A stretch of 64,000 bases of DNA, taken from NCBI RefSeq assembly GCF_027111295.1, contig NZ_CP114287.1:2170001-2234000 (forward strand), given 5' to 3'. This stretch comes from Flavobacterium gelatinilyticum (GTDB taxonomy: Bacteria; Bacteroidota; Bacteroidia; Flavobacteriales; Flavobacteriaceae). The notes beneath the pieces are model-generated. The model made no database searches, had not been told where the DNA came from, and saw nothing but the letters and a program-made list of their open reading frames with translations. Position numbers and translations under genes: made by a program. Shown here piece by piece: positions 1 to 64,000 of the stretch (its first letter is position 1; each line of letters begins with the position of its first letter).

Positions 1-1211
1 TTTGAAGCAACTGGTTTGAAATATTTTTTATAAATATCATTTACAATATAAGCCGGACCAGCGTTTACGAATGCTGAAAATCCCGACATAAAAGCGGCCA
101 ATAAACCGGCTAAAAGGATTCCTTTAATTCCTACCGGAATATATAAATTCACCACTTTTGGCATTAATAATTCTAAATCGGCTCCTGTTAAACCTACGTT
201 TGCATTTAATTCAGGTGCGAGGTTCACCAATGCAATTACCACGATTCCGGTAATTAATAAATATCTTGGAATAAACAAAATCAGGTTGGTAAAACCACTC
301 ATATATGCGGCTTCTTTTACTGATTTAGTCGAAAGAACTCTTTGTAAATCGTAACTTGGCGTTGGTCCTGCCACACTCGCAAAGAAACCTTTGAATAAAG
401 TCATTCCAATAAAAGCGCCAAACATTTTGTAGCCTTCAGTATCAATTAAATTATTAAAGGTCTGGAATTTATCACTCCACTGGGTTTCAAACTGCCAGCC
501 AAAGAAAACATTTTTCCATTCTTCGGTAATAACCGAATTAATCTGAATATCGGTATAATTGATAAAAGCGTAACCCGCAATTAAAACTCCGGCTACAATC
601 ATAATTAAATACTGCACCACTTCTGTCGCTACTACAGAGAACATACCGCCTTTTACGGTATAAATTGTAGTTAAGAAAATGATTAACAAAGCATAAGAAC
701 GCTCTGATGTTAATAATATCATATCGCCGTAGTGAAGCGTTAAATCCCACGGAAGAATAATGGTTACAAATTTCCCGATTCCTTCGAAGAAATAGGCGAT
801 AAAACCAATTGTTGAGATAATGGCAAAAATAGCTACAATAATATGAGATGCTTTTCCGGCTTTATCGCTCCCAAATCGCGTCAGGATCCATTCAGAACCT
901 GTCATTACTTTGGATCTTCTAATCCAGACTGCGAGGAACATCATAACGAAAATCTGGTTCCATATCGGCCACAGCCACATAAACATGAAACTTTTTACTC
1001 CGTATAAAAACAGAACCCCAATCATCCAGGAAGTTCCTGAAACATCGAACATTCCGGATCCGTTACTTAGACCCAAAAAATACCATTTGATTGTTTTTCC
1101 TCCAAGAAAATAGTCATCAAGTCCTTTTTTTGCTTTTCTTGAAATCCAGATTCCGATACTTACCGAGAGCAGAATGTATGCTACGATTATCGATACGTCA
1201 ATAATATCCAT
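1..1211 (-). CDS. Sodium/solute symporter (SSS family), 3' end cut by window edge
   Basis: This is the N-terminal part (about 403 codons) of an inner-membrane transporter that couples sodium to uptake of a sugar or related solute. The reading frame is open from the ATG at 1209-1211 to the window edge, so the C-terminus is missing. The translation begins MDIIDVSIIVAYILLSVSIG and shows a succession of long hydrophobic segments. The conserved early SSS stretch DDYFLGGKTIKWYFLGLSNG is present, and so is a later GPTPSYDLQRVLSTKS segment typical of glucose/galactose-like members. The gene lies immediately downstream of the GH92 gene on the same strand, which suggests uptake of a hexose, but the substrate is not readable from sequence. 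Family assignment is strong; substrate is inference. Confidence 0.88.
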   Translation of the reverse strand, partial: MDIIDVSIIVAYILLSVSIGIWISRKAKKGLDDYFLGGKTIKWYFLGLSNGSGMFDVSGTSWMIGVLFLYGVKSFMFMWLWPIWNQIFVMMFLAVWIRRSKVMTGSEWILTRFGSDKAGKASHIIVAIFAIISTIGFIAYFFEGIGKFVTIILPWDLTLHYGDMILLTSERSYALLIIFLTTIYTVKGGMFSVVATEVVQYLIMIVAGVLIAGYAFINYTDIQINSVITEEWKNVFFGWQFETQWSDKFQTFNNLIDTEGYKMFGAFIGMTLFKGFFASVAGPTPSYDLQRVLSTKSVKEAAYMSGFTNLILFIPRYLLITGIVVIALVNLAPELNANVGLTGADLELLMPKVVNLYIPVGIKGILLAGLLAAFMSGFSAFVNAGPAYIVNDIYKKYFKPVAS

Positions 1212-1270
1212 TTAATTTTTTGTTTGTTAGGTTTGTTAGTTACGTTTTTGTTTTTGTTTGTTTTTGTGAT

Positions 1271-3514
1271 TTATTTTTTCGTCCCCCAGTTTTTATTTGG
1301 CTGCGGTCCCATTACAAAATGTAAAGTCCCTCCTTTTAAAATCTGTTGGTGCGTGATTGCTGTCTGGTTAAACTCAACTCCGTTTAATGTTACCGATTGT
1401 ATGTAATAGTTTTTATCTGAAACATTTTCGGCTTCGATTACAAACGTTTTGCCGCCTTCAAGATTGATGGTTGCTTTTTCGAAAATCGGGCTTCCAATTT
1501 CATATTCGCCTGAAGCCGGGTTCATTGGATATAATCCCATTGAACTGAAAACGTACCATGCCGACATTTGACCGCAGTCTTCGTTTCCGCTTAATCCGTT
1601 CGGTGTTGTATTGTATTGTGTGTCTAAAATATGACGAACCCAATATTGTGTTCTCCAAGGCTGTCCCGCATGATTGAACATATAGGCAATGTGGTGGCTT
1701 GGTTCGTTTCCGTGTGCGTACTGCCCGATTAATCCTGAAATATCAGCCGAAACATTGTTTCCTGTAATTTCTGAACTTTCTGTAAACAACTGCTCTAAAC
1801 GTTTGGTAAATAATTCGTTACTTCCGTGAAGTTTAATAAAATCGTTTACATCATGAGGTACAAACCAGCTGTGCTGCCAAGCATTTCCTTCGGTATAATC
1901 AGTGTGTTCTCTGTGATTTGAATGTTTGGGATCAAAGGGCTCATTCCATGATTTTCCATCTTCTGATTTTCCTCTCATAAATCCGGTTTTCGGATCAAAT
2001 AAATGCTGGTAAGCCTGAGAACGTTTTAAGAAAAACTGGTAATCTTCTGTTTTTCCTAATGCTTTTGCCATTTGTGCCACACACCAGTCATCATAAGCAT
2101 ATTCTAAAGTTATGGTAACTGATTCGTCTAATAAGTTATAAGGAATATAGCCGTATTTTTTATAGAAGTTCAGTCCTCTTTCGTCCTGCATCATAGTGGT
2201 TTTCATGGCCTGATACGCTTTTTCGGCATCAAAACCTTTAATACCTTTTAAATACGCATCGACAATTACAGGAATAGAGTGATATCCTGTCATGGTATTG
2301 GTTTCATTAGCATACAATGTCCAGACCGGAAGTATTTTTTTAACGTCGTAGTAGGCCAGCATTGAGCTTACAATGTCTGAAGCTTTGTCCGGAGCCAGTA
2401 AAGTCAGCAAAGGATTTTCGGCTCTAAAAGTATCCCAAAGCGATAATGTCGAGTAGGCTGTGTAATTACCTGCTGTAACTATCTCATCGTTTTCTTGTCT
2501 AAACTGACCGTTTTTATCGCTGTACGTTACAGGCGCAACCTGAGCGTGATACAATGCAGTATAAAAAATCGTTTTTAACGAATCTATCGGTGTTTCAACT
2601 TTTATTTTGCTTAAAGCTTCATTCCAGATTGATGAGGCTTGTTTTTTAGTTTCGTCAAAATTGACTTTTGGATCGTCTAAATTTCCTTTTGCATTAGCCA
2701 CACTTACAGACGAAAGCGCCACTTTTACAAATAATTCATTTGAGTTTTTGGCATCAAAAAAGAATTGTGCCGAAGTATTTTCTCCGTCGGTTTTCTTACC
2801 ATTAACAATTTGTTTATCAGCAATTAAAACAGACTCTGAAATAGGTTTTGAGAATTTGGCAACGAAATATACTTTTTGATTTGGCGCCCAGCCTTTACTA
2901 TATCGATAACCACTAATAGTATATTCATCTTCGATTGTAATGCCTGTTTTTAACGCTTTATCCCAGTTAATGGCAAATCCTAAATCGACCACAACAGATT
3001 GTTTGTCGTTTTTGGCAAATGTATATTTGTGGTAAGCTGTTCTTTGTGAAGAAGTTAATTCTACATTGATTTTAGGATCCTTAAGAAAAACCTGGTAAGA
3101 ACCCGGTGCTGCTTTTTCGTTAACATGACTGTATGATGATTTATAAGGTAATTGATCGCGTGATGTTGTTTTGGTCGTTAAGTCGACTTTTTTATTGATT
3201 GGCATGAATAAAATATCTGCCAAATCTCCAATTCCGGTTCCGCTGAGATGTAAATGACTGAAACCAGACACAATAGAATCCGAATAATGATAACCGGAAC
3301 ACCAGTCCCAGCTCGAAATTCCGTTATCAGGACTCACCTGAAGCATCCCAAAAGGCACTGTAGCTCCCGGATACGTATGTCCATGTCCGCCAGTTCCAAT
3401 AAAAGGATCTACATGGCTCACAAAAATATCTTTGTGATTCGTATTTTTGTTTACTTTTATTTTACAACTTGTAACCAGAATTACAAATAAAAGAGGCAGA
3501 AAAAATTTCTTCAT
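1271..3514 (-). CDS. GH92 alpha-mannosidase lipoprotein
   Basis: This is a calcium-dependent exo-alpha-mannosidase of glycoside hydrolase family 92, 747 residues. The N-terminus MKKFFLPLLFVILVTSCK has a lipobox, so the protein is probably lipid-anchored. The N-terminal beta-sandwich includes DPFIGTGGHGHTYPGATVPF. The helical catalytic domain includes the family hallmarks SLWDTFRAENPL, HIAYMFNHAGQPW and EDCGQMSAWYVFSSMGLYP. Length is typical for the family. I chose the ATG at 3514 rather than a TTG three codons upstream because it starts the signal peptide directly. Family 92 enzymes usually remove alpha-mannose from N-glycans or mannans. The neighbouring symporter could take up the product. 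Linkage specificity cannot be read. Confidence 0.95.
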   Translation of the reverse strand: MKKFFLPLLFVILVTSCKIKVNKNTNHKDIFVSHVDPFIGTGGHGHTYPGATVPFGMLQVSPDNGISSWDWCSGYHYSDSIVSGFSHLHLSGTGIGDLADILFMPINKKVDLTTKTTSRDQLPYKSSYSHVNEKAAPGSYQVFLKDPKINVELTSSQRTAYHKYTFAKNDKQSVVVDLGFAINWDKALKTGITIEDEYTISGYRYSKGWAPNQKVYFVAKFSKPISESVLIADKQIVNGKKTDGENTSAQFFFDAKNSNELFVKVALSSVSVANAKGNLDDPKVNFDETKKQASSIWNEALSKIKVETPIDSLKTIFYTALYHAQVAPVTYSDKNGQFRQENDEIVTAGNYTAYSTLSLWDTFRAENPLLTLLAPDKASDIVSSMLAYYDVKKILPVWTLYANETNTMTGYHSIPVIVDAYLKGIKGFDAEKAYQAMKTTMMQDERGLNFYKKYGYIPYNLLDESVTITLEYAYDDWCVAQMAKALGKTEDYQFFLKRSQAYQHLFDPKTGFMRGKSEDGKSWNEPFDPKHSNHREHTDYTEGNAWQHSWFVPHDVNDFIKLHGSNELFTKRLEQLFTESSEITGNNVSADISGLIGQYAHGNEPSHHIAYMFNHAGQPWRTQYWVRHILDTQYNTTPNGLSGNEDCGQMSAWYVFSSMGLYPMNPASGEYEIGSPIFEKATINLEGGKTFVIEAENVSDKNYYIQSVTLNGVEFNQTAITHQQILKGGTLHFVMGPQPNKNWGTKK

Positions 3515-3635
3515 ATAATACAACCTTAATTTAACTTTAAATTTAAATAAACTGACTTTTTATTAAAACTTATTTAGACGGATAACATATAAACTTAGAT
3601 AAACATCAAAAAAAGTCACAAAACACCCTCGGATT

Positions 3636-4694
3636 ATGAATTTCAATTCTAGCAAATTATACCGTGTCCCATTGCATTATCATATTATTTTTTGGCTGAC
3701 TTATTTCTTATTTAATACTTTTAGATGGGGAAGCTATTTTAATGATTATCTCTATTCGCTTAAGACAAATTTGATAGGTTTTCCTATTCACATGAGCTTG
3801 TGTTACCTGAATATCCTGATTTTTATGCCGTATCTGGTATACCGAAAAAAATATGTTTTGTATGTACTTTCGGTACTCTCCGTCATTTTTATAATGGTGG
3901 TGCTGAAATTCAATCTTACCTATTTATTTATTACGCACGAGGTCTGGCCGGAAGGTCCTGAAACAATCGACAAGCTGACTCTGAATTATACTATAGATAT
4001 GATGATGGGCGAATTGTATGTTATAACTTTTGTAACTGCCATTAAAATCACACTGGATTTCCTGAAGGAACAAAAACGTGTTACGGATCTTGAAAAATCG
4101 CAGTTGGAAACCGAACTTCTTTTCCTGAAATCCCAGATTTCACCTCATTTTTTCTTTAACACCTTAAATAATATCTATTCGCTTTCTGTCGAAAAATCGA
4201 ATAAGACACCAAAAATAGTCCTGAAACTTTCCGAATTAATGCGTTATATGCTTTATGACACAAGCGGAAAGAAACAGACTCTTGAAAATGAGATACTCTG
4301 CATTCAGAACTATCTGGATCTGGAACGTATTCGAAATGATGAAAGACTGGAGGTAAATATGGAAATTTCGGGAGATATTCACGATAAGGAAATCTCTCCG
4401 GTTATCCTGCTCACTTTTATCGAAAATGCTTTTAAGCATGGTGTAAACAAGAATACAGGAAAAGTAACCATCGATATAAGCTTTAAAGTAAAGGGTGATT
4501 ACCTGCATTTTTCGATCTCAAATCCAACGCCAGAAATTACGCAGCATACCGATTATTTTAACAAGTCAAGTGGTATAGGTATCGAGAATGTCAAAAAAAG
4601 ACTGGAATTGGGCTATAATAAAAATGACTACAGGCTTTCTTTTAAAAATAAAAAGAATATTTTTGTCGTGAAGCTTGTGATTAAAGTCACGTAA
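3636..4694 (+). CDS. LytS-type sensor histidine kinase
   Basis: This is a 352-residue membrane sensor kinase of the LytS/YehU type (His_kinase family). About four hydrophobic segments fill the first 150 residues, for example IIFWLTYFLFNTF and YVLYVLSVLSVIFIMVVLKF. A short linker follows, then the phosphoacceptor box SQISPHFFFNTLNNIYSLS with His171. The C-terminal ATPase domain has VILLTFIENAFKHGV (N box) and SSGIGIENVKKRLEL (G box). It lies 69 nt upstream of a LytTR regulator on the same strand and almost certainly forms a pair with it. There is no extracellular sensor domain beyond the membrane segments, so the signal is unknown. Confidence 0.93.
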   Translation: MNFNSSKLYRVPLHYHIIFWLTYFLFNTFRWGSYFNDYLYSLKTNLIGFPIHMSLCYLNILIFMPYLVYRKKYVLYVLSVLSVIFIMVVLKFNLTYLFITHEVWPEGPETIDKLTLNYTIDMMMGELYVITFVTAIKITLDFLKEQKRVTDLEKSQLETELLFLKSQISPHFFFNTLNNIYSLSVEKSNKTPKIVLKLSELMRYMLYDTSGKKQTLENEILCIQNYLDLERIRNDERLEVNMEISGDIHDKEISPVILLTFIENAFKHGVNKNTGKVTIDISFKVKGDYLHFSISNPTPEITQHTDYFNKSSGIGIENVKKRLELGYNKNDYRLSFKNKKNIFVVKLVIKVT

Positions 4695-4763
4695 TATATC
4701 CTGCTCCCTATTTAATTTTACCTACGAAATTTATTTCGCTCAAAAATAACTAAGATTAAAGAA

Positions 4764-5477
4764 ATGAAAATAAAATGTTTGATTATAGATGATGAGCCAT
4801 TGGCAATCAACGTTATAAAAAGTTACTTAGAACCGCTTGAGAATTTTGAGGTAATAGACACTTTCAGCAATCCTATCGAGGGACTGAATTTCCTAAAAAA
4901 CAATACAGTCGATGTTATTTTCCTGGATATTAACATGCCGGTTCTGGACGGAATCAATTTTATAAAAAGCCTTGAAAATCCGCCTTTACTAGTTATTACA
5001 AGTGCTTACAGCCAGTTTGCTCTTGAGACTTATGAATTGGACGTTTTGGATTATCTGGTAAAACCAATTGAGTTTCCAAGGTTAATGAAAACGTTGAATA
5101 AAATAAGTAAAAGGCTTGAAAACAAAGGCAGTTCGCCTCAGGAAAACAGCGCCGACAATCCTTTTATCTTTGTAAAGATTGACAAAAAGAGAATGAAGAA
5201 GATTTTCTTCAACGAAATTTTGGTGATCGAAAGCTTAAAAGATTATTTAAAAATCAACACCACAACCGGTAAATACATAATACACAGCACTTTGTCTGAC
5301 TTTACAGATTTACTGCCGGAAAAAAACTTTTTAAGAATCCACAGATCGTACACAATCGCGATTGACAAAATCGATGCTGTTGAAGGAAACAGTATCGAGA
5401 TTGAAGGTTTGCGTTATGTGATAGGCAGATCGTATATCGATCATGTGAAACAACGAATTTTGAATTCTTCTATATAG
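4764..5477 (+). CDS. LytTR-family response regulator
   Basis: This is a 237-residue transcriptional regulator with an N-terminal receiver domain (residues 1-120) and a C-terminal LytTR DNA-binding domain (about 140-235). The acidic pocket is IIDDEP near residues 8-11, and the phosphorylated aspartate is Asp55 in FLDINMPVLDG. The conserved Lys sits in DYLVKPIEF. The LytTR part shows ILVIESLKDYLKINTTTGK and FLRIHRSYTIAIDKID, typical of the fold. It pairs with the preceding kinase. A strong hairpin with a T-run follows the stop, so the two genes probably form one transcript that ends there. Target genes are unknown; the divergent GH92 gene is one possibility. Confidence 0.94.
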   Translation: MKIKCLIIDDEPLAINVIKSYLEPLENFEVIDTFSNPIEGLNFLKNNTVDVIFLDINMPVLDGINFIKSLENPPLLVITSAYSQFALETYELDVLDYLVKPIEFPRLMKTLNKISKRLENKGSSPQENSADNPFIFVKIDKKRMKKIFFNEILVIESLKDYLKINTTTGKYIIHSTLSDFTDLLPEKNFLRIHRSYTIAIDKIDAVEGNSIEIEGLRYVIGRSYIDHVKQRILNSSI

Positions 5478-5480
5478 TAT

Positions 5481-5594
5481 TTAACCGCTAAGAGCGCTAA
5501 GATTTACGCAAGGTTCGCAAAGTTTTATTCACAAAGCTTTGCGAACTTTTTTTTAAAAGACCAAGCAAAAAAACTTTGCGAACCTTGCGGTTAA
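5481..5594. repeat. Dispersed inverted repeat, AACCGC/GCGGTT family, copy 1
   Basis: The left arm begins ttaaccgctaagagcgctaa and contains aaggttcgcaaagttt. The right arm aaactttgcgaaccttgcgg plus ttaa is its reverse complement with about 21 nt missing. The element begins 3 nt after the stop of the LytTR gene. A related copy is at 11113-11215. Confidence 0.8.
5513..5554 (+). terminator. Intrinsic terminator after the LytTR regulator
   Basis: The stem GTTCGCAAAG (5513-5522) pairs perfectly with CTTTGCGAAC (5537-5546) and is followed at once by a run of eight T. It lies inside the dispersed repeat that begins just after the LytTR stop codon, so the repeat itself supplies the terminator. Confidence 0.75.
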
Positions 5595-5621
5595 AATTCT
5601 TAACCGCCAAAAAATAAAGCA

Positions 5622-5652
5622 CAAAAAAATGCAGCCAACCACGGCTGCATTT
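5622..5652 (-). terminator. Intrinsic terminator after nagB-like gene
   Basis: Read on the minus strand, AAATGCAGCC and GGCTGCATTT form a perfect 10-bp stem (5643-5652 and 5627-5636) with a 6-nt loop, followed by seven T. It lies about 62 nt downstream of the stop of the NagB-deacetylase gene. Confidence 0.82.
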
Positions 5653-5714
5653 CAAAACTTGGTAACTAACCAAATAAACCACATGAAATAGTTTATTATA
5701 TTTTAAAGATTTTC

Positions 5715-7628
5715 TTAAAAGAAATATCTCTTGAAAGCTTCGATTGCCGAATAGTCAGCAAGACCTAAAGCGTGATATTTTTCTGCAGTTAATCTGTTTC
5801 TGTCTTCTGCTCTAATCCAGAATTCTCTACTGTCATCGCCCTGGAACATTACACCGTCTTTTTGTGACTGGTGAAAGAAAATTGCATGACGTTTTTTAAG
5901 AACCTGATCCGGACTCATAGGAACTGCCATTTCAATTTGGTAAGGTTCCCATTCGTGCCAAGCCCCTCTGTACAACCAAACCCAGCAGTCATCCATAAAT
6001 GATTTGTGTTTTAATCTTTTTAAAGCTTCAAACAAACTGTCCAGACAAACTTTGTGTGTTCCGTGCGGATCTGCTAAATCTCCGGCTGCATAAATCTGGT
6101 GCGGTTTGATTCTTTCGATAATGTCGCACATAATCTGGATATCAGCTTCGCCAAGATTATTTTTCTTAACGGTTCCTGTTTCGTAAAACGGCAGGTCAAG
6201 AAAATTTACATTCGAATCCGGCACGCTTAAATATCGTGTTGCTCCTAAAGATTCGCTTCTTCTGATCAAACCTTTCAGTTTTCTCACTTCCAGCAAATCG
6301 ATATCGTTGCTTTTTTTATTTTTTAAGAAGTTGATAATAGTATCCGCTTCTGCTGATTCAGGATTTAAGGCTTTTGTAATTTCAGCAAATTTTAAAGTTT
6401 CTTCATTCGAAACTGCAATATTTCCCGAAGTCTGATACGCGATATGCACATCATGCCCCTGCTCTACTAATCTGTCAAAAGTTCCTCCCATTGAGATAAC
6501 GTCATCATCAGGGTGCGGACTAAAGATGATGATTCTCTTTTTCTCCGGAGTTGCACGTTCCGGTCTGTAGGTATCATCAGCATTTGGTTTTCCGCCCGGC
6601 CATCCTGTAATGGTTTGCTGCATTTTGTTGAACATTTTAATATTCAAGTCGTATGCGGTTCCTTCTTCAGACAAAACGCTTGACATTCCGTTATCGTTGT
6701 AATCTTTATCCGTTAATTTCAGGAAAGGTTTTTTCGTTAACTCGCTTAACCAAACCACTGCTTTCAATTTTAACTCTTCTGTCCAGATTACTGATTTTAC
6801 TAACCAAGGTGTTTTTACTCTCGTTAATTCTGATGAAGCTTCTGTATCTAAAACAAACGTTGTGTTGCTGTGCTGTTGTAAATACGTAGCCGGAACTCTC
6901 GATGAAATTTCACCTTCGATTGTTTTCTTTATAATAGACGCTTTGCTGATTCCCCATCCAAGAAGTACAATTCTTTTGGCATTTTTTACAGTACCAATTC
7001 CCATTGTAATGGCTTTTCTAGGCACATTATCAATTCCTAAGAAAGATGATGCCGCATCAACACGCGTTAAATGATCTAACGTAATACTTCTGGTCCCTGA
7101 ATTAACGTGAGATCCCGGTTCGTTGAAACCGATGTGTCCTGTTCTTCCAATTCCAAGAAGCTGAAAATCCAATCCGCCGTATGCTTTGATTTTCATTTCA
7201 TAATCGATACAATATTGCTGAAGATCTTCACTGCTTACGTTTCCGTCAGGAATATTAATATTTTGAGGCAGAATGTCAACATGATTAAAAAGATGCTCGT
7301 GCATGAAGTACCAGTAACTCTGAATATCGTTTTTATCCATTGGATAATACTCATCTAAGTTAAACGTAACAACATTTGCAAAGCTCAATCCTTCTTCTTT
7401 ATGAAGGCGGACTAATTCTTCGTATACTTTTATAGGAGAAGATCCGGTTGCCAGACCTAAAACGCAAGGCTCGTTCAATTCTTCTTTTCGCTGAATGATG
7501 TTGGCGATTTCCTGAGCGACTAAAACCGAAGCTTCTTTAGATGAATCGAAAATTACATTATGTATCTTTTCAAAACGCGTTTCCTCGAACTTTCCTGCTT
7601 CTTTAAAATTTATACTTTCTTTAATCAT
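5715..7628 (-). CDS. nagB: NagB-type glucosamine-6-phosphate deaminase fused to a PIG-L/LmbE deacetylase
   Basis: This is a 637-residue cytoplasmic two-domain protein. Residues about 1-290 match glucosamine-6-phosphate deaminase, which converts glucosamine-6-phosphate to fructose-6-phosphate and ammonia. Visible motifs are TFNLDEYYPM and the catalytic loop GIGRTGHIGFNEPGS. Residues about 365-637 match the PIG-L/LmbE metal-dependent N-deacetylase fold, with the zinc motif SPHPDDDVISMGG and a second metal His in ADPHGTHK. This fusion is common in Bacteroidota, so it is probably one real gene. The pairing suggests that deacetylation and deamination of an amino sugar are linked, but deacetylase activity of the second domain is inference. 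There is no signal peptide. A clear terminator follows. Confidence 0.92.
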   Translation of the reverse strand: MIKESINFKEAGKFEETRFEKIHNVIFDSSKEASVLVAQEIANIIQRKEELNEPCVLGLATGSSPIKVYEELVRLHKEEGLSFANVVTFNLDEYYPMDKNDIQSYWYFMHEHLFNHVDILPQNINIPDGNVSSEDLQQYCIDYEMKIKAYGGLDFQLLGIGRTGHIGFNEPGSHVNSGTRSITLDHLTRVDAASSFLGIDNVPRKAITMGIGTVKNAKRIVLLGWGISKASIIKKTIEGEISSRVPATYLQQHSNTTFVLDTEASSELTRVKTPWLVKSVIWTEELKLKAVVWLSELTKKPFLKLTDKDYNDNGMSSVLSEEGTAYDLNIKMFNKMQQTITGWPGGKPNADDTYRPERATPEKKRIIIFSPHPDDDVISMGGTFDRLVEQGHDVHIAYQTSGNIAVSNEETLKFAEITKALNPESAEADTIINFLKNKKSNDIDLLEVRKLKGLIRRSESLGATRYLSVPDSNVNFLDLPFYETGTVKKNNLGEADIQIMCDIIERIKPHQIYAAGDLADPHGTHKVCLDSLFEALKRLKHKSFMDDCWVWLYRGAWHEWEPYQIEMAVPMSPDQVLKKRHAIFFHQSQKDGVMFQGDDSREFWIRAEDRNRLTAEKYHALGLADYSAIEAFKRYFF

Positions 7629-7770
7629 TTGCCTGTTGTTCTAATTATTTAGTATAAAATTAAATATTAGATAATGTAAATAATCAAAAATTCGACTAAT
7701 AACCTGTAAGCTTCGCTATAAGACAAGATTTGAAACTTTAAGCAAAATCATTCCAGATTTTAAAGTCTGT

Positions 7771-9870
7771 TTATGGCGTTTCGATTACATTAATTTCTGC
7801 GATAGAAACCGTCGATTCCTTTGCCACTGCTGACGTCGCTCTGAAACGAATATATCTTGCCTTAACTTTTTTAAAGGTTTTAACCTGCTCGATCGGGTTG
7901 TGTTTTATATTCGAAAATTCGCCTTTTGACTCCAGTTTCCATTTCACATTATCAGGGCTGGTGTAAAACTCATAATTGGAAATTAAGTTCAAATTATGAC
8001 CAACTTGCTGCGGTAAATACGTAAATCCGTTTATAGTTAAAAAAGCCCCCATATCAATTATGATTTCCTGTGGTAATTTATTTTGATCATTACCAAAAGC
8101 CCATTCCGTATTTGGATTTCCGTCGATGATTCGATCCGCTGATTTTATATCACCGCTTGACACTTTAATGATTTTCCAGTTTTCTTTTGAAGCACCATAT
8201 TTTGCCGTTTTTACAGCGCTTCTTATTTTTTCTGAATCGTTAAAAGCAATTGCTTTTATCTGAACGGCTTTATTGTATCTAAAAACTCCTTTATATAAAG
8301 TGCTTTTTTCTGTTGGATTGGTTCCGTCGACAGTATAATAAACAGGGTTTCCTTCTTCTGATTTAATAGTTACATCGCCGTTTTTATCACGGCTGATTTC
8401 CGGCATACGCACAAAAGTGGGCGCATTGTAAGCCTGGATATTCGAGATTACAATACTCGCTTTCGAATCTGTAATATTGATTCTGATGGCTGATGCTTCA
8501 ACTCTTTCGATTCTTAGGATTCTTTTGTAACCAATTGTCGTTTCTGTTGCAGCGGTTTTCCATTTTCCATCCACTTTAACCTCAACATTAAACGCTTTTA
8601 CTCTTTGTCCAAGAGCAATATTTTCTTGTAACAAAATTCGATCTACAGCGGTTGGTTTATCAAATTCAAAAGTAATAGAAGCTGTTTTGACATTATCATC
8701 TGTTGCCCAGTACGTTTTTTTATTTCCGTCGGTTACATTTTTTGCAGCAAATTCTAAGCTGTTTCCTCTAACATTATCGGCAGAAATTTTAGTTCCGGCT
8801 AATAACTCGGTTTTAAAATCGGCTTTTATGGTTGAAACCAGTTCTTTTAATCGGGCTTCATCATTTTCATGAACCAGACCTCTTCTGTCAACCGGAAGGT
8901 TCAGTAATAAAGTGGCATTTCGTCCAATTGATTCATAATAAATATCGACCATTTCATCCAGCGGACGTACTTTATCGTCTTCTGCAGCATGATAAAACCA
9001 TCCCGGTCGTATTGAAACATCGGCTTCGCCCGGAACCCATTTTTCGCCATCTTCATGCCCCGACATAAATTCGGTATAATGCACTTTTCCGGCTAATTCA
9101 TCTTTTTGGCGTAAAAGCGACCAGTTTGTTTTTCCGGCGCGTCCTTCTTCGTTTCCAATCCATCTTGCTTCTGATGGGCCGACTCCCCAAACCAACGTTT
9201 TAGGTGCGGTTTGGTAAATTAGTTTATAAGTTTCATCCCAATTGTAATATTCAAGTGTATTGATTTTTCTGGTTTCGTTTGCTCCGCCATAATAACCGTC
9301 TCCGCCATTCGCGCCGTCAAACCACATTTCGAAAACATCTCCGTAATTTGAAAGCAGTTCTTTCAACTGGTTTCTGAAATACGTTATATATTCCGGTCTT
9401 CCGTATTCAGCATGGTTTCTGTCCCATGGAGAAAGGTATAAACCCAATTTTAAATCATATTCTTTACAGGCTTCTGCCAGTTCTTTTACCACGTCGCCTT
9501 TACCGTTTTTCCAAGGTGAATTTTTCACAGAACGCTCTGTATACGCCGATGGCCATAAACAGAATCCGTCGTGGTGTTTGGCAACGAGAATTATTCCTTT
9601 CATTCCGGCCGCTTTTACAATGCGCGCCCACTGACGAACATCTAAATTCGTCGGGTTAAATAAGGCCGGAGATTCATCGCCATAACCCCATTCTTTATTG
9701 GTGAAAGTGTTTAATGAAAAATGCACAAAAGCATAAAATTCCATTTCCTGCCAGTCAAGCTGTTTCTGCGTAGGAAGCGGTCCAAAAGGCTCCGGAGCTT
9801 TTACAATCTTTTGACTATTCATAGAAAATATGATGCAGAACAAACACAAATAAAGAAAAATATTTTTCAT
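7771..9870 (-). CDS. GH29 alpha-L-fucosidase with C-terminal discoidin-type domains
   Basis: This is a secreted exo-alpha-L-fucosidase of 699 residues. A signal peptide (MKNIFLYLCLFCIIFSMNSQ) precedes a GH29 barrel (about 30-350). EFYAFVHFSLNTF and AKHHDGFCLWPS are typical, and MWFDGANGG carries the expected nucleophile Asp185. The rest has an F5/8-type (discoidin-like) domain near 360-470, a chitobiase-type segment PVYYTVDGTNPTEKSTLYKG near 500-550, and a second discoidin-like domain to the end. These extra domains probably bind glycan. It is the last glycosidase of PUL A on the minus strand. The acid/base residue could not be placed by eye. GH29 is clear; linkage preference is not. Confidence 0.94.
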   Translation of the reverse strand: MKNIFLYLCLFCIIFSMNSQKIVKAPEPFGPLPTQKQLDWQEMEFYAFVHFSLNTFTNKEWGYGDESPALFNPTNLDVRQWARIVKAAGMKGIILVAKHHDGFCLWPSAYTERSVKNSPWKNGKGDVVKELAEACKEYDLKLGLYLSPWDRNHAEYGRPEYITYFRNQLKELLSNYGDVFEMWFDGANGGDGYYGGANETRKINTLEYYNWDETYKLIYQTAPKTLVWGVGPSEARWIGNEEGRAGKTNWSLLRQKDELAGKVHYTEFMSGHEDGEKWVPGEADVSIRPGWFYHAAEDDKVRPLDEMVDIYYESIGRNATLLLNLPVDRRGLVHENDEARLKELVSTIKADFKTELLAGTKISADNVRGNSLEFAAKNVTDGNKKTYWATDDNVKTASITFEFDKPTAVDRILLQENIALGQRVKAFNVEVKVDGKWKTAATETTIGYKRILRIERVEASAIRINITDSKASIVISNIQAYNAPTFVRMPEISRDKNGDVTIKSEEGNPVYYTVDGTNPTEKSTLYKGVFRYNKAVQIKAIAFNDSEKIRSAVKTAKYGASKENWKIIKVSSGDIKSADRIIDGNPNTEWAFGNDQNKLPQEIIIDMGAFLTINGFTYLPQQVGHNLNLISNYEFYTSPDNVKWKLESKGEFSNIKHNPIEQVKTFKKVKARYIRFRATSAVAKESTVSIAEINVIETP

Positions 9871-9993
9871 CGCACGGTGATTAATAACATATTATTAAAA
9901 TAGGAACAACACAATATTAAGGTAAATTACTATTTTAATTGTCATTATTTCGACCAACAACGGGTTTTAATTGTTGATTGTAAGATGAGGAAA

Positions 9994-10100
9994 GTTTCAG
10001 GTTTCAGGTTTCAGGTTTCATGTTTCAGGTTTAAAGTTTAAAGTTTCAGGTTTCAGGTTTCAGGTTCTGGGTGGCAACTTGAAACCTGAAACTTGAAACA
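9994..10100. repeat. Heptamer word array (TTTCAGG) forming an inverted repeat
   Basis: The word gtttcag/gtttcagg is iterated about nine times with small variants (gtttcatg, gtttaaa). It is followed by the reverse-complement words gaaacctgaaacttgaaac. The array ends 8 nt from the stop codon of the GH43 gene at 10108, so on the minus strand it is the immediate 3' trailer of that gene. Confidence 0.85.
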
Positions 10101-10107
10101 AAAAAAA

Positions 10108-11085
10108 CTATTTCACATTCAGAAACTGAAAACTGGCCGGATCTGCCACAATTTTTCCATTTTTGAATTCTATTGAAATCATTCCGGCTTTTCTTGGAGA
10201 AACACCGCTTGTGCTGTAATGAGTATGCAGTACATAATGCATTTTATTATTTTTATCCCAGAAAACATCGCCGTGTCCTATTCCGTTTTGATTGGTATTT
10301 TTTCTGCTGATGATTGGGCTGTCTGTCGCTTTTTCCCAAGGTCCAAGCGGACTTTTACTTGTAGCATAACCAACAGCATAATCAATATTCCTGAAATCAT
10401 TAGCCGAATAAATCATGTAATACAAACCATTGTGTTTTATAACCGTTGGTCCTTCTGTAACCGGCCAGCTTACGTTTTGTGTGTTTTCCCAAGGCTGAGT
10501 TCCCGAAATACATTCGGTTAAAGTTTCCGATTTTATGCTTTGAAAATCGTCGTTTATTTCTACTGCAAAAATTCGGTTTCCGTTTGTTAAACGAACATAA
10601 TACAGGTATTTTTTTCCGTCTTCATCAATAAATATAAAAGGATCGATCTGGTTTCCGGTTTTGATAATCGGTTCTTTTGATTCGTTTTTAAATGGTCCTA
10701 ACGGACTATTACTCGTTGCGAAAGCAATGTTTTCATTCGCCGTATAAATCATGTAAAATTTATTTTGATACTGAAGAATCTGCGGCGCCCAGAAACCTTT
10801 GTCTCCAAAAGCATCTCCTTTTTTTAAAGCCAGCCCGCTTTGTGCTCCCACAGGTCCCTTCCAGTCTTTTAAATCTGATGAGGTATATACCTGAAATCCT
10901 TCGCCGTTTGGGAAATCGCCGCTTGTCGTTCCGTATAAATAATACAATCCGTTGTTGTAGAAGATTGTTGGATCTGCTAACAAAATTGTACTGGCTTTTG
11001 CTTCTTTTGGTTTGTCTGTGCTTTTTTCCTGAGAACAGGCAGCGAAAACACAAAGTAATGTTATTAAGGATAGTGTTTTTTTCAT
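10108..11085 (-). CDS. GH43-type beta-propeller glycosidase lipoprotein
   Basis: This is a 325-residue lipoprotein (MKKTLSLITLLCVFAACSQ) with the five-bladed propeller of glycoside hydrolase family 43. The general base is probably Asp38 in ILLADPTIFYNNGLYYLYG. The second conserved Asp is in GNQIDPFIFIDEDGKKY, and the acid Glu is in WPVTEGPTVIKHNGLYYMIY. Family members are beta-xylosidases, alpha-L-arabinofuranosidases or arabinanases; sequence alone does not choose between them. There is no extra C-terminal domain. It sits between the aldose epimerase gene and the fucosidase gene, with the same direction throughout. The lipobox suggests attachment to a membrane, periplasmic or at the surface. 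Confidence 0.9.
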   Translation of the reverse strand: MKKTLSLITLLCVFAACSQEKSTDKPKEAKASTILLADPTIFYNNGLYYLYGTTSGDFPNGEGFQVYTSSDLKDWKGPVGAQSGLALKKGDAFGDKGFWAPQILQYQNKFYMIYTANENIAFATSNSPLGPFKNESKEPIIKTGNQIDPFIFIDEDGKKYLYYVRLTNGNRIFAVEINDDFQSIKSETLTECISGTQPWENTQNVSWPVTEGPTVIKHNGLYYMIYSANDFRNIDYAVGYATSKSPLGPWEKATDSPIISRKNTNQNGIGHGDVFWDKNNKMHYVLHTHYSTSGVSPRKAGMISIEFKNGKIVADPASFQFLNVK

Positions 11086-11112
11086 TTTTTATTGATTTTG
11101 ATGGTGTGTTTT

Positions 11113-11215
11113 TTAACCGCAAAGAGCGCAATGGTTTCGCAAAGAGCCCAAGGATTAATTCTTTAGCGTCCTTTGCGTTCCCGATAGCTATCGGGATTGC
11201 GTGCTTTGTGGTTAA
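11113..11215. repeat. Dispersed inverted repeat, AACCGC/GCGGTT family, copy 2
   Basis: It starts ttaaccgcaaagagcgcaat and ends gcgtgctttgtggttaa, so the termini are inverted copies. It resembles the copy at 5481-5594. A perfect 18-bp palindrome, TCCCGATAGCTATCGGGA (11179-11196), is embedded in the right arm. The element begins 13 nt after the galM stop on the minus strand. Confidence 0.8.
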
Positions 11216-11228
11216 ACTCGTTAAACTA

Positions 11229-12407
11229 TTACTTTTTCACAGAAAACTGATAATACGAAACCGTATGGTATTTCTCTCCTGGTTTTAAAACAATCGGAGC
11301 GAATTTTGGCTGATTTATCGCATCCGGAAAATGCTGCGTTTCTAAAGCAAAGGCTGTTCTGAAATCGTCTTTTGCACCACTTTTAAAAGTGTTTTTAGAC
11401 TGCATGAAATTACCGCTGTAAAATTGCAATCCCGGTTCTTGAGTATAAATATCCAAAGTGATTCCTGATTTATCTCCTGAAATCGTTGCGGCATGATTTA
11501 GTCCGTTTTTCTTGGTTCCGTTTAGAGCGTAATTGTGATCGTAACCTTTTCCGAATGTTAATTGCTCATCTTTGGTTTCGATTCTTTCACCAATAGTATG
11601 TTTTGAAGTAAAATCAAATACGGTGTTTTTTACCGGTTTTAATTCACCGCTCGGAATCAAGCCTTCATCAACCGGAGTAAATTCATTGGCATAAATTTGT
11701 AATTCGTGGTTTAAGATCGTACCGCTTCCTTCTCCGTTTAAATTAAAAAAGGCGTGATTGGTTAAATTGACAATCGTAGTTTTATCGGTTGTCGCTTCGT
11801 ATTCCATTTTAACCGAATTATCATCAGTAAGCGTATAGGTTACTTTTACCGATAAATTCCCCGGAAAACCTTGTTCACCGTCTGGTGAAACATACGTAAA
11901 TACTAATGTTTTCTCATCGGTTTTTTCGGCATTCCAAACCACATCCTGAAAGCCTTTTATGCCACCGTGCAAAGCATTTTTTCCATTATTCAGCGGCACC
12001 TGATATTGTTTTCCTTCTAAAGTAAATTTTCCTTTTCCAATTCGGTTTCCAACTCTTCCAATTGTAGCTCCAAAATAAGGTTCTGTTGAAGTTTTAAAAC
12101 CTTTTGTGCTGTTCATTCCCACAACAACATCGGTTTGTTTTCCATTTTTATCCGCAACCCAAAGTCCGATTAATCTTCCTCCGTAATTGGTGAAAGCGGC
12201 TTTTATGCCTTTGTTTTCAATCCAGTATAAATTGACTTTTTTACCATCGATTAGGGTATCGAAATTTTTAGTTTCTAAAACTGTTTTTACAGAATCTGAA
12301 ACCTTTTCAGTGCTTTCTTTTGAAACGGTATTTTCCTTTTTGGCGTCTTTACAATTAAACTGAAAAAGAGCCAGCATTACAACCGCAGCGATTTGAATAT
12401 TTTTCAT
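11229..12407 (-). CDS. galM: Galactose mutarotase (aldose 1-epimerase), exported lipoprotein
   Basis: This enzyme interconverts the alpha and beta anomers of aldoses. The 392-residue protein starts with a lipoprotein signal (MKNIQIAAVVMLALFQFNCK), so it acts outside the cytoplasm, on sugars released by neighbouring glycosidases. The family motifs are present: FTNYGGRLIGLWV, FGATIGRVGNRIGKGKF, TNHAFFNLNG with a catalytic His, GYDHNYAL with the second His, and AFALETQHFPDAINQP carrying the catalytic Glu. Length is normal once the signal and a charged linker are allowed for. It belongs to the glycosidase train of PUL A. The specific sugar is not readable from sequence; galactose, arabinose and xylose are all possible. 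Confidence 0.93.
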   Translation of the reverse strand: MKNIQIAAVVMLALFQFNCKDAKKENTVSKESTEKVSDSVKTVLETKNFDTLIDGKKVNLYWIENKGIKAAFTNYGGRLIGLWVADKNGKQTDVVVGMNSTKGFKTSTEPYFGATIGRVGNRIGKGKFTLEGKQYQVPLNNGKNALHGGIKGFQDVVWNAEKTDEKTLVFTYVSPDGEQGFPGNLSVKVTYTLTDDNSVKMEYEATTDKTTIVNLTNHAFFNLNGEGSGTILNHELQIYANEFTPVDEGLIPSGELKPVKNTVFDFTSKHTIGERIETKDEQLTFGKGYDHNYALNGTKKNGLNHAATISGDKSGITLDIYTQEPGLQFYSGNFMQSKNTFKSGAKDDFRTAFALETQHFPDAINQPKFAPIVLKPGEKYHTVSYYQFSVKK

Positions 12408-12411
12408 TTTT

Positions 12412-12455
12412 TATGTCATTGCGAGAAACGAAGCAATCATCCTCTGATTAACTCT
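12412..12455. repeat. Fragment of a GTCATTGCGAG-type dispersed repeat
   Basis: The short sequence gtcattgcgagaaacgaagc followed by aatcatcctctgatt fills the gap between the GH43 stop (12465) and the galM start (12407). It looks like one arm of a small dispersed element; no partner arm is visible here. Confidence 0.45.
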
Positions 12456-12464
12456 TTTTCTATT

Positions 12465-13487
12465 TTATTTCGACGGAATTGCCAATTTAGTTCCTTCGCT
12501 AACCGGTTCACCTAAAACCGGAAACCCGTTGGCATCCCATTCTATTTTCTGCATTCTTGGTGATCTTTTATTACCGCATCCTTCCCCAGGATTTGAATTA
12601 GCGTGGTATAAAATCCAGTCTTCTTTTTCGTCTGGAGATTTAAAAAAGGAATTGTGTCCCGGAGCGTATACTTTATTTTTATCGGATTGTTTAAAAATGG
12701 GTTCAGGTGATTTTTTCCACGCCGAAGCATCTAGTAAATTATCGCTTCCGTTAAATGTCAATAATCCTAAAGAATAAAAATCTGTCCAGCATCCGCTTGC
12801 CGAAAACACGATGAATACTTTCCCGTTTCTTTCTAAAAACTGAGGTCCTTCGTTCACATTTACCTGTGGCGGATTTACATCGTCGTGCAAGGCACCGTGC
12901 GTTTCCCAATCGTTTGTAGGCGAAGAAATTAGAACACGATCTCCTTCAATTTCCAGCGGATTTTTCATTTTGGCGATGTAGATATTCTGCTGTCCGTTAG
13001 TATCGCCTTCCCAGCCGGCCCAAATCATGTACAATTGTTTTTTGTGTTCGAATACATTTCCGTCAATTGCCCATTTATCGGTTTTAGCAGCTATTTTTCC
13101 TTTAAATTCAAAATTACCTTTAAACGGATCTGATGATTTATTTTCTAAAACATACATTCTGTGATTGTTGTTATCGCCGTTATCTGCAGCGAAATAACAA
13201 TACCATTTTCCGTTGATGATATGAAATTCCGGCGCCCAGATTTCTGCCGAATAATCAGTTCCTTTTGGCGGTGTCCAAATGACTTTGCTTTCTGCATTTT
13301 TAATATCAGATAAGTCTTTTGTTTTCCATAAAGTCAGTTTATTACCCAGTGTATTCGTGTAATAGTAATACCCTTTGTAATAGGTGCTGTAAGGATCTGC
13401 TCCTGACGGCAGTATTGGATTTGTGAAGGTTTTTTGCTGGGCAAAACCTATTGTTGTGAGCAGCAAAAGGATTAGGTATTTTTTCAT
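12465..13487 (-). CDS. GH43-type glycosidase, secreted
   Basis: This is a 340-residue secreted propeller enzyme of glycoside hydrolase family 43. The signal peptide is MKKYLILLLLTTIGFAQQ, and there is no lipobox. The likely catalytic base is Asp31 in LPSGADPYSTYYKGYYYY. The pKa-modulating Asp is in KWAIDGNVFEHKKQLYM, and the acid Glu is in VNEGPQFLERNGKVFIVFSA. An upstream in-frame TTG would add 24 basic residues before the signal peptide, so I chose the ATG at 13487. The sequence resembles the alpha-L-arabinofuranosidase branch of the family, but activity is inference. It lies between GH2 and galM in PUL A. Confidence 0.9.
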   Translation of the reverse strand: MKKYLILLLLTTIGFAQQKTFTNPILPSGADPYSTYYKGYYYYTNTLGNKLTLWKTKDLSDIKNAESKVIWTPPKGTDYSAEIWAPEFHIINGKWYCYFAADNGDNNNHRMYVLENKSSDPFKGNFEFKGKIAAKTDKWAIDGNVFEHKKQLYMIWAGWEGDTNGQQNIYIAKMKNPLEIEGDRVLISSPTNDWETHGALHDDVNPPQVNVNEGPQFLERNGKVFIVFSASGCWTDFYSLGLLTFNGSDNLLDASAWKKSPEPIFKQSDKNKVYAPGHNSFFKSPDEKEDWILYHANSNPGEGCGNKRSPRMQKIEWDANGFPVLGEPVSEGTKLAIPSK

Positions 13488-13508
13488 TTTATTTTGCTTG
13501 ATTTTTTT

Positions 13509-13687
13509 TTTAACACATAGAGACATAGATTTTGTTTGTCTATAAAAAAGGCGTTTCACTTTTTTAAATAAACATAGAAAATACTCTCAATTTTGTCATT
13601 TCGACGTAAGGAGAAATCACACTCGGAAATCGACAAATATTAGCGACTATTGTACAAGATTAAAAACCTATATTTCTATGTGTTTAA
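13509..13687. repeat. Inverted repeat of AACACATAGA words with an inserted GTCATTTCGAC arm
   Basis: The left arm tttaacacatagagacatag and right arm tatttctatgtgtttaa are inverted copies about 140 nt apart. Between them at 13595-13623 is gtcatttcgacgtaaggaga plus aatcacact, one arm of the element seen complete at 48073-48173. The right arm lies 3 nt from the GH2 stop codon. Confidence 0.7.
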
Positions 13688-13690
13688 AAA

Positions 13691-15502
13691 TTATTTATTT
13701 AGTGTATTAATAACCTCAGTATTAATCTTATTTACAGCTTTGAAATCCATTTTATCAACTTTTCTGTCGTAGGTCATAAAACCGTTTACTTCGCCTTCAA
13801 CATCGGTTGTTTGTGTGTAAACTGCTGCCGAAAATCCGGTTTTAACGTAGTTTTTAAGAATTTGAGCGTATTTGGTATATTCTGCAGTTACCTCATCAGA
13901 ATTTTTAAATTTGATGTAACCCCAGTTATCATTTGCTCTCCATAAATGACTTTCTAACGGAAGACCAATTCCGCCGTATTCACCTAAAACGGTAACTCTT
14001 CTGGCATCATAAAGAAACATTTCCGGGCCCGGATAATTGTGTAAATCCAGAATATCTCCGGTTTGGAAATGATTTCCGCCGCTTGATGAATTTGTTAATC
14101 GGCTTGGGTCGTGGTTTTTTGTCCATTCTGTAATTTCAACCGTTTTAAATTGTCCCCAGGCTTCGTTAAACGGAACCCAAACCACAATACTTGGATACGA
14201 ATACAAATGATCCATAATTTCTCTCCATTCTTTTCTATAGATTTCTTCTGATTTTGGCGAACGCTGCAATTCTGTTCCGTCGAAGTATTTTTTATTCTGC
14301 CAGATTGGCTGCTCGTCTCCGCTTGGCATATCCTGCCAAACCAAAATTCCTAACTGGTCGCAATGCGTGTACCAGCGTTCCGGCTCAACTTTTACGTGTT
14401 TACGAATCATATTAAAACCTAATTCTTTGGTTTTAATGATATCATATTTTAAAGCTTCATCGGTTGGTGCCGTGTACAATCCATCAGGCCACCATCCTTG
14501 ATCTAAAGGTCCGAACTGGAAATAATCTTTGTTATTTAACTGCATTCTCATAATGCCGTTTTCATCTCTTTTAGATGAAATTTTACGCATGGCGAAATAA
14601 CTTTTTACCTCATCAACTATTTTATTTTTGCTGATTAATCGAACTTTTGTCTGATACAAAAAGGGATTTTCCGGGCTCCATAATTTTGGAGCATTGATAA
14701 CAATATCGTTGCTTTCGCCAACAACTGCTTTTTCTTTTGCAATTTCTTTTCCGTTATCAAAAACCGAAATTTCTACTAAATCTCCTTTTTCTGCTCCAGG
14801 CACATCTGCTTTTATACTGATGGTATTTTGGTCGATATTTGGAGTGGTGTGTAATGAAGTTATGCTTTTAGCATTAACAGGTTCAATCCAGACCGTCTGC
14901 CAGATTCCCGTAACTGGCGTGTACCAGATTCCTTCCGGATTTTTAACTTGTTTACCTCTTGGCTGAGGTCCGTCGTTTGAAGGATCCCAAACTTTTACAA
15001 CCAGTTTTTGGCTGTTCCCTTTTTTGATAAAAGGTGTAATATCAAATGAAAACGGGGTGTAACCGCCAGTATGCGAACCCACTTTTATATCGTTGATAAA
15101 AACTTCTGTTTTCCAGTCTACGGCTCCAAAATGCAAAAGGATATTTTTACCGTTCCAGCCGGATTCAATTGAAAAATTGGTTTCGTACCAAAGCTCGTTT
15201 TTAGAACCTACTTCTTTCATAACACCAGACAAACTGGATTCTGCTGCAAACGGAACCAGAATCTGCCCGTCATATTTTGAAGTTGCTGCTTTTCCAGCTT
15301 CCTGAATAGCATAATTCCATAAGCCATTCAGATTTTTCCATTGGCTTCGCTCCATAATCGGACGGGGATATTCTGGTAATGGTTTCTTCACATCGACCTG
15401 CTCTGCCCATTTTGTTTTGATTTTATCACCCTGCGGTTTCCATTGTGCATTTGCAGCAAACAATGAAAACAGGGCTAAAAAAAGGATACTATTTCTTTTC
15501 AT
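13691..15502 (-). CDS. GH2 glycosidase (beta-galactosidase/beta-glucuronidase type)
   Basis: This is a secreted 603-residue family 2 glycosidase with signal peptide MKRNSILFLALFSLFAANAQ. Residues about 50-200 form the sugar-binding jelly roll (SQWKNLNGLWNYAI, LLHFGAVDWKTEVFINDIKV). Then come an immunoglobulin-like domain (about 215-310) and a TIM barrel (about 320-600). The acid/base is Glu447 in VVWVPFNEAWGQF, and the nucleophile is Glu508 in TVLGEYGGIGLPL. The protein ends after the barrel and lacks the C-terminal domains of LacZ, as many Bacteroidota GH2 enzymes do. Substrate could be a beta-galactoside, beta-glucuronide or alpha-L-arabinopyranoside. It belongs to the PUL A glycosidase set. 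Confidence 0.93.
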   Translation of the reverse strand: MKRNSILFLALFSLFAANAQWKPQGDKIKTKWAEQVDVKKPLPEYPRPIMERSQWKNLNGLWNYAIQEAGKAATSKYDGQILVPFAAESSLSGVMKEVGSKNELWYETNFSIESGWNGKNILLHFGAVDWKTEVFINDIKVGSHTGGYTPFSFDITPFIKKGNSQKLVVKVWDPSNDGPQPRGKQVKNPEGIWYTPVTGIWQTVWIEPVNAKSITSLHTTPNIDQNTISIKADVPGAEKGDLVEISVFDNGKEIAKEKAVVGESNDIVINAPKLWSPENPFLYQTKVRLISKNKIVDEVKSYFAMRKISSKRDENGIMRMQLNNKDYFQFGPLDQGWWPDGLYTAPTDEALKYDIIKTKELGFNMIRKHVKVEPERWYTHCDQLGILVWQDMPSGDEQPIWQNKKYFDGTELQRSPKSEEIYRKEWREIMDHLYSYPSIVVWVPFNEAWGQFKTVEITEWTKNHDPSRLTNSSSGGNHFQTGDILDLHNYPGPEMFLYDARRVTVLGEYGGIGLPLESHLWRANDNWGYIKFKNSDEVTAEYTKYAQILKNYVKTGFSAAVYTQTTDVEGEVNGFMTYDRKVDKMDFKAVNKINTEVINTLNK

Positions 15503-15882
15503 GCTTTACATTTTTATACTTGTAAGTTTTTAAACCATGTAAGTCATATAAGTTCATTTTAGTTTAACTCGCTTAAAAAAATGCCAAGAGCATATGAGTT
15601 TTTACTTTTATTTAAGGCAAGATTTAATATGAACTTAAATGACTTATATGGTGAAAATATTTGCGATAATGTTTCTTCTAAATCAAAATTGAATTACCAG
15701 ACTTATTGCCACACAAGTCTGGTAATTTCAAACACTTAAACTAACTAACCATATTTTTTAGTTATGAGTTTTGAGTTAGAAGTTATGAGTTGGGTTATTA
15801 ATTATTTTATTTCCGATTAAATAATCTTGTTTTATTAACTCAAAAAACTTACGACCTCAACTCATAACTCATAATTTATAAC
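15503..15882. other. 380-nt spacer upstream of GH2: two word-type inverted repeats and a hairpin
   Basis: I see no gene here. From GH2 upstream it holds three things. First is an inverted repeat at 15534-15652 (accatgtaagtcatataagt with atgaacttaaatgacttata plus tggt). Second is a perfect 13-bp hairpin at 15692-15727 (AATTACCAGACTT with AAGTCTGGTAATT). Third is an array of atgagtt words that reaches the stop of the next gene. No clear promoter was found. Confidence 0.7.
15692..15727. terminator. Perfect 13-bp hairpin between propeller enzyme and GH2
   Basis: AATTACCAGACTT (15692-15704) pairs with AAGTCTGGTAATT (15715-15727) around a 10-nt loop. There is no strong T-run on either side, so it could be a weak terminator or an mRNA-stabilising structure. 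Confidence 0.45.
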
Positions 15883-15890
15883 TTATAACT
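15760..15890. repeat. Word array (AGTTATGAGTT) overlapping a stop codon
   Basis: Left words gttatgagttttgagttaga face right words ctcaactcataactcataat and ttataacttataactt. On the minus strand the last two codons and the TAA stop of the beta-propeller gene (aag tta taa) are part of the word series, so the array runs into the coding sequence. Confidence 0.8.
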
Positions 15891-16917
15891 TTTTTGTGAT
15901 GCCAAATTTCTTAACCAGACTGTCGTATTCTTTTTTAGAGATTGTAATCATGCAGCCGTGGCGTACTTTTTCCGGAAGACTGTATTTGTCCCAATCGGAG
16001 AAAAAAGTGTAGCCTGAGGCTTGATACCAAGGTCCGTTTAGGTTATCTGCGATGGATAATCCGTAGGAAACTCCCGGATATTGTTCGTAATACATGTACC
16101 ATATTTTATCATCTGGAGAAGGGATCAGCATTGGGGCTTCTCTAAAGTTTGGACTGATAGATTGCTGGGGCAAAGAATAAGGTCCTAAAAGGGATTTTGA
16201 TTTGGCAATCCGGATGGTTTTTCCGGTTGTCCAATACAAAGTTGGGTACGTTTCGTCTTTAATCACGGCGTAGTAGGAATCGCCGACTTTTCGAATAAAA
16301 ACATCGATGGTTCCCATATTCCAATCGAATAAACGTTTTGGCGTTCCTTCGAATGTTTTTAAATCTTTAGACAAAACATACAATGTACGCTGACTTGCCC
16401 AATAACGTTCCCCATCTTCTTTTGTTCCTTCAAGATGCGGCGTATGCCAGGTCATGATGAACTTTTGAGAAGGCTCATCATAATATAATTTTGGCGCACC
16501 AATTCGCTGTAAAGCATTTGAATAATCAGGCGTGCTTTTTAAATCGGGCGTATAATCGGAATGTTTTTTCCAGGTAATTAAATCATCGGAAACCCAGATA
16601 TTGATGCTTTTTGCATCGTCTCCGGTATTCCCCGCGATGTAATATTTTCCGTCAGGGCCTTTGCAGATATCGGGATGTCCTTTATATTCTTCGAAAACGC
16701 GTTTGCCGCTGTTGAGGTTTTCCCAATGCAAACCATCTAAACTCACAGAATAATACAATCTGCCGTAATCGTTGTGCGTCATGTGCGCAAAAAGATAGGC
16801 TTCGTTTTTTGGTTTTTCGTTTCCTTTTACCTGTCCCGGCGGATCCGGCTGTTGTGCTTTCGCATAAAATCCAACTAAAAATGCTGCCAGAAAAAATAAG
16901 TTCTTTACTGTTTTCAT
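15883..16917 (-). CDS. Secreted five-bladed beta-propeller glycosidase, GH43-like, family not assigned
   Basis: This is a 344-residue exported protein (MKTVKNLFFLAAFLVGFYAKAQ) with repeated propeller strands. It has the Asp/Asp/Glu layout of the GH43 fold: EYKGHPDICKGPDGKYYIAG, NMGTIDVFIRKVGDSYYAVI and ISPNFREAPMLIPSPDDKIW. The overall sequence differs from the two clear GH43 proteins nearby, so I assign the fold and not the family. The ATG at 16917 starts the signal peptide; the longer frame from a TTG adds eight codons. Its place between GH5-like and GH2 genes indicates a debranching glycosidase of PUL A. A non-catalytic binding protein is the alternative. Confidence 0.78.
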   Translation of the reverse strand: MKTVKNLFFLAAFLVGFYAKAQQPDPPGQVKGNEKPKNEAYLFAHMTHNDYGRLYYSVSLDGLHWENLNSGKRVFEEYKGHPDICKGPDGKYYIAGNTGDDAKSINIWVSDDLITWKKHSDYTPDLKSTPDYSNALQRIGAPKLYYDEPSQKFIMTWHTPHLEGTKEDGERYWASQRTLYVLSKDLKTFEGTPKRLFDWNMGTIDVFIRKVGDSYYAVIKDETYPTLYWTTGKTIRIAKSKSLLGPYSLPQQSISPNFREAPMLIPSPDDKIWYMYYEQYPGVSYGLSIADNLNGPWYQASGYTFFSDWDKYSLPEKVRHGCMITISKKEYDSLVKKFGITKKL

Positions 16918-16937
16918 AAGCTCTTTTTTTAAATGTG

Positions 16938-17049
16938 CCAATTAGTCAATTTGATAATTAAATAATGAAAAAATGTGACAATTAAATAATTAGTCAATTA
17001 AAGCATTTTTAAAAATTATCTAATTGACACATTATCTAATTTTCTAATT
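16938..17049. repeat. AATTAG/AATTGAC word array in inverted orientation
   Basis: Left words aattagtcaatttgataatt and aattaaataattagtcaatt face right words aattatctaattgacacatt and atctaattttctaatt. The stop TAG of the GH5-like gene (aattag) is part of the word series. Confidence 0.75.
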
Positions 17050-18219
17050 CTTTTTATTCGCCTCAGCTGTCATTTTTTTGATTAAATCAGTTTCGGCTTT
17101 TATGTATGGTGTTCCGTCTGTGTGCAATACATCATGAAACCATAGTTTTGGTTCTGCTGTGTAGGTTTTTGTCCAGCTGTCCCAAGCATATTTGGTTTGT
17201 GTTTTTCCGTCAACAAATCCCCAGTTTATCATACCCACATTGTATTTTCTTGCTAATGGTAAAAATCCTTCGAAAGTACTTCCGTTCGGTCTTGCCATAT
17301 ATTCTGTACAGATTAATGGTTTTCCGTAACGCTGTAATTGTTTTACGACTCTTTCAAAATCCTGCGGTTTGTCATAATTATGGAAAGAAACAATATCAGA
17401 CTGCTCGATCTGCATTTTGTGCATTGGTTTCATTTTAGCTTCGTCGCTCCAGTCTCCAACCCAAACTCCGGAAGTCAACGGCTGCGATGGATTACTTTCT
17501 CTAGCCCAGCCAAAAACATCTTTTAAAAGCGGCAGTATTAAATCGACTTTGTTTTTAATTTCTACTTTTTCGTAAGATGGCCCGGTCATGTTATCTGGTT
17601 CGTTCCAAACGTCCCATCCTAAAATACGGTTGTCGTCTTTGAATTTGGCTACTGTTTCTTTTACATATTTCTCTAAACGAGGGTATTGTGTTTTGTCCTG
17701 TAATGCTTTTTGTCCCGGACTCTGCATCCAGCCTGAATTGTGTGTATGTGGTTTTGGAGCACGTTGTTTTCCTAAAGCAGGAAACGGGTCCCAGCAGGAA
17801 TCAAACAAAACAAAAAGGGTTTTGATATGATGTTTATCAGCGATTCCTAAAAAAGTATCCATTCTTTTGTAAAGCCCTTCTGCATCTTGTTGGTGCAATA
17901 AATCATGCAAATAAACGCGCATAACATTCATACCTAAATCTTCTGCCCAGCCCAATTCCTGATCAATTCTTTTGGGATCAAAAGTATCCTCCTGCCACAT
18001 CTCTAACTGATTTACAGCTGTGCTGGGAGAATAATTTGCCCCTACTAACCAAGGCTGTTCTGCGTACCATGTATTGGCTTGTTCTTTTGTCCAGATTTCT
18101 CTTTTTTCTACAGAGGCGGTTTCGCTTTTCTTTTCTTCGGGATTGCTTTTTTTGTTGTTGCAGCTAAGCAATACGAGTCCTGCTAACATAAATGTCAGAC
18201 ACAATTTTACTTTCTTCAT
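17044..18219 (-). CDS. GH5-like (clan GH-A) endo-glycosidase lipoprotein
   Basis: This is a 391-residue lipoprotein (MKKVKLCLTFMLAGLVLLSC) with a TIM barrel of clan GH-A. The barrel starts near WLVGANYSPSTAVNQLEMWQ. The acid/base is Glu207 in GWDVWNEPDN, and the nucleophile is Glu306 in PLICTEYMARPNG, at the ends of strands 4 and 7. Similar Bacteroidota proteins are often annotated as cellulase-family or 1,4-beta-xylanase, but the exact family is not certain by eye. It is the first enzyme after susD in PUL A and carries a lipobox, so a surface-attached backbone-cleaving role is a reasonable inference. The substrate is unknown. Confidence 0.82.
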   Translation of the reverse strand: MKKVKLCLTFMLAGLVLLSCNNKKSNPEEKKSETASVEKREIWTKEQANTWYAEQPWLVGANYSPSTAVNQLEMWQEDTFDPKRIDQELGWAEDLGMNVMRVYLHDLLHQQDAEGLYKRMDTFLGIADKHHIKTLFVLFDSCWDPFPALGKQRAPKPHTHNSGWMQSPGQKALQDKTQYPRLEKYVKETVAKFKDDNRILGWDVWNEPDNMTGPSYEKVEIKNKVDLILPLLKDVFGWARESNPSQPLTSGVWVGDWSDEAKMKPMHKMQIEQSDIVSFHNYDKPQDFERVVKQLQRYGKPLICTEYMARPNGSTFEGFLPLARKYNVGMINWGFVDGKTQTKYAWDSWTKTYTAEPKLWFHDVLHTDGTPYIKAETDLIKKMTAEANKKN

Positions 18220-18253
18220 TTTATTTGTTTTTTTGAAAAATCGATCTTTATGA

Positions 18254-18287
18254 TAAGGGAATCAGACTTGTACATCTGATTCCCTTA
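18254..18287 (-). promoter_or_regulatory. Intercistronic hairpin after susD of PUL A
   Basis: TAAGGGAATCAGA (18254-18266) pairs perfectly with TCTGATTCCCTTA (18275-18287) around an 8-nt loop. It lies 11 nt after the susD stop. No T-run follows on the minus strand, so it is more likely an mRNA-stabilising or partial-termination structure than a full terminator. Confidence 0.6.
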
Positions 18288-18298
18288 AAAATTCAGTT

Positions 18299-19822
18299 TT
18301 AATATCCGGAGTTTTGGTCCAGATTTGGGTTATTATCTACATCACTTTGAGGAATTGGCATTCTATGGTTTTTACCTACTGTAAAGTTTTTGAAATCAGG
18401 ATCTCGAAGTGCAATTTTATCAACCGAAGCCTGAGTATTTAAGTCTCCCCAGCGTTTCAGATCTTCCCAGCGAACACTTTCGCCGCATAATTCCAGAACT
18501 CTTTCCATTTTCAAACGCTCTAAGAACTTGTCATGATCATTTCCAATCTCAGGATGTGCAGCAGCCAATGTGTTCATGTTTACACGAGCTCTTACAAGGT
18601 CAACATATTGGTAAGCTGCTGCCGTGTTTCCTAATTCGTTCAGCACTTCTGCATAGCGCAGTAAAATATCACCGTAACGAACTAATCTGTAATTTACCTG
18701 GTTGTAATAATCCTCATTATTTCTGTAATAGTCACGGCTTCCTTTTCTAAACCAGGCTTCGTCATTGTTCCATTCCCAGTTTCTATCGTAAGTTTTGTCT
18801 CCAAAATCAGCCAATAACTGTGGATAGTACAAAGTCCATCTTAAACGAACATCCAGATTACCGTCTTTGTTCTTTTCTTCTTTAAAAGCATTTACTAACC
18901 AAAGACGTGCCTGACCATCTGACCATCCAATTCCTCTTGGGGCAAAAAATTGAGAACGGTTGCTTGAAACTGCTGCATTTTGTGCTTCATCAGTTCCTCC
19001 TTTTCTCTGATCTCCAAACTGGATTTCAAAGACAGACTCGCTGTTGTTTTCATTTACATCTGTAAAATTGTCTCTGTAGTTAGATACCAGGCTGTACTTT
19101 GCTCCTGCTCCTGTTATCAGATATTCCAAAGCTGCTTTGGCTTCAGGCCATTTGTGCTGCTGCATATAGGTTTTGGCAAGAAAAGCTTTTGCGGCACCTT
19201 TATCCGGTCTTCCCAGCTGATCTGCTGCCCAGTCTCTTGGCAGGTCTTCATAAGCTTCGTTCAAATCTTTTTCTATTTGCGCCCAGATTTCATCTACCTT
19301 TTTCTGCTGTGGTAAATCTGCCGGTGTAGATGGGTCTAAAACTAACGGAACATCTTCCCATATTACGGCTGCATAGTAGTAATGTAAGGCTCTGAAAAAT
19401 TTAGCCTGTGCTATAATTTTCTTTTTATCCTCTTCATTTTGAAAAGTAATATTAGGCACATTGGCTAAAACCTGATTGCATCTAAAAATAGCTTTGTACG
19501 TATCTCTCCAGGTTACGGCATTTCCTTCCCAAAAATTATAATTGATGTAATTAAATCGTGTCCAGTCTGCTAATTCTGTCCACGGACTTACGCTGTAGCC
19601 TTCGTCAGAAGTAAGGTCTAAACGAAAATAAATCCATCTTGCCCACAATCCATCTTTGTAAAACATGGCATAAATTGAGTTTACACCGGCTTGCGCATCA
19701 CTTTCGGTTTTCCAATACTGGTCTGTTGTTATATCATTTGGGCTGTTCAGATCTAATTCGTTTTCACAAGCTGTAAAAACAAGACCTAAAAAAGCTGCTG
19801 TTATTATTATTATTTTTTTCAT
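18299..19822 (-). CDS. SusD/RagB-type surface glycan-binding lipoprotein (PUL A)
   Basis: This is a 507-residue outer-membrane lipoprotein that forms the lid over the SusC channel and binds oligosaccharide. The lipobox is GLVFTACENELDLNSPND. Typical SusD features are DQYWKTESDAQAGVNSIYAM, helices of TPR type (AKFFRALHYYYAAVIWEDVP, AKAFLAKTYMQQHKWPEAKA) and the C-terminal ERVLELCGESVRWEDLKRWG and HRMPIPQSDVDNNPNLDQNS. It starts 16 nt after the susC stop and is surely co-expressed with it. A perfect hairpin follows its stop and may separate its expression from the downstream enzymes. The bound glycan is not readable. Confidence 0.95.
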   Translation of the reverse strand: MKKIIIITAAFLGLVFTACENELDLNSPNDITTDQYWKTESDAQAGVNSIYAMFYKDGLWARWIYFRLDLTSDEGYSVSPWTELADWTRFNYINYNFWEGNAVTWRDTYKAIFRCNQVLANVPNITFQNEEDKKKIIAQAKFFRALHYYYAAVIWEDVPLVLDPSTPADLPQQKKVDEIWAQIEKDLNEAYEDLPRDWAADQLGRPDKGAAKAFLAKTYMQQHKWPEAKAALEYLITGAGAKYSLVSNYRDNFTDVNENNSESVFEIQFGDQRKGGTDEAQNAAVSSNRSQFFAPRGIGWSDGQARLWLVNAFKEEKNKDGNLDVRLRWTLYYPQLLADFGDKTYDRNWEWNNDEAWFRKGSRDYYRNNEDYYNQVNYRLVRYGDILLRYAEVLNELGNTAAAYQYVDLVRARVNMNTLAAAHPEIGNDHDKFLERLKMERVLELCGESVRWEDLKRWGDLNTQASVDKIALRDPDFKNFTVGKNHRMPIPQSDVDNNPNLDQNSGY

Positions 19823-19838
19823 TACGCTGTTTTTTTAA

Positions 19839-22800
19839 TTAAAAGCTAAACTCTACACCAAAAGAATACGTCTTAAGATTTGGGAAAGAACCATTATCTA
19901 CCCCTCTTTCAAAAATCCTGTTGTCGCCTGTATTACTAAACTCAGGATCTAAACCTTTGTATTTTGTAATCGTGATAATGTTTTGTGCTGATAAGGTTAA
20001 TCTTGCTCTTGTGATTCCTGAATTTTTTAAAACACTGTCCGGCAGATTATAACCAATACCAATATATTTTAGTCTGATAAAATCGCCGCTTTCCAAGAAA
20101 CGGTCACTATCTCCTCTTGAGTTTAAAGTTGAACCTTTTGTAACTCTAGGAAAATCAGTATTTGGATTTTCAGGTGTCCAGGGCTGAATACCTGCTCTGT
20201 AATTACTGTTATCATCAAAACGATCTACAACACTTCTAAATCCGTTGTAAACAGTCGCTCCGTGAGAAGCAATCCAGTTCATAGAAAAATCAAAACCTTT
20301 GTATTCTGCTCCAGCGTTTAATCCCATTTCAAATTCCGGCCACGGGCTTCCTACGATAGATTTGTCTTCGTTAGTAATTTGTCCGTCACCATTAACATCT
20401 TTAAAACGAATATCTCCGGGAACGGCATTTGGCATAATTACTTTTCCATCGGCATTTTTGTAGTTGTTAATTTCATCCTGAGACTGGAATAATCCATCTG
20501 TTTGCAGTACATACCACATCCCTACCGGATTTCCGCTTCGGGTCATGGTGTTTCCAATAATGTTTTCGTTTTGACCGTTACCTAAAGAAACCAGTTTGTT
20601 GTTTACTTTCGTAAAGTTTACAGAAGCATTAAAAGAGAATTCATTGATTTTTTTGCTGTAAGCCAGTTCAAGTTCAAACCCTTTATTTTCAACCGTTGCA
20701 GCATTAGAAATTGGGTTTCCGCCATCATTTCCGGTAGTCAATAAAATTGGGAAACCAAATAATACATCTTCTGTGCGCGCAATAAAATAATCAGCCGTTA
20801 AACGTAAATCATTATTTAAAACTCCTAAATCTAACCCAACATTGGTTTGTTTTAATTTCTCCCAGCGCAATTGCGAATTGGATAGTTTTACCTGCGTGGC
20901 AGAAGGATATAAATTTTGATCTCTGCCTAATACGATCTGTCCAAAATTATTAACGAAGCTTCTGGATTCATACTCTCTGATATTTCCAGACCCCAGTTCT
21001 CCATAACTCGCTCTTAGTTTTAAATCTTTAATAAATTCTGATTTAAAGAATGATTCGTTGCTTATTCTCCATCCTGCTGAAAGTGACGGGAAATTACCCC
21101 ATTTATTTCCATCGCTGAATTTTGATGAACCATCTCGTCTAAGTACCGCATTAAACAAATAACGATTATCGTAGTTGTACTCCAGTCTTCCTAAATAAGA
21201 GGCCAGAGCAGCTTCGTTTATAAATCCGCCTACTACCGGTGAATCTCCCTGATTTAAAACTTCGTAATACTGGCCTGTTCCGGAATTCATAGGCAGGTTT
21301 CTTTTTGTACCGTAAATTTGATTGTAATTATCCTTTTGATACGTCTGGCCTAATAAAACGGTAATATCATGTTTTCCAAATTCTTTTTTGAAAGTCAGCG
21401 TATTTTCAAATAATATTGTTTCTGATCTTCCTTTATTCTGATCGGTCTGAGATGGATCTTCCGGCTGATTTAAGGTCCAGCTTCCTTTTTTTCTCATGTA
21501 TTTATACGAATCAAAACTAGTTTCATATCCAAAATTGAAACGGTATTTCAGCCAGGGAACAAATTTTAATTCTGACCAGATATTTCCTCTAATTCTAAAA
21601 TTTTCGTTTGTTGTATTCGAAAAATCAGCAAGTGCCAGAGGGTTTGTACCAAAAGTATCAGCAACACCTTGTTTTCCGTAACCGTATCCTCCCGGATTTG
21701 AAGGGTCGTAAAGCGGAATAGTAGGTGTCATTCTGTACACATCAATAATTGGGCTTCCGGACATTTCATCTGTTTTGGAATTACTGATTGCTAAGTTTTC
21801 TCCAATACTAAAAATTCCTTTTGTGCCGCTTGAATTTACACGGAATGAAATTCTGTCAAAATCAGTTCCAATAACAGTACCTTCGTTTCCAAAATAATTT
21901 CCGGACATAAAGAAGGTCGAATTATCGCCCCCTCCCGAAAAACTGGCATTGTAATCCTGCATCATTCCGGTTCTAAAAACAGCGTCCTGCCAGTCTGTGT
22001 CAACAGCCATATTCAGGTTTTGTCTGGGAAGTCCGGCATTATCATAGGCCATATTGTTAAGTCTGGCAAACTCTTCGGTTCCCATTAAATCATAGCGAGG
22101 CATAACTGTAAAACTGCTTTTTGCCGAAACTTCAACCTTAAGCGGTCCTTTTTTACCCTTTTTGGTCGTAATAATGATTACTCCGTTTGCCGCTCTGGAA
22201 CCATAGATTGCGGCTGCCGATGCATCTTTTAAAACCTGAATCGATTCAATATCATTTGGGTTAAAATCGCGGTTTCCGGAAGTTACCAGACCATCAATAA
22301 CATATAATGGATTTGTGTTTTGAAGGTTTTTAAGTCCTCGAATCTCGACATTAGCTTCCTGTCCCGGACGTCCTCCTCCTCGAACCTTAACTCCCGTTAC
22401 CAATCCCTGAAGTCCATCGGCGATTGTAGTGACCTGACGTTTCTGGATTTCTTCGGCTTTTACCAGCGAAATTGCACCTGTTAGGTCTTTTTTCTGCTGC
22501 GATCCGTAACCTACAACCACTATCTCATCAAGTTTCATGGCATCTTCGGCTAATGTGGCATCGATTGTGGTTTTGTTGTTAATCGCAATTTCTGTTGTTT
22601 TAAATCCCTGCGAGCTAAAAACTAATGTTTGGTTTGCTCCTGCAGCGATTTTATATCTGCCGTCAAAATCGGTTACGGCTCCGTTTTTAGTGTCCTTGAT
22701 AACGACGTTGGCAAACGGAATAGGTTCTCCTGTTTCTGAAGCTACTTTTCCCGTTATGGTTATTTGCTGTGCGTACGTTTGTTGTAGTAATAAACTAAAG

Positions 22801-22853
22801 AAAAACAAAAGGCAGTACCTCTTCTTTAAAATTTGAGTGAGCGTTGTTTTCAT
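19839..22853 (-). CDS. SusC/RagA-type TonB-dependent outer-membrane importer (PUL A)
   Basis: This is a 1004-residue TonB-linked beta-barrel that imports oligosaccharides into the periplasm together with the following SusD. After a signal peptide ending near LLLQQTYAQ, a carboxypeptidase-D-regulatory-like domain (ITGKVASETGEPIPFANVVI) spans about 30-105. The plug domain starts near IVVVGYGSQQKKDLTGAISL and contains ANVEIRGLKNLQNTNPLYVI and AAAIYGSRAANGVIIITTKK. The barrel ends in the aromatic C-terminus KTYSFGVEFSF. There is no STN domain, which fits control by the divergent hybrid regulator rather than by an anti-sigma factor. Confidence 0.96.
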   Translation of the reverse strand: MKTTLTQILKKRYCLLFFFSLLLQQTYAQQITITGKVASETGEPIPFANVVIKDTKNGAVTDFDGRYKIAAGANQTLVFSSQGFKTTEIAINNKTTIDATLAEDAMKLDEIVVVGYGSQQKKDLTGAISLVKAEEIQKRQVTTIADGLQGLVTGVKVRGGGRPGQEANVEIRGLKNLQNTNPLYVIDGLVTSGNRDFNPNDIESIQVLKDASAAAIYGSRAANGVIIITTKKGKKGPLKVEVSAKSSFTVMPRYDLMGTEEFARLNNMAYDNAGLPRQNLNMAVDTDWQDAVFRTGMMQDYNASFSGGGDNSTFFMSGNYFGNEGTVIGTDFDRISFRVNSSGTKGIFSIGENLAISNSKTDEMSGSPIIDVYRMTPTIPLYDPSNPGGYGYGKQGVADTFGTNPLALADFSNTTNENFRIRGNIWSELKFVPWLKYRFNFGYETSFDSYKYMRKKGSWTLNQPEDPSQTDQNKGRSETILFENTLTFKKEFGKHDITVLLGQTYQKDNYNQIYGTKRNLPMNSGTGQYYEVLNQGDSPVVGGFINEAALASYLGRLEYNYDNRYLFNAVLRRDGSSKFSDGNKWGNFPSLSAGWRISNESFFKSEFIKDLKLRASYGELGSGNIREYESRSFVNNFGQIVLGRDQNLYPSATQVKLSNSQLRWEKLKQTNVGLDLGVLNNDLRLTADYFIARTEDVLFGFPILLTTGNDGGNPISNAATVENKGFELELAYSKKINEFSFNASVNFTKVNNKLVSLGNGQNENIIGNTMTRSGNPVGMWYVLQTDGLFQSQDEINNYKNADGKVIMPNAVPGDIRFKDVNGDGQITNEDKSIVGSPWPEFEMGLNAGAEYKGFDFSMNWIASHGATVYNGFRSVVDRFDDNSNYRAGIQPWTPENPNTDFPRVTKGSTLNSRGDSDRFLESGDFIRLKYIGIGYNLPDSVLKNSGITRARLTLSAQNIITITKYKGLDPEFSNTGDNRIFERGVDNGSFPNLKTYSFGVEFSF

Positions 22854-23239
22854 TGATTTTTCATTTTAGATAGTTTTCATTTTGTGGTTGGTTTGGATTT
22901 TTTTTAAATGTTAGTCATCTCGGATGCGGGCAAATACGGAATTTAAAACACCCTCTGTTAATAATGTGTTCATTTTAATTCAAAATTATTAATGATATTA
23001 TTTTTCAAACTTTATTTTACTGATGCAATATTTTTTGAGCTAAAAAATTATCAATATGATTTATTTGAAAAGTCAAAGTAGATGATTTAAATTCAAAATA
23101 AAATGCTTCTTTTGTGTCAATTTCTATTTCAAATGATTCAAATTGTATAAAAAAGCTCAAATAAATCAAGGCCTGCAACATTTTGTTGAAAATTGACACG
23201 ATTTGCAGAAGTCCTTATTTTATCATAAAAAACACAACT
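22854..23239. other. Divergent spacer between susC (PUL A) and its hybrid regulator
   Basis: This 386-nt AT-rich spacer has no gene. It holds the minus-strand promoter candidate at 22981-23009. A binding site for the regulator is expected here, but I could not see a clear direct repeat. No convincing promoter for the + strand gene was found. Confidence 0.6.
22981..23009 (-). promoter_or_regulatory. Candidate Bacteroidota-type promoter for PUL A susC
   Basis: Read on the minus strand, TTTG (23006-23009) is followed after 17 nt by TAATTTTG (22981-22988), which matches the -33 TTG and -7 TAnnTTTG elements of Flavobacterium. It would give a leader of about 120 nt before the susC ATG. Confidence 0.45.
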
Positions 23240-26200
23240 ATGCGTAAATTCTTTCTTTTTTGGTTTTTATTCATTTTTTCGACAAATTTTATTCAGGCAC
23301 AGGAATATTATTTTAAACATTTTCAGGTTGAAGAAGGTCTTTCCAACAACACCGTTCTGACTTCTTTACAGGACGAAGACGGCTTTATGTGGTTTGGAAC
23401 AAAAGATGGTTTAAACCGCTTTGACGGCTACCGCTTTAAGACTTACAGAAGCAATCAGGACCCGATTCATAGTTTAGGAAGCAATTATATTCAGTCGCTT
23501 CACGAATATAAAGGCATTATTTGGGTAGGTACCGATAAAGGTTTGTACCGATACAATAAAAAGAATGACCAGTTTACGGTTTTAAATGAAGCAATCAATG
23601 ACAGAATCAACGATATTAATCATGACAAACACGGAAATATCTGGTTTGTATCAGGAAATATTCTGTACAAATATTCTACAACCAAGAAAGAAACAAAAAC
23701 TTTCAGTCCTAATAAATATTTTATTGCTACTTCGATTTCTCAGGATGCGTATGGCGAGATCTGGGCTGCTTCCTTAAATAAGGTATATCGCTATTCTGAG
23801 GAAAGTCTTTCGTTTGAACATATTCCGATTACGCCTCCGGCCAATTCATCAAATTTCAGAATAACCACGATTTATGCTCTGGACAAAAACAATATCGCGA
23901 TTGGAACACAGGAAGACGGCGTTCTGATTTACAATATCAAAAACAAAACGACTTCGAACCTGGAATTTTCATCAAAAAAACCGGTTTATGTGCGTCAGTT
24001 TAAAAAGAAAGACAACTGCGAACTCTGGATTGCGAGCGAATCCGGAGTGTATGTCTATAATCTGATTACGAAAACAAGTCTTAATCTTAGAAAAAATTAC
24101 AACGATCCTTACGCGATTTCAGATAATGCAGCGTATTCGATTACGATTGATAAAGAAAACGGTGTCTGGGTAGGCACTTATTTTGGCGGTATTAATTACC
24201 ATCAGAAACAATACACGCAGTTTAAGAAATATTTTCCGCAGAAAGGCCAGAATTCCATCAGCGGAAGTGCCGTAAGAGAAATTCATAAAGACGACCGCGG
24301 CGATCTTTGGATTGGTACCGAAGATGCCGGCCTAAACCGATTCAATCCGAAAACGCAGACTTTTACTTCGTATCTTCCAAACGGAAGTAAAAGCAGTGTT
24401 TCCTATTATAATATTCATGCTTTAATGCCCAGAAAAGACAAAATCTGGATTGGAACTTTTGAGCATGGTCTGGATGTTTTAGACCGAAATTCAGGAATGG
24501 TAATTAAACATTACAGCGCCAATAATCCTGCAACGGGACTGCACAGCAATTTTATTTTTTCTTTTTATGAAACCAAAAAAGACGAATTAATTGTCATAAC
24601 CACAATGGGATTGTACCGCTATAATGAACAAAAAGACAGTTTCGATATTCTGAAAACTTTTCCCGAAACCACGCATTATACAACCTATAAAGAAGACAGC
24701 GACGGAAATCTCTGGGCGGGAAGTTACCGAGATGGTTTGTTTTACTACAATCCGAAATCAGGAAAAAGAGAAGTTTTTATTTATGATTATAAAAACGCAA
24801 AAGGCATAAGCAACAATTCGATCAACTATATTTTTGAGGATAGTTCGAAAAATCTTTGGTTTGCGACTGAAAACGGACTGAATTTATTTGATAAAAAAAC
24901 AAGAACGTTTAAAAAATTCACCACCAAAAACGGACTTCCGAGTAATGTCGTATATTCAATTTTAGAAGATGATAACCGTAATTTATGGCTTACGACATCA
25001 AAAGGTCTGGTAAAATTCAGTCCCGATCATAAAGGTGTAAAAATCTATACAACTGCAAATGGTTTACTGAGTGATCAGTTTAATTATGCATCGGCTTTTA
25101 AGGATGCTGACGGCAATATGTATTTTGGAAACCTGAACGGAATGATCAGCTTCAATCCTAAAAACTTCACCAAAAACAAGTACACGCCTTCGATTTTTAT
25201 TACCAATCTTCAAATTAATAATAAAGATATTGATGTAGATAAAACCGATTCGCCGCTCCATAATTCGATTTCGCATATTGACGAACTGGAACTTGATAAC
25301 AACCAAACATCGTTTAATCTTGAATTTGCATCATTAAATTATACCGCTCCGGAACTGACTGAATATTGGTACAAACTTGAAAACGTTAACAATGACTGGG
25401 TTTATCTGGAAAGAAACAACAAAGTCTTTTTTACGGAACTGGCGCCGGGCGATTATGTTTTTAAAGTAAAATCGCTGAATAGTTTTGGGGTTTGGAGCAA
25501 AGAAGTAGAATTGAAAATCAGGATTCTGCCTCCGTTTTGGGCGAGCAATTATGCCTACTTTTTTTATTTTCTGCTGATATGCGGTTCGTTTTATTACATT
25601 ATCCGCTATTCTAATAACCTGACCGAAATTAAAAACAACCGAAAAATAAAGCATCTGAACGACGAAAAAGAGAAAGAAATTTATCAGGCCAAAATTGACT
25701 TTTTTACCAATGTCGCGCACGAAATCAGAACACCTCTTACATTGATAAAAGGTCCCTTGGAAAAACTGCTCGTTATGGAACATCAATCGGCTGAGGTTCC
25801 TCAGAATCTTTCGATTATGAAGAAAAATACGTCGCGATTGTTAAAACTGGTAAATGAATTACTGGATTTCCGAAAATCAGAAATTGGCGGCTTGAAACTA
25901 ACTTTTGTAGAAGCGAATATTTCATCGATGGTTCGGAATCTGCATTTGCGTTTCAGCCAGTTAATCGAAGAACGCGGGATTGAGTTTGAACCCGAACTTG
26001 GCGAAAAAGATATTTTTGCTTTTGTAGATAAGGAAGCATTCAAAAAAATTCTGAGTAATTTAATGAACAACGCCATTAAATATTCAAAAGACAAGGTTTC
26101 GATCACGCTTTTTAGAGATGAAAAGAAACTGACTTTAACGGTAAAAAATGACGGTAATCAGATTCCGTTTCATTTAAAAGAGAAAATTTTCGAACCTTTT

Positions 26201-27190
26201 TTCAGAGTTGATAATTCAGATACGGCGTCCGGAACCGGAATAGGTCTTTCATTGGCGCATTCTCTGGCACAGCTTCATCACGGAAACCTGCAATTAGTTC
26301 CGGATGCAAAACTGAATATTTTTGAACTCATTGTACCGCTTCGTCAGGAAGAGGAATTTATGTTTTACAATGAAACTGAAAAAGAGGAAACAGAATCTGA
26401 ACCTGAAGTGGTTGAAGTTGAAAATAAAGATGAAAAAACACAAATTCTGGTAGTAGAAGACAACGAAGATTTACTGCATTTTATTACAACAGAACTTTCT
26501 TCGCATTATACTATTTTTAAGGCTGATAATGGCGAAAATGCATTAAAAATTATTCATAACGAAAATATTCAGCTGGTTATAAGCGATGTTTCGATGCCGG
26601 TTATGGACGGAATTACGTTGTGCAAAGAAATCAAAACGAATCTGGAAACGAGTCATATCCCGGTGATTCTGCTTACAGCCAAAAACTCGCTGAAATCGCA
26701 GATTGACGGTCTGGAAGTGGGAGCTGATGCCTATATCGCCAAACCTTTTTCTATGGATTATCTAAAAGTTCAGGCGAATAATTTAATCGAAAACCGAAAA
26801 CAGATTATGAATTATTATGCGAGTTCGCCGCTTTCGCACATTAAAAGCATCGCCCACAACAAAACCGATGAAAAGTTCCTGAAAAAACTCGATGAAGAAA
26901 TCCTAAAAAACATAACCGATCCGGATTTGAGCGTAGAATCTCTGGCTGAAATTATGAATATGAGCCGTTCGACTTTGTACCGAAAAATCAAAGACATTTC
27001 GAATCTGAGTCCGAATGAGCTGATTAACATCGTGCGCCTAAAACGTGCCGCCGAACTGCTTTTAACCGAAAATTACAAAATGTACGAAATCGCCGAAATG
27101 GTGGGTTACAAATCGCAGACGAGTTTTGGACGTAATTTCCAGAAGCATTTTGCAATGTCGCCTTCGGATTATATTGCTATGAACAGGTAG
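23240..27190 (+). CDS. Hybrid two-component system regulator (HTCS), PUL A sensor
   Basis: This is a 1316-residue one-protein signalling system. A signal peptide (MRKFFLFWFLFIFSTNFIQA) is followed by about 14 regulator-propeller repeats (for example MWFGTKDGLNRFDGYRFKTY), then a Y_Y_Y domain near 690-750. A membrane segment (YAYFFYFLLICGSFYYII) comes next. The kinase has its His at 827 in NVAHEIRTPLTLIKG, and the ATPase has SGTGIGLSLAHSLA. The receiver has Asp1116 in VISDVSMPVMDG. The protein ends with an AraC-type HTH (SLAEIMNMSRSTLYRK). Such proteins bind an oligosaccharide in the periplasm and activate the adjacent PUL. It faces susC of PUL A. I prefer the ATG at 23240 over an upstream TTG because it begins the signal peptide. 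Confidence 0.96.
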   Translation: MRKFFLFWFLFIFSTNFIQAQEYYFKHFQVEEGLSNNTVLTSLQDEDGFMWFGTKDGLNRFDGYRFKTYRSNQDPIHSLGSNYIQSLHEYKGIIWVGTDKGLYRYNKKNDQFTVLNEAINDRINDINHDKHGNIWFVSGNILYKYSTTKKETKTFSPNKYFIATSISQDAYGEIWAASLNKVYRYSEESLSFEHIPITPPANSSNFRITTIYALDKNNIAIGTQEDGVLIYNIKNKTTSNLEFSSKKPVYVRQFKKKDNCELWIASESGVYVYNLITKTSLNLRKNYNDPYAISDNAAYSITIDKENGVWVGTYFGGINYHQKQYTQFKKYFPQKGQNSISGSAVREIHKDDRGDLWIGTEDAGLNRFNPKTQTFTSYLPNGSKSSVSYYNIHALMPRKDKIWIGTFEHGLDVLDRNSGMVIKHYSANNPATGLHSNFIFSFYETKKDELIVITTMGLYRYNEQKDSFDILKTFPETTHYTTYKEDSDGNLWAGSYRDGLFYYNPKSGKREVFIYDYKNAKGISNNSINYIFEDSSKNLWFATENGLNLFDKKTRTFKKFTTKNGLPSNVVYSILEDDNRNLWLTTSKGLVKFSPDHKGVKIYTTANGLLSDQFNYASAFKDADGNMYFGNLNGMISFNPKNFTKNKYTPSIFITNLQINNKDIDVDKTDSPLHNSISHIDELELDNNQTSFNLEFASLNYTAPELTEYWYKLENVNNDWVYLERNNKVFFTELAPGDYVFKVKSLNSFGVWSKEVELKIRILPPFWASNYAYFFYFLLICGSFYYIIRYSNNLTEIKNNRKIKHLNDEKEKEIYQAKIDFFTNVAHEIRTPLTLIKGPLEKLLVMEHQSAEVPQNLSIMKKNTSRLLKLVNELLDFRKSEIGGLKLTFVEANISSMVRNLHLRFSQLIEERGIEFEPELGEKDIFAFVDKEAFKKILSNLMNNAIKYSKDKVSITLFRDEKKLTLTVKNDGNQIPFHLKEKIFEPFFRVDNSDTASGTGIGLSLAHSLAQLHHGNLQLVPDAKLNIFELIVPLRQEEEFMFYNETEKEETESEPEVVEVENKDEKTQILVVEDNEDLLHFITTELSSHYTIFKADNGENALKIIHNENIQLVISDVSMPVMDGITLCKEIKTNLETSHIPVILLTAKNSLKSQIDGLEVGADAYIAKPFSMDYLKVQANNLIENRKQIMNYYASSPLSHIKSIAHNKTDEKFLKKLDEEILKNITDPDLSVESLAEIMNMSRSTLYRKIKDISNLSPNELINIVRLKRAAELLLTENYKMYEIAEMVGYKSQTSFGRNFQKHFAMSPSDYIAMNR

Positions 27191-27246
27191 TTTTTTTGTT
27201 TTTAGTTTTCAGTCTACATGTGTTTAAAAAAAAACAAAGCATATCC

Positions 27247-27272
27247 GTAGAGGCGCACTGCAGTGCGTCTAC
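27247..27272. repeat. Dispersed palindrome GTAGAGGCGCACTGCAGTGC type
   Basis: The sequence gtagaggcgcactgcagtgc plus gtctac is a near-perfect palindrome centred on CTGCAG. Decayed relatives occur at about 28160-28195 and 31062-31092, each in the trailer of another + strand gene. Confidence 0.65.
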
Positions 27273-27438
27273 ACAACGAATGTCGACAACGAATATACGT
27301 TGCGCATAAGACGCAGAACAATGAGTCTCTACAGAATAAAATGGGTAAAAAAATGTTTAACCTGGTCTATTATCAAAATAAAAAAGTGGACTATTCAAAA
27401 ATCTCTAATTGAACTAAATTTGCAATAAACTTTAGACA

Positions 27439-28149
27439 ATGAACATACATTTTATACAACACGAAATATTCGAAGCGCCGGGAGCGTATTTAAACTGGGC
27501 AGAAGAAAGAAATTATAAAATATCTTTTTCTAAAGTTTATGAAAACGAACCTCTCCCCGATTCGGCAGATTTAATTGATATGCTTATTGTAATGGGCGGG
27601 CCACAGTCTCCAGATACAACTACAGCAGAATGTCCGCATTTTGATGCGGCAGCCGAAATGGCTTTGATTCAAAAATGTATTAAGAAAGGAAAAGCAGTTG
27701 TTGGTGTTTGTCTGGGCTCTCAGTTAATTGGCCAGACACTGGGTGCAAAATTCAATCATAGTCCTGAAAAAGAAATTGGTGTTTTCCCAATAACATTAAC
27801 TGAAGAAGGCAAGAAAGATGACAAAATAAATCACTTTGGCAATTCTTTAAATGTTGGACACTGGCACAACGATATGCCCGGTTTAACAACAGAAAGCAAC
27901 GTTTTGGCATTCAGCGAAGGCTGTCCTGTTCAAATTGTTTCGTATTCAAATCTTGTATATGGTTTTCAGTGCCACATGGAATTAACGACTGAAGTTGTAT
28001 CACTTTTAATTGAAAGCGAAGATGATCTTGCTGCAAAAAGCAAAAAATACAAATTCGTTCAGCATCCTGATTTTATTCAGTCTTATGATTATTCTGAAAT
28101 GAACGCTAAACTTTTTCAGTTTCTGGATAAACTTGCGACTTCGTTGTAA
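27439..28149 (+). CDS. Class I glutamine amidotransferase-like protein
   Basis: This is a 236-residue cytoplasmic protein of the GMP-synthase-like class I amidotransferase group. The nucleophile elbow is VGVCLGSQLIGQ with Cys91. The oxyanion region is VMGGPQSPDT, and the His/Glu pair appears to be in VYGFQCHMELT. It stands alone, with no synthetase partner beside it, so the ammonia acceptor is unknown. Stand-alone members may hydrolyse gamma-glutamyl compounds, but that is inference. TAAATTTG at 27415-27422 resembles a -7 promoter element just upstream of the start, with no good -33 element. Confidence 0.88.
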   Translation: MNIHFIQHEIFEAPGAYLNWAEERNYKISFSKVYENEPLPDSADLIDMLIVMGGPQSPDTTTAECPHFDAAAEMALIQKCIKKGKAVVGVCLGSQLIGQTLGAKFNHSPEKEIGVFPITLTEEGKKDDKINHFGNSLNVGHWHNDMPGLTTESNVLAFSEGCPVQIVSYSNLVYGFQCHMELTTEVVSLLIESEDDLAAKSKKYKFVQHPDFIQSYDYSEMNAKLFQFLDKLATSL

Positions 28150-28227
28150 TCTTTGTGACATTCAGTGCATAGATGTACTGCAGTCCGTCTTATGCGTAAA
28201 GTTAAAAAAACAAATGATTTTGTCTTT

Positions 28228-30027
28228 TTAGTATTTTTCATAAAACTCCCAGTCATCTGTTAATTTCATGATTAAGTTATAATTTTCATTATAATAGTCA
28301 TCTACCTCTTTTTGATCTTTGGCATCATGTGCATCAATTGCAAAATTTCCATAGTCCATAATAAAACCATTGGGATTATTAAATTTGAAAGTAATTTTTC
28401 GAACCTGTACATCATCAGTTCTGCCACAGGACTTGGAACTGTATAAATTACCTTTGTAAATACGAAAACAAGAGTATAATTCAGTCGCATTGTTAAAACT
28501 TCTTTTACTATCGTATTCATAAGAACTGATACTTATATCCAATAATTCTTTTAAAGTTTTCAAATTTTCCGGCATTTGCTGCACAGCATGTCTAATTAAA
28601 ATATTAAAATCAGGAAAAGGAATCAATACAGTATCTCTAATTACATGACTGCCTATTTTTTCTTCTGATGGATAACCTTCTTTTTTTAGAAGATCAATTA
28701 ATTTGGCTGTTACTCTTTCTGTCGTTTCGTATAATACTTTTGGACTCTTTCTGTTTTCCAAACCGTAATCAACTTGGTCTTCATTCAGTAAATTATCTAA
28801 TTCTTTTTTTAAGTTAAGGTTCCAGTTTGCTTTTGCTGTTTTAGATATGGAGTCATATTTAATGCTGAAGTTTTTCCATTCCGGATTTTTGCGCAGTCCG
28901 TTAAAAATCTTAGCATTAAAATACGGTAGATCGATACCTTTATGAGCCAGTTTTTCGCCCCACCAAAATGCGGCTTTTACATCTCTTGACAATACAGCAC
29001 AGCGAACAGCATTGTGAATATCTCTTGTAAACAAAATAGTATAATTTTGAGCTAAAAGATTGTACCCTTCTTTTGCTTTGGCATACTGCCTGCTCAGAAT
29101 ATAATCTTCTGCCTTTTTTGTATAGGTGTAATAGGTGATTTCCTTTTTTTCTGCTTCTTCTTTTTCAATATTTGCTACCAGTTTATTAGCTGTAATCATG
29201 GGAATGCAGTCATAATTTTCCCTGTGAATTATTTTATTTCGTTTATTCTTTTCAGGATTATAAATCATGGCTCCAACATCGAATATTTCAGAATAACTTG
29301 AGCCAAAGGCAAGCAGCGTATTTTTGGTAACTTTACCGCTTATTTTAAATGGCTGCTTTTCTGCCATCAAGATTTTATCGTAAGCATATTTTTTAAAATA
29401 AAACGCCGGAAAAGTATCCAAAACCGTAAACTCATTCGTTTCTTTGTTGTCTAATCGCACATCTACAGAATCTCTGTTGACAGTTCGTCCCAAATAACAG
29501 ATTCTGGTCGTATCGGTCTTTTCTCCTAAAAAGATTTCTACATACGTCTTTATCTTTTTTCTTTTAATCATTACGTTTGCTCCCCAATCGTCATTGCCAC
29601 TTACAAAACCTTCAATATCTGCAATGCTGTCTTTTGGATTAAAACTACACTTGGTGATTTCAACTTTTAAAAAACACATCGATAAATGCTCGACAAAATG
29701 AAAATTCCTAAATGTCTTAGTACGAAAGGTTACACCGTAATTAACGATTCCTTTATAATTCCGGGCATCTACAAAGTGTGATTCTGTGATACTATCCTTA
29801 GAAACAGTGAACCAATTTCTTAGGTTCTTATCCCAAAAACTATACGTTTCATTGAATACTTTATTCTTATCAAAATCAGTTTGAGTGTAGTTTTTAAAAT
29901 TGGGTGCTTTTTGTCCAAATGAAGTATTCATAAAGACAAGGCTTATTAAAAAAAAAAGTAATTGGGTAATTTTCCGGTTCAAAATGGTAAGGTTAGATTT
30001 TTTTCTAAATATAGGAATTTTCATCAT
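28228..30027 (-). CDS. Secreted protein of unknown function with a TPR-like segment
   Basis: I do not recognise this 599-residue protein. It has a basic N-terminus and a hydrophobic stretch ending near LVFMNTSFGQK, so it is probably exported. Residues about 310-390 look like helical repeats (YILSRQYAKAKEGYNLLAQN, AAFWWGEKLAHKGIDLPYFN). The middle is rich in beta-strands with many charged residues. The last 120 residues contain SKSCGRTDDVQVRKITFKFN and end WEFYEKY. No catalytic motif is obvious. It stands alone between two + strand genes and shares a 102-nt upstream region with the MarR-GNAT gene, which transcribes in the other direction. Confidence 0.7.
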   Translation of the reverse strand: MMKIPIFRKKSNLTILNRKITQLLFFLISLVFMNTSFGQKAPNFKNYTQTDFDKNKVFNETYSFWDKNLRNWFTVSKDSITESHFVDARNYKGIVNYGVTFRTKTFRNFHFVEHLSMCFLKVEITKCSFNPKDSIADIEGFVSGNDDWGANVMIKRKKIKTYVEIFLGEKTDTTRICYLGRTVNRDSVDVRLDNKETNEFTVLDTFPAFYFKKYAYDKILMAEKQPFKISGKVTKNTLLAFGSSYSEIFDVGAMIYNPEKNKRNKIIHRENYDCIPMITANKLVANIEKEEAEKKEITYYTYTKKAEDYILSRQYAKAKEGYNLLAQNYTILFTRDIHNAVRCAVLSRDVKAAFWWGEKLAHKGIDLPYFNAKIFNGLRKNPEWKNFSIKYDSISKTAKANWNLNLKKELDNLLNEDQVDYGLENRKSPKVLYETTERVTAKLIDLLKKEGYPSEEKIGSHVIRDTVLIPFPDFNILIRHAVQQMPENLKTLKELLDISISSYEYDSKRSFNNATELYSCFRIYKGNLYSSKSCGRTDDVQVRKITFKFNNPNGFIMDYGNFAIDAHDAKDQKEVDDYYNENYNLIMKLTDDWEFYEKY

Positions 30028-30070
30028 TCTAATTCATTTTACAAAAAGTTTAGAATATTTTTTCAAAAAC

Positions 30071-30103
30071 TAGTTGACAAAAGCAACTAATTTTATATAT
30101 TTG
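30071..30103 (+). promoter_or_regulatory. Promoter with overlapping inverted repeat upstream of MarR-GNAT
   Basis: TTG (30074-30076), a 19-nt spacer and TATATTTG (30096-30103) match the Flavobacterium promoter. The inverted repeat TAGTTG (30071-30076) and CAACTA (30084-30089), separated by 7 nt, covers the -33 element and is a plausible operator for the encoded MarR domain. Confidence 0.6.
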
Positions 30104-30129
30104 TATTTGCAATACATTTTTTAAAAATT

Positions 30130-31053
30130 ATGAATACCACAACTTCAAAAATTAGGAGTTTTAATAGATTCTATACAGCACATTTAGACATTTTAAGCCA
30201 GCATTATTTAGACAGCGAATATTCTTTAACCGAAATACGAATCCTTTATGAAATCAGCGAAGGCAAACTTATAACGGCACAAAAAATCACTGAAATTTTA
30301 AATCTGGACAAAGGATATTTAAGCCGGATTTTAAAACGTTTTTTAAAGGAAGATTTAATTGTAAAGGTTTCTTCAGAAGAAGATAAACGGGCTTTCAATA
30401 TCGAACTTACTGATTCCGGACAGGGATTGTTAGCTGTTTTAAATGATAAATCTGAAAGCAAAATAGAAGGTAAAATTGAAAACCTCAACTCTTCTGAAAA
30501 AGAGATTTTAGTCAATTCTATGCAGACTGTCAGAAATCTGCTGACTGAACATAAAATTGCACGCGAAGACATTACGTATCGTCATGAAATTACGCCGGGA
30601 GATATTGGCTATATTATTTATCTGCACGGATCGATTTACGGGAAAGAGTATAATTTTTCGACTGATTTTGAAAAGTATGTCACCAAGACTTTTTATGATT
30701 TCCTGGAAAAATATTCTCCTGAAAATGACCGTATCTGGATGGCGGAATACAATAATAAAATTGTGGGCTGCGTGGCAATTGTACATCAGTCTGATGAAGA
30801 GGCGCAATTGCGATGGTTTCTTCTTGATCCTGCTTTTAGAGGTCTTGGAATTGGTAAAAAATTATTGACCGATGCAATCCATTTCTGTAAAGAGAAAAAA
30901 TTTAAAAATGTGTTTCTGCTTACCACAAACTTACAGGATAAAGCACTGCAAATGTATAAAATGATGGGATTTGAACTTACTCAGTCTGATGAGGTTCAGG
31001 AATGGGGAAAGACTTTTTATGAGGAACGTTATGACCTTACTTTTATCGAATAA
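30130..31053 (+). CDS. MarR-type regulator fused to a GNAT acetyltransferase
   Basis: This is a 307-residue two-domain protein. Residues about 1-140 are a MarR winged helix (SLTEIRILYEISEGKLITAQ, LDKGYLSRILKRFLKEDLIV, SEEDKRAFNIELTDSGQ). Residues about 150-305 are a GNAT N-acetyltransferase with the acetyl-CoA loop in RWFLLDPAFRGLGIGKKLL and a final strand QMYKMMGFELTQSDE. This fusion is known in other bacteria. The DNA-binding part probably represses its own gene through the inverted repeat upstream. The acetyl acceptor is unknown. A strong hairpin follows. The divergent unknown gene at 28228 may be a further target. Confidence 0.92.
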   Translation: MNTTTSKIRSFNRFYTAHLDILSQHYLDSEYSLTEIRILYEISEGKLITAQKITEILNLDKGYLSRILKRFLKEDLIVKVSSEEDKRAFNIELTDSGQGLLAVLNDKSESKIEGKIENLNSSEKEILVNSMQTVRNLLTEHKIAREDITYRHEITPGDIGYIIYLHGSIYGKEYNFSTDFEKYVTKTFYDFLEKYSPENDRIWMAEYNNKIVGCVAIVHQSDEEAQLRWFLLDPAFRGLGIGKKLLTDAIHFCKEKKFKNVFLLTTNLQDKALQMYKMMGFELTQSDEVQEWGKTFYEERYDLTFIE

Positions 31054-31125
31054 TGAATTTTGGAGCGCAGGCGCACTGCGGTACGTCTCTACAGCCCCAA
31101 AAAATGGGTATTTCATTCTAATTAC

Positions 31126-31167
31126 AAAAGGCTTTAACCGAACTTTTATAGTTGGTTAAAGCCTTTT
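31126..31167. terminator. Bidirectional terminator between MarR-GNAT and dsbD-like genes
   Basis: AAAAGGCTTTAACC (31126-31139) and GGTTAAAGCCTTTT (31154-31167) form a perfect 14-bp stem with a 14-nt loop, A-rich on the left and T-rich on the right. It serves two genes that converge on it. Confidence 0.78.
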
Positions 31168-31172
31168 AGCAT

Positions 31173-33176
31173 TTATTTTTTAAAGTTTTTAATTCCGCTC
31201 TGAAGCCAATTATAATATTCCTCGATATCAGGATTATAAGCTGACGGCTCCGTCAGGTTTGCACTATTATGATCTACAATTACATAAAAAGGCTGTGCAT
31301 TTGCCTTATAGGTTTTGATTTGCAAATCGCTCCATTTGTTCCCAATGGTTTTAATTTTTTTTCCTGTTGTTTCAGAAACATATTGTTCGTTTTCCGGAAG
31401 TTCTTTTTTGTCGTCTACATAAAGCGAAATCAAAACAACATCATTATTTAAAACGCCCAAAACTTTTGGGTCTGACCAAACCAGTTCTTCCATTTTTCGG
31501 CAGTTTACGCAGGCATATCCTGTGAAATCCAGTAAAACCGGCTTTCCTGCTTTTTTCGCATATTCCATTCCTTTGTTGTAATCGTGGAAAGTTATAATAT
31601 TCTGCGGACCGTGTTCTGCGCCTTCCGGTAATGAACCTGTTATTTTTAGATCGGAATTGCCCGAAACTCCCAGTCCGTTTGGCGATTCGCTGTACTGCAT
31701 TGGAGGGGAAAATCCGCTGATTAATTTTAAAGGTGCGCCCCAAAGCCCGGGAATCAAATAAATTGTAAAACTTAAAACGATCAATCCTAAACCTAATCTT
31801 CCTACGGAAATATGATTTAACGGTGAATCATGTGGCAATGTAATTTTTCCGAATAAATAAAAAGCCAGCATTCCGAAAACGGCAATCCAAATGGCTAAGA
31901 AAACTTCTCTTTCTAACCAATGCAGCTGCAAAACTAAATCGGCATTGGATAAAAATTTGAAAGCCAGAGCCAGTTCCAAAAATCCTAAAACTACTTTAAC
32001 CGTATTTAGCCAGCCGCCTGATTTTGGCAGTGCGTTTAACCAGCCCGGAAAAGCAGCAAATAATGAAAACGGTAATGCAATAGCAATCGAAAATCCTAAC
32101 ATTCCCACAATTGGCGCTATACCGCCTTTTGAAGCTGCTTCAACCAATAAGGTTCCTACGATAGGTCCGGTACACGAAAATGATACTATGGCTAAAGCCA
32201 AAGCCATAAAGAAAATCCCGATAAGTCCTCCTCTATCGGCTTGTGAATCGACTTTGCTGGCTAATGAACTTGGCAGTACAATTTCGAAAGCACCCAGAAA
32301 TGAACAGGCAAAAACGACCAATAAAATAAAGAATATCAGATTGAACCAAACGTTTGTTGAAAGCGCATTCAGCGAATCGGCACCAAAAACTGCGGTTACA
32401 ATTGAGCCTAATAAAACATAAATAATGACAATTGAAATTCCGTAAATCATTGCGTTTCGTATTCCTGCCGCTTTGGTTTTGCTTTGTTTGGTAAAAAAGC
32501 TTACCGTCATCGGGATCATTGGAAAAACGCAGGGTGTCAGTAAAGCTGCAAAACCGGATAAGAACGAAATAATAAAAATGCTTAGTAATCCTCTTGACTC
32601 TTCTTTTGGCGGATCAACAGTCATTTTAGTTGTTTTCTCTTCTGCCTGAACAACGGTTTTCTCTTCTGCAATTGCTGTATCTCCTTTTACTGTCTGAATT
32701 TCTTCGGCAGAAGCCGCTTTCTTTTCATTCGGAATTTTGAATGTCAGCTCTTCTGTCGACGGCGGTAAACAACTGGTATCGTCGCAGACCATAAAATCAA
32801 CTTCTCCGGCAATGTTCGAAACATCATCTGAAGTGAATTTTATCTTTTGTGTAAAAAGGGCTTTGTCTTCAAAATATTTGATTTTCATATCGAAGATTTT
32901 ATCGACTGTTTCGTACCCCTTTTCTTCGGTTGTTTTCCCGATTAGTTCGAAGTTTTTCTTCGAATTTTTAAATGTAATTGTTGTTGGCGATGGCCCGCCT
33001 TCTTCGATGTATTGTCCGTATAAATGCCAGCCGGATTGTATTTTAGCCTGGACTTTTAAGATATATTCTTTATCTGATATTTTTTCTACAGATGTGCTCC
33101 ACTTTACCGGATTGTACATTTGTCCGGACATGGCTGCCGAAATCAATAACAGGAATGTAAGTATGGTGTTTTTCAT
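31173..33176 (-). CDS. dsbD: DsbD-type thiol:disulfide reductase
   Basis: This 667-residue inner-membrane protein carries electrons from cytoplasmic thioredoxin to the periplasm. A signal peptide precedes an N-terminal DsbD-alpha-like domain (about 20-160) with its Cys pair in MVCDDTSCLPPSTEEL. The central membrane domain (about 200-480) has its two conserved Cys in LLTPCVFPMIPMTVSFF and VSFSCTGPIVGTLLVE. The C-terminal thioredoxin domain has Cys556 and Cys559 in FTGYACVNCRKMEELVW. All six electron-relay cysteines are therefore present. It is the last gene of locus B and could keep the two TlpA proteins reduced. A terminator-like hairpin sits just before its start, so it may also be expressed separately. 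Confidence 0.93.
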   Translation of the reverse strand: MKNTILTFLLLISAAMSGQMYNPVKWSTSVEKISDKEYILKVQAKIQSGWHLYGQYIEEGGPSPTTITFKNSKKNFELIGKTTEEKGYETVDKIFDMKIKYFEDKALFTQKIKFTSDDVSNIAGEVDFMVCDDTSCLPPSTEELTFKIPNEKKAASAEEIQTVKGDTAIAEEKTVVQAEEKTTKMTVDPPKEESRGLLSIFIISFLSGFAALLTPCVFPMIPMTVSFFTKQSKTKAAGIRNAMIYGISIVIIYVLLGSIVTAVFGADSLNALSTNVWFNLIFFILLVVFACSFLGAFEIVLPSSLASKVDSQADRGGLIGIFFMALALAIVSFSCTGPIVGTLLVEAASKGGIAPIVGMLGFSIAIALPFSLFAAFPGWLNALPKSGGWLNTVKVVLGFLELALAFKFLSNADLVLQLHWLEREVFLAIWIAVFGMLAFYLFGKITLPHDSPLNHISVGRLGLGLIVLSFTIYLIPGLWGAPLKLISGFSPPMQYSESPNGLGVSGNSDLKITGSLPEGAEHGPQNIITFHDYNKGMEYAKKAGKPVLLDFTGYACVNCRKMEELVWSDPKVLGVLNNDVVLISLYVDDKKELPENEQYVSETTGKKIKTIGNKWSDLQIKTYKANAQPFYVIVDHNSANLTEPSAYNPDIEEYYNWLQSGIKNFKK

Positions 33177-33196
33177 TGTTTTTGATTTAATTTTTG

Positions 33197-33228
33197 AAAA
33201 AAAAGAGCTGTCGGAAAAACAGCTCTTT
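33197..33228 (-). terminator. Terminator-like hairpin 25 nt upstream of dsbD start
   Basis: On the minus strand AAAGAGCTGT (33219-33228) pairs with ACAGCTCTTT (33202-33211), followed by a T-run. It lies between the M16 gene and dsbD and leaves only about 20 nt to the dsbD ATG. Confidence 0.7.
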
Positions 33229-33306
33229 GGGGTCTTTCACAGAAAATGGCTTACTAATTCAGATTCTAAAATGAAATAATGAAAGACGATTATTAAAATT
33301 ATTTTT

Positions 33307-33393
33307 TAGTCTCAGTTTTCAGTCTCAGTCACAGTCGCAAACTTGTCAAAGTCCGCTTTTAAAGTGAAAACTGGGACTGGGACTGAGACTAAA
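33307..33393. repeat. CAGTCTCAG word array, inverted, abutting M16 stop
   Basis: Words agtctcagttttcagtctca and gtcacagtc face gaaaactgggactgggactg plus agact. The array lies about 3 nt from the TAG stop of the M16 gene on the minus strand. Related words occur at 36184-36231 and 37402-37450. Confidence 0.78.
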
Positions 33394-33395
33394 GA

Positions 33396-36167
33396 CTATT
33401 TATCAAGCGAACCGGCTTTAATAATAATCATTTTATCCAGCTGAATATATTTCTTAATAGCATCGTTTACCTGCTGTAAAGTTGCTTTTTCTATATCTTT
33501 TGGATATTGGTCGATGTAACTTGGCTCTAAACCTCTTTCGATAAAATTTAAAATTGTTCTTGCCATTCCGTTTGTCGTAGACATTCCGACTTTAAAACTT
33601 CCAATTAAATTGGTTTTCTTATTTTGCAATTCATCAGCCGTGATTCCGTCTTTTACCCATTTATCAACCTGAACCATTGTGGCATCAAGTCCTTTTTGAA
33701 ATAAATCCGGGTTGAAGGAAGCGTTTACAAACCAGTATCCTCCAGTTTCGATGTTGCCATCTAAACCAGAAGAAATGTTATACGTTAAACCGTCATTGTC
33801 ACGAACCGTCTGCATTAAACGTCCGGCAAAACCTGCTCCTAAAGTGTAATTTCCGATGTAAAACGGAATATAATCAGCATCGGCTCTTTTTAAACCTGTA
33901 AATTGTCCGATATACAATTCGGCACTTGGTTTTTCCGGAATGGTTACAACTTCTGTTTTTGCAGCAGATTTTGAAGCTTCTTCAAATTTTAGTTTTTCGG
34001 TAACGCCGCCATTCCAGTTTTTAAATGATTTTTTTAATGAAGCATTTAGGTTTGCACCATCTGTATCGCCTACAATTACCAAGCGCATTGAAGCTGTTCC
34101 GAAATATTTTTTATGGAAAGCTTTTACTTCATCTAAAGATGCATTTTTGATATTGGCGATATTGTCCTCTACGCTTAAGCTGTAATTTGGATTTCCTTTT
34201 GGATAAATTGCCTGCACTAAAGCAATGCTTCCTCTTTCGCCCGGATCGTTCAAATCCTGCTGTGTATTCCCGATAAACTGCTGCTTTAAGTTTTCAAATT
34301 CTTTGGCATCAAACAACGGGTTTCTTAATTCCTCAGCCAATAAAGCAATTACCTGATCTAGATCTTTTTTCAGACATTTAAATCCAATATTAATTTTAAA
34401 TGTTGATGCATTTACGTTGAGGTTTACACCTAATTTTTGCAGTTTTTCCGAGAATTTAAATTTGTCATTCAGCGTTGTTCCTTTTGATAACATTGAAGCC
34501 GTTAATGCCGGAATAATATCATTTTTAGTTTCGCTGGCATAATTTCCTAATGAAATACTTGCTGCAACGGTTACAAAATCTTTTGCTGACGTTTTTACCG
34601 AAACGACATCAATTCCCGACACTTTTTCTCTCTTATAAGCTGATGCTGATTTTTCGATAATGTCTTTAAAAGAAATTCTTTCTTCTGTTGTATTTTTTAT
34701 TGAAACCGGAGCAGATGAAGTTTCTTCATGAGTATGTCCTTCTTCTGAATGTCTGTAATAAAACGGACCATTTTCCGGAATAAAATTATTCGCTTTCGCC
34801 GAATCATTATTTTGAGCTCCCGCTTGTTTCGGAATAAAATATCCGGTTGTGCTTTGGTCTTCAACTAAATATTTATTTGCAACGCGTAAAACATCGGCCG
34901 GAGTTACTTTTTTCAATCGGTCGACTCCTGTAATGTAGTCTGTCCAGTCGCCGGAAGCAATTGCTTCGTTTAATGCCGATGCAATTACGCCGGAACCATC
35001 TCGTGCCAAAATAGTCTGCGCACTGATTTTTGCCACAACTCGATTTACTTCATCCTGCGTTACGCCTTCTTTTTGGATTTTAGCTACAACTTCGCTGATT
35101 TTAGCATCAATATCTTCGTGCTTTGAGGTAGTTGGAAAACCAACCCCAATCGTGAAAAGTCCAACTTCTTTAAAGTTTGTTGCACTTGCGTAAGAATAAA
35201 TTCCCAAACGGGTATCAACAAAAGTTTTGTTTAAAATTGCCGATGGTCCAACACCAATAATCTGAGCCAGAATATTTAAGGCAGGAAGGTCTTCGTGTAA
35301 AGCGCCCGGAATTTTATACGCTTTGTTTACAACGCCCAATTCGCCCGGTTTTTTTACTATTATTTTACGTGCTCCGTATTGCTGCGGTTCTTCGGTGTAA
35401 GGCTGCGGCATTACATTTGGCGCTTTTGTAATTTTTCCGAAATACTTTTCGATTAATTCAAAAACATTGTCTTTTTTGAAATCTCCAATAATCGTTAAAG
35501 TCGCATTATCCGGCCAGTAATAGGTATTGTAGAAATTTCGTAATACTTCGATCGGCGCGTTTTCAATATCTGATTTCCATCCAATTGTAGAATGGTGATA
35601 CGGATGTGCGATATATGCCGAAGCCCAGATTTCTTTGTCTAATAAACTGTTTGGATTGTTTTCGCCGCGCTCAAATTCGTTACGTACAACGGTCATTTCA
35701 GCATCTTTATCTTCTTTTAGCAATAAAGAATTACGCATTCTGTCGGCTTCGATTTGAAGTGCCAGTTCGATTTTATCACTTGGCAGCGTTTCAAAATAAT
35801 TGGTTCGGTCGTACCAGGTTGTCGCATTTAACAGTGCTCCTGTATTTTGCAGAACATCAGTAACAGTGTTTCCATTTTTTTTGTTGAAAGTTGGTGTTCC
35901 TTTAAACATTAAATGTTCTAAAAGGTGTGTTGATCCTGTGTTTCCTAAAACTTCGTGTTTAGAACCTACGCGATATACAATTTGTACGGTTGCAACCGGC
36001 GAAGCATTGTCCTGCAAAAGCAAAATATTCATGCCGTTTGGCTGGTATAAATATTCTTCAATACCACCTAACTCTTTTATTTTCTTAAAGTTACCTAATT
36101 TACTCTGCGCAGAAACAATCGTGCAGAATGCTAGTGAGCAATAGCCCAGGAAGATGTATTTTTTCAT
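33396..36167 (-). CDS. M16-family zinc metallopeptidase (pitrilysin type), periplasmic
   Basis: This is a 923-residue exported peptidase with two M16 halves. After a signal peptide (MKKYIFLGYCSLAFCTIVSA) the first half has the inverted zinc motif HLLEHLMFKGT, with His81, Glu84 and His85, and the third ligand probably in RNEFERGENNPNSLLDKEIW. The second half (about 500-923) keeps the fold (GNYTLGAGFAGRLMQTVRDN) but has no HxxEH, as expected for the structural half of this family. Family members cut peptides that fit into a closed chamber. Its position after SusCD and two thioredoxins suggests degradation of imported, disulfide-reduced peptides. That role is inference. Confidence 0.93.
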   Translation of the reverse strand: MKKYIFLGYCSLAFCTIVSAQSKLGNFKKIKELGGIEEYLYQPNGMNILLLQDNASPVATVQIVYRVGSKHEVLGNTGSTHLLEHLMFKGTPTFNKKNGNTVTDVLQNTGALLNATTWYDRTNYFETLPSDKIELALQIEADRMRNSLLLKEDKDAEMTVVRNEFERGENNPNSLLDKEIWASAYIAHPYHHSTIGWKSDIENAPIEVLRNFYNTYYWPDNATLTIIGDFKKDNVFELIEKYFGKITKAPNVMPQPYTEEPQQYGARKIIVKKPGELGVVNKAYKIPGALHEDLPALNILAQIIGVGPSAILNKTFVDTRLGIYSYASATNFKEVGLFTIGVGFPTTSKHEDIDAKISEVVAKIQKEGVTQDEVNRVVAKISAQTILARDGSGVIASALNEAIASGDWTDYITGVDRLKKVTPADVLRVANKYLVEDQSTTGYFIPKQAGAQNNDSAKANNFIPENGPFYYRHSEEGHTHEETSSAPVSIKNTTEERISFKDIIEKSASAYKREKVSGIDVVSVKTSAKDFVTVAASISLGNYASETKNDIIPALTASMLSKGTTLNDKFKFSEKLQKLGVNLNVNASTFKINIGFKCLKKDLDQVIALLAEELRNPLFDAKEFENLKQQFIGNTQQDLNDPGERGSIALVQAIYPKGNPNYSLSVEDNIANIKNASLDEVKAFHKKYFGTASMRLVIVGDTDGANLNASLKKSFKNWNGGVTEKLKFEEASKSAAKTEVVTIPEKPSAELYIGQFTGLKRADADYIPFYIGNYTLGAGFAGRLMQTVRDNDGLTYNISSGLDGNIETGGYWFVNASFNPDLFQKGLDATMVQVDKWVKDGITADELQNKKTNLIGSFKVGMSTTNGMARTILNFIERGLEPSYIDQYPKDIEKATLQQVNDAIKKYIQLDKMIIIKAGSLDK

Positions 36168-36183
36168 TTTTTTGAGAGATTAT

Positions 36184-36231
36184 TTTTTAGTTTTCAGTCA
36201 CAGTTTTCAGTAATACTGTGACTGAATACCA
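36184..36231. repeat. TTCAGTCACAG word repeat, inverted, after TlpA-1 stop
   Basis: Words ttagttttcagtcacagttt and tcagtaatactgtgactgaa form an imperfect hairpin (cagtcacag facing ctgtgactg). It starts a few nt from the TAA stop of the gene at 36235. Confidence 0.65.
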
Positions 36232-36234
36232 GAT

Positions 36235-37368
36235 TTACGATTTACTGAAAATTTCTTTAAGTTTAGATTGTAATTCAGCTTCTCTTAGGTTTTTAGCAAC
36301 GATTTTTCCGTCAGGTCCAATTAAGTAGTTGGTTGGCACCATTTTTACACCGTATAAAACTGCAGCTTCGTTTTGCCATCCTTTTAAATCAGAAACATGT
36401 GTCCAGGTTAAACCGTCTTTTTCGATTGCTTTTTCCCAAGGTTCTTTTTTTCCATCCAATGAAACTCCCAAAACATCAAATCCTTTATCATGGTATGTTT
36501 TGTATGCTTCAACAACGTTTGGATTTTCTTTTCGGCATGGTCCGCACCAGCTTGCCCAGAAATCTACTAAAACATATTTTCCTTTATAATCTGATAATTT
36601 TACCACTTTTCCGTTTACATCAGTTTGAGAAAATTCAGGTGCTGTAACACCAATGGCTGTTTTTTCGATAAGATCAATAGACTTTTTTAATTTTTTTCCG
36701 TAGAATGATTTTTGAACTTCCGGAGATAAAATTCCATAATATTCTTTTATTTTTTCAGGAGTTCCGTAAGCCACAATTCGGTCTTCAATTACTAATGCAC
36801 CTCCTATATTGTCTTTGTTTTTTCTGATGAATTTATCAGTTAGATCATCTGCCAAATCACCCAGATCTTTCCATTTTTTATCCATCATGGTCTGCTGTTC
36901 CGGAGTTAATTTTACTTTTCCGTTTTGGGTTAACGAATCAGATAATTTGTAAATAGGGCCTGCAACTCCCTGTATTTTTTTGAATTCGTTATCGTAATAT
37001 GATTTGTAGAATCCGTTTTGTACAGATCCCGTTACTTTGGCTATAAACATAGAATCTTTTTTGGCTTCTACTTTTATATCTTCATTGCTCAAAATAAAGT
37101 AGGTTCCATATTCCTGTCCTTTAATTTTAAGGGTGTGAAATAAAGGTTCTGTCACTTTTCCGTTTAAAGTAAAAGCGCCTTCTTTTACGACAGCCGAGTC
37201 AATGATTTTTTTCTCTCCTTTTTCATCTGAATATTCCAGATAAACGGTTCCTTTGTCTAATCCGGCGATGTTTCCGTTGATTGTGTATCCTTCTTTTTTT
37301 GAGCAGGAAGTAATTGCTGCTGAAAGCGCTAAGGCTAAAAAGCCTGATTTTACGATTGTACTTTTCAT
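36235..37368 (-). CDS. TlpA-type thioredoxin lipoprotein with DUF4369 domain
   Basis: This 377-residue protein is a periplasm-facing lipoprotein (SGFLALALSAAITSCSKK). The N-terminal DUF4369-type domain (about 25-120, GYTINGNIAGLDKGTVYLEY) is followed by a helical linker (about 120-230). The C-terminal thioredoxin fold of the TlpA/ResA type has active-site Cys275 and Cys278 in VDFWASWCGPCRKENPN and a cis-Pro in VKMVPTNYLIGPDG. Such proteins reduce or handle disulfides outside the cytoplasm. It lies next to a paralogue that has a cleavable signal peptide instead of a lipobox, within the SusCD-M16-DsbD locus. Its natural partner is unknown. Confidence 0.93.
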   Translation of the reverse strand: MKSTIVKSGFLALALSAAITSCSKKEGYTINGNIAGLDKGTVYLEYSDEKGEKKIIDSAVVKEGAFTLNGKVTEPLFHTLKIKGQEYGTYFILSNEDIKVEAKKDSMFIAKVTGSVQNGFYKSYYDNEFKKIQGVAGPIYKLSDSLTQNGKVKLTPEQQTMMDKKWKDLGDLADDLTDKFIRKNKDNIGGALVIEDRIVAYGTPEKIKEYYGILSPEVQKSFYGKKLKKSIDLIEKTAIGVTAPEFSQTDVNGKVVKLSDYKGKYVLVDFWASWCGPCRKENPNVVEAYKTYHDKGFDVLGVSLDGKKEPWEKAIEKDGLTWTHVSDLKGWQNEAAVLYGVKMVPTNYLIGPDGKIVAKNLREAELQSKLKEIFSKS

Positions 37369-37401
37369 GTGTTATTTTTTATTTATTACGATGTTTTTTA
37401 T

Positions 37402-37450
37402 TTTAAGTCTCGGTATTCTGTCTCAGCTAACTGTAAACTGTGACTGAACT
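37402..37450. repeat. CTGTCTCAG word repeat after TlpA-2 stop
   Basis: aagtctcggtattctgtctc, then aactgtaaactgtgactgaa, an imperfect set of cag/ctg words, lies directly after the TGA stop at 37455. It shares vocabulary with the arrays at 33307 and 36184. Confidence 0.6.
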
Positions 37451-37454
37451 GAAA

Positions 37455-38651
37455 TCACGATTTCAAAAGTTCTTTTAGTTTTGCTTCTAATTCGGCTCCT
37501 CTCAAATTTTCTCCAATAATTACGCCTTTACCGTCTACTAAATAAGTTGCCGGAATTGCTTTTACGTTAAATGATTTACTCACTTTATCGTCGTCTAAAA
37601 GATTGTGCCATTGCATATTTTCCTGTCCAAGTGCTTTCTGCCATGCTTTTTCATCTTTATCAATAGAAACACTTAAAATTTCAAATCCTTTTGGAGCATA
37701 TTCTGCATAAGCCGTTTTTAGGTTTGGAATTTCTTTTCGGCATGGACCGCACCAGGAAGCCCAAAAGTCTACTAATATATATTTTTTTCCTGCAGTAATA
37801 TCTTTTGCATTGAATGTTTTTCCGTCTTTATCTTTTAATCCAAAATTGGCAATACTTGTTCCTACTAACGATTTTGGATTCAAATCTTTATCGACTAATT
37901 GTCCGTAGTAGCTTTTTTTTGCTGCATCAGAAAATTGTTCGTAAAGCGGTTTTTGTTCCGGTGTAAAGTAGCTGAACTGTGTCATCATAAAAAACGGTCC
38001 CCACCAGTTTGTTTTATGTTTTGCAATTAAGTTTGTTGTTAATAATTCTACTTTCGTAAAAAATGCTTTTTCGTCTGCTTCAAACTTTTTCCATTGTGCT
38101 GTGGCAGAAACAGAGTCCATAAGTTTTTTATTTCCTTCTTTTCTTGCTTTGCCAATCAGATTGCTAAGTTCGTTTATTCCTACATGATAATCAGCATAAT
38201 CTTTATTCAATTCTTCTTTAAAAGCTGTTTCTTTTAGATAATAATCGTGCGATTTAGAACCTGTAACGACTACATCTTTAAAACTGATCCATTCTCCTTC
38301 CTGATCTGAAACTGTACCGGCTGCTGTAATTTTTATTTTTGAATTTTCGACCATTACAGAAATATTTCCTTTGCTTTTACCAAAGACAACATAGAAAAAA
38401 CGAGGTTCTTTTAATTTTCCTGTAAAAGTAAATTTCCCGTCTTTTAATGCTGCTTCAGCAACCGGCAGTTCAGAAGAATGTGTGGCTCCCGGAATCAGTT
38501 TTACAGCTGTTCCGTCTGTTAATCCTGTGATATTTCCCTCAATTGTATAAGAAGAAACCGGAGCTGTTTTTTTTGTCTGCGCCTGAACGTTAACAGAGGC
38601 CATAAACAAACAGAGACAGGATCCTAATATTTTGTATTTAACTGCTTTCAT
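37455..38651 (-). CDS. TlpA-type thioredoxin with DUF4369 domain, soluble periplasmic paralogue
   Basis: This 398-residue protein has a cleavable signal peptide (CLCLFMASVNVQAQ) without a lipobox. A DUF4369-type domain (SYTIEGNITGLTDGTAVKLI) spans about 30-130 and helices about 130-260. The TlpA thioredoxin domain has Cys301 and Cys304 in VDFWASWCGPCRKEIPN and a cis-Pro in VKAIPATYLVDGKG. The architecture equals that of the neighbour at 36235, so the pair arose by duplication, and the two proteins probably differ in location. It starts 65 nt after susD, across a hairpin. It may reduce disulfides of imported cargo or of outer-membrane components. Confidence 0.93.
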   Translation of the reverse strand: MKAVKYKILGSCLCLFMASVNVQAQTKKTAPVSSYTIEGNITGLTDGTAVKLIPGATHSSELPVAEAALKDGKFTFTGKLKEPRFFYVVFGKSKGNISVMVENSKIKITAAGTVSDQEGEWISFKDVVVTGSKSHDYYLKETAFKEELNKDYADYHVGINELSNLIGKARKEGNKKLMDSVSATAQWKKFEADEKAFFTKVELLTTNLIAKHKTNWWGPFFMMTQFSYFTPEQKPLYEQFSDAAKKSYYGQLVDKDLNPKSLVGTSIANFGLKDKDGKTFNAKDITAGKKYILVDFWASWCGPCRKEIPNLKTAYAEYAPKGFEILSVSIDKDEKAWQKALGQENMQWHNLLDDDKVSKSFNVKAIPATYLVDGKGVIIGENLRGAELEAKLKELLKS

Positions 38652-38671
38652 TTTTGATTGATATTTTAGAA

Positions 38672-38710
38672 AAAGCTTCCCTTTCGGGGGAATCCTGATC
38701 AGGAAGCTTT
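38672..38710 (-). promoter_or_regulatory. Intercistronic hairpin after susD of locus B
   Basis: AAAGCTTCC (38672-38680) pairs with GGAAGCTTT (38702-38710). Inside the loop region is the palindrome TCCTGATCAGGA (38693-38704), which overlaps the right arm, so two alternative folds exist. It lies 6 nt after the susD stop and has only a short T-rich stretch on the minus side. Confidence 0.5.
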
Positions 38711-38716
38711 AGGTTA

Positions 38717-40132
38717 TTATTTTTCTACGTTTTGCGTTAAAGTTCCGTTACCCGGATTTTTAAAGGCGCCCTGCGGGAAAGGCATAGTCCATAAATGAGA
38801 TTCCGGAGATAACGTATAAGTTGTACCGCCTGCTGTTTTTGTGAAACCAACTTTGTAAACTCCTTCTGCATTTAAACGACGGGCATCTGCAAACGGAATA
38901 AGTGTTAAAATAAGTTCGTTGTTTTTAGTTCTGAAAATCGCATTCAGGGCCGTTGTTTTATCAGTTGTTACAATATCCTGATAAGAAGCTGCAAGAATAC
39001 GCGTTTTACGAACGGTGTTTAAAACGCCCAATGCATCGCTGATCTGATTGGCACGTGCAAGGCATTCGGCTTTAATCAAATACACCTCAACGGTGGTCAT
39101 ACCTGCATAGTTAAAAGAACCCGAAAGTGTTCTTCTGTAATAGGTTTCTGCTCCTACCGTTCTGATTTTCCAGCGGGAAATAAAGCGGGCATCGCCGGTT
39201 TCAAATCGCTGTGCACGTTCTACCGGAATGTCGTATTCTGTAATTAATGTCGAATACGAATAAATCTGCTGGCTGTGACGCATATTGTAGTTTTCTACAT
39301 AATTATATCCCATTGGCGAAACTGTTGTCGTATACGAATTCGGAACATCGATAATGGCTTTATTTGTTTCGTAATAGGCTTTCCAGTCGTATAATTTATT
39401 GTTTTCTGCCAATGCTAAGTCAGCATTTTTTAAAGCTTCGGTATAATTGTTCATCTGAAGATATACTCTTGCGCTGAAAGCATAAGCTGTACCCAGATTT
39501 GGATGCAGAATAGTTTGTGCTGTTTTTGGCAGATACGGAATCGATTCTTTAATATCGGCTAAAATAAAATCATACATTTCCTGAATCGTTACCTGTCTGC
39601 TTGGTGCATTAATATTGGCGCTGGTAATTAACGGAACTGATAATTTTGTTGCGGCCGTAGATGCCACATATGTGTCTGCATAAAAATTTACAAGATTGTA
39701 GTATGACATGGCGCGCAGAATTTTAGACTGTGCCCAAACCGTTCTTTTTTCTGCTTCGGTTGCATTTGTTGCGGTTAATACATTTTCTATCAACAAATTG
39801 CAAGTCGAAATTGATGCATATCCTGCATAATAAGCCGTTTCATCTGATGGTTTTAACTGGATACGGTCTGCTTCTTCATCCCACATATAATTGGCACTTG
39901 CCAGACGGTCGTTTGACAAGGCTGCTATTCCTAAAAAACGGTCGTTTAATAAGTCTGAAGCTCCTTTGGCTTCTACCCTGAAATTGTATTCGTCGCGCAG
40001 GAAAGCTTCAAAATCTGCTAATGTTGCGGGTGCTTTGGCTCCCTTTGGCACATCATCTAAATAATTCTCGCAAGAGGCAAAAGTTAATCCTAAAACTAAT
40101 AAGCCCACTACATTTTTATATATTTTTTTCAT
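38717..40132 (-). CDS. SusD/RagB-type lipoprotein (locus B)
   Basis: This is a 471-residue outer-membrane lipoprotein with lipobox LVLGLTFASCENYLDDVPKG. SusD-type features include AQSKILRAMSYYNLVNFYAD, GTAYAFSARVYLQMNNYTEA and the C-terminal NELILTLIPFADARRLNAEG. It follows susC by 17 nt. No glycosidase lies in this locus, so its ligand need not be a glycan; the RagB branch of the family binds peptides. That comparison is by context only, since family sequences alone do not separate the two classes. Confidence 0.93.
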   Translation of the reverse strand: MKKIYKNVVGLLVLGLTFASCENYLDDVPKGAKAPATLADFEAFLRDEYNFRVEAKGASDLLNDRFLGIAALSNDRLASANYMWDEEADRIQLKPSDETAYYAGYASISTCNLLIENVLTATNATEAEKRTVWAQSKILRAMSYYNLVNFYADTYVASTAATKLSVPLITSANINAPSRQVTIQEMYDFILADIKESIPYLPKTAQTILHPNLGTAYAFSARVYLQMNNYTEALKNADLALAENNKLYDWKAYYETNKAIIDVPNSYTTTVSPMGYNYVENYNMRHSQQIYSYSTLITEYDIPVERAQRFETGDARFISRWKIRTVGAETYYRRTLSGSFNYAGMTTVEVYLIKAECLARANQISDALGVLNTVRKTRILAASYQDIVTTDKTTALNAIFRTKNNELILTLIPFADARRLNAEGVYKVGFTKTAGGTTYTLSPESHLWTMPFPQGAFKNPGNGTLTQNVEK

Positions 40133-40149
40133 TGTTTAGTCTTTTTAAA

Positions 40150-43100
40150 TTAGAAATTAACATTTACGCCAAAAACAAAACTCGGAGACTGGAAGCCGTT
40201 TAAAATGAATTTTGCGTCTCTTGATTTAGCTGCAGTAAATACATTTTCTGCGTTTAAATTAAAACGTACTCCGTCTAATTTTGCTCTCTGAATCAGTTCT
40301 TTTGGCAGTTGGTAAGACAAAGAAACGTTGCTTAATCTGACATTTGAGGCATCCAAAATATTAATATCTGCATACGAGTAAATGGTACGGGATTCAGAGT
40401 TAAATTCCGGTTCGTATTCGTAAACGGCTCTTGGCACATTGGTAAAAGCCTCATCTCCCGGTTTCATCCATCGGTCTGCAATATGATTGTTAACCGTTGA
40501 AATAGTGGTTACATAACCGCCCATTGAACCTGAGTATTCATTGCCTAACATTGGCAGGAATGTGTTTCTGATTTTATGTCCTAACTCGTAAATGAAAAGT
40601 GCCGAAAGTGAGAAGTTTTTGTATTTAACCGAAGTATTAAATGAACCGCTGTGCGTAGGTACTGTTGATCCAAAATCTTTGATAGATCCTAAACTTCCCG
40701 GATTGTATACAGTTGCATTTCCATCTGCATCGTACACCTGAGGTAATCCTTTATCACTTAAACCTGCCCATTTGAAACCATAAATAGAGTTAAAATCGTT
40801 TCCAACTCTTGGGAAAGATTTTGGATAATCCAGTTGTAATATATAAATCGGTGCTTCAACATTTACGTAATCGACTTTGTTTTTGTTATGAGCATACAAA
40901 ACGCCGGCATCCCATGAAAATGAAGGTGTTTTTACGATTGTTCCTCTTAAACTAACCTCGATCCCTTTGTTAGTCATTTCTCCATTGTTGATGGTGTATG
41001 TTGAATATCCCCATCCTTCTGTCGGGATTCCCTGGCTGCTTGCTAATAAGTCCTGTCCTTTTTTGTTGTAAAGATCAAAAGTTCCGCCTAATCTGTTTTT
41101 AAAGAATGAAAAATCCAGACCCAGGTTGGTTGTTGTTGTTTTTTCCCATGATAATTCAGGGTTTGGTCTTTTGTTGACAGATCCCTGACTTCCGCCAACA
41201 TTAGGGTTTGAATTGTAATAGGCTGTTAAATACGGAGCTGAATCTTTGGCTACGTTACCTCCAATACCGTAAGAAGCACGAACTTTAATTGCGTCTACCC
41301 ATGAAACGCTGAAGAATGATTCGTTAGCAATATTCCATCCTGCTCCTGTTGACCAGGTTGGTTTATTTTGGTATTTACTGTCTGTTCCCCAAAGGTTCGA
41401 ACGATCCCAGCGAACACTTCCAGATACAGAATATCTTCGGTCATAGGTATACCCTCCTGTTCCGTAAACCGAAACGTAACGGTTTTGCAGTTCTTTTTCT
41501 AATGAAAAATTATCCTGAATCATATAGCCGCCAAAAACGGTTCCGTATACTTTAAGAAGATCGGCCTGATTGATTGGTGTGTAAGCTAATGTCTGGTCAT
41601 CATAACCGTAACGGGTATTATCGCTGTATTCTAATTTTGTATGACGAATTTCCATACCGGCAATGGCAGAAACATCGTGTTTACCATTAAAAGTCTGCTC
41701 GAAGTTTAACTGCTGACGGAAATTGTAAGCATTTGTGAACTGATTGGTTTCTTTTATAATGTCGCCATAAGGCAAATTAAACGTTGGTGTTGTTCCTGAA
41801 ACGGTTACTAAACTGTTTACCAGACTTCTAACATTAAATGAATCTTTACTTCTTAACTGGCTGGCGCGATCTGAACCGTATTCATACTGAAACATCGCGT
41901 TGTAGGTAAAGGCACGGCTGAATTTTACATTGAATTTGGCAAAAGTTCTGTTCAGGAAGTTTTTGTTTTCTGTTAAATTTCTTCCGAACTCATCCATTGG
42001 CGTGATATCCATATTGTAAAGTCCGTAATTCTGCATAGACTGAAGCGTAAAGTTGTTGTAACGAGACGCTGCAGTTGAAACGAAATTCGTTCCGTCATTA
42101 TTCACCAATTGATTGTATGGCTGATATTTAAAACCAGGATTGTTCGCCATATAGCTCTGCGTATCTCCTAATTCATAATTGATATATGTTCCTAAATCAA
42201 GAGAAAGCCAGTTGTTAATCTGAGTTGAATTTTTAAGATTAATACCAATTGACTGATTATCTGAAAAACGATCTTCAAGCTGGTTGTTTTTATAAGTTAA
42301 GGAAGCATTAAACGCATTCGATTCTGTTGCTTTCCCTAAACTGATATTATGCTGCATAAAATACTGATCGCGTTTTGCATATCTCGCAATATCATTGTAA
42401 TATTTGTAGCCTTGTGAACCCAATGTGTTCAAACGGTTGTTCATTTCTGTCTGCGAAATATTTCCTGCATACCCGTTTAAAATGGTATTCATTCCTAAAC
42501 TTGTAAATACCGCATTGTTAAGCAGTGACTGAGCGTAAGTTCCCGCATTTGCTCCCTGTAAATTTGGATTTCCGTTTGCCCATCCTCTTTCCAGACCTAT
42601 AATATCTGCAGAATCTGTCAGGTTTCCGGTATAGTTTCTATAAGGTTTAACGGTTAAGTTACTTGAAAACGAAATGTTTGATTTTCCTGATTTTGCTTTT
42701 TTAGTCGTAATTACCACTACTCCATTTGCTGCACGTGCTCCGTAAATAGAGGAAGCTGCGGCATCTTTTAAAACCGTAATGGTTTCAATATCTTCTAAAT
42801 TCAGGCTTGGCACATTTTCTTCGATAGAAGCATATGGAGTCAGTTTTGTACTTTCTACCGGAAATCCGTCTATAACATACAATGGCGATGTTACGCCTGT
42901 CATAGAAGTCGTTCCACGAATTTTACCATCCTGATACCCTGCGATACGTCCTTCCAGAATCGAATTCAAACTGCTTAAACGCTGTTCCTGAAAATCTTTT
43001 GTTTTTAAGTTTGAGAAGGATCCCGTTACCTGTTCTGCCGCAATATTCTGGTATCCTGTTGTTAACACCAAACCTTCGAGTTCCATTGCATCTTCTTTCA

Positions 43101-43722
43101 GGACAACGTTAATTACGCTTCTTCCATCTACTTTAATTTCCTGTCTTGCATATCCTAAATAAGAAAAAGCCAATGTTGTTTCGCTGCTTACGGCAATAAT
43201 CTGATAATCTCCGTTAAAGTCGGTATTTACACCTCTTCCTGATCCGTTATCTGCAACTGCTGCACCTACTAAAGGCATTCCTTTTTCGTCTGTAACACGT
43301 CCTTTTACTATAAAATCGGCCGCTTCTTTTTTTGCTTCAATTGGTTTTTCAACCGGAGCTTTTTTAGCCATCAAAATAATATGTTTTCCGGATACTTTGT
43401 AATCTGTGCTGGTATCTTTAAAAATAGTATTTAAGATATTTTCTATAGAAGTATTTTCTAAATTAACATCGATTGTTCTGTTTAAATCAACAGATCTTAC
43501 ATTGTAAACAAATTGGTAATTGGTAGTATATTCCAGTTTTTCAATTGCTTTGGCAACTGACATATTACTGGCATTGAAAGACATTTTTGCCTTTTGGGAG
43601 TACGTTACTCCCGCCTGCATAACCGTGAAAGTGGTTAATAAAAATAATGTGGTCAATTTCATCTTCAGATCGAATTGCAAAAAAGGCTTGTCGAACCTAA
43701 TTCTGTTCAATAGTTTTTTCAT
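40150..43722 (-). CDS. SusC/RagA-type TonB-dependent importer with STN signalling domain (locus B)
   Basis: This 1190-residue outer-membrane importer has a long N-terminus with a signal peptide ending near VMQAGVTYSQ. An STN (secretin/TonB short N-terminal) domain spans about 50-115 (VAKAIEKLEYTTNYQFVYNV, TIDVNLENTSIENILNTIF). Next come a carboxypeptidase-regulatory-like domain (VTDEKGMPLVGAAVADNGSG) and a plug (LVLTTGYQNIAAEQVTGSFS, SSIYGARAANGVVVITTKKA). The barrel ends with PSFVFGVNVNF. STN domains contact an anti-sigma factor, and a FecR gene lies directly upstream, so this is a transducing importer that reports its own cargo. A Met at residue 21 is a possible alternative start. Confidence 0.95.
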   Translation of the reverse strand: MKKLLNRIRFDKPFLQFDLKMKLTTLFLLTTFTVMQAGVTYSQKAKMSFNASNMSVAKAIEKLEYTTNYQFVYNVRSVDLNRTIDVNLENTSIENILNTIFKDTSTDYKVSGKHIILMAKKAPVEKPIEAKKEAADFIVKGRVTDEKGMPLVGAAVADNGSGRGVNTDFNGDYQIIAVSSETTLAFSYLGYARQEIKVDGRSVINVVLKEDAMELEGLVLTTGYQNIAAEQVTGSFSNLKTKDFQEQRLSSLNSILEGRIAGYQDGKIRGTTSMTGVTSPLYVIDGFPVESTKLTPYASIEENVPSLNLEDIETITVLKDAAASSIYGARAANGVVVITTKKAKSGKSNISFSSNLTVKPYRNYTGNLTDSADIIGLERGWANGNPNLQGANAGTYAQSLLNNAVFTSLGMNTILNGYAGNISQTEMNNRLNTLGSQGYKYYNDIARYAKRDQYFMQHNISLGKATESNAFNASLTYKNNQLEDRFSDNQSIGINLKNSTQINNWLSLDLGTYINYELGDTQSYMANNPGFKYQPYNQLVNNDGTNFVSTAASRYNNFTLQSMQNYGLYNMDITPMDEFGRNLTENKNFLNRTFAKFNVKFSRAFTYNAMFQYEYGSDRASQLRSKDSFNVRSLVNSLVTVSGTTPTFNLPYGDIIKETNQFTNAYNFRQQLNFEQTFNGKHDVSAIAGMEIRHTKLEYSDNTRYGYDDQTLAYTPINQADLLKVYGTVFGGYMIQDNFSLEKELQNRYVSVYGTGGYTYDRRYSVSGSVRWDRSNLWGTDSKYQNKPTWSTGAGWNIANESFFSVSWVDAIKVRASYGIGGNVAKDSAPYLTAYYNSNPNVGGSQGSVNKRPNPELSWEKTTTTNLGLDFSFFKNRLGGTFDLYNKKGQDLLASSQGIPTEGWGYSTYTINNGEMTNKGIEVSLRGTIVKTPSFSWDAGVLYAHNKNKVDYVNVEAPIYILQLDYPKSFPRVGNDFNSIYGFKWAGLSDKGLPQVYDADGNATVYNPGSLGSIKDFGSTVPTHSGSFNTSVKYKNFSLSALFIYELGHKIRNTFLPMLGNEYSGSMGGYVTTISTVNNHIADRWMKPGDEAFTNVPRAVYEYEPEFNSESRTIYSYADINILDASNVRLSNVSLSYQLPKELIQRAKLDGVRFNLNAENVFTAAKSRDAKFILNGFQSPSFVFGVNVNF

Positions 43723-43862
43723 ACTTTTAAAATGTTTTTTAATGTTGGTTGGTTAATTAACTGATCGCATTTATTCTACCGGGAAGTGTTGGCGCATTTT
43801 CCGGTTTTTTTATTTAATGCAGATCCTTTTCTTGCGGACTGTTGTTACATAGGCTTCTTTAT

Positions 43863-44110
43863 TTTAGATTTCTGATTTTAGATTTTAGATTGGCTCAGCA
43901 TACCGCTGACTTTTTTACATCTTAGATTTCTGATTTTAAATTTTAGATTCGCTCAGCATAACACTGACTTTTTTACATCTTAGATTTCTGATTTTAGATT
44001 TTAGATTGGCTCAGCATACCGCTGACTTTTTTACATCTTAGATTTCTGATTTTAGATTTTAGATTCGCTCAGCATACCGCTGACTTTTTTACATCTTAGA
44101 TTTTAGAGTA
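43863..44110. repeat. 58-bp tandem repeat, four copies plus a partial
   Basis: Units begin at 43863, 43921, 43979 and 44037, and a partial unit begins at 44095. Each unit is tttagatttctgattttaga words, then a core ggctcagcataccgctgact and tttttacat. The base before gctcag alternates G, C, G, C through the four units. The partial unit ends with tatgctga, which is the reverse complement of tcagcata in the core. Confidence 0.92.
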
Positions 44111-44120
44111 TGCTGAATTT

Positions 44121-44194
44121 TAATTTTTAATTCTCAATTTTTAATTTTTAATTTTTAATTTTTAATTTTTAATTTTTAATTTTTAATTTTTAAT
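44121..44194. repeat. Heptanucleotide array (ATTTTTA)n abutting fecR stop
   Basis: The heptamer tttttaa/atttttaa is repeated about ten times with one interruption (ttctcaa). The array ends at the base next to the TAA stop of fecR on the minus strand. Confidence 0.88.
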
Positions 44195-45349
44195 TTATTT
44201 AATCGTAATCTTATCCCTGTCAATGTTATAATCTATTGCGTAACTGTCGCTGAAATATTTGAGTACTACCTCAATAGGTTCGTTGTCGAAACGGGCGTTG
44301 AAAATTTCTTTACCCAGCATTTTATTCCGATTGATAAAAGTCACATTGTAACGGCGTTCGAGTTTTGCGATAATCTGATCAAACGATTCGTTTTTAAAAA
44401 CCAGGCTTCCTTTTACCCAGGCTGTGTAATAATCTGTATTGACTTCCTCGGTTTTAAATGTTGTTTGTCCTTTTACGTTCGATCCTTTAAAACCGGGTTT
44501 TAAAACTACCTCATTGTTTTTTGTTTTCTCATCTGTATAAAGCGACACTTTTCCTTCAACCAAAACAATATCGGTGCTTGTATTTTCAGTATACGAATTC
44601 ACGTTAAACTTAGTTCCCAAAACCTCCACATTCATGTTTTGTGTATCGACAGTAAACGGATGTTTTTTGTCTTTTGAAACTTCAAAATAAGCTTCTCCCA
44701 AAAGATCAACTTTTCTATTTTGATTTTTTGAAAACTGAACCGGATAACGCAGTGTTGTTCCGGCGTTTAAATGCACAATAGTTCCGTCTGAAAGCTGTAC
44801 TTCAAATTTTTTCCCGTATGGAATTTTCAATGTGTTGTAAACCAATTCGCCTTCGGTATATTCGCTGGTATACACCAGTCTGTTTTTTTCCTGTCTTCCA
44901 ATTACTTTTCCTGACTTATCGGTTATGTTTCGCACTCCTGACGGATCGATCGTCTGGGCAGATTCATTTCCTATCTGCAGCACAATAGCTTCTTCTCGCG
45001 GAATCACCACATTTTGTTTTGGCTCAACTGCATTGGTCGAACTTTTATAAAAATAAAATCCTCCTAAAGCAAAAATTACAATTGCTGCATATTTATAATA
45101 GGACGAAAATCTTCTTTTGTAAAAAACATTATTTTCCTGCTGTATTCTTTCAGATAACTGCTTTTTGACTTCGGCAGAATCAAAATTATTCATCACGGTA
45201 TCTACCGCATAATTGGTTTTTACAAAATCCTTAAATATCTTCTGATTTTCATCTTCTTTTAACCACTCGGTCAGTTCCTCAATTTCATCTTTTGAAGCCT
45301 GATTTGTGATAAATTTAACGATTAATCGCTCTGATTTTTTCGCTGTCAT
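44195..45349 (-). CDS. FecR-family anti-sigma factor
   Basis: This is a 384-residue inner-membrane sigma-regulator. The cytoplasmic N-terminus (about 1-80) is a sigma-binding region (LIVKFITNQASKDEIEELTE). One membrane helix (YKYAAIVIFALGGFYFY) follows near residue 85. The periplasmic FecR domain (TLKIPYGKKFEVQLSDGTIV, VDLLGEAYFEVSKDKKHPF, VEVLGTKFNVNSY) spans about 165-270. A C-terminal DUF4974-type domain (FDQIIAKLERRYNVTFIN) touches the STN domain of SusC. I start at the ATG 45349; a TTG 13 codons upstream is less likely. It is co-directional with susC but divergent from the sigma gene, which is unusual. Confidence 0.94.
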   Translation of the reverse strand: MTAKKSERLIVKFITNQASKDEIEELTEWLKEDENQKIFKDFVKTNYAVDTVMNNFDSAEVKKQLSERIQQENNVFYKRRFSSYYKYAAIVIFALGGFYFYKSSTNAVEPKQNVVIPREEAIVLQIGNESAQTIDPSGVRNITDKSGKVIGRQEKNRLVYTSEYTEGELVYNTLKIPYGKKFEVQLSDGTIVHLNAGTTLRYPVQFSKNQNRKVDLLGEAYFEVSKDKKHPFTVDTQNMNVEVLGTKFNVNSYTENTSTDIVLVEGKVSLYTDEKTKNNEVVLKPGFKGSNVKGQTTFKTEEVNTDYYTAWVKGSLVFKNESFDQIIAKLERRYNVTFINRNKMLGKEIFNARFDNEPIEVVLKYFSDSYAIDYNIDRDKITIK

Positions 45350-45614
45350 TTGCGTTATTTTTAATATTATTACGAAGCCAAAAAACAAAACCCTAACAAT
45401 TTGATAAAGTTTTTTTCATTTTGATGATTTTTTTATTTTTCACAAGTCTTTTCTTTCAGAAAACACGACTAATTTGATAGAAATTATAAGACTGATGATT
45501 TATTCTGACCTTTTTCGCACTTTTTATTTGTACTAATTTTCAAATAGAAACCGGAAAAAAGGAGAAATTTTAATGAATTACGTGTCCTATTTTACCCTTA
45601 AAAATTATAATTTA

Positions 45615-45622
45615 TATATTTG
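45615..45622 (+). promoter_or_regulatory. -7-like element immediately before the sigma factor start
   Basis: TATATTTG matches TAnnTTTG but lies only 2 nt before the first ATG, and no TTG stands 17-23 nt upstream. If used, the mRNA would be leaderless or would start at the second Met (45628). This is a weak call. Confidence 0.3.
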
Positions 45623-45624
45623 TT

Positions 45625-46236
45625 ATGATGACTGCTGATTACCATAATAATGAAATCTTAATTGAGTCTCTTCGCAACGGAGATGAAAAAGCATATACCT
45701 ATTTAATCGATACGTATCATCATAAACTCTGCGTGTATGCGAACAGTCTGGTAAAAAATGTCTACAGCGCCGAAGATATCGTGCAGAATGTTTTTATAAA
45801 AGTCTGGGAACAGCGCACGAGGTTAAAAACCGATCATGCTTTAAAAAGTTTTCTCTACAAACTGGTCTATAATGAATTTATCGATTTGTACCGAAAAAAC
45901 CAGTCGTTGTTTTCTCTTGAAAAATCGTATTACGATGCTTTAAACGGAATTGTTCAGGAAGAGGATTCAGAAGCTTTTCAAAGGGTTTTGAATGCCGTAA
46001 ACAAGGAGATCCAGAATTTACCGCCAAAGTGTAAAGAGGTTTTTATACTGAGTAAAAAAGAAGGTTTAACCAACATCGAAATAGCCGAACATCTGGACGT
46101 TTCCATCAAAACGGTTGAAGCGCAGATTACGAAAGCTTTTTCGATTTTGAGGACTTCTCTTGAAGAAAAGGTAAAGAGTGTTTTGTTTCTTTTGTTTTCT
46201 GCTAAAAAAAAATTCAGACTAAATAATTTAATCTGA
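45625..46236 (+). CDS. ECF-type RNA polymerase sigma factor
   Basis: This is a 203-residue extracytoplasmic-function sigma factor of the Bacteroidota FecI-like group. Region 2 is near 15-85 (YLIDTYHHKLCVYANSLVKN, AEDIVQNVFIKVWEQRTRL). Region 4 is near 120-180 (LPPKCKEVFILSKKEGLTNI, EIAEHLDVSIKTVEAQITKA). It would be held by the divergently transcribed FecR until the SusC importer is engaged, and would then activate susC and probably its own operon. The last codons and the stop lie in a hairpin that may end the transcript. Two adjacent ATG codons compete for the start. Confidence 0.94.
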   Translation: MMTADYHNNEILIESLRNGDEKAYTYLIDTYHHKLCVYANSLVKNVYSAEDIVQNVFIKVWEQRTRLKTDHALKSFLYKLVYNEFIDLYRKNQSLFSLEKSYYDALNGIVQEEDSEAFQRVLNAVNKEIQNLPPKCKEVFILSKKEGLTNIEIAEHLDVSIKTVEAQITKAFSILRTSLEEKVKSVLFLLFSAKKKFRLNNLI

Positions 46237-46240
46237 ATTT
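46210..46240 (+). terminator. Hairpin overlapping the sigma factor stop codon
   Basis: AAATTCAGA (46210-46218) pairs with TCTGAATTT (46232-46240); the TGA stop is part of the right arm. Only a broken T-stretch (tccttttatt) follows, so termination strength is uncertain. Confidence 0.5.
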
Positions 46241-46299
46241 TCCTTTTATTGTTTTAAGCTAAAAGTCTTTGCTCTTGCTTCTATAATAGCTTTTCGTTT

Positions 46300-47055
46300 C
46301 TATACAGCATCTTTCATCTGGCTTCTTTCTTCGGCAAAATCCAAAACAGGCGTCTTCATGTCATGGTACAAAAGCACTTTCCAGTTTTCGTCTTTTGCCT
46401 GTTGTTCCCATTTTTTTCGGGATTCCATGGCGCGTTTTCCGTCGAAATCTGTTTTGTAGGCAACGGGAATTTTTAAATATCTTTTTTGAGGCAGATCATC
46501 AGCTCCGTAAAAAACAATTTCATCATCAGCCTTAATCCAAAATACTTGCTGAAATTGGGTATGTCCTGCTGTAACTTCAAAATAAATTTCGTCAGTTATA
46601 TTACCGCTGTCTTCATTTAACAATTCAACGTTTGGTAATTGTTTTAACTCATTTAATATTTCCGGAACATACGACGGATTTTGCAGCTGTCCTAAAGCAA
46701 AATCTATTTCTCTTTCCTGAATGTAAATTTTCGTATTCGGGAAATTTTGAACGAATTGATCATTTTCAAAATAACCAATTCCTTCAATATGATCTTTGTG
46801 AAGATGCGAAACCAGAATTTTGGTAATCTGCTGCGGTTCGATATTGTTTTTTCTAAGCATTTCGTAAATAAACGGAACGCCGTTATGAACAAATCCTAAA
46901 CCAAAATCTATTAAAATAACATCATGGTCTGTAATAACAACAAAAGGCTGAATGGCCATTTTTAAACCTAAATCGGTCGTGTTCTCTGTTAAAAGCTGAA
47001 ACTCTTTTTGAGAATTGACAATATAATTTCCTTCTCGTAAAGCTATAATTTCCAT
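46300..47055 (-). CDS. Metallo-beta-lactamase-fold hydrolase
   Basis: This is a 251-residue cytoplasmic protein of the MBL-fold family. The zinc motif HLHKDH is in ILVSHLHKDHIEGIGYFE. Further metal ligands are probably in FEVTAGHTQFQQVFW and FYGADDLPQK. The layout resembles quorum-lactonase-like or general MBL hydrolases, but substrate class cannot be called. It is divergent from a LysR regulator with a 103-nt shared upstream region, which suggests the regulator controls it. Its length is normal for the family. Confidence 0.9.
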   Translation of the reverse strand: MEIIALREGNYIVNSQKEFQLLTENTTDLGLKMAIQPFVVITDHDVILIDFGLGFVHNGVPFIYEMLRKNNIEPQQITKILVSHLHKDHIEGIGYFENDQFVQNFPNTKIYIQEREIDFALGQLQNPSYVPEILNELKQLPNVELLNEDSGNITDEIYFEVTAGHTQFQQVFWIKADDEIVFYGADDLPQKRYLKIPVAYKTDFDGKRAMESRKKWEQQAKDENWKVLLYHDMKTPVLDFAEERSQMKDAV

Positions 47056-47125
47056 TTTATTTTTCTTCTAATTTTACAACGAAACAAAGTTCTTAAGAAT
47101 TTCTATATTTGTAAAACCTTATTTT

Positions 47126-47142
47126 TCGATATAATCAATCGA
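47126..47142. promoter_or_regulatory. Candidate LysR binding site between MBL hydrolase and LysR genes
   Basis: TCGAT-ataatca-ATCGA is a perfect inverted repeat with a 7-nt centre and contains a T-N11-A pair, the usual LysR box form. It ends 16 nt before the LysR start codon. Confidence 0.5.
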
Positions 47143-47158
47143 TAAAACCGATTTAGAA

Positions 47159-48034
47159 ATGGAACTCCGACAGCTTAAATATTTCCTTAAAGCAAAAGAA
47201 TTACTGAATTTTACCGAAGCAGCCTCGGCACTTTATATTAGCCAAAGTACCCTTTCGCAGCAGATTAAACAACTGGAAGACGAACTCAAAGTACCGCTCT
47301 TTAACCGAATAGGGAAAAGAATTACGCTGACAGAAGCCGGTGATTTATTTGCGGTTTATGCGCAGCAATCTGTCAATAAAGCTTCTGACGGACTGGAATT
47401 ATTAAAAGATTTAAATAATCTCGAAACGGGAAAAGTAGCGATTGGTGTGACGTATGCTTTGCGCCATGTGGTTACGAAAGCGTTGATTTTATTCAGTTCT
47501 GAATATCCGAAAATACAGTTCGAAATTATATTTGGAACTTCGCAGGAACTGATTCATAAACTAAATCATTTTCAGTTGGATGTTATTCTGACTTTTGAAG
47601 AAATTGCTTCTGAAGCGCATTTTAAATATCTGGAATTGTTTACGTCGCCCATGGCTTTGGTTACGTCTTCTGAAACTGCTTTAAAAAACAAAAAGACTAT
47701 TTCTCTTGAAGAAATCAGTACTCTGCCTCTTGCAATGCCTGCGGGCGGTTTCAGCACCACTCAATTTATCAGCAGGGCTTTTGAAAAAAGTAATCTGCAT
47801 CCAAATGTTACGATTGAAATAAATGATATTCCGACATTAGTGGAGTTAATCAAAACTGGAAAATGGCATACGATCTTAACTAAAACGACAATTGAAAACG
47901 AAGAAGATTTGTACGCAATCCCGATAAGCGGTAAAAACATGACACGCACCGCAATGCTTATTTCGCTGAAGGAAGTTTATGAGAAAAAAGCGGTTACGGC
48001 TTTCTTGAAAATATTGGTAGAGAATTTAAAGTAG
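47159..48034 (+). CDS. LysR-family transcriptional regulator
   Basis: This is a 291-residue LysR-type regulator. The N-terminal winged helix (1-65) reads RQLKYFLKAKELLNFTEAAS, then YISQSTLSQQIKQLEDELKV and RIGKRITLTEAGDLF. The effector-binding domain (about 90-290) includes GKVAIGVTYALRHVVTKALI and the hinge-region strand LDVILTFEEI. It is closest in look to the CynR-like group, but the effector is unknown. It probably controls the divergent MBL-fold gene and itself through the inverted repeat between them. No other target is visible. Confidence 0.94.
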   Translation: MELRQLKYFLKAKELLNFTEAASALYISQSTLSQQIKQLEDELKVPLFNRIGKRITLTEAGDLFAVYAQQSVNKASDGLELLKDLNNLETGKVAIGVTYALRHVVTKALILFSSEYPKIQFEIIFGTSQELIHKLNHFQLDVILTFEEIASEAHFKYLELFTSPMALVTSSETALKNKKTISLEEISTLPLAMPAGGFSTTQFISRAFEKSNLHPNVTIEINDIPTLVELIKTGKWHTILTKTTIENEEDLYAIPISGKNMTRTAMLISLKEVYEKKAVTAFLKILVENLK

Positions 48035-48072
48035 TACTTTTTAAGATTTGCCCAAGATCAACACCGTAATTT

Positions 48073-48173
48073 GTCATTTCGAGGAACGAGAAATCACACA
48101 AACAGCTCTACAAAGATTGACGAATTAACTTTATGGAATTTCTAGTGTGATTTCTCCTTTCAGTCGAAATGAC
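48073..48173. repeat. Dispersed inverted repeat GTCATTTCGA / TCGAAATGAC
   Basis: The left arm gtcatttcgaggaacgagaa plus atcacac (48073-48099) faces the right arm gtgtgatttctcctttcagt plus cgaaatgac (48145-48173). It lies in the trailers of two convergent genes, 18 nt from the esterase stop. A single arm also occurs at 13595-13623. Confidence 0.85.
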
Positions 48174-48191
48174 AAAAATTGGGTACAAAAT

Positions 48192-50099
48192 TTACTTCAA
48201 CTCTGCCTCAAAAGGCGAAGCCGGTAAATTTTCTTTATTGTATAAATTCACTTCAACGGGATTATCTGCCCAGGCGTAACGGATTTTTACGGGATTTGTG
48301 ATTGTATCATTCCAAACTACGATTTTATCCTTTTCGATTATTGCTTTTGCCCAGACAAACTTACCGTCTATTCCGGCAATGGCGAATTCTTTTAATTCGT
48401 TTCCGTTTTTGATTTGCAATCCTGTTCCTATATCAGAAAAATTTAAAATCAGTTTATTTCCATCTTGTTTCATATATTGAAAAATAGGCCCAGAAGCGAC
48501 TACATTTTTATCGTCATAAACCAATTTTCCTGCCTGCAGCGATAATCGTTTGCCAACATCGTATTTGTTTAAAGGGTGAATATCGTTCCATTCGCCTAAA
48601 TCTATGGTTATGGCCAATCCTGTATTTGGAACTTTCAGCATATTTAATTGCTGTTGCCTCAAAGCGGCCCAATTGCTTTCTGCAGGTTCTGTTTTTGGTT
48701 CCATAAAATTAGGAAGCTGTACCAATAAAAATGGCAGTTTTTCCTGTTTCCATTGCGTACGCCAGTTCGAAATTAAGGTTTGCATTAATGCTCCATATTC
48801 TAATGGCTTTTTGGTATTGGCTTCGCCCTGATACCATAAAACTCCTTTTATTGGATATTCTTTTAAAGGCGCGATCATGGCATTGTAGAGTCCGACAGGT
48901 TTCCAGCGCACGAATGTCTGTCCCGGAAGAGGTTCCATTTTTGAGCCTTGCTTGTATTTCCAGTTTCCTTTTAAATCGATGGGTTTATCGCCAATAATCA
49001 GCTCGTAGGGTTTATCGGTCACGAAACCTCCTCTGCCTGAATTGTTGATGACGCGAATGGTAATTTCGTTTTTTCCTTCTTTTAAAAAATTGGCATTAAA
49101 GGAATAAATTCTTGGCGGATATTGGTATGAAGTGGTTCCGGCAAAATGTCCGTTTACAAAAACCGAATCGGCATCTACAATTCGTCCTAAAATTAGTTTT
49201 GCCTGATTTTCTTTTACTTTTTCCAGAACAAATTCTTTTTTAAACCAAACTGAACCGTTTGTTTTTCCGAGTTCGCCATAGGCCCAATAACCCGGAATTT
49301 TCATTTCCTTCCAATCTGAAATATCGACAGAATTTGCCCATTTATTTTTAACGCCAACATCGGTATTGTTTACTAACTTATACCATTCTGAACTGACTTT
49401 GCGATCGTTTTCATCGATTTGTTTTTCGAGTTTTCCGTCTTTGAATTTTAAATATTCCTGATGATATTCAGGGAACTTTTTAATGTTTTCTTCGCTGATC
49501 CAGGATTCGGCAGGAGAACCGCCCAAAGCGCTGTTGATTAAGCCAATCGGAATTTTGTATTTTTCATAGATTTCTAAAGCAAAGAAATAACCAACGCCTG
49601 TAAACTGTAAAACGTTTACGGGATTGGCTTCAACCCATGAACCGGAGGAGAAATCGTTTCTTTCTTTTTCGAAATAATACTCATCGGGTACTAAAAATTG
49701 TCTGATATTGGGATTAAAAGATTTCGCAATTTCTTCTTTGTATTTGTCTTTGAGGCGGTCCATTGGCAATTCCATGTTCGATTGCCCGGAACAGAGCCAG
49801 ACATCTCCAAAAAGAATATTTTTAAGCACAATAGTGTTGGATGCTTTCAAGGTCATTTCATAAGGTCCGCCTGCTTTTTGCGATGGAAGTTGTATTGTCC
49901 ATTTTCCTTCTTGTGACGTGATTGCTTTGTATGTTTTGTGATTGAAATCGAGTTCGATTTTTTCATTTGGCAACGCCCATCCCCAGATGTTGACTTTTGT
50001 ATCACGTTGTAAAATCATTCCGTCGCTTATAAGCTTGGGAAGTTTTATCTGGGCGTTGAGGCTGATTGTTATTAGAAATGCTAGTATTATTTTTTTCAT
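48192..50099 (-). CDS. SGNH-type carbohydrate esterase (sialate O-acetylesterase family) with inserted jelly-roll domain
   Basis: This is a 635-residue exported esterase that probably removes acetyl groups from sugars. The signal peptide is MKKIILAFLITISLNAQ. The catalytic Ser is in GDVWLCSGQSNMELPMDRL, the oxyanion Gly/Asn-type block is in GVLWYQGEANTKKPLEYG, and the Asp-x-x-His pair is in DLGEWNDIHPLNKYDVG. Between the first and second blocks (about 270-420) lies a GH2-like sugar-binding jelly roll (WKEMKIPGYWAYGELGKTNG, GRIVDADSVFVNGHFAGTTS). In a xylan locus the obvious job is acetyl-xylan deacetylation; this is inference. The ATG at 50099 is preferred over a TTG 17 codons upstream. Confidence 0.9.
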   Translation of the reverse strand: MKKIILAFLITISLNAQIKLPKLISDGMILQRDTKVNIWGWALPNEKIELDFNHKTYKAITSQEGKWTIQLPSQKAGGPYEMTLKASNTIVLKNILFGDVWLCSGQSNMELPMDRLKDKYKEEIAKSFNPNIRQFLVPDEYYFEKERNDFSSGSWVEANPVNVLQFTGVGYFFALEIYEKYKIPIGLINSALGGSPAESWISEENIKKFPEYHQEYLKFKDGKLEKQIDENDRKVSSEWYKLVNNTDVGVKNKWANSVDISDWKEMKIPGYWAYGELGKTNGSVWFKKEFVLEKVKENQAKLILGRIVDADSVFVNGHFAGTTSYQYPPRIYSFNANFLKEGKNEITIRVINNSGRGGFVTDKPYELIIGDKPIDLKGNWKYKQGSKMEPLPGQTFVRWKPVGLYNAMIAPLKEYPIKGVLWYQGEANTKKPLEYGALMQTLISNWRTQWKQEKLPFLLVQLPNFMEPKTEPAESNWAALRQQQLNMLKVPNTGLAITIDLGEWNDIHPLNKYDVGKRLSLQAGKLVYDDKNVVASGPIFQYMKQDGNKLILNFSDIGTGLQIKNGNELKEFAIAGIDGKFVWAKAIIEKDKIVVWNDTITNPVKIRYAWADNPVEVNLYNKENLPASPFEAELK

Positions 50100-50134
50100 A
50101 ATATTGTTTTTTACACACAGTAGAACCGTCGTAT

Positions 50135-50161
50135 CCTGACAGGTTTTCAAAACCTGTCAGG
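50135..50161. repeat. 27-bp palindrome CCTGACAGGTTTT-C-AAAACC...
   Basis: CCTGACAGGTTTT and AAAACCTGTCAGG flank a single C, a perfect inverted repeat. It is one of three related palindromes in the window (also 50218-50244 and 61302-61331). Confidence 0.92.
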
Positions 50162-50217
50162 TATTGTTTTTTATTCTAAAAAAAAGACATGTTTAAAATT
50201 ATATTTAAAAATTCATA

Positions 50218-50244
50218 CCTAACAGGTTTTGAAAACCTGTTAGG
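50218..50244. repeat. 27-bp palindrome CCTAACAGGTTTT-G-AAAACC...
   Basis: CCTAACAGGTTTT and AAAACCTGTTAGG flank a single G. It lies 10 nt after the stop of the GH35-like gene on the minus strand and 56 nt from its sister copy at 50135, so the pair brackets a short AT-rich core. Confidence 0.92.
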
Positions 50245-50254
50245 ATAGATAAAC

Positions 50255-51880
50255 CTATTCATACGTATATAATTTTATTTTCTGGATTTCGTAATCACCA
50301 ACGGAGATTCTTAAATGTCTTCCCTGATGGGTTTGATCTCCGTTGAAATGTCTTATCGTTCTCCAGACTTCGTTTTCGAATTTCCCAAAATCTGTTTTTA
50401 AAATTCCGGCATTTACATTTTCTTTTACAGCTTTAAAAGTAACGACAATTCCTGAACCAGAAATGTAAAATTCATCTTTGGCAATTTCTATAATAATGGC
50501 GCTTGATTTGGGCCAAACCTCTGCTTTTGCTCCGTCAGACCAATTTAAGGTATAATCATGTTTAAAAGTGAATTCGTAATCGCCCATTTTAATAAGCTGC
50601 GTGTTGTTTTCTTTATCTAACAAAACACCGTCGATTTTTCCCTGTCCTTTATATTTTTCAATTAAAGGAGTCAGCTGTTGTACCAAATCGTAAATTTTGC
50701 CCAAAGGTTCTTTTTTAGCATCGGCAACGGATTCTATTGAGAAAGGCGAAAAACCAATGGCTTCGTAATGTCCAATGGCATATAATCCTTTGAATGGTGC
50801 GGTTTCATCAAAACGGTGTTCCGGAATAAAAAGCGGATCTCCCTGACGGGTAAACAAATCGTTCCATTGTTTGAATGACGGATTGTAGAAATCCGGTGCT
50901 AAAAAATCAATTGAGTTTCCGGCCGCTTTCCAAACATCCATAATGTGCGGAAGCGGTCCTGCACTCGGATATTGTCCTGGCTTTTTTTCGGGTGCGTTTA
51001 AGGCCGCGTTTACAAACATCGGAATTGGATACGCGTCTTTTCCAGCTTTGGCAACAATATTGGTAAATTTTGAAAAATACCAGGCCATGAAAATTTCATC
51101 GGTGTGAAGTCCTTTTCCGAATACTTCTTCCCAGTTTCCTTTGGTTTTGAATCCGTTTTTCTTCCAGATTTCTAAAAATTCGGGAACTAATTTTTGTTTG
51201 TTTTTTTCCAGATATTTTATCAATTGATCGGGAACCGGTTTCTGAAACGCAGCATTTGCCAAAGCATGATAATCTCGGGCGGTTGGCAGCATCCCGATTT
51301 CGTTTTCAACCTGAACCATAATTACGGTTTGTTCTTTCTGGTCGAAATCTTTTAGGTGTGCCATCAGTTTTTTAAAAGCTTTTAAATCGGCTTCAAGATT
51401 ATTTTCGCTGAAAGGCGTCAGTATTTCATGACTTTTGTTTTTGTCGTCTTTAACTCTTGGGTATTTTTTCTGATTTAGTTTTACCCATTCCGGAGCGTGG
51501 CTGGACATACTGTTTTTCCATGATCCAAACCAAAGAAAAACGAGTTTCAGGTTTTCTTTTCGGGCACGAAGAATTAAATCATCTACTAACTGAAAATCAA
51601 ATTTTCCTTCCTGCGGTTCTATCAATTCCCAATAAACCGGGGTTAAAACGGTGTTGAGGTTCATATCGGTCAGTTTAGACCAGATGGGTTCCATGCTTTC
51701 CATACTGGTTGCTGAGGAATTTCCTAATTCGCCTCCTCTTATGATAAAAGGTTTTTCGTTTACAAACAGCTGTGTTTTGTTTCCTTTTTGTTTGAGATGC
51801 GGTATTTTGTCCTGCGAAAGTCCGAATTGAGATATGGCAAAAAACAGGATAATAACGATATTTTTAAAAGGCTTATACAT
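50255..51880 (-). CDS. GH35-like beta-galactosidase with DUF5597-type C-terminus
   Basis: This is a 541-residue secreted clan GH-A glycosidase with signal peptide MYKPFKNIVIILFFAISQFGLSQ (positions 1-23). The barrel starts at FIIRGGELGNSSATSMESME. The acid/base is Glu194 in IMVQVENEIGMLPTARDYH, and the nucleophile is Glu354 in DPLFIPEHRFDETAPF. Residues about 400-541 form a beta-rich tail of the DUF5597 type. Family 35 enzymes usually release terminal beta-galactose. In this xylan locus it may remove galactose decorations of heteroxylan, or act on another pentose-like sugar; this is uncertain. It follows the GH10 gene by 93 nt and is probably in the same operon. Confidence 0.88.
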   Translation of the reverse strand: MYKPFKNIVIILFFAISQFGLSQDKIPHLKQKGNKTQLFVNEKPFIIRGGELGNSSATSMESMEPIWSKLTDMNLNTVLTPVYWELIEPQEGKFDFQLVDDLILRARKENLKLVFLWFGSWKNSMSSHAPEWVKLNQKKYPRVKDDKNKSHEILTPFSENNLEADLKAFKKLMAHLKDFDQKEQTVIMVQVENEIGMLPTARDYHALANAAFQKPVPDQLIKYLEKNKQKLVPEFLEIWKKNGFKTKGNWEEVFGKGLHTDEIFMAWYFSKFTNIVAKAGKDAYPIPMFVNAALNAPEKKPGQYPSAGPLPHIMDVWKAAGNSIDFLAPDFYNPSFKQWNDLFTRQGDPLFIPEHRFDETAPFKGLYAIGHYEAIGFSPFSIESVADAKKEPLGKIYDLVQQLTPLIEKYKGQGKIDGVLLDKENNTQLIKMGDYEFTFKHDYTLNWSDGAKAEVWPKSSAIIIEIAKDEFYISGSGIVVTFKAVKENVNAGILKTDFGKFENEVWRTIRHFNGDQTHQGRHLRISVGDYEIQKIKLYTYE

Positions 51881-51973
51881 TCTAATTCTGTTTAAAAATT
51901 AAAAAATAAATAATCCATAATACAAACCCTTTTACAGATTCATATTATGGATTAAATTACAATAAAAACTCAC

Positions 51974-54175
51974 TTACTTAACCAACTCTCCTGAAAAGTC
52001 TTTGCTTACATCTTTTCCTGCAAGACCATCAGCTGTTCCTTTATAAGCATGTTTACGAACGTAATTTGCATCCCAAAGGTTTGGCGATTCGTCCGGAAGC
52101 CAGTACTCGTGTTCTTTTGGATGATCAGATACGCCCCAGATCGTGATTCCGTATTGCTGCGCTGTTGGGATGTGCTGTCTGTACATATCGATTACGTACT
52201 GGTACATTTCGGCCTGCGAAGCCTGCTGTGCAACGGTTGGGGTTTTGGTTCCTAATCTAACGTCCAGTTCTGAGATTTTAATCAGTTTTCCTGAAGCGGC
52301 CAGTTTTTGGAACATCTGAACAATTTTTTCTTTATCTGTATTTAAACCAATGTGCATCTGCGTGCCAATTCCGTCTACTTTTGCGCCCTGGCTTTCAATA
52401 TATTCTACGTATTTAATCAGACCTTCGCATTTATCAAGTCTTGATTCTAAGTTATAATCGTTGATGAAAAGTTTATCGGTTTCATTACCGTACTGGCGCG
52501 CCAGTTTAAATGCCGATACTGCATAATCTTTTCCAAGGTATTTTACCCATGAAAAATAATCTGCTGCGGTATCGCCTTCGGTTCCGTTGCGCAATGTTCC
52601 GTCTTCTTTCATTGGTTCATTTACAACATCCCATGCAAAAACACTGGTTTTATAGTGTGTCATCATTTTAGATATCCAGTCGGTCATGGCATCTGCAATG
52701 ATTTTTGCTTTTTCGGCTTCAGTTTTTTCAATGGTAATAGGCGCTGTAGGTCCTCCGCCTGATGCTGCTTTTTTGCTTAAAACAATATCATCGATATAAT
52801 AGGTTACGGCATCTGCTCCAAAATCAAAGATTATTTTGTCACGGTCTGCTTTAGACGGAACAATGGTTTTAGTAACCTGTGTCCATCCGGTTGTAACGCT
52901 TATTCCGCCGTAATAATCGGCATTATAATTGGCTCCCTGAGCTTCTACCTGTAAACTTGCTGCTGCAGTAGATTTTACCATAAAAGAAAAACTGTATTCA
53001 ACTCCCTGCTCCAATGGCGTACTCAATGTATACACCTGTTGTGCGTTGTAGTTTTCTGCCACTTTCGGATTTGTCAATACCATCGCGTAATCGCTGGAAT
53101 ATCCTTCTCCTTTTGCCGAAATTGCCCGGGTTGAACCGTTACCCCAGCCTCCCCAGCTTCCCAGACTTCCGTTTTCGAAATTTCCGTTTGAAATCATGTT
53201 TACAACGGCTGTTGAGGCATCAAGATCGACCACCGCCAATGTATTTACATCAATTAAGTAATTGACATTTGGCAGATAACCCAAATCGATATTGAATTTG
53301 AATTTCGTGCTTCCTGCAACAAAATCGGTTGGTTTTAATTTGATTTTTACCTGTTTCCATTGTGATGAAGTGGCAAAACCATCTGTTTCTGATCCTGTAT
53401 TGTACCAATCTTTATACGGATACTGATTTACTAATGAGGCATCAAATGAGATTCGGCCTTTTCCTGCCACGTCTGATTTCACATAAAATGAAAGTTCGTA
53501 ATTGTGGGCTGCATTAATTGCAACATCAGGAGATATTAATTGTAAGTTATAAGGCTGCGATGATGTGGAACTGGACATAAGCTGAATGGCTTTTGTACCC
53601 GGAACCAGTCCTTCATTATCAATAACATTTATTCCTTTACCGGCATTGTAACGTGCCCAGCCTGTAAAACTTCCGTTTTTAACTGGTGTTAAATCTAAAA
53701 TATTGGCACCGCTTGATCCCGGAATTACTGTTGGGGCAATAATACTGTTTAAATAACCTGCACTTTGATTTGAGTGCCAGATCAGGGTGTGCCCAAAGAC
53801 TTTTAGTCCTGCGCTTTTGGTCGCTGCGATAAAGGCGTCTACATTGGTAAAATTAATTTCTCCTTTAGAGTTTACCATCGCGCCGTGTTTCATTTCGTAA
53901 CCCGGAGTTACCTCATCAAAATTTTCGTTTACAATTTTGCGGTAGGTTTCGTCGCTCATGTACATGCTGATCCCAATTCCGTTTCCTAACGGAAAAGGGG
54001 AATAGTTTTTAAGAGGTTCGTAACGGCTGATTTTTTCGACTAAAGCTAACGGAAGTTCTGCTCCGGTTACTTCTCCGTGATCAGGGTCTTTTCCCCACTC
54101 CATCAGATTATCATCGCATGATGACAAAATCATAAGTGATGAAGCAATAATTGGCAGTATATATTTATATTTCAT
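51974..54175 (-). CDS. GH10 endo-1,4-beta-xylanase lipoprotein with inserted carbohydrate-binding modules
   Basis: This is a 733-residue surface xylanase that cuts the beta-1,4-xylan backbone. The lipobox is IASSLMILSSCDDNL. The catalytic barrel is split: residues about 45-140 (FDEVTPGYEMKHGAMVNSKG, VFGHTLIWHSNQSAGY) and about 475-715. The acid/base is Glu520 in VFAWDVVNEPMKEDG, and the nucleophile is Glu636 in LIKISELDVRLGTKTP. Between them (about 150-470) are two beta-sandwich modules that resemble family 4/22-type carbohydrate-binding modules (NGSFTGWARYNAGKGINVID, NFENGSLGSWGGWGNGSTRA). The same design occurs in Bacteroides and Prevotella xylan loci (Xyn10C type). It lies 12 nt after the glycan-binding protein gene. 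Confidence 0.96.
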   Translation of the reverse strand: MKYKYILPIIASSLMILSSCDDNLMEWGKDPDHGEVTGAELPLALVEKISRYEPLKNYSPFPLGNGIGISMYMSDETYRKIVNENFDEVTPGYEMKHGAMVNSKGEINFTNVDAFIAATKSAGLKVFGHTLIWHSNQSAGYLNSIIAPTVIPGSSGANILDLTPVKNGSFTGWARYNAGKGINVIDNEGLVPGTKAIQLMSSSTSSQPYNLQLISPDVAINAAHNYELSFYVKSDVAGKGRISFDASLVNQYPYKDWYNTGSETDGFATSSQWKQVKIKLKPTDFVAGSTKFKFNIDLGYLPNVNYLIDVNTLAVVDLDASTAVVNMISNGNFENGSLGSWGGWGNGSTRAISAKGEGYSSDYAMVLTNPKVAENYNAQQVYTLSTPLEQGVEYSFSFMVKSTAAASLQVEAQGANYNADYYGGISVTTGWTQVTKTIVPSKADRDKIIFDFGADAVTYYIDDIVLSKKAASGGGPTAPITIEKTEAEKAKIIADAMTDWISKMMTHYKTSVFAWDVVNEPMKEDGTLRNGTEGDTAADYFSWVKYLGKDYAVSAFKLARQYGNETDKLFINDYNLESRLDKCEGLIKYVEYIESQGAKVDGIGTQMHIGLNTDKEKIVQMFQKLAASGKLIKISELDVRLGTKTPTVAQQASQAEMYQYVIDMYRQHIPTAQQYGITIWGVSDHPKEHEYWLPDESPNLWDANYVRKHAYKGTADGLAGKDVSKDFSGELVK

Positions 54176-54187
54176 TTGGTGCAGTTT

Positions 54188-55561
54188 TTAGTTAGGGAAA
54201 TCATTGTAAACCGGTGTATCTAATGGTACGATTCTCCAGTTGTCTGTATACACTCTTACAGAAGTTGCTTTTGAAGCAAATTCTACTTCGCTCTCGGTTC
54301 CTAAAACGTCTTTCATTTTTACATCTAAATTTTCGAACCAGATACCAAAGTTTTGATACGTTGCAGCTTCGCGATAGGCTAAAACTGTTTCGAAAGTAAA
54401 AGCTTCTTTAGACCATTGGTAAAATTTGTTGAACGGAATGGTAACGGTTGTCCATCCTGTGGTTTGAAATGCAACCGATTTTCCGTCTACAAGCCACGGT
54501 ATGTAGTTGTAAACACCGCCTGCCCACGTTCCTGCACTAAAGTTATTGATGGTGCATATTTTTAAATATCCTGAATCTTTCCAGGCTTCCGGAACGTAGA
54601 TTTCGAACTGAAAGGCCACTTTATCCAGCGGTGTACCGGCCGGGATTGAAGGCACCAACTGCGATCTCCAGTCATCGACTCCTGTTCCGGCTGTCCAGGC
54701 TTCTGTGGCTCTTCCGGAAGCGGCAGCAATAGAGGCAAGACGGGCCGGACGATGCGGTACGTATTTTCCCTGAGAAATATTGATTTCTCCAACAGGTGCC
54801 GATTCCAGATCTGCAGGTGCAATCATACCCGGCATTGTGCTGGTGCTCCAAGAACCCTGAGTTCCTCTTCCGTCAAAATCTAACAGTATTCCTTTTTTGA
54901 AGTTGAAATAGGCTGGTGAATACGCTCCTCCGTTTGATCCCATAACAAATAAAGATCCTCCATTGTCTGAAACTCCGTTTGGAACAGCTACGGTAAAGAA
55001 TTCTCCGTCTTCATCAGAAGTTATTCCGGATGTTACTTCGATATTGCCCGGGAAAACTACTTTTGAAATTTCGGTTAAACCGCTTCCGTAAACGGTAATG
55101 GTTTCGCCTGCATTCGGCATTGCGTTTGAAATTCTGGTAATGGCGGGTTTTCCTGCTCTGATGTCAAACGGAAATATCGTTTCGCTGTTGTCATTTACAA
55201 ATCGGATTGTGTTTCGTACCGAAGGATCGGCATCGACAATAGGCGTATCTGCCGAAACATTAATCAGCATTGAAGTATTGGAAACAAAAACCACATTAAA
55301 ATATGTTGAATATCCGTTTATATAAACTCTTCTTAATCCTGCAAATCCTGACCCTTCAATACGCAGCGTTTGTCCTAAACGGGCAAAGGTAACCGGTCTG
55401 TCCGGTACGGTTGAATTTACATCTTCTAAAAACACCCTTGTAATCGTAATGGTGCCGCCTTCTGAATCGTTATTGTCGCATGAGGTGAACAGCATACTGA
55501 AAACCATCATGCCAAGAAGTGCGATGGGTGCCCAATATTTTTTATTTAAAATATATTTCAT
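54188..55561 (-). CDS. Surface glycan-binding lipoprotein with IPT/TIG domains (XusE/SGBP-B-like position)
   Basis: This is a 457-residue lipoprotein (LLGMMVFSMLFTSCDNNDSE) with no catalytic motif. Two IPT/TIG beta-sandwich domains (about 35-125, RVFLEDVNSTVPDRPVTFAR; about 130-215, AITRISNAMPNAGETITVYG) are followed by a large C-terminal beta domain (about 220-457). That domain has exposed aromatic residues such as PEAWKDSGYLKICTINNFSA, the usual site of glycan binding. The order susC-susD-this-GH10 equals the xylan utilisation core of Bacteroides and Prevotella, where the equivalent protein holds xylan at the surface. Function by position is well supported; direct binding is inference. Confidence 0.9.
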   Translation of the reverse strand: MKYILNKKYWAPIALLGMMVFSMLFTSCDNNDSEGGTITITRVFLEDVNSTVPDRPVTFARLGQTLRIEGSGFAGLRRVYINGYSTYFNVVFVSNTSMLINVSADTPIVDADPSVRNTIRFVNDNSETIFPFDIRAGKPAITRISNAMPNAGETITVYGSGLTEISKVVFPGNIEVTSGITSDEDGEFFTVAVPNGVSDNGGSLFVMGSNGGAYSPAYFNFKKGILLDFDGRGTQGSWSTSTMPGMIAPADLESAPVGEINISQGKYVPHRPARLASIAAASGRATEAWTAGTGVDDWRSQLVPSIPAGTPLDKVAFQFEIYVPEAWKDSGYLKICTINNFSAGTWAGGVYNYIPWLVDGKSVAFQTTGWTTVTIPFNKFYQWSKEAFTFETVLAYREAATYQNFGIWFENLDVKMKDVLGTESEVEFASKATSVRVYTDNWRIVPLDTPVYNDFPN

Positions 55562-55594
55562 AGTAATCTTTTTTAGATTTTTTACTTCGTAATG

Positions 55595-57226
55595 CTAGAA
55601 TAAGTCTTTGATTTTTTCTTCTGTAAATTGATACGGAACCGGATTTTCTCTCAATAACGGATTCTGAACCAGCTCTGATTCGGGATAAGGCAGAAGAAAA
55701 ATAGTGGCATCTACAACTCCAATCGCACGCGGACTGTTGCTTTTTGAAGGGTCAACAGAAACAGTATTGGTTGCTGTATCGTACAAAATAGGTACGATTG
55801 TTCCTCTGTCCTGTCCGGTAATGTAGTTTATTACTTCCTGCTGTTTGTAGTAGGCTCTTCTAACCAAATCGTACCAATATTGTCCTTCCATACATAATTC
55901 TACTCTTCTTTCGTGAATAATATCAGCATATGTAAGGGTTGTTTTTGGATCTAATCCGGCACGGGTGCGAAGTTTGTTTACGCCTTCGAGAGCTAAAGCG
56001 TCGGCAGTTGAGGCGTTGTTTCCTAAAGCCGCTTCGGCATAATTAAGATAGACTTCGCCTAAACGCAGCATGTAGGTGTTTAGGGATGAATTCATACGGG
56101 TAATTTTAGGATTATCTTTGGTTGAACCTACTACTCCTTTTTTTACCGTTAAAAATTCTTTGCTGTGATCTACTGTATAACCTCCGTTTGATTTGTTGAT
56201 TTCAGGATAAAAATCGTCATCCCCCATCCAGGTTGATCTGCGGCGAAGGTCTTTGGATTCATATTCTTTTAAAACGTCGTAAGAAGCTCTTGTCCAGTAT
56301 CCCCATGCAGCATCATCTCCTGTAATGTCAGATCCTAAGGCAAAATAAGCCTGTTGTGTATTGTTTACCCCAAAGTCACCGTTTGGCACCCACTGAAGGG
56401 CAAACATAGACTCTGGATTGTTGTTATTTTCGATCATAAACAAATCAGCATAATTTGGCATTAAACTGTAAGCGCCTGAATTGATAACTTTTTCGGCCGC
56501 TTTTTTTGCCAGATTAAGGTAATCCTGATTTCTTGAACCGCTGTTTGGATTGTCGCTTACACCCGAAAATGATAAGTAAACACGAGAAAGCATTCCGAAA
56601 GCGCTGTATTTGGTTAAACGCCCTGACTGACCGGCAGATTCAGGAAGAAATTTTGCTGCGTATTCCAGATCACGAATGGCGAATTCGTATACATCTTTCA
56701 TTGGATTTTTATTTACTATCGGGTTCTTTACCAATTCTTTCGCATCGGTAGAAATAATAACATCTCCCCACAAAGAAGCCAGATACCAATAGGCTGTTCC
56801 TCTCATAAAACGGGCTTCGGCTATATACCTGCTTTTTACGGTTTCGTCTACGGTACTTCCGGAAATCCCGATTATAACGTTATTAGACTGCTGCACGACA
56901 TTGTATAATGATCCCCAGGCCGAAACCAAAGGGCCCGTTAAACCTGTTTCGGTTAAATCTGTAAACGGATACACGTAATCTGAGAAAGGGGCATACATAT
57001 TGGCAGCGCGCCCGTCTCCTAGTCCATAATAAAATTTATCATTAAAATCGAACCAGACTCTGTTGTATAACGGACCTGTTGCGGCCTGAAAATCAGATTC
57101 GGTTTTATAGAAGTTCTCGTTTGTAATTCGGTCATCCGGCTCAATATCTAAAAGATCACTACAACTAGTCCAAACAAATGGCATGGCGATCATAAGAATC
57201 GAGTAAAATATTTTTTTTGCTTTCAT
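55595..57226 (-). CDS. SusD/RagB-type lipoprotein (xylan PUL C)
   Basis: This is a 543-residue outer-membrane lipoprotein (MIAMPFVWTSCSDLLDIEPD). Typical features are DRITNENFYKTESDFQAATG, the TPR-like AEARFMRGTAYWYLASLWGD and SAFGMLSRVYLSFSGVSDNP, and the C-terminal HERRVELCMEGQYWYDLVRR. It follows susC by 12 nt. It forms the lid of the xylan importer and should bind xylo-oligosaccharides, as its counterparts in xylan loci do. No hairpin separates it from the next gene, unlike the other two susD genes of the window. Confidence 0.95.
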   Translation of the reverse strand: MKAKKIFYSILMIAMPFVWTSCSDLLDIEPDDRITNENFYKTESDFQAATGPLYNRVWFDFNDKFYYGLGDGRAANMYAPFSDYVYPFTDLTETGLTGPLVSAWGSLYNVVQQSNNVIIGISGSTVDETVKSRYIAEARFMRGTAYWYLASLWGDVIISTDAKELVKNPIVNKNPMKDVYEFAIRDLEYAAKFLPESAGQSGRLTKYSAFGMLSRVYLSFSGVSDNPNSGSRNQDYLNLAKKAAEKVINSGAYSLMPNYADLFMIENNNNPESMFALQWVPNGDFGVNNTQQAYFALGSDITGDDAAWGYWTRASYDVLKEYESKDLRRRSTWMGDDDFYPEINKSNGGYTVDHSKEFLTVKKGVVGSTKDNPKITRMNSSLNTYMLRLGEVYLNYAEAALGNNASTADALALEGVNKLRTRAGLDPKTTLTYADIIHERRVELCMEGQYWYDLVRRAYYKQQEVINYITGQDRGTIVPILYDTATNTVSVDPSKSNSPRAIGVVDATIFLLPYPESELVQNPLLRENPVPYQFTEEKIKDLF

Positions 57227-57238
57227 AGTTAGTAGAGT

Positions 57239-60200
57239 TTAGAAATTAACGTTTAATCCAATTGTGGTAATGATTGGAGAAGGATAACGACCATTATCGA
57301 CACCCGTTAAAAGAACGTTTTGGTTGATTGATCCAATTTCAGGATCAAACCCTTTGTACTTGGTAAAGGTTAGTACGTTTTGCGCATTAGAATATATCTT
57401 GATATTGGAAATACCGTATTTTGAATACAGACTTTTTGGTAAATTATATCCTATAGAAATATTCTTCACTCGTACGTAAGAAGCATCTTCTACAAAACGA
57501 TTGCTTAAACGGTAATTTGAAGCTGATGAGGCTGATGAAGCACCAATTCTCGGCATATTTGGATCGCCGCCTACAATTTGTACATTACGGTAATCGTTTG
57601 GTCCGTTCGGGTCAATTAGCTCCAATTGTGCATATCCTAACGCTGACTTCAATAAATTGGTATTTTCACGAGGATTTTCTAACCAGCGTCTCTGGTAATT
57701 TAAAGCTTCGTTTCCGTAAGAACCTGTCAGCAGAATATTAACATCAAATCCAAGGAACGAAAAGGTGTTTCCTATTCCAAAAGTGAAATCCGGTGCGGGA
57801 TTTCCAATAAAACCTGCATCTTTTTCGTTGATTACACCGTCTTTATTAACATCTTCAAAAATATAATCTCCAATCCAAACTCCGTTTTCCGAAATCTGCA
57901 TGCCTTCCGGCAGTGCAGTAGGTTTAACATTTCCCTGACTATCTTTATAGTAGAAATCAGTTGCTTTTTCAAAACGTCCTATTACTTTATAGCCAAAAAA
58001 CTGTCCTATTGGCTGTCCTACCGCCGTACGGGTTACCACTGTAACATCTGAACCCTGCTGTACGGTTGCATTGTAAACTCCCGCTGCCGAATTTAATCCG
58101 AGTACTTTGCTTCTGTTCATAGAAAAAATGAAGTTTGATTTCCATATAAAATCATTTCTTTCCATGTTGATCGTATTCAGCGTAATCTCAAGACCTTTGT
58201 TTTCAAGAGAACCAATATTATAAATTGGCGGTGTAGTCGATCCCTGTCCGGTTGTTCCGGCATAAGCAGGAAGTGATAACGGGAGTAATAAACCTTCGGT
58301 TTTTTTATAATAAACGTCTGTAATTAATTCTATTCTATTATTGAAAAGTCCTAAATCAAATCCAATGTTTGTTGATTTTGTTTTTTCCCAGCCTAAATCT
58401 CTATTGGGTGTGTTAAGAGCGATTTGTCCGCTTCCCCAGTTGGTAGCCGATGTGCCGTAAACTGCTGTAGTAGGAAATTCGTATACTACGTTTTGATTTC
58501 CAACAATTCCCCAGCCTAGTCTTAATTTTAAGTTGTTGATTGTTTTGTTTTCTTTTAAGAAATTTTCATTAGAAACTTTCCAGGCCAAAGCGGCTGATGG
58601 AAACCAGTCCCAGCGGTTTTCCGGAGCAAACTGAGAAGAACCATCTCGTCTTAAAGTAGCTGTTAACAAATATTTGTCGTTGAAAGAGTAAAATAATCTT
58701 CCAAAATAAGAACTTAAGGATTTTGTTGAGCTTGCGTTTGAATTTCGGGCTGTTGTAGAATCTCCGGCATTTAAATCAGTCGCACCGTTTGTTATATATC
58801 CTGAACGATATCCGTACAGATTTTCCCAGTGCTGTTCCTGCATTTCCTGACCTAACATAGCTGTTACAGTATGTTTACCAAACGTTTTATTGTAGGTCAA
58901 TAAGTTGTTCCAGATCCAGTTATCGCCCAATGATTTGGTTCTGGATCCTTCTCTTACATCGTTTACCAATGCTCCAAAAGTGTAGGATGGATTAAAGGTG
59001 TAGGTATTGGCAAAATTATAATCGACAGAATATTGGGATTTCAATTTTAAGTCTTTGAAAAACGTAATTTCTGCGTAAGCATTGGCTCTTATCCCGTAAT
59101 TTTTGTTGTGATTGTCTCTCATTAAAGCCAGACCCAGCGGATTGTTCTGAACGAATTCTGTTGTGTCCGGACCATCGAAAGTCCCGTCGGCATTACGTGC
59201 CGCTACGTTTGGAGTTTGTTTTAATGCCGTTAATATTAAAGAACCATCAGAAAACGTATTTACCTGATTGGTTTTGTACAAAGCTGTATTTACACCCACC
59301 TTTAAAAAGCTTTTAATCTGCGAATCGATAATCCCTCTAAGATTCAGCCTGTCAAACGAAGAACCAATCGCAATACCATCCTGATCCAGATATCCTACTC
59401 CAAATGCATAAGTCGTATTATCTGAACCTCCTGAAGCCGATAAGTTGTAACTCTGCATTAAAGCGGTCTGGAATAACTCATCCTGCCAGTTGGTTCCTTC
59501 GCCCAACAAATCAGGACGGATGAAAGTATTATCGCGCTGTACAATTCCTAGATCGGCACGGGTATTTTTTAGGGTTCCGTATTCTCTCAGGTTTAAAACC
59601 TGTAATTGTTTCGGGATTTCCTGCCAGCCCAAATAACTGTCAAAATTAAGGGTCAATTCTCCTTTTTTACCGGTTTTAGTCGTAATGATGATTACTCCTC
59701 CTGCTGCTCTTGAGCCGTAGATAGCGGTTGCAGAAGCATCTTTTAAAATATCTACCGATGCAATATCTGCCGGGTTAATCCCGGCAAGCGGATTATTGGT
59801 ATTTGAATTAGATGATCCGCTGATTACCACACCGTCAATTACATAAATAGGTTCGTTATCTCCGGTAATCGAACTGATACCACGAATACGGGCTGTTGAA
59901 CTCGCTCCCGGCGCACCATTTGTAGCCTGTATGTTGATACCTGCGGCACGTCCTTGCAGCACCTGTTCAACACTAGTTGCAACAGACTGTGTAATAGCTG
60001 TACTGTTTACCGAAGAAATAGATCCCGTAAGATCGCCTCTTTTCATGGTTCCGTACCCAATTACAACCACTTCTTTCAGACTGTTTAAATCTTCTTCCAG
60101 CAGGACATCTATTTTGTTTTTTCCAGCTGCAGAAATGTCTTGAGTCTTGTACCCTATAAAACTGAATGATAAAACAGCATTTGCTGCAACAGGTCCGATT

Positions 60201-60409
60201 GAATAAGTTCCGTCAAAATTTGAAACTGAACTGATTTTGGTTCCTTTTACAAAAATATTTACTCCCGGTATTGGTCCGTTACTATCAGAAACAATTCCTG
60301 ACACAGTGGTTTGTGCATTTACCGCAGCAGAAAATACCAGCATGAGGATTAATAAACCCAGATTTTTAAAGTATTTAGATTTGCTTTTAGTAATTAAAAG
60401 GTTAGTCAT
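57239..60409 (-). CDS. SusC/RagA-type TonB-dependent importer (xylan PUL C)
   Basis: This is a 1056-residue TonB-linked outer-membrane importer. After a signal peptide (LLILMLVFSAAVNAQ) there is a carboxypeptidase-regulatory-like domain (VSGIVSDSNGPIPGVNIFVK) at about 33-110. The plug has VVVIGYGTMKRGDLTGSISS, QGRAAGINIQATNGAPGASS and ATAIYGSRAAGGVIIITTKT. The barrel ends SPIITTIGLNVNF. There is no STN domain. As first gene of the xylan operon it has its own 946-nt upstream region with a predicted promoter and possible operators, rather than a neighbouring hybrid regulator. Confidence 0.96.
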   Translation of the reverse strand: MTNLLITKSKSKYFKNLGLLILMLVFSAAVNAQTTVSGIVSDSNGPIPGVNIFVKGTKISSVSNFDGTYSIGPVAANAVLSFSFIGYKTQDISAAGKNKIDVLLEEDLNSLKEVVVIGYGTMKRGDLTGSISSVNSTAITQSVATSVEQVLQGRAAGINIQATNGAPGASSTARIRGISSITGDNEPIYVIDGVVISGSSNSNTNNPLAGINPADIASVDILKDASATAIYGSRAAGGVIIITTKTGKKGELTLNFDSYLGWQEIPKQLQVLNLREYGTLKNTRADLGIVQRDNTFIRPDLLGEGTNWQDELFQTALMQSYNLSASGGSDNTTYAFGVGYLDQDGIAIGSSFDRLNLRGIIDSQIKSFLKVGVNTALYKTNQVNTFSDGSLILTALKQTPNVAARNADGTFDGPDTTEFVQNNPLGLALMRDNHNKNYGIRANAYAEITFFKDLKLKSQYSVDYNFANTYTFNPSYTFGALVNDVREGSRTKSLGDNWIWNNLLTYNKTFGKHTVTAMLGQEMQEQHWENLYGYRSGYITNGATDLNAGDSTTARNSNASSTKSLSSYFGRLFYSFNDKYLLTATLRRDGSSQFAPENRWDWFPSAALAWKVSNENFLKENKTINNLKLRLGWGIVGNQNVVYEFPTTAVYGTSATNWGSGQIALNTPNRDLGWEKTKSTNIGFDLGLFNNRIELITDVYYKKTEGLLLPLSLPAYAGTTGQGSTTPPIYNIGSLENKGLEITLNTINMERNDFIWKSNFIFSMNRSKVLGLNSAAGVYNATVQQGSDVTVVTRTAVGQPIGQFFGYKVIGRFEKATDFYYKDSQGNVKPTALPEGMQISENGVWIGDYIFEDVNKDGVINEKDAGFIGNPAPDFTFGIGNTFSFLGFDVNILLTGSYGNEALNYQRRWLENPRENTNLLKSALGYAQLELIDPNGPNDYRNVQIVGGDPNMPRIGASSASSASNYRLSNRFVEDASYVRVKNISIGYNLPKSLYSKYGISNIKIYSNAQNVLTFTKYKGFDPEIGSINQNVLLTGVDNGRYPSPIITTIGLNVNF

Positions 60410-60519
60410 AAATAATTGATTTAGTTAGTTAATAGTATGGTTTAGTTAGTTTAGTTTTTTTTGGCCGATTAAAAAGTCATTTCAATTTCTGGATAAACAA
60501 CTTAAAATCATTATTGAAA

Positions 60520-60549
60520 CAAATATATACAAAAAACAACAACACACAA
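60520..60549 (-). promoter_or_regulatory. Candidate promoter of the xylan operon
   Basis: On the minus strand TTG (60547-60549), 19 nt and TATATTTG (60520-60527) match the Flavobacterium promoter pattern. It predicts a leader of about 100-110 nt before the susC ATG. The -33 element overlaps an AANCGNTT motif. Confidence 0.6.
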
Positions 60550-60909
60550 TCGGTTGCGTTATTTTTTTTTACGAATTATAAAAAAAATATCAATTTAAAA
60601 AACTAATCGTTTATCAAAAAAGCCAAAACACTAAATAATACTCAAAATATAGAAGCCAATTAGAAGAATAACTGAAGAAATAGAAACGATTAAATCAAAA
60701 TCTTAAAAAAAATATAAAAAAAACGTTTTCGAAGCGCATTAAACCAAAACTACATCGTTTTAGTAATCTTAAAAGTACAGAATGTTTAGAGGAAGTTTTT
60801 GTCATCTCAATACTAACGGCACACTACAATAGATAACTGATTTAAAAGCAAATACAATTTTATTTTAACAGGATAGGTTGTTAAAATTGTTAAAAAAGGC
60901 AATCGGTTG
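60547..60909. promoter_or_regulatory. Cluster of five AANCGNTT operator-like motifs
   Basis: CAATCGGTTG occurs at 60547-60556 and again at 60900-60909. TAATCGTTTA is at 60604-60613, GAAACGATTA at 60683-60692 (9 of 10 bases equal to the previous one when inverted), and AAAACGTTTT at 60720-60729. The CG-centred AANCGNTT core is the general form of LacI/GalR-family operators. The regulator is not in the window. Confidence 0.5.
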
Positions 60910-60920
60910 TTTATAAGTCA

Positions 60921-60950
60921 TAAAAAAAGCTCCTTTTTTAAGGAGCTTTT
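60921..60950 (-). terminator. Terminator between xylA and xylan operon
   Basis: AAAAGCTCCTT (60925-60935) and AAGGAGCTTTT (60940-60950) form a perfect 11-bp stem with a 4-nt loop. On the minus strand it is followed by a T-run. It can isolate the xylan operon from upstream transcription. Confidence 0.75.
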
Positions 60951-61301
60951 GTAAAAATATCGTTTGTGAGAAGTTTGACAAAGTTTAAAACTTTGACAAA
61001 GCTGCCTGTATATTTCAATGAGAAAAAAATGTGCATCCTGATCTGCTCGTCAAAAACATTTGATAAAAATAGAACTCACCTCAACTTTTATCAAAACTGA
61101 CTTATTTCTTTTATTTCGAATTTATTAAAAAATAGTAACTAAACCTTCAATCTATTTTCTTCAAAATTTAAACTTCAAAAAATCAAGTCATTATCTTGAT
61201 ACACATTTCTCAATTTTTTCATCTAAAAAGCACTTTTAACTATACTACCATTTTACGGCTATCATATTTAAAATCTTAAATCTTTTTAGATATTTTGTAG
61301 A

Positions 61302-61331
61302 AACCTAACAGGTTTTAAAACCTGTTAGGTT
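61302..61331. repeat. 30-bp perfect palindrome AACCTAACAGGTTTTAAAAC...
   Basis: AACCTAACAGG, TTTTAAAA and CCTGTTAGGTT form a perfect palindrome 24 nt after the xylA stop. It belongs to the same family as 50135-50161 and 50218-50244. Confidence 0.92.
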
Positions 61332-61355
61332 GGTATGTTTTAAAAGTTAAACCAA

Positions 61356-62681
61356 TTAAATGTATTGGTTGATGATGTTTTCAAACAATTCTTGTTTACC
61401 GCTTTGAAGGTTTAATTCTCCATTTTCATGAGCGATAGTATAAAGATCTTTTAAACCTAATTTTCCATCAGCAAAATCTTTACCTTTTCCAGAATCGAAT
61501 GAGCTGTATCTTTCTTTTCTTAATTTCTCGTATGGAGAAGAAGAGATGATTTTATCAGCAGTTAGTAATGCTCTTGCAAAAGTATCAGCTCCGCCAATGT
61601 GCGCTAAGAAAACATCTTCTAAATCTGTAGAATTTCTTCTGATTTTAGCATCAAAATTAACTCCTCCGCCTTGTAATCCGCCGGCTTTTAAGAAAACTAA
61701 CATTGCTTCAGTTGTTTCCTGAATGTTGTTTGGAAATTGATCTGTATCCCATCCGTTTTGGTAATCACCTCTGTTCGCATCGATACTTCCTAACATTCCT
61801 GCTTTTGCAGCCACTTCTAATTCGTGTTGGAAAGTGTGCTGTGCCAAAGTAGCGTGGTTTACCTCGATGTTGATTTTGAAATCTTTATCTAAACCATAAT
61901 TTTTTAAGAATCCAATTGCAGTTGCAGAGTCAAAATCGTATTGGTGTTTAGATGGCTCCATTGGTTTTGGCTCGATGAAGAAAGTTCCTTTAAAACCTTG
62001 CGCTCTTGCGTAGTCTCTGGACATTGCTAAGAATTGTGCCATGTGGTCTAATTCTCTTCCCATATCTGTGTTCAGTAAAGACATATAACCTTCTCTACCT
62101 CCCCAGAATACATAGTTTTCACCGCCTAAAGCGATTGTAGCGTCTAGAGCTAATTTTACTTGTCCTCCAGCTCTTGCTACAACATTAAAATCAGGATTTG
62201 TAGCCGCTCCGTTCATGAATCTTGGGTTTGAGAAACAGTTTGAAGTTCCCCAAAGCAATTTAATTCCAGATTCTGCTTTTTTCTGTTTTAAATACTCTGT
62301 AATGAAAGCCAAACGTTTTTCTGATTCTGCGAAAGTCGGTCCTTCGTTAATCAAATCGTAATCGTGGAAACAGAAATAATCGAATCCCATTTTACTAATG
62401 AATTCAAAAGCAGCATCTGCTTTATCCTTTGCAGCCTGATACGGATCTGATGATGCATCCCAAGCAAAATTTTGAGTTCCAGGCCCGAACGGATCGCCGC
62501 CTTGTCCGCAGAAAGTATGCCAGTAAGCAATAGCAAATTTAAAGTGCTCACGCATTGTTTTTCCAGCTACAACTTGGTCTGGATTGTAATATTTAAACGC
62601 CAAAGGATTGTCAGATTCTTTCCCTTCAAACTTAATTTGGCCGATACCTTTGTAGTATTCTTTATCTCCTAAAGTTATCAT
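61356..62681 (-). CDS. xylA: Xylose isomerase
   Basis: This is a 441-residue cytoplasmic enzyme that converts D-xylose to D-xylulose with two divalent metals. Visible landmarks are the catalytic His in [17 protein letters not shown], the sugar-binding [19 protein letters not shown], the metal/substrate residues in [18 protein letters not shown], the metal ligands in [20 protein letters not shown], and the Asp ligands near [20 protein letters not shown]. Length equals the larger class II enzymes of Bacteroidota. It starts 6 nt after the xylulokinase stop, so the two are one operon. It takes xylose released by the adjacent xylan locus. Confidence 0.97.
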
Positions 62682-62687
62682 TGTATT

Positions 62688-64000
62688 TTATTTAGTTGTT
62701 AATATTAATTCTAATTCTTGTTTCCATTTTTTATAAGCCGTTTCGTATTCCTCTTTGTTTTTTAGAGGCAAAAAGGTCATTACGTGATCGTTTGTTGTAA
62801 TTCCTGAACCAAACTTTTCAAAATCACCGTCTGTCAAGCCTACTGCTCGCGCCGCTCCTACTGCTCCTGTTGTATTGTAAATTTCGATTTCGTGACCAAT
62901 TAATGTTGCAACGGTATTCGAGAAAATCTCAGAACGGAAAAGATTATCATTTCCGGCTCTAATGACATTAATCGTTGCATTATCATCTTTCAAACATTCC
63001 ATTCCGTATACAAACGAAAATGCAATGGCTTCTAAAGATGCTCTGAATAAATGCGCGTTGGTATGAATATTAAAATTCAGGTTTAAAATATGAGACCCGA
63101 TATTTTTGTTATTGAACATTCTTTCGGCACCATTCCCAAACGGAATTACAACCAATCCTTGCGAACCTACATTGATCTGAGATGCTTTTTCATTCATTTC
63201 TTCATACGACTCATTTCCAATATTGTTTCGCATCCATCGGTATTGAATTCCCGCTCCGTTTATATTCAGCAGTTTGCCGACTCTCGGATTTGATTCTGTA
63301 TAATTTACATGAACGAAGTTGTTTACACGAGTACTTTTTCCTGAATTGGTTTCTGTAACCGCATAGAAAACACCTGATGTTCCGCCTGTCGCCGCAACTT
63401 CGCCCGGACGTAACACATTTAATGATAAAGCATTATTTGGCTGATCTCCTGCTCTATATACAATTGGAATTCCCGCAGGAAGTCCCGATTCTTGTGAAGC
63501 TTTCTCTGTAACAACTCCTTGATTGGTAAAATTTTCTACAATTTTTGGCGTCAACGACTGATCGATTCCGTAGTAATCCAAAAGCCAGTCAGCTACTTTA
63601 TTTTCTTTATAATCCCAAAGCATTCCTTCAGACAAACCGTTTTTGGTTGTCGTTACTTCGCCTGTCAATTTCAAAGCGATGTAATCTCCCGGAAGCATGT
63701 ATTTAGCGATTTTATTGTAAATTTCTGGTTCGTTTTCCTTAACCCATTTCAGTTTAGAAGCAGTGAAATTTCCTGGTGAATTCAATAAATGTGACATGCA
63801 TTTTTCTTCTCCAATTTCGGCGAAAGCCTTATTTCCAATTTCAACTGCACGGCTGTCGCACCAGATAATTGAATTTCGTAATGCAGTTCCTTCTTTGTCC
63901 ACAATTACCAACCCGTGCATTTGGTACGAAATACCAATTCCCTGAATTTTAGACGCATCAATATTCGCTTCTTTAATTGCTCTTTTTGTTGCCGTACAAA
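62688..64000 (-). CDS. xylB: Xylulokinase, 5' end cut by window edge
   Basis: This is the C-terminal 437 codons of an FGGY-family kinase that phosphorylates D-xylulose to xylulose-5-phosphate. The frame is open past the internal Met at 63920 to the window edge (upstream residues read IQGIGISYQMHGLVIVDKEG), so the true start lies outside and about 55-60 residues are missing. Landmarks are SYQMHGLV near the sugar site, IIWCDSRAVEIGNKAF, the nucleotide-binding GEVAATGGTSGVFYAVTE and GAVGAARAVGLTDGDF near the end. It is directly followed by xylA. Together they feed xylose into the pentose phosphate pathway. Confidence 0.96.
   Translation of the reverse strand, partial: CTATKRAIKEANIDASKIQGIGISYQMHGLVIVDKEGTALRNSIIWCDSRAVEIGNKAFAEIGEEKCMSHLLNSPGNFTASKLKWVKENEPEIYNKIAKYMLPGDYIALKLTGEVTTTKNGLSEGMLWDYKENKVADWLLDYYGIDQSLTPKIVENFTNQGVVTEKASQESGLPAGIPIVYRAGDQPNNALSLNVLRPGEVAATGGTSGVFYAVTETNSGKSTRVNNFVHVNYTESNPRVGKLLNINGAGIQYRWMRNNIGNESYEEMNEKASQINVGSQGLVVIPFGNGAERMFNNKNIGSHILNLNFNIHTNAHLFRASLEAIAFSFVYGMECLKDDNATINVIRAGNDNLFRSEIFSNTVATLIGHEIEIYNTTGAVGAARAVGLTDGDFEKFGSGITTNDHVMTFLPLKNKEEYETAYKKWKQELELILTTK

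Follow-up and report, generated by a model that had tools for sequence, protein, structure and literature searches.

SusCD transporters are generally interpreted as importing glycans, and SusCD loci that lack glycosidases are left unexplained. We know of no M16 protease, TlpA, or DsbD associated with the RagAB pair, and the clients of classical DsbD-TlpA pathways are cytochromes and disulfide isomerases. ButCD of Bacteroides fragilis (8YPT and 8YPU) was solved holding a small protein, BfUbb, according to the PDB title. In Fus systems (i.e., FusA-FusC and YddB-PqqL), the gene for a TonB-dependent transporter is accompanied by one for a periplasmic M16 protease, which has two halves and ~900 aa, and excerpts of two reports describe these systems as thought to import a protein and then to cut it (PMC6793856, PMC6071955). 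The Fus survey of 2019 covers, in its excerpted part, Proteobacteria, and its main text does not mention thioredoxin, disulfide, or SusD (PMC6793856).

The locus considered here lies in a window of 64,000 nt from Flavobacterium gelatinilyticum (NZ_CP114287.1, positions 2,170,001 to 2,234,000, forward strand; all coordinates are positions in this window). The eight genes named in a preliminary description of this DNA all proved to be open, full-length frames with Pfam/NCBIfam matches (Table 1), and the sigma factor gene is, as claimed there, the only one not sharing the common direction. FecR starts at an ATG at 45349, while a longer TTG frame runs from 45388. The SusC/RagA barrel and the SusD/RagB lipoprotein together identify a SusCD/RagAB transporter, a fold that does not by itself specify the ligand. 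The N terminus of SusC is an STN domain (32.8 bits), which, with the adjacent FecR and ECF sigma factor genes, makes up the gene set of STN-FecR-ECF cell-surface signaling. The window yielded no tRNA, nor any RNA family that reached its gathering score.

Table 1. Features of the locus, in window coordinates
Feature	Position	Strand	Evidence or remark
ECF sigma factor, 203 aa	45625..46236	+	TIGR02985, 134 bits (cut-off 126); Sigma70_r2/r4_2; divergent from the rest
FecR-type anti-sigma factor	44195..45349	-	FecR and FecR_C
7-bp repeat, 11.3 copies	44118-44196		FecR-SusC gap
58-bp tandem repeat, 4.1 copies	43864-44103		FecR-SusC gap
SusC/RagA TonB-dependent transporter, 1190 aa	40150..43722	-	TIGR04056, 551 bits (cut-off 368); Plug
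SusD/RagB-type lipoprotein, 471 aa	38717..40132	-	SusD-like_3
TlpA2	37455..38651	-	DUF4369 and AhpC-TSA thioredoxin; WCGPC
TlpA1	36235..37368	-	DUF4369 and AhpC-TSA thioredoxin; WCGPC
M16 protease, active and inactive halves fused	33396..36167	-	two M16 and two M16_C stretches
Rho-independent terminator-like hairpin	33202..33228	-	3' of the SusC-M16 run, before dsbD
DsbD thiol-disulfide reductase, three domains	31173..33176	-	DsbD_N, DsbD_TM, and thioredoxin

As in a glycan PUL of the Sus type, SusCD is part of a one-direction cluster, but thiol and protease genes stand in place of glycan-degrading enzymes. The reported lack of glycosidases was borne out; the other two SusCD loci of the window do carry glycan enzymes (GH43, GH5, and GH2 in one; GH10, a SASA esterase, and a GH35-like enzyme in the other). 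Since the run holds no carbohydrate enzyme, a simple glycan PUL is ruled out. The nearest solved relative of both subunits is ButCD (8ypt_C, 275 bits for SusC), and RagAB of Porphyromonas gingivalis (6SLI, 6SLN) matches less well (147 bits for SusC). The ButC-type loci that we examined also place a protease beside the transporter, but it is a Met-zincin (adjoining SusC in 6/6), neither thioredoxin nor DsbD is encoded on the same strand, and identity is only ~27%. The pair is not an orthologue of ButCD, as the genome has a closer copy elsewhere (L194; 48% identical to ButC), to which the SusC of the window is 26.6% identical.

The locus shares with Fus systems an M16 protease encoded with a TonB-dependent transporter, but the transporter is a SusC with a SusD lid rather than a member of the FusA family (as its TIGR04056 score indicates), and thioredoxins, DsbD, and the STN/FecR/ECF switch are added. 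Its M16 protein falls outside the FusC/PqqL subfamily, and the locus is not counted as a Fus member: the best match is 5euf (200 bits), while FusC (60 bits) and PqqL (55 bits) match in an N-terminal stretch only. Sister loci of the same genome do use PqqL/FusC-like M16 proteins; that of L100 matches PqqL over its full length (270 bits) and FusC at 150 bits, and those of L098 and L099 are 49% identical to it. The three-domain, six-cysteine DsbD beside periplasmic thioredoxin-fold partners recalls known DsbD-TlpA reducing pathways, but the pair is tied here to an importer and a protease. Among open-licence PMC papers, we found no system of this exact composition, in agreement with the preliminary description; the logic of Fus-type import (PMC6793856) and of RagAB is, nonetheless, similar. 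A Riemerella-type iron locus was considered and rejected as a match; it has, in the excerpt at hand, a different zinc metallohydrolase beside SusCD (PMC5429918). In the excerpted part of PMC7881567 "M16" is a mutant number and provides no precedent.

The neighborhood of these genes is not a chance one, as indicated by linkage counts and a control. Each of the four long M16 genes in this genome is located 3.9 to 7.4 kb downstream of a SusD gene on the same strand; the chance of lying within 8 kb of a SusD is 2.2% per M16 gene and ~2e-7 for all four, given an 8-kb limit that was chosen after the distances were seen. In ten Flavobacterium genomes, picked among those already giving matches in our homologue surveys, 21 of the 26 long M16 genes are linked to SusCD (the five unlinked ones form a third subfamily), and of 21 full-length DsbD genes, ten lie apart, one per genome, while the remaining 11 each have a long M16 gene no more than 4 kb away. 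One of the homologue surveys scored no more than two candidates from any genome, which makes its M16 copy numbers lower bounds. Of 67 M16-anchored loci, three have <1 kb of upstream DNA; the 64 informative ones contain SusD (63/64), thioredoxin (63/64), and full DsbD (54/64). Thioredoxin, M16, DsbD, and Met-zincin were found in none of the genome's 20 other SusCD loci. Families in these control loci, as in most of the locus surveys, were called by custom HMMs on greedy ORFs, which small or divergent genes may escape.

The catalytic residues reported for the locus are all in place. Each thioredoxin has one intact CxxC (TlpA1, C275/C278; TlpA2, C301/C304), the HxxEH of M16 reads HLLEH, and DsbD has its six relay cysteines (C131, C136, C216, C335, C556, and C559), which are kept in 95 to 100% of 60 orthologues, and an additional C291. 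Judged by eye, TlpA2 is soluble and periplasmic from its signal sequence, and TlpA1 is a lipoprotein from its lipobox Cys22, which is invariant in 56 orthologues. SusC is devoid of cysteine, as are 52 of 53 orthologues, and SusD and M16 have a single cysteine each if the lipid anchor and the signal peptide are disregarded. Because none of these three proteins has a cysteine pair, the client of the thioredoxins is not this import machinery; the simplest client is the imported cargo.

We consider it somewhat better than even (a probability of roughly 55%) that the locus uses SusCD to import a small protein or peptide, with disulfide reduction and M16 digestion; on this best reading, it would correspond to protease-associated import of the Fus type, but be built on SusCD and include a reduction step. 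The cargo, probably proteinaceous and possibly disulfide-bonded, would be bound at the surface by SusD, which lids SusC, and would pass through with TonB energy. On the pattern of known STN/FecR/ECF systems, the STN domain of loaded SusC would signal to FecR, which would release the ECF sigma factor and raise expression. In the periplasm, DsbD would supply electrons to TlpA2, which is soluble, and to TlpA1, which is anchored in the outer membrane. Both thioredoxins would open the disulfides of the arriving cargo, allowing the chambered M16 protease to take it in and cut it.

The same enzymes could serve sulfur scavenging, in which a cystine-rich or glutathione-like peptide is taken up mainly for its cysteine, reduced, and cut by M16, the cysteine then being used by a SufS-related class-V aminotransferase. 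Of the 64 informative loci, 33 carry such a gene in the same orientation, mostly directly 3' of DsbD, and L205 has one too. It retains the Cys of an RGGWSC segment, presumably the catalytic one, and the homologue in this genome (L105) lies 3' of a DUF4369 TlpA gene, near a MetN/MetQ-like ABC transporter. Nevertheless, we regard this explanation as unlikely: the gene is missing beside the window copy and in the remaining 31 loci, and none of the six SusD types with a PqqL-like M16 has it; its NCBIfam score (149 bits) is so far below the SufS cut-off (475) that desulfurase activity is at most putative; and the substrates of M16 enzymes are polypeptides. Marginally less likely still is that the locus, like Fus systems, pirates a metal or cofactor, whereby a small metalloprotein would be unfolded by the thioredoxins and cut by M16 to release iron or another cofactor. 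The three sister loci with PqqL/FusC-like M16 proteins, the ABC genes of some loci (L098, L205, and L211), and the iron-dependent regulation common to PqqL and FusC, as stated in an excerpt of the Fus survey (PMC6793856), are in its favor, but the subfamily of the M16 protein in the window differs and the locus showed no gene for iron uptake.

The preliminary description placed all parts in one pathway, and its proposal that they belong together stands: gene order is kept in most orthologous loci, and a similar composition has been rebuilt from unrelated SusCD genes and another M16 subfamily. The place of dsbD is less firm, and separate regulation, which that description had counted against itself, is partly indicated. 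In loci orthologous to that of the window (type 0, among L001-L067), a hairpin occupies 31 of 42 gaps between M16 and dsbD versus 2 of 189 other gaps (2/47, 0/47, 0/46, and 0/49 by gap type). This conserved terminator suggests that dsbD is linked but transcribed apart, probably as its own transcript at the window locus, and we do not accept it as the last gene of the operon there. Five window-type loci have no DsbD downstream despite enough sequence (L013, L018, L028, L031, and L185), including that of Flavobacterium johnsoniae (L031), in which susC to M16 are present. In F. anhuiense (L062), dsbD is linked. Elsewhere, dsbD lies within the run, 5' of M16 (L038, L039, L041, L042, L052, L055, L056, and L100). 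The alternative that SusCD serves an unrelated nutrient, with TlpA, M16, and DsbD merely traveling along as an envelope quality-control unit, is very unlikely, since, despite this terminator and two loci without SusCD (a thioredoxin-M16-DsbD trio in L151 and M16-DsbD-aminotransferase in L065), the linkage is repeated with 11 SusD types, is absent from the 20 control loci, and spans gaps between SusD, the thioredoxins, and M16 in which hairpins are rare (0/47, 0/46, and 2/47). The L151 trio also counts in favor of the main reading, since the three families occur together there.

These SusD types, <40% identical to one another, occur across 85 loci with two M16 subfamilies; thioredoxin accompanies eight of them and DsbD seven. 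A tree of M16 proteins from the window, 21 of the 53 type-0 loci, 16 further linked loci, and three loci lacking SusCD has at least nine label changes. Proteases other than M16 join or replace it, namely S9 (L099 and L210), aspartyl (L183), trypsin-like (L201), and Met-zincin (L192 and L207) enzymes, and S9, trypsin-like, or Met-zincin proteases are found in relatives from other genera. We tentatively propose, at slightly less than even odds, that such loci form an undescribed, widespread group of Flavobacteriaceae SusCD importers whose cargo is small proteins, folded or disulfide-bonded, dismantled in the periplasm by a dedicated line of thioredoxin, DsbD, and protease; that at least five unrelated protease families fill or double the protease place; and that these systems are a Bacteroidota equivalent of Fus-type import. 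Of 8000 proteins scored in a search with TlpA1, 2599 reached E <= 1e-60, and the named homologues among the 120 listed bear routine thioredoxin-type names or "hypothetical." The recurrent set of SusCD, thioredoxin, protease, and DsbD provides a rule to spot protein or peptide importers and links a reducing pathway with the uptake of nutrients; the question of non-glycan SusCD cargo becomes testable in culturable Flavobacterium such as F. johnsoniae.

For one companion protein, U500 (~500 aa, no Pfam match), the model is weak (pLDDT 66, pTM 0.52), and the best Foldseek matches, amidotransferase-containing enzymes (E 0.005), were not trusted. Fourteen wider loci were drawn from 30; seven had been picked for a thioredoxin already seen beside SusD, which biases their rates, and the remaining seven include thioredoxin in 3/7 and a protease in 4/7 (counting an S9-like hydrolase in L209). 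In L205, from another genus and with a SusD only ~26% alike, the order is SusC-SusD-Trx-M16-DsbD-ABC-aminotransferase.

Gene calls and family profiles placed eight intact genes between positions 31173 and 46236 of the window (an ECF sigma factor gene on the plus strand and, on the minus strand, genes for FecR, SusC with an STN domain, SusD, TlpA2, TlpA1, an M16 peptidase, and DsbD), with the coordinates and domains of the preliminary description. From gene coordinates, the intergenic gaps between susC and the M16 gene are 17, 65, 86, and 67 bases, and the M16-dsbD gap is 219 bases. Two further SusCD loci, both with glycan enzymes, are present in the window, so that glycan SusCD loci and a thiol/protease SusCD locus can be contrasted within 64 kb. 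Tandem repeats occupy a large part of the gap between the FecR and SusC genes, in which the SusC promoter should lie.

Positions of features in the window and in other loci read (L-numbers)
Feature	Position	Content
Glycan SusCD locus 1	~12-23 kb of window	GH43, GH5, GH2
Glycan SusCD locus 2	~48-60 kb of window	GH10, SASA esterase, GH35-like enzyme
Tandem repeats	43864-44196 of window	58 bp x4, 7 bp x11
Broken M16 gene	L037:9974-12754	two frames
Unit without SusCD	L151:1357-7590	thioredoxin, M16, DsbD in order
Aminotransferase	L026:15083-16582	SufS-like, class V
Aminotransferase homologue	L105:8947-10437	follows DUF4369 TlpA
Secreted family	L039:2800-4302	~500 aa
ABC transporter genes	L098 (G000:C1:180001-200000)	

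The window M16 protein, used as a query, retrieved 67 loci, of which 64 were informative (three had too little upstream sequence). The families recur together in most of these 64, bearing out the conserved co-occurrence and order that had been proposed as a check. SusD is encoded upstream of M16 on the same strand in 63 of them, thioredoxin is present in 63 (upstream of M16 in 62), and full DsbD is present in 54; the sole locus lacking SusD and thioredoxin, from Tamlana (L065), has just M16, DsbD, and an aminotransferase. The commonest order is sigma (divergent)-FecR-SusC-SusD-TlpA2-TlpA1-M16(-DsbD), and SusC is at least 70% identical to the window SusC in 47 of the 64 loci. The broken M16 gene of L037 is probably a decayed copy; its genome has further copies (L044 and L059).

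The SusD proteins of 85 M16-linked loci form 11 types (<40% identity between types). The window-type M16 is the partner of five of these types, and a PqqL-like M16 (33 to 100% identical to the M16 of L100, which itself matches PqqL over the full length) is that of the other six; thioredoxin accompanies 8 types and full DsbD 7. When 41 M16 sequences were placed on a tree, the label for SusCD switched at least nine times: the M16 protease stays the same while the SusCD transporter is swapped; for example, L020 and L060 share 89% identity with the window in M16, 67% in TlpA1, and 34% in SusC. In 14 wider loci of other genera around relatives of the window SusD (25 to 32% identity), thioredoxin was found in 10, a protease in 8 (an S9-like hydrolase being counted), DsbD in 4, and none of the three in 3, although these rates are selected, since half of the loci were picked on a thioredoxin already seen. 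Their protease families are M16, S9, trypsin-like, and Met-zincin, and one Flavobacterium type (L183) has a retropepsin-like aspartyl protease next to M16. One locus of another genus (L205) has the full composition, SusC-SusD-thioredoxin-M16-DsbD-ABC-aminotransferase, with a SusD only ~26% alike. This repeated convergent assembly, in which a similar composition is rebuilt with different SusCD, M16, and other proteases, is the main evidence for a polypeptide cargo and for one pathway, as the preliminary description had proposed.

Counts within the genome and genus also show that the linkage exceeds chance. The window's genome is a single contig of 5.83 Mb, in which SusD-like_3 was matched 33 times. 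Its M16 genes are four long ones of two halves each and a pair of shorter ones, and full-length DsbD is encoded three times. All four long M16 genes lie 3.9 to 7.4 kb downstream of a SusD gene on the same strand, while a random gene falls within 8 kb in this manner in 2.2% of cases, a limit fixed only once the distances were known. Two of the three DsbD genes belong to M16-linked SusCD loci. Thioredoxin, M16, DsbD, and Met-zincin were found in none of 20 further SusCD loci of this genome (16 kb read per locus). Six more non-M16 SusCD loci comprise the two glycan-enzyme loci of the window, two with Met-zincin, one with a divergent thioredoxin only, and one lacking all of these families; together with the four M16-linked loci, the survey covered 30 of the 33 SusD matches. 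In ten Flavobacterium genomes, 21 of 26 long M16 genes are SusCD linked; the remaining 5, which have no SusCD, are members of a third subfamily. Full-length DsbD genes number 21 in these ten genomes; one per genome is apart, and each of the other 11 has a long M16 gene no more than 4 kb away.

The pattern has limits. No SusD was found beside M16 orthologues (32 to 48% identity) in 18 loci read outside the family. PqqL-like M16 genes mostly stand alone outside a group of Flavobacteriaceae, and SusCD followed by M16 is absent in 28 of 40 PqqL-like loci read. In one genome (G115), a SusC/SusD pair 59 to 62% alike is accompanied by thioredoxin, with M16 absent. The third M16 subfamily (~903 to 911 aa; 29 to 30% full-length identity to the window type) had no SusCD next to it in the five loci read (L178 to L182). 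The protease-reductase unit can stand alone, as in L151 (2.6-Mb genome).

On the basis of family knowledge, SusD would bind the cargo and act as a lid on SusC, and induction would proceed from STN through FecR to the sigma factor, the parts of which are present. Intact cysteines, the TlpA1 lipobox, and linkage suggest that electrons pass from DsbD to TlpA2 and then TlpA1. M16 would cut the cargo, judging from its catalytic motif: of the 134 long M16 proteins collected, 133 have it. At some loci, an S9 peptidase, ABC genes, or a SufS-like enzyme are also encoded and may bear on the fate of the product. As for the client of the thioredoxins, SusC has no cysteine (none past residue 45 in 52 of 53 orthologues), SusD has one besides the lipid-anchor Cys (51 of 53 orthologues), and M16 has one past the signal peptide (65 of 70). 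Without cysteine pairs, the importer and protease offer the thioredoxins no disulfide; TlpA1 and TlpA2 each have a CxxC, their remaining cysteines being confined to the signal or lipid segment. The imported cargo would thus be the simplest client. A single match to the VKOR family and none to DsbB were found in the genome, so other periplasmic proteins may be clients as well.

A hairpin with a T-run lies 3' of the M16 gene. Among the orthologous loci, 31 of 42 M16-DsbD gaps carry such a hairpin, against 2 of 47, 0 of 47, 0 of 46, and 0 of 49 for the remaining gaps; therefore, the regulated unit is probably susC-susD-tlpA2-tlpA1-M16, with dsbD probably on a separate transcript or reached by read-through. 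This goes partly against the preliminary description, which had listed separate regulation of the dsbD gene among the results that would refute it. Because DsbD lies inside the gene run at other loci (L038 and L100), its functional tie to the set is independent of the window locus.

Fus-type protease-associated import has been described in Proteobacteria and follows the same logic (PMC6793856). The window locus differs in using SusCD as the transporter and in adding a reduction step. A search of open-licence PMC papers returned none on the SusCD, thioredoxin, M16, and DsbD composition, in agreement with the earlier statement that no such system had been characterised.

Several companion genes were observed. 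Next to DsbD, a SufS-like class-V aminotransferase is often encoded (L026 and 32 more, i.e., 33 of the 64 informative loci); the homologue in L105, of the window's genome, is near MetN/MetQ-like ABC genes, a context hinting at sulfur metabolism. A secreted family lies between SusCD and M16 in eight loci (L037, L039, L041, L042, L044, L052, L055, and L056); two members scanned had no Pfam match, and a model of low quality gives a hint of a domain resembling class-I amidotransferases. Met-zincin (DUF5118/DUF5117/DUF4953) is directly upstream of ButC-type SusCD pairs in all six loci read (L194 to L199). ABC transporter genes replace or accompany thioredoxins in some SusCD-M16 loci (L098, L205, and L211).
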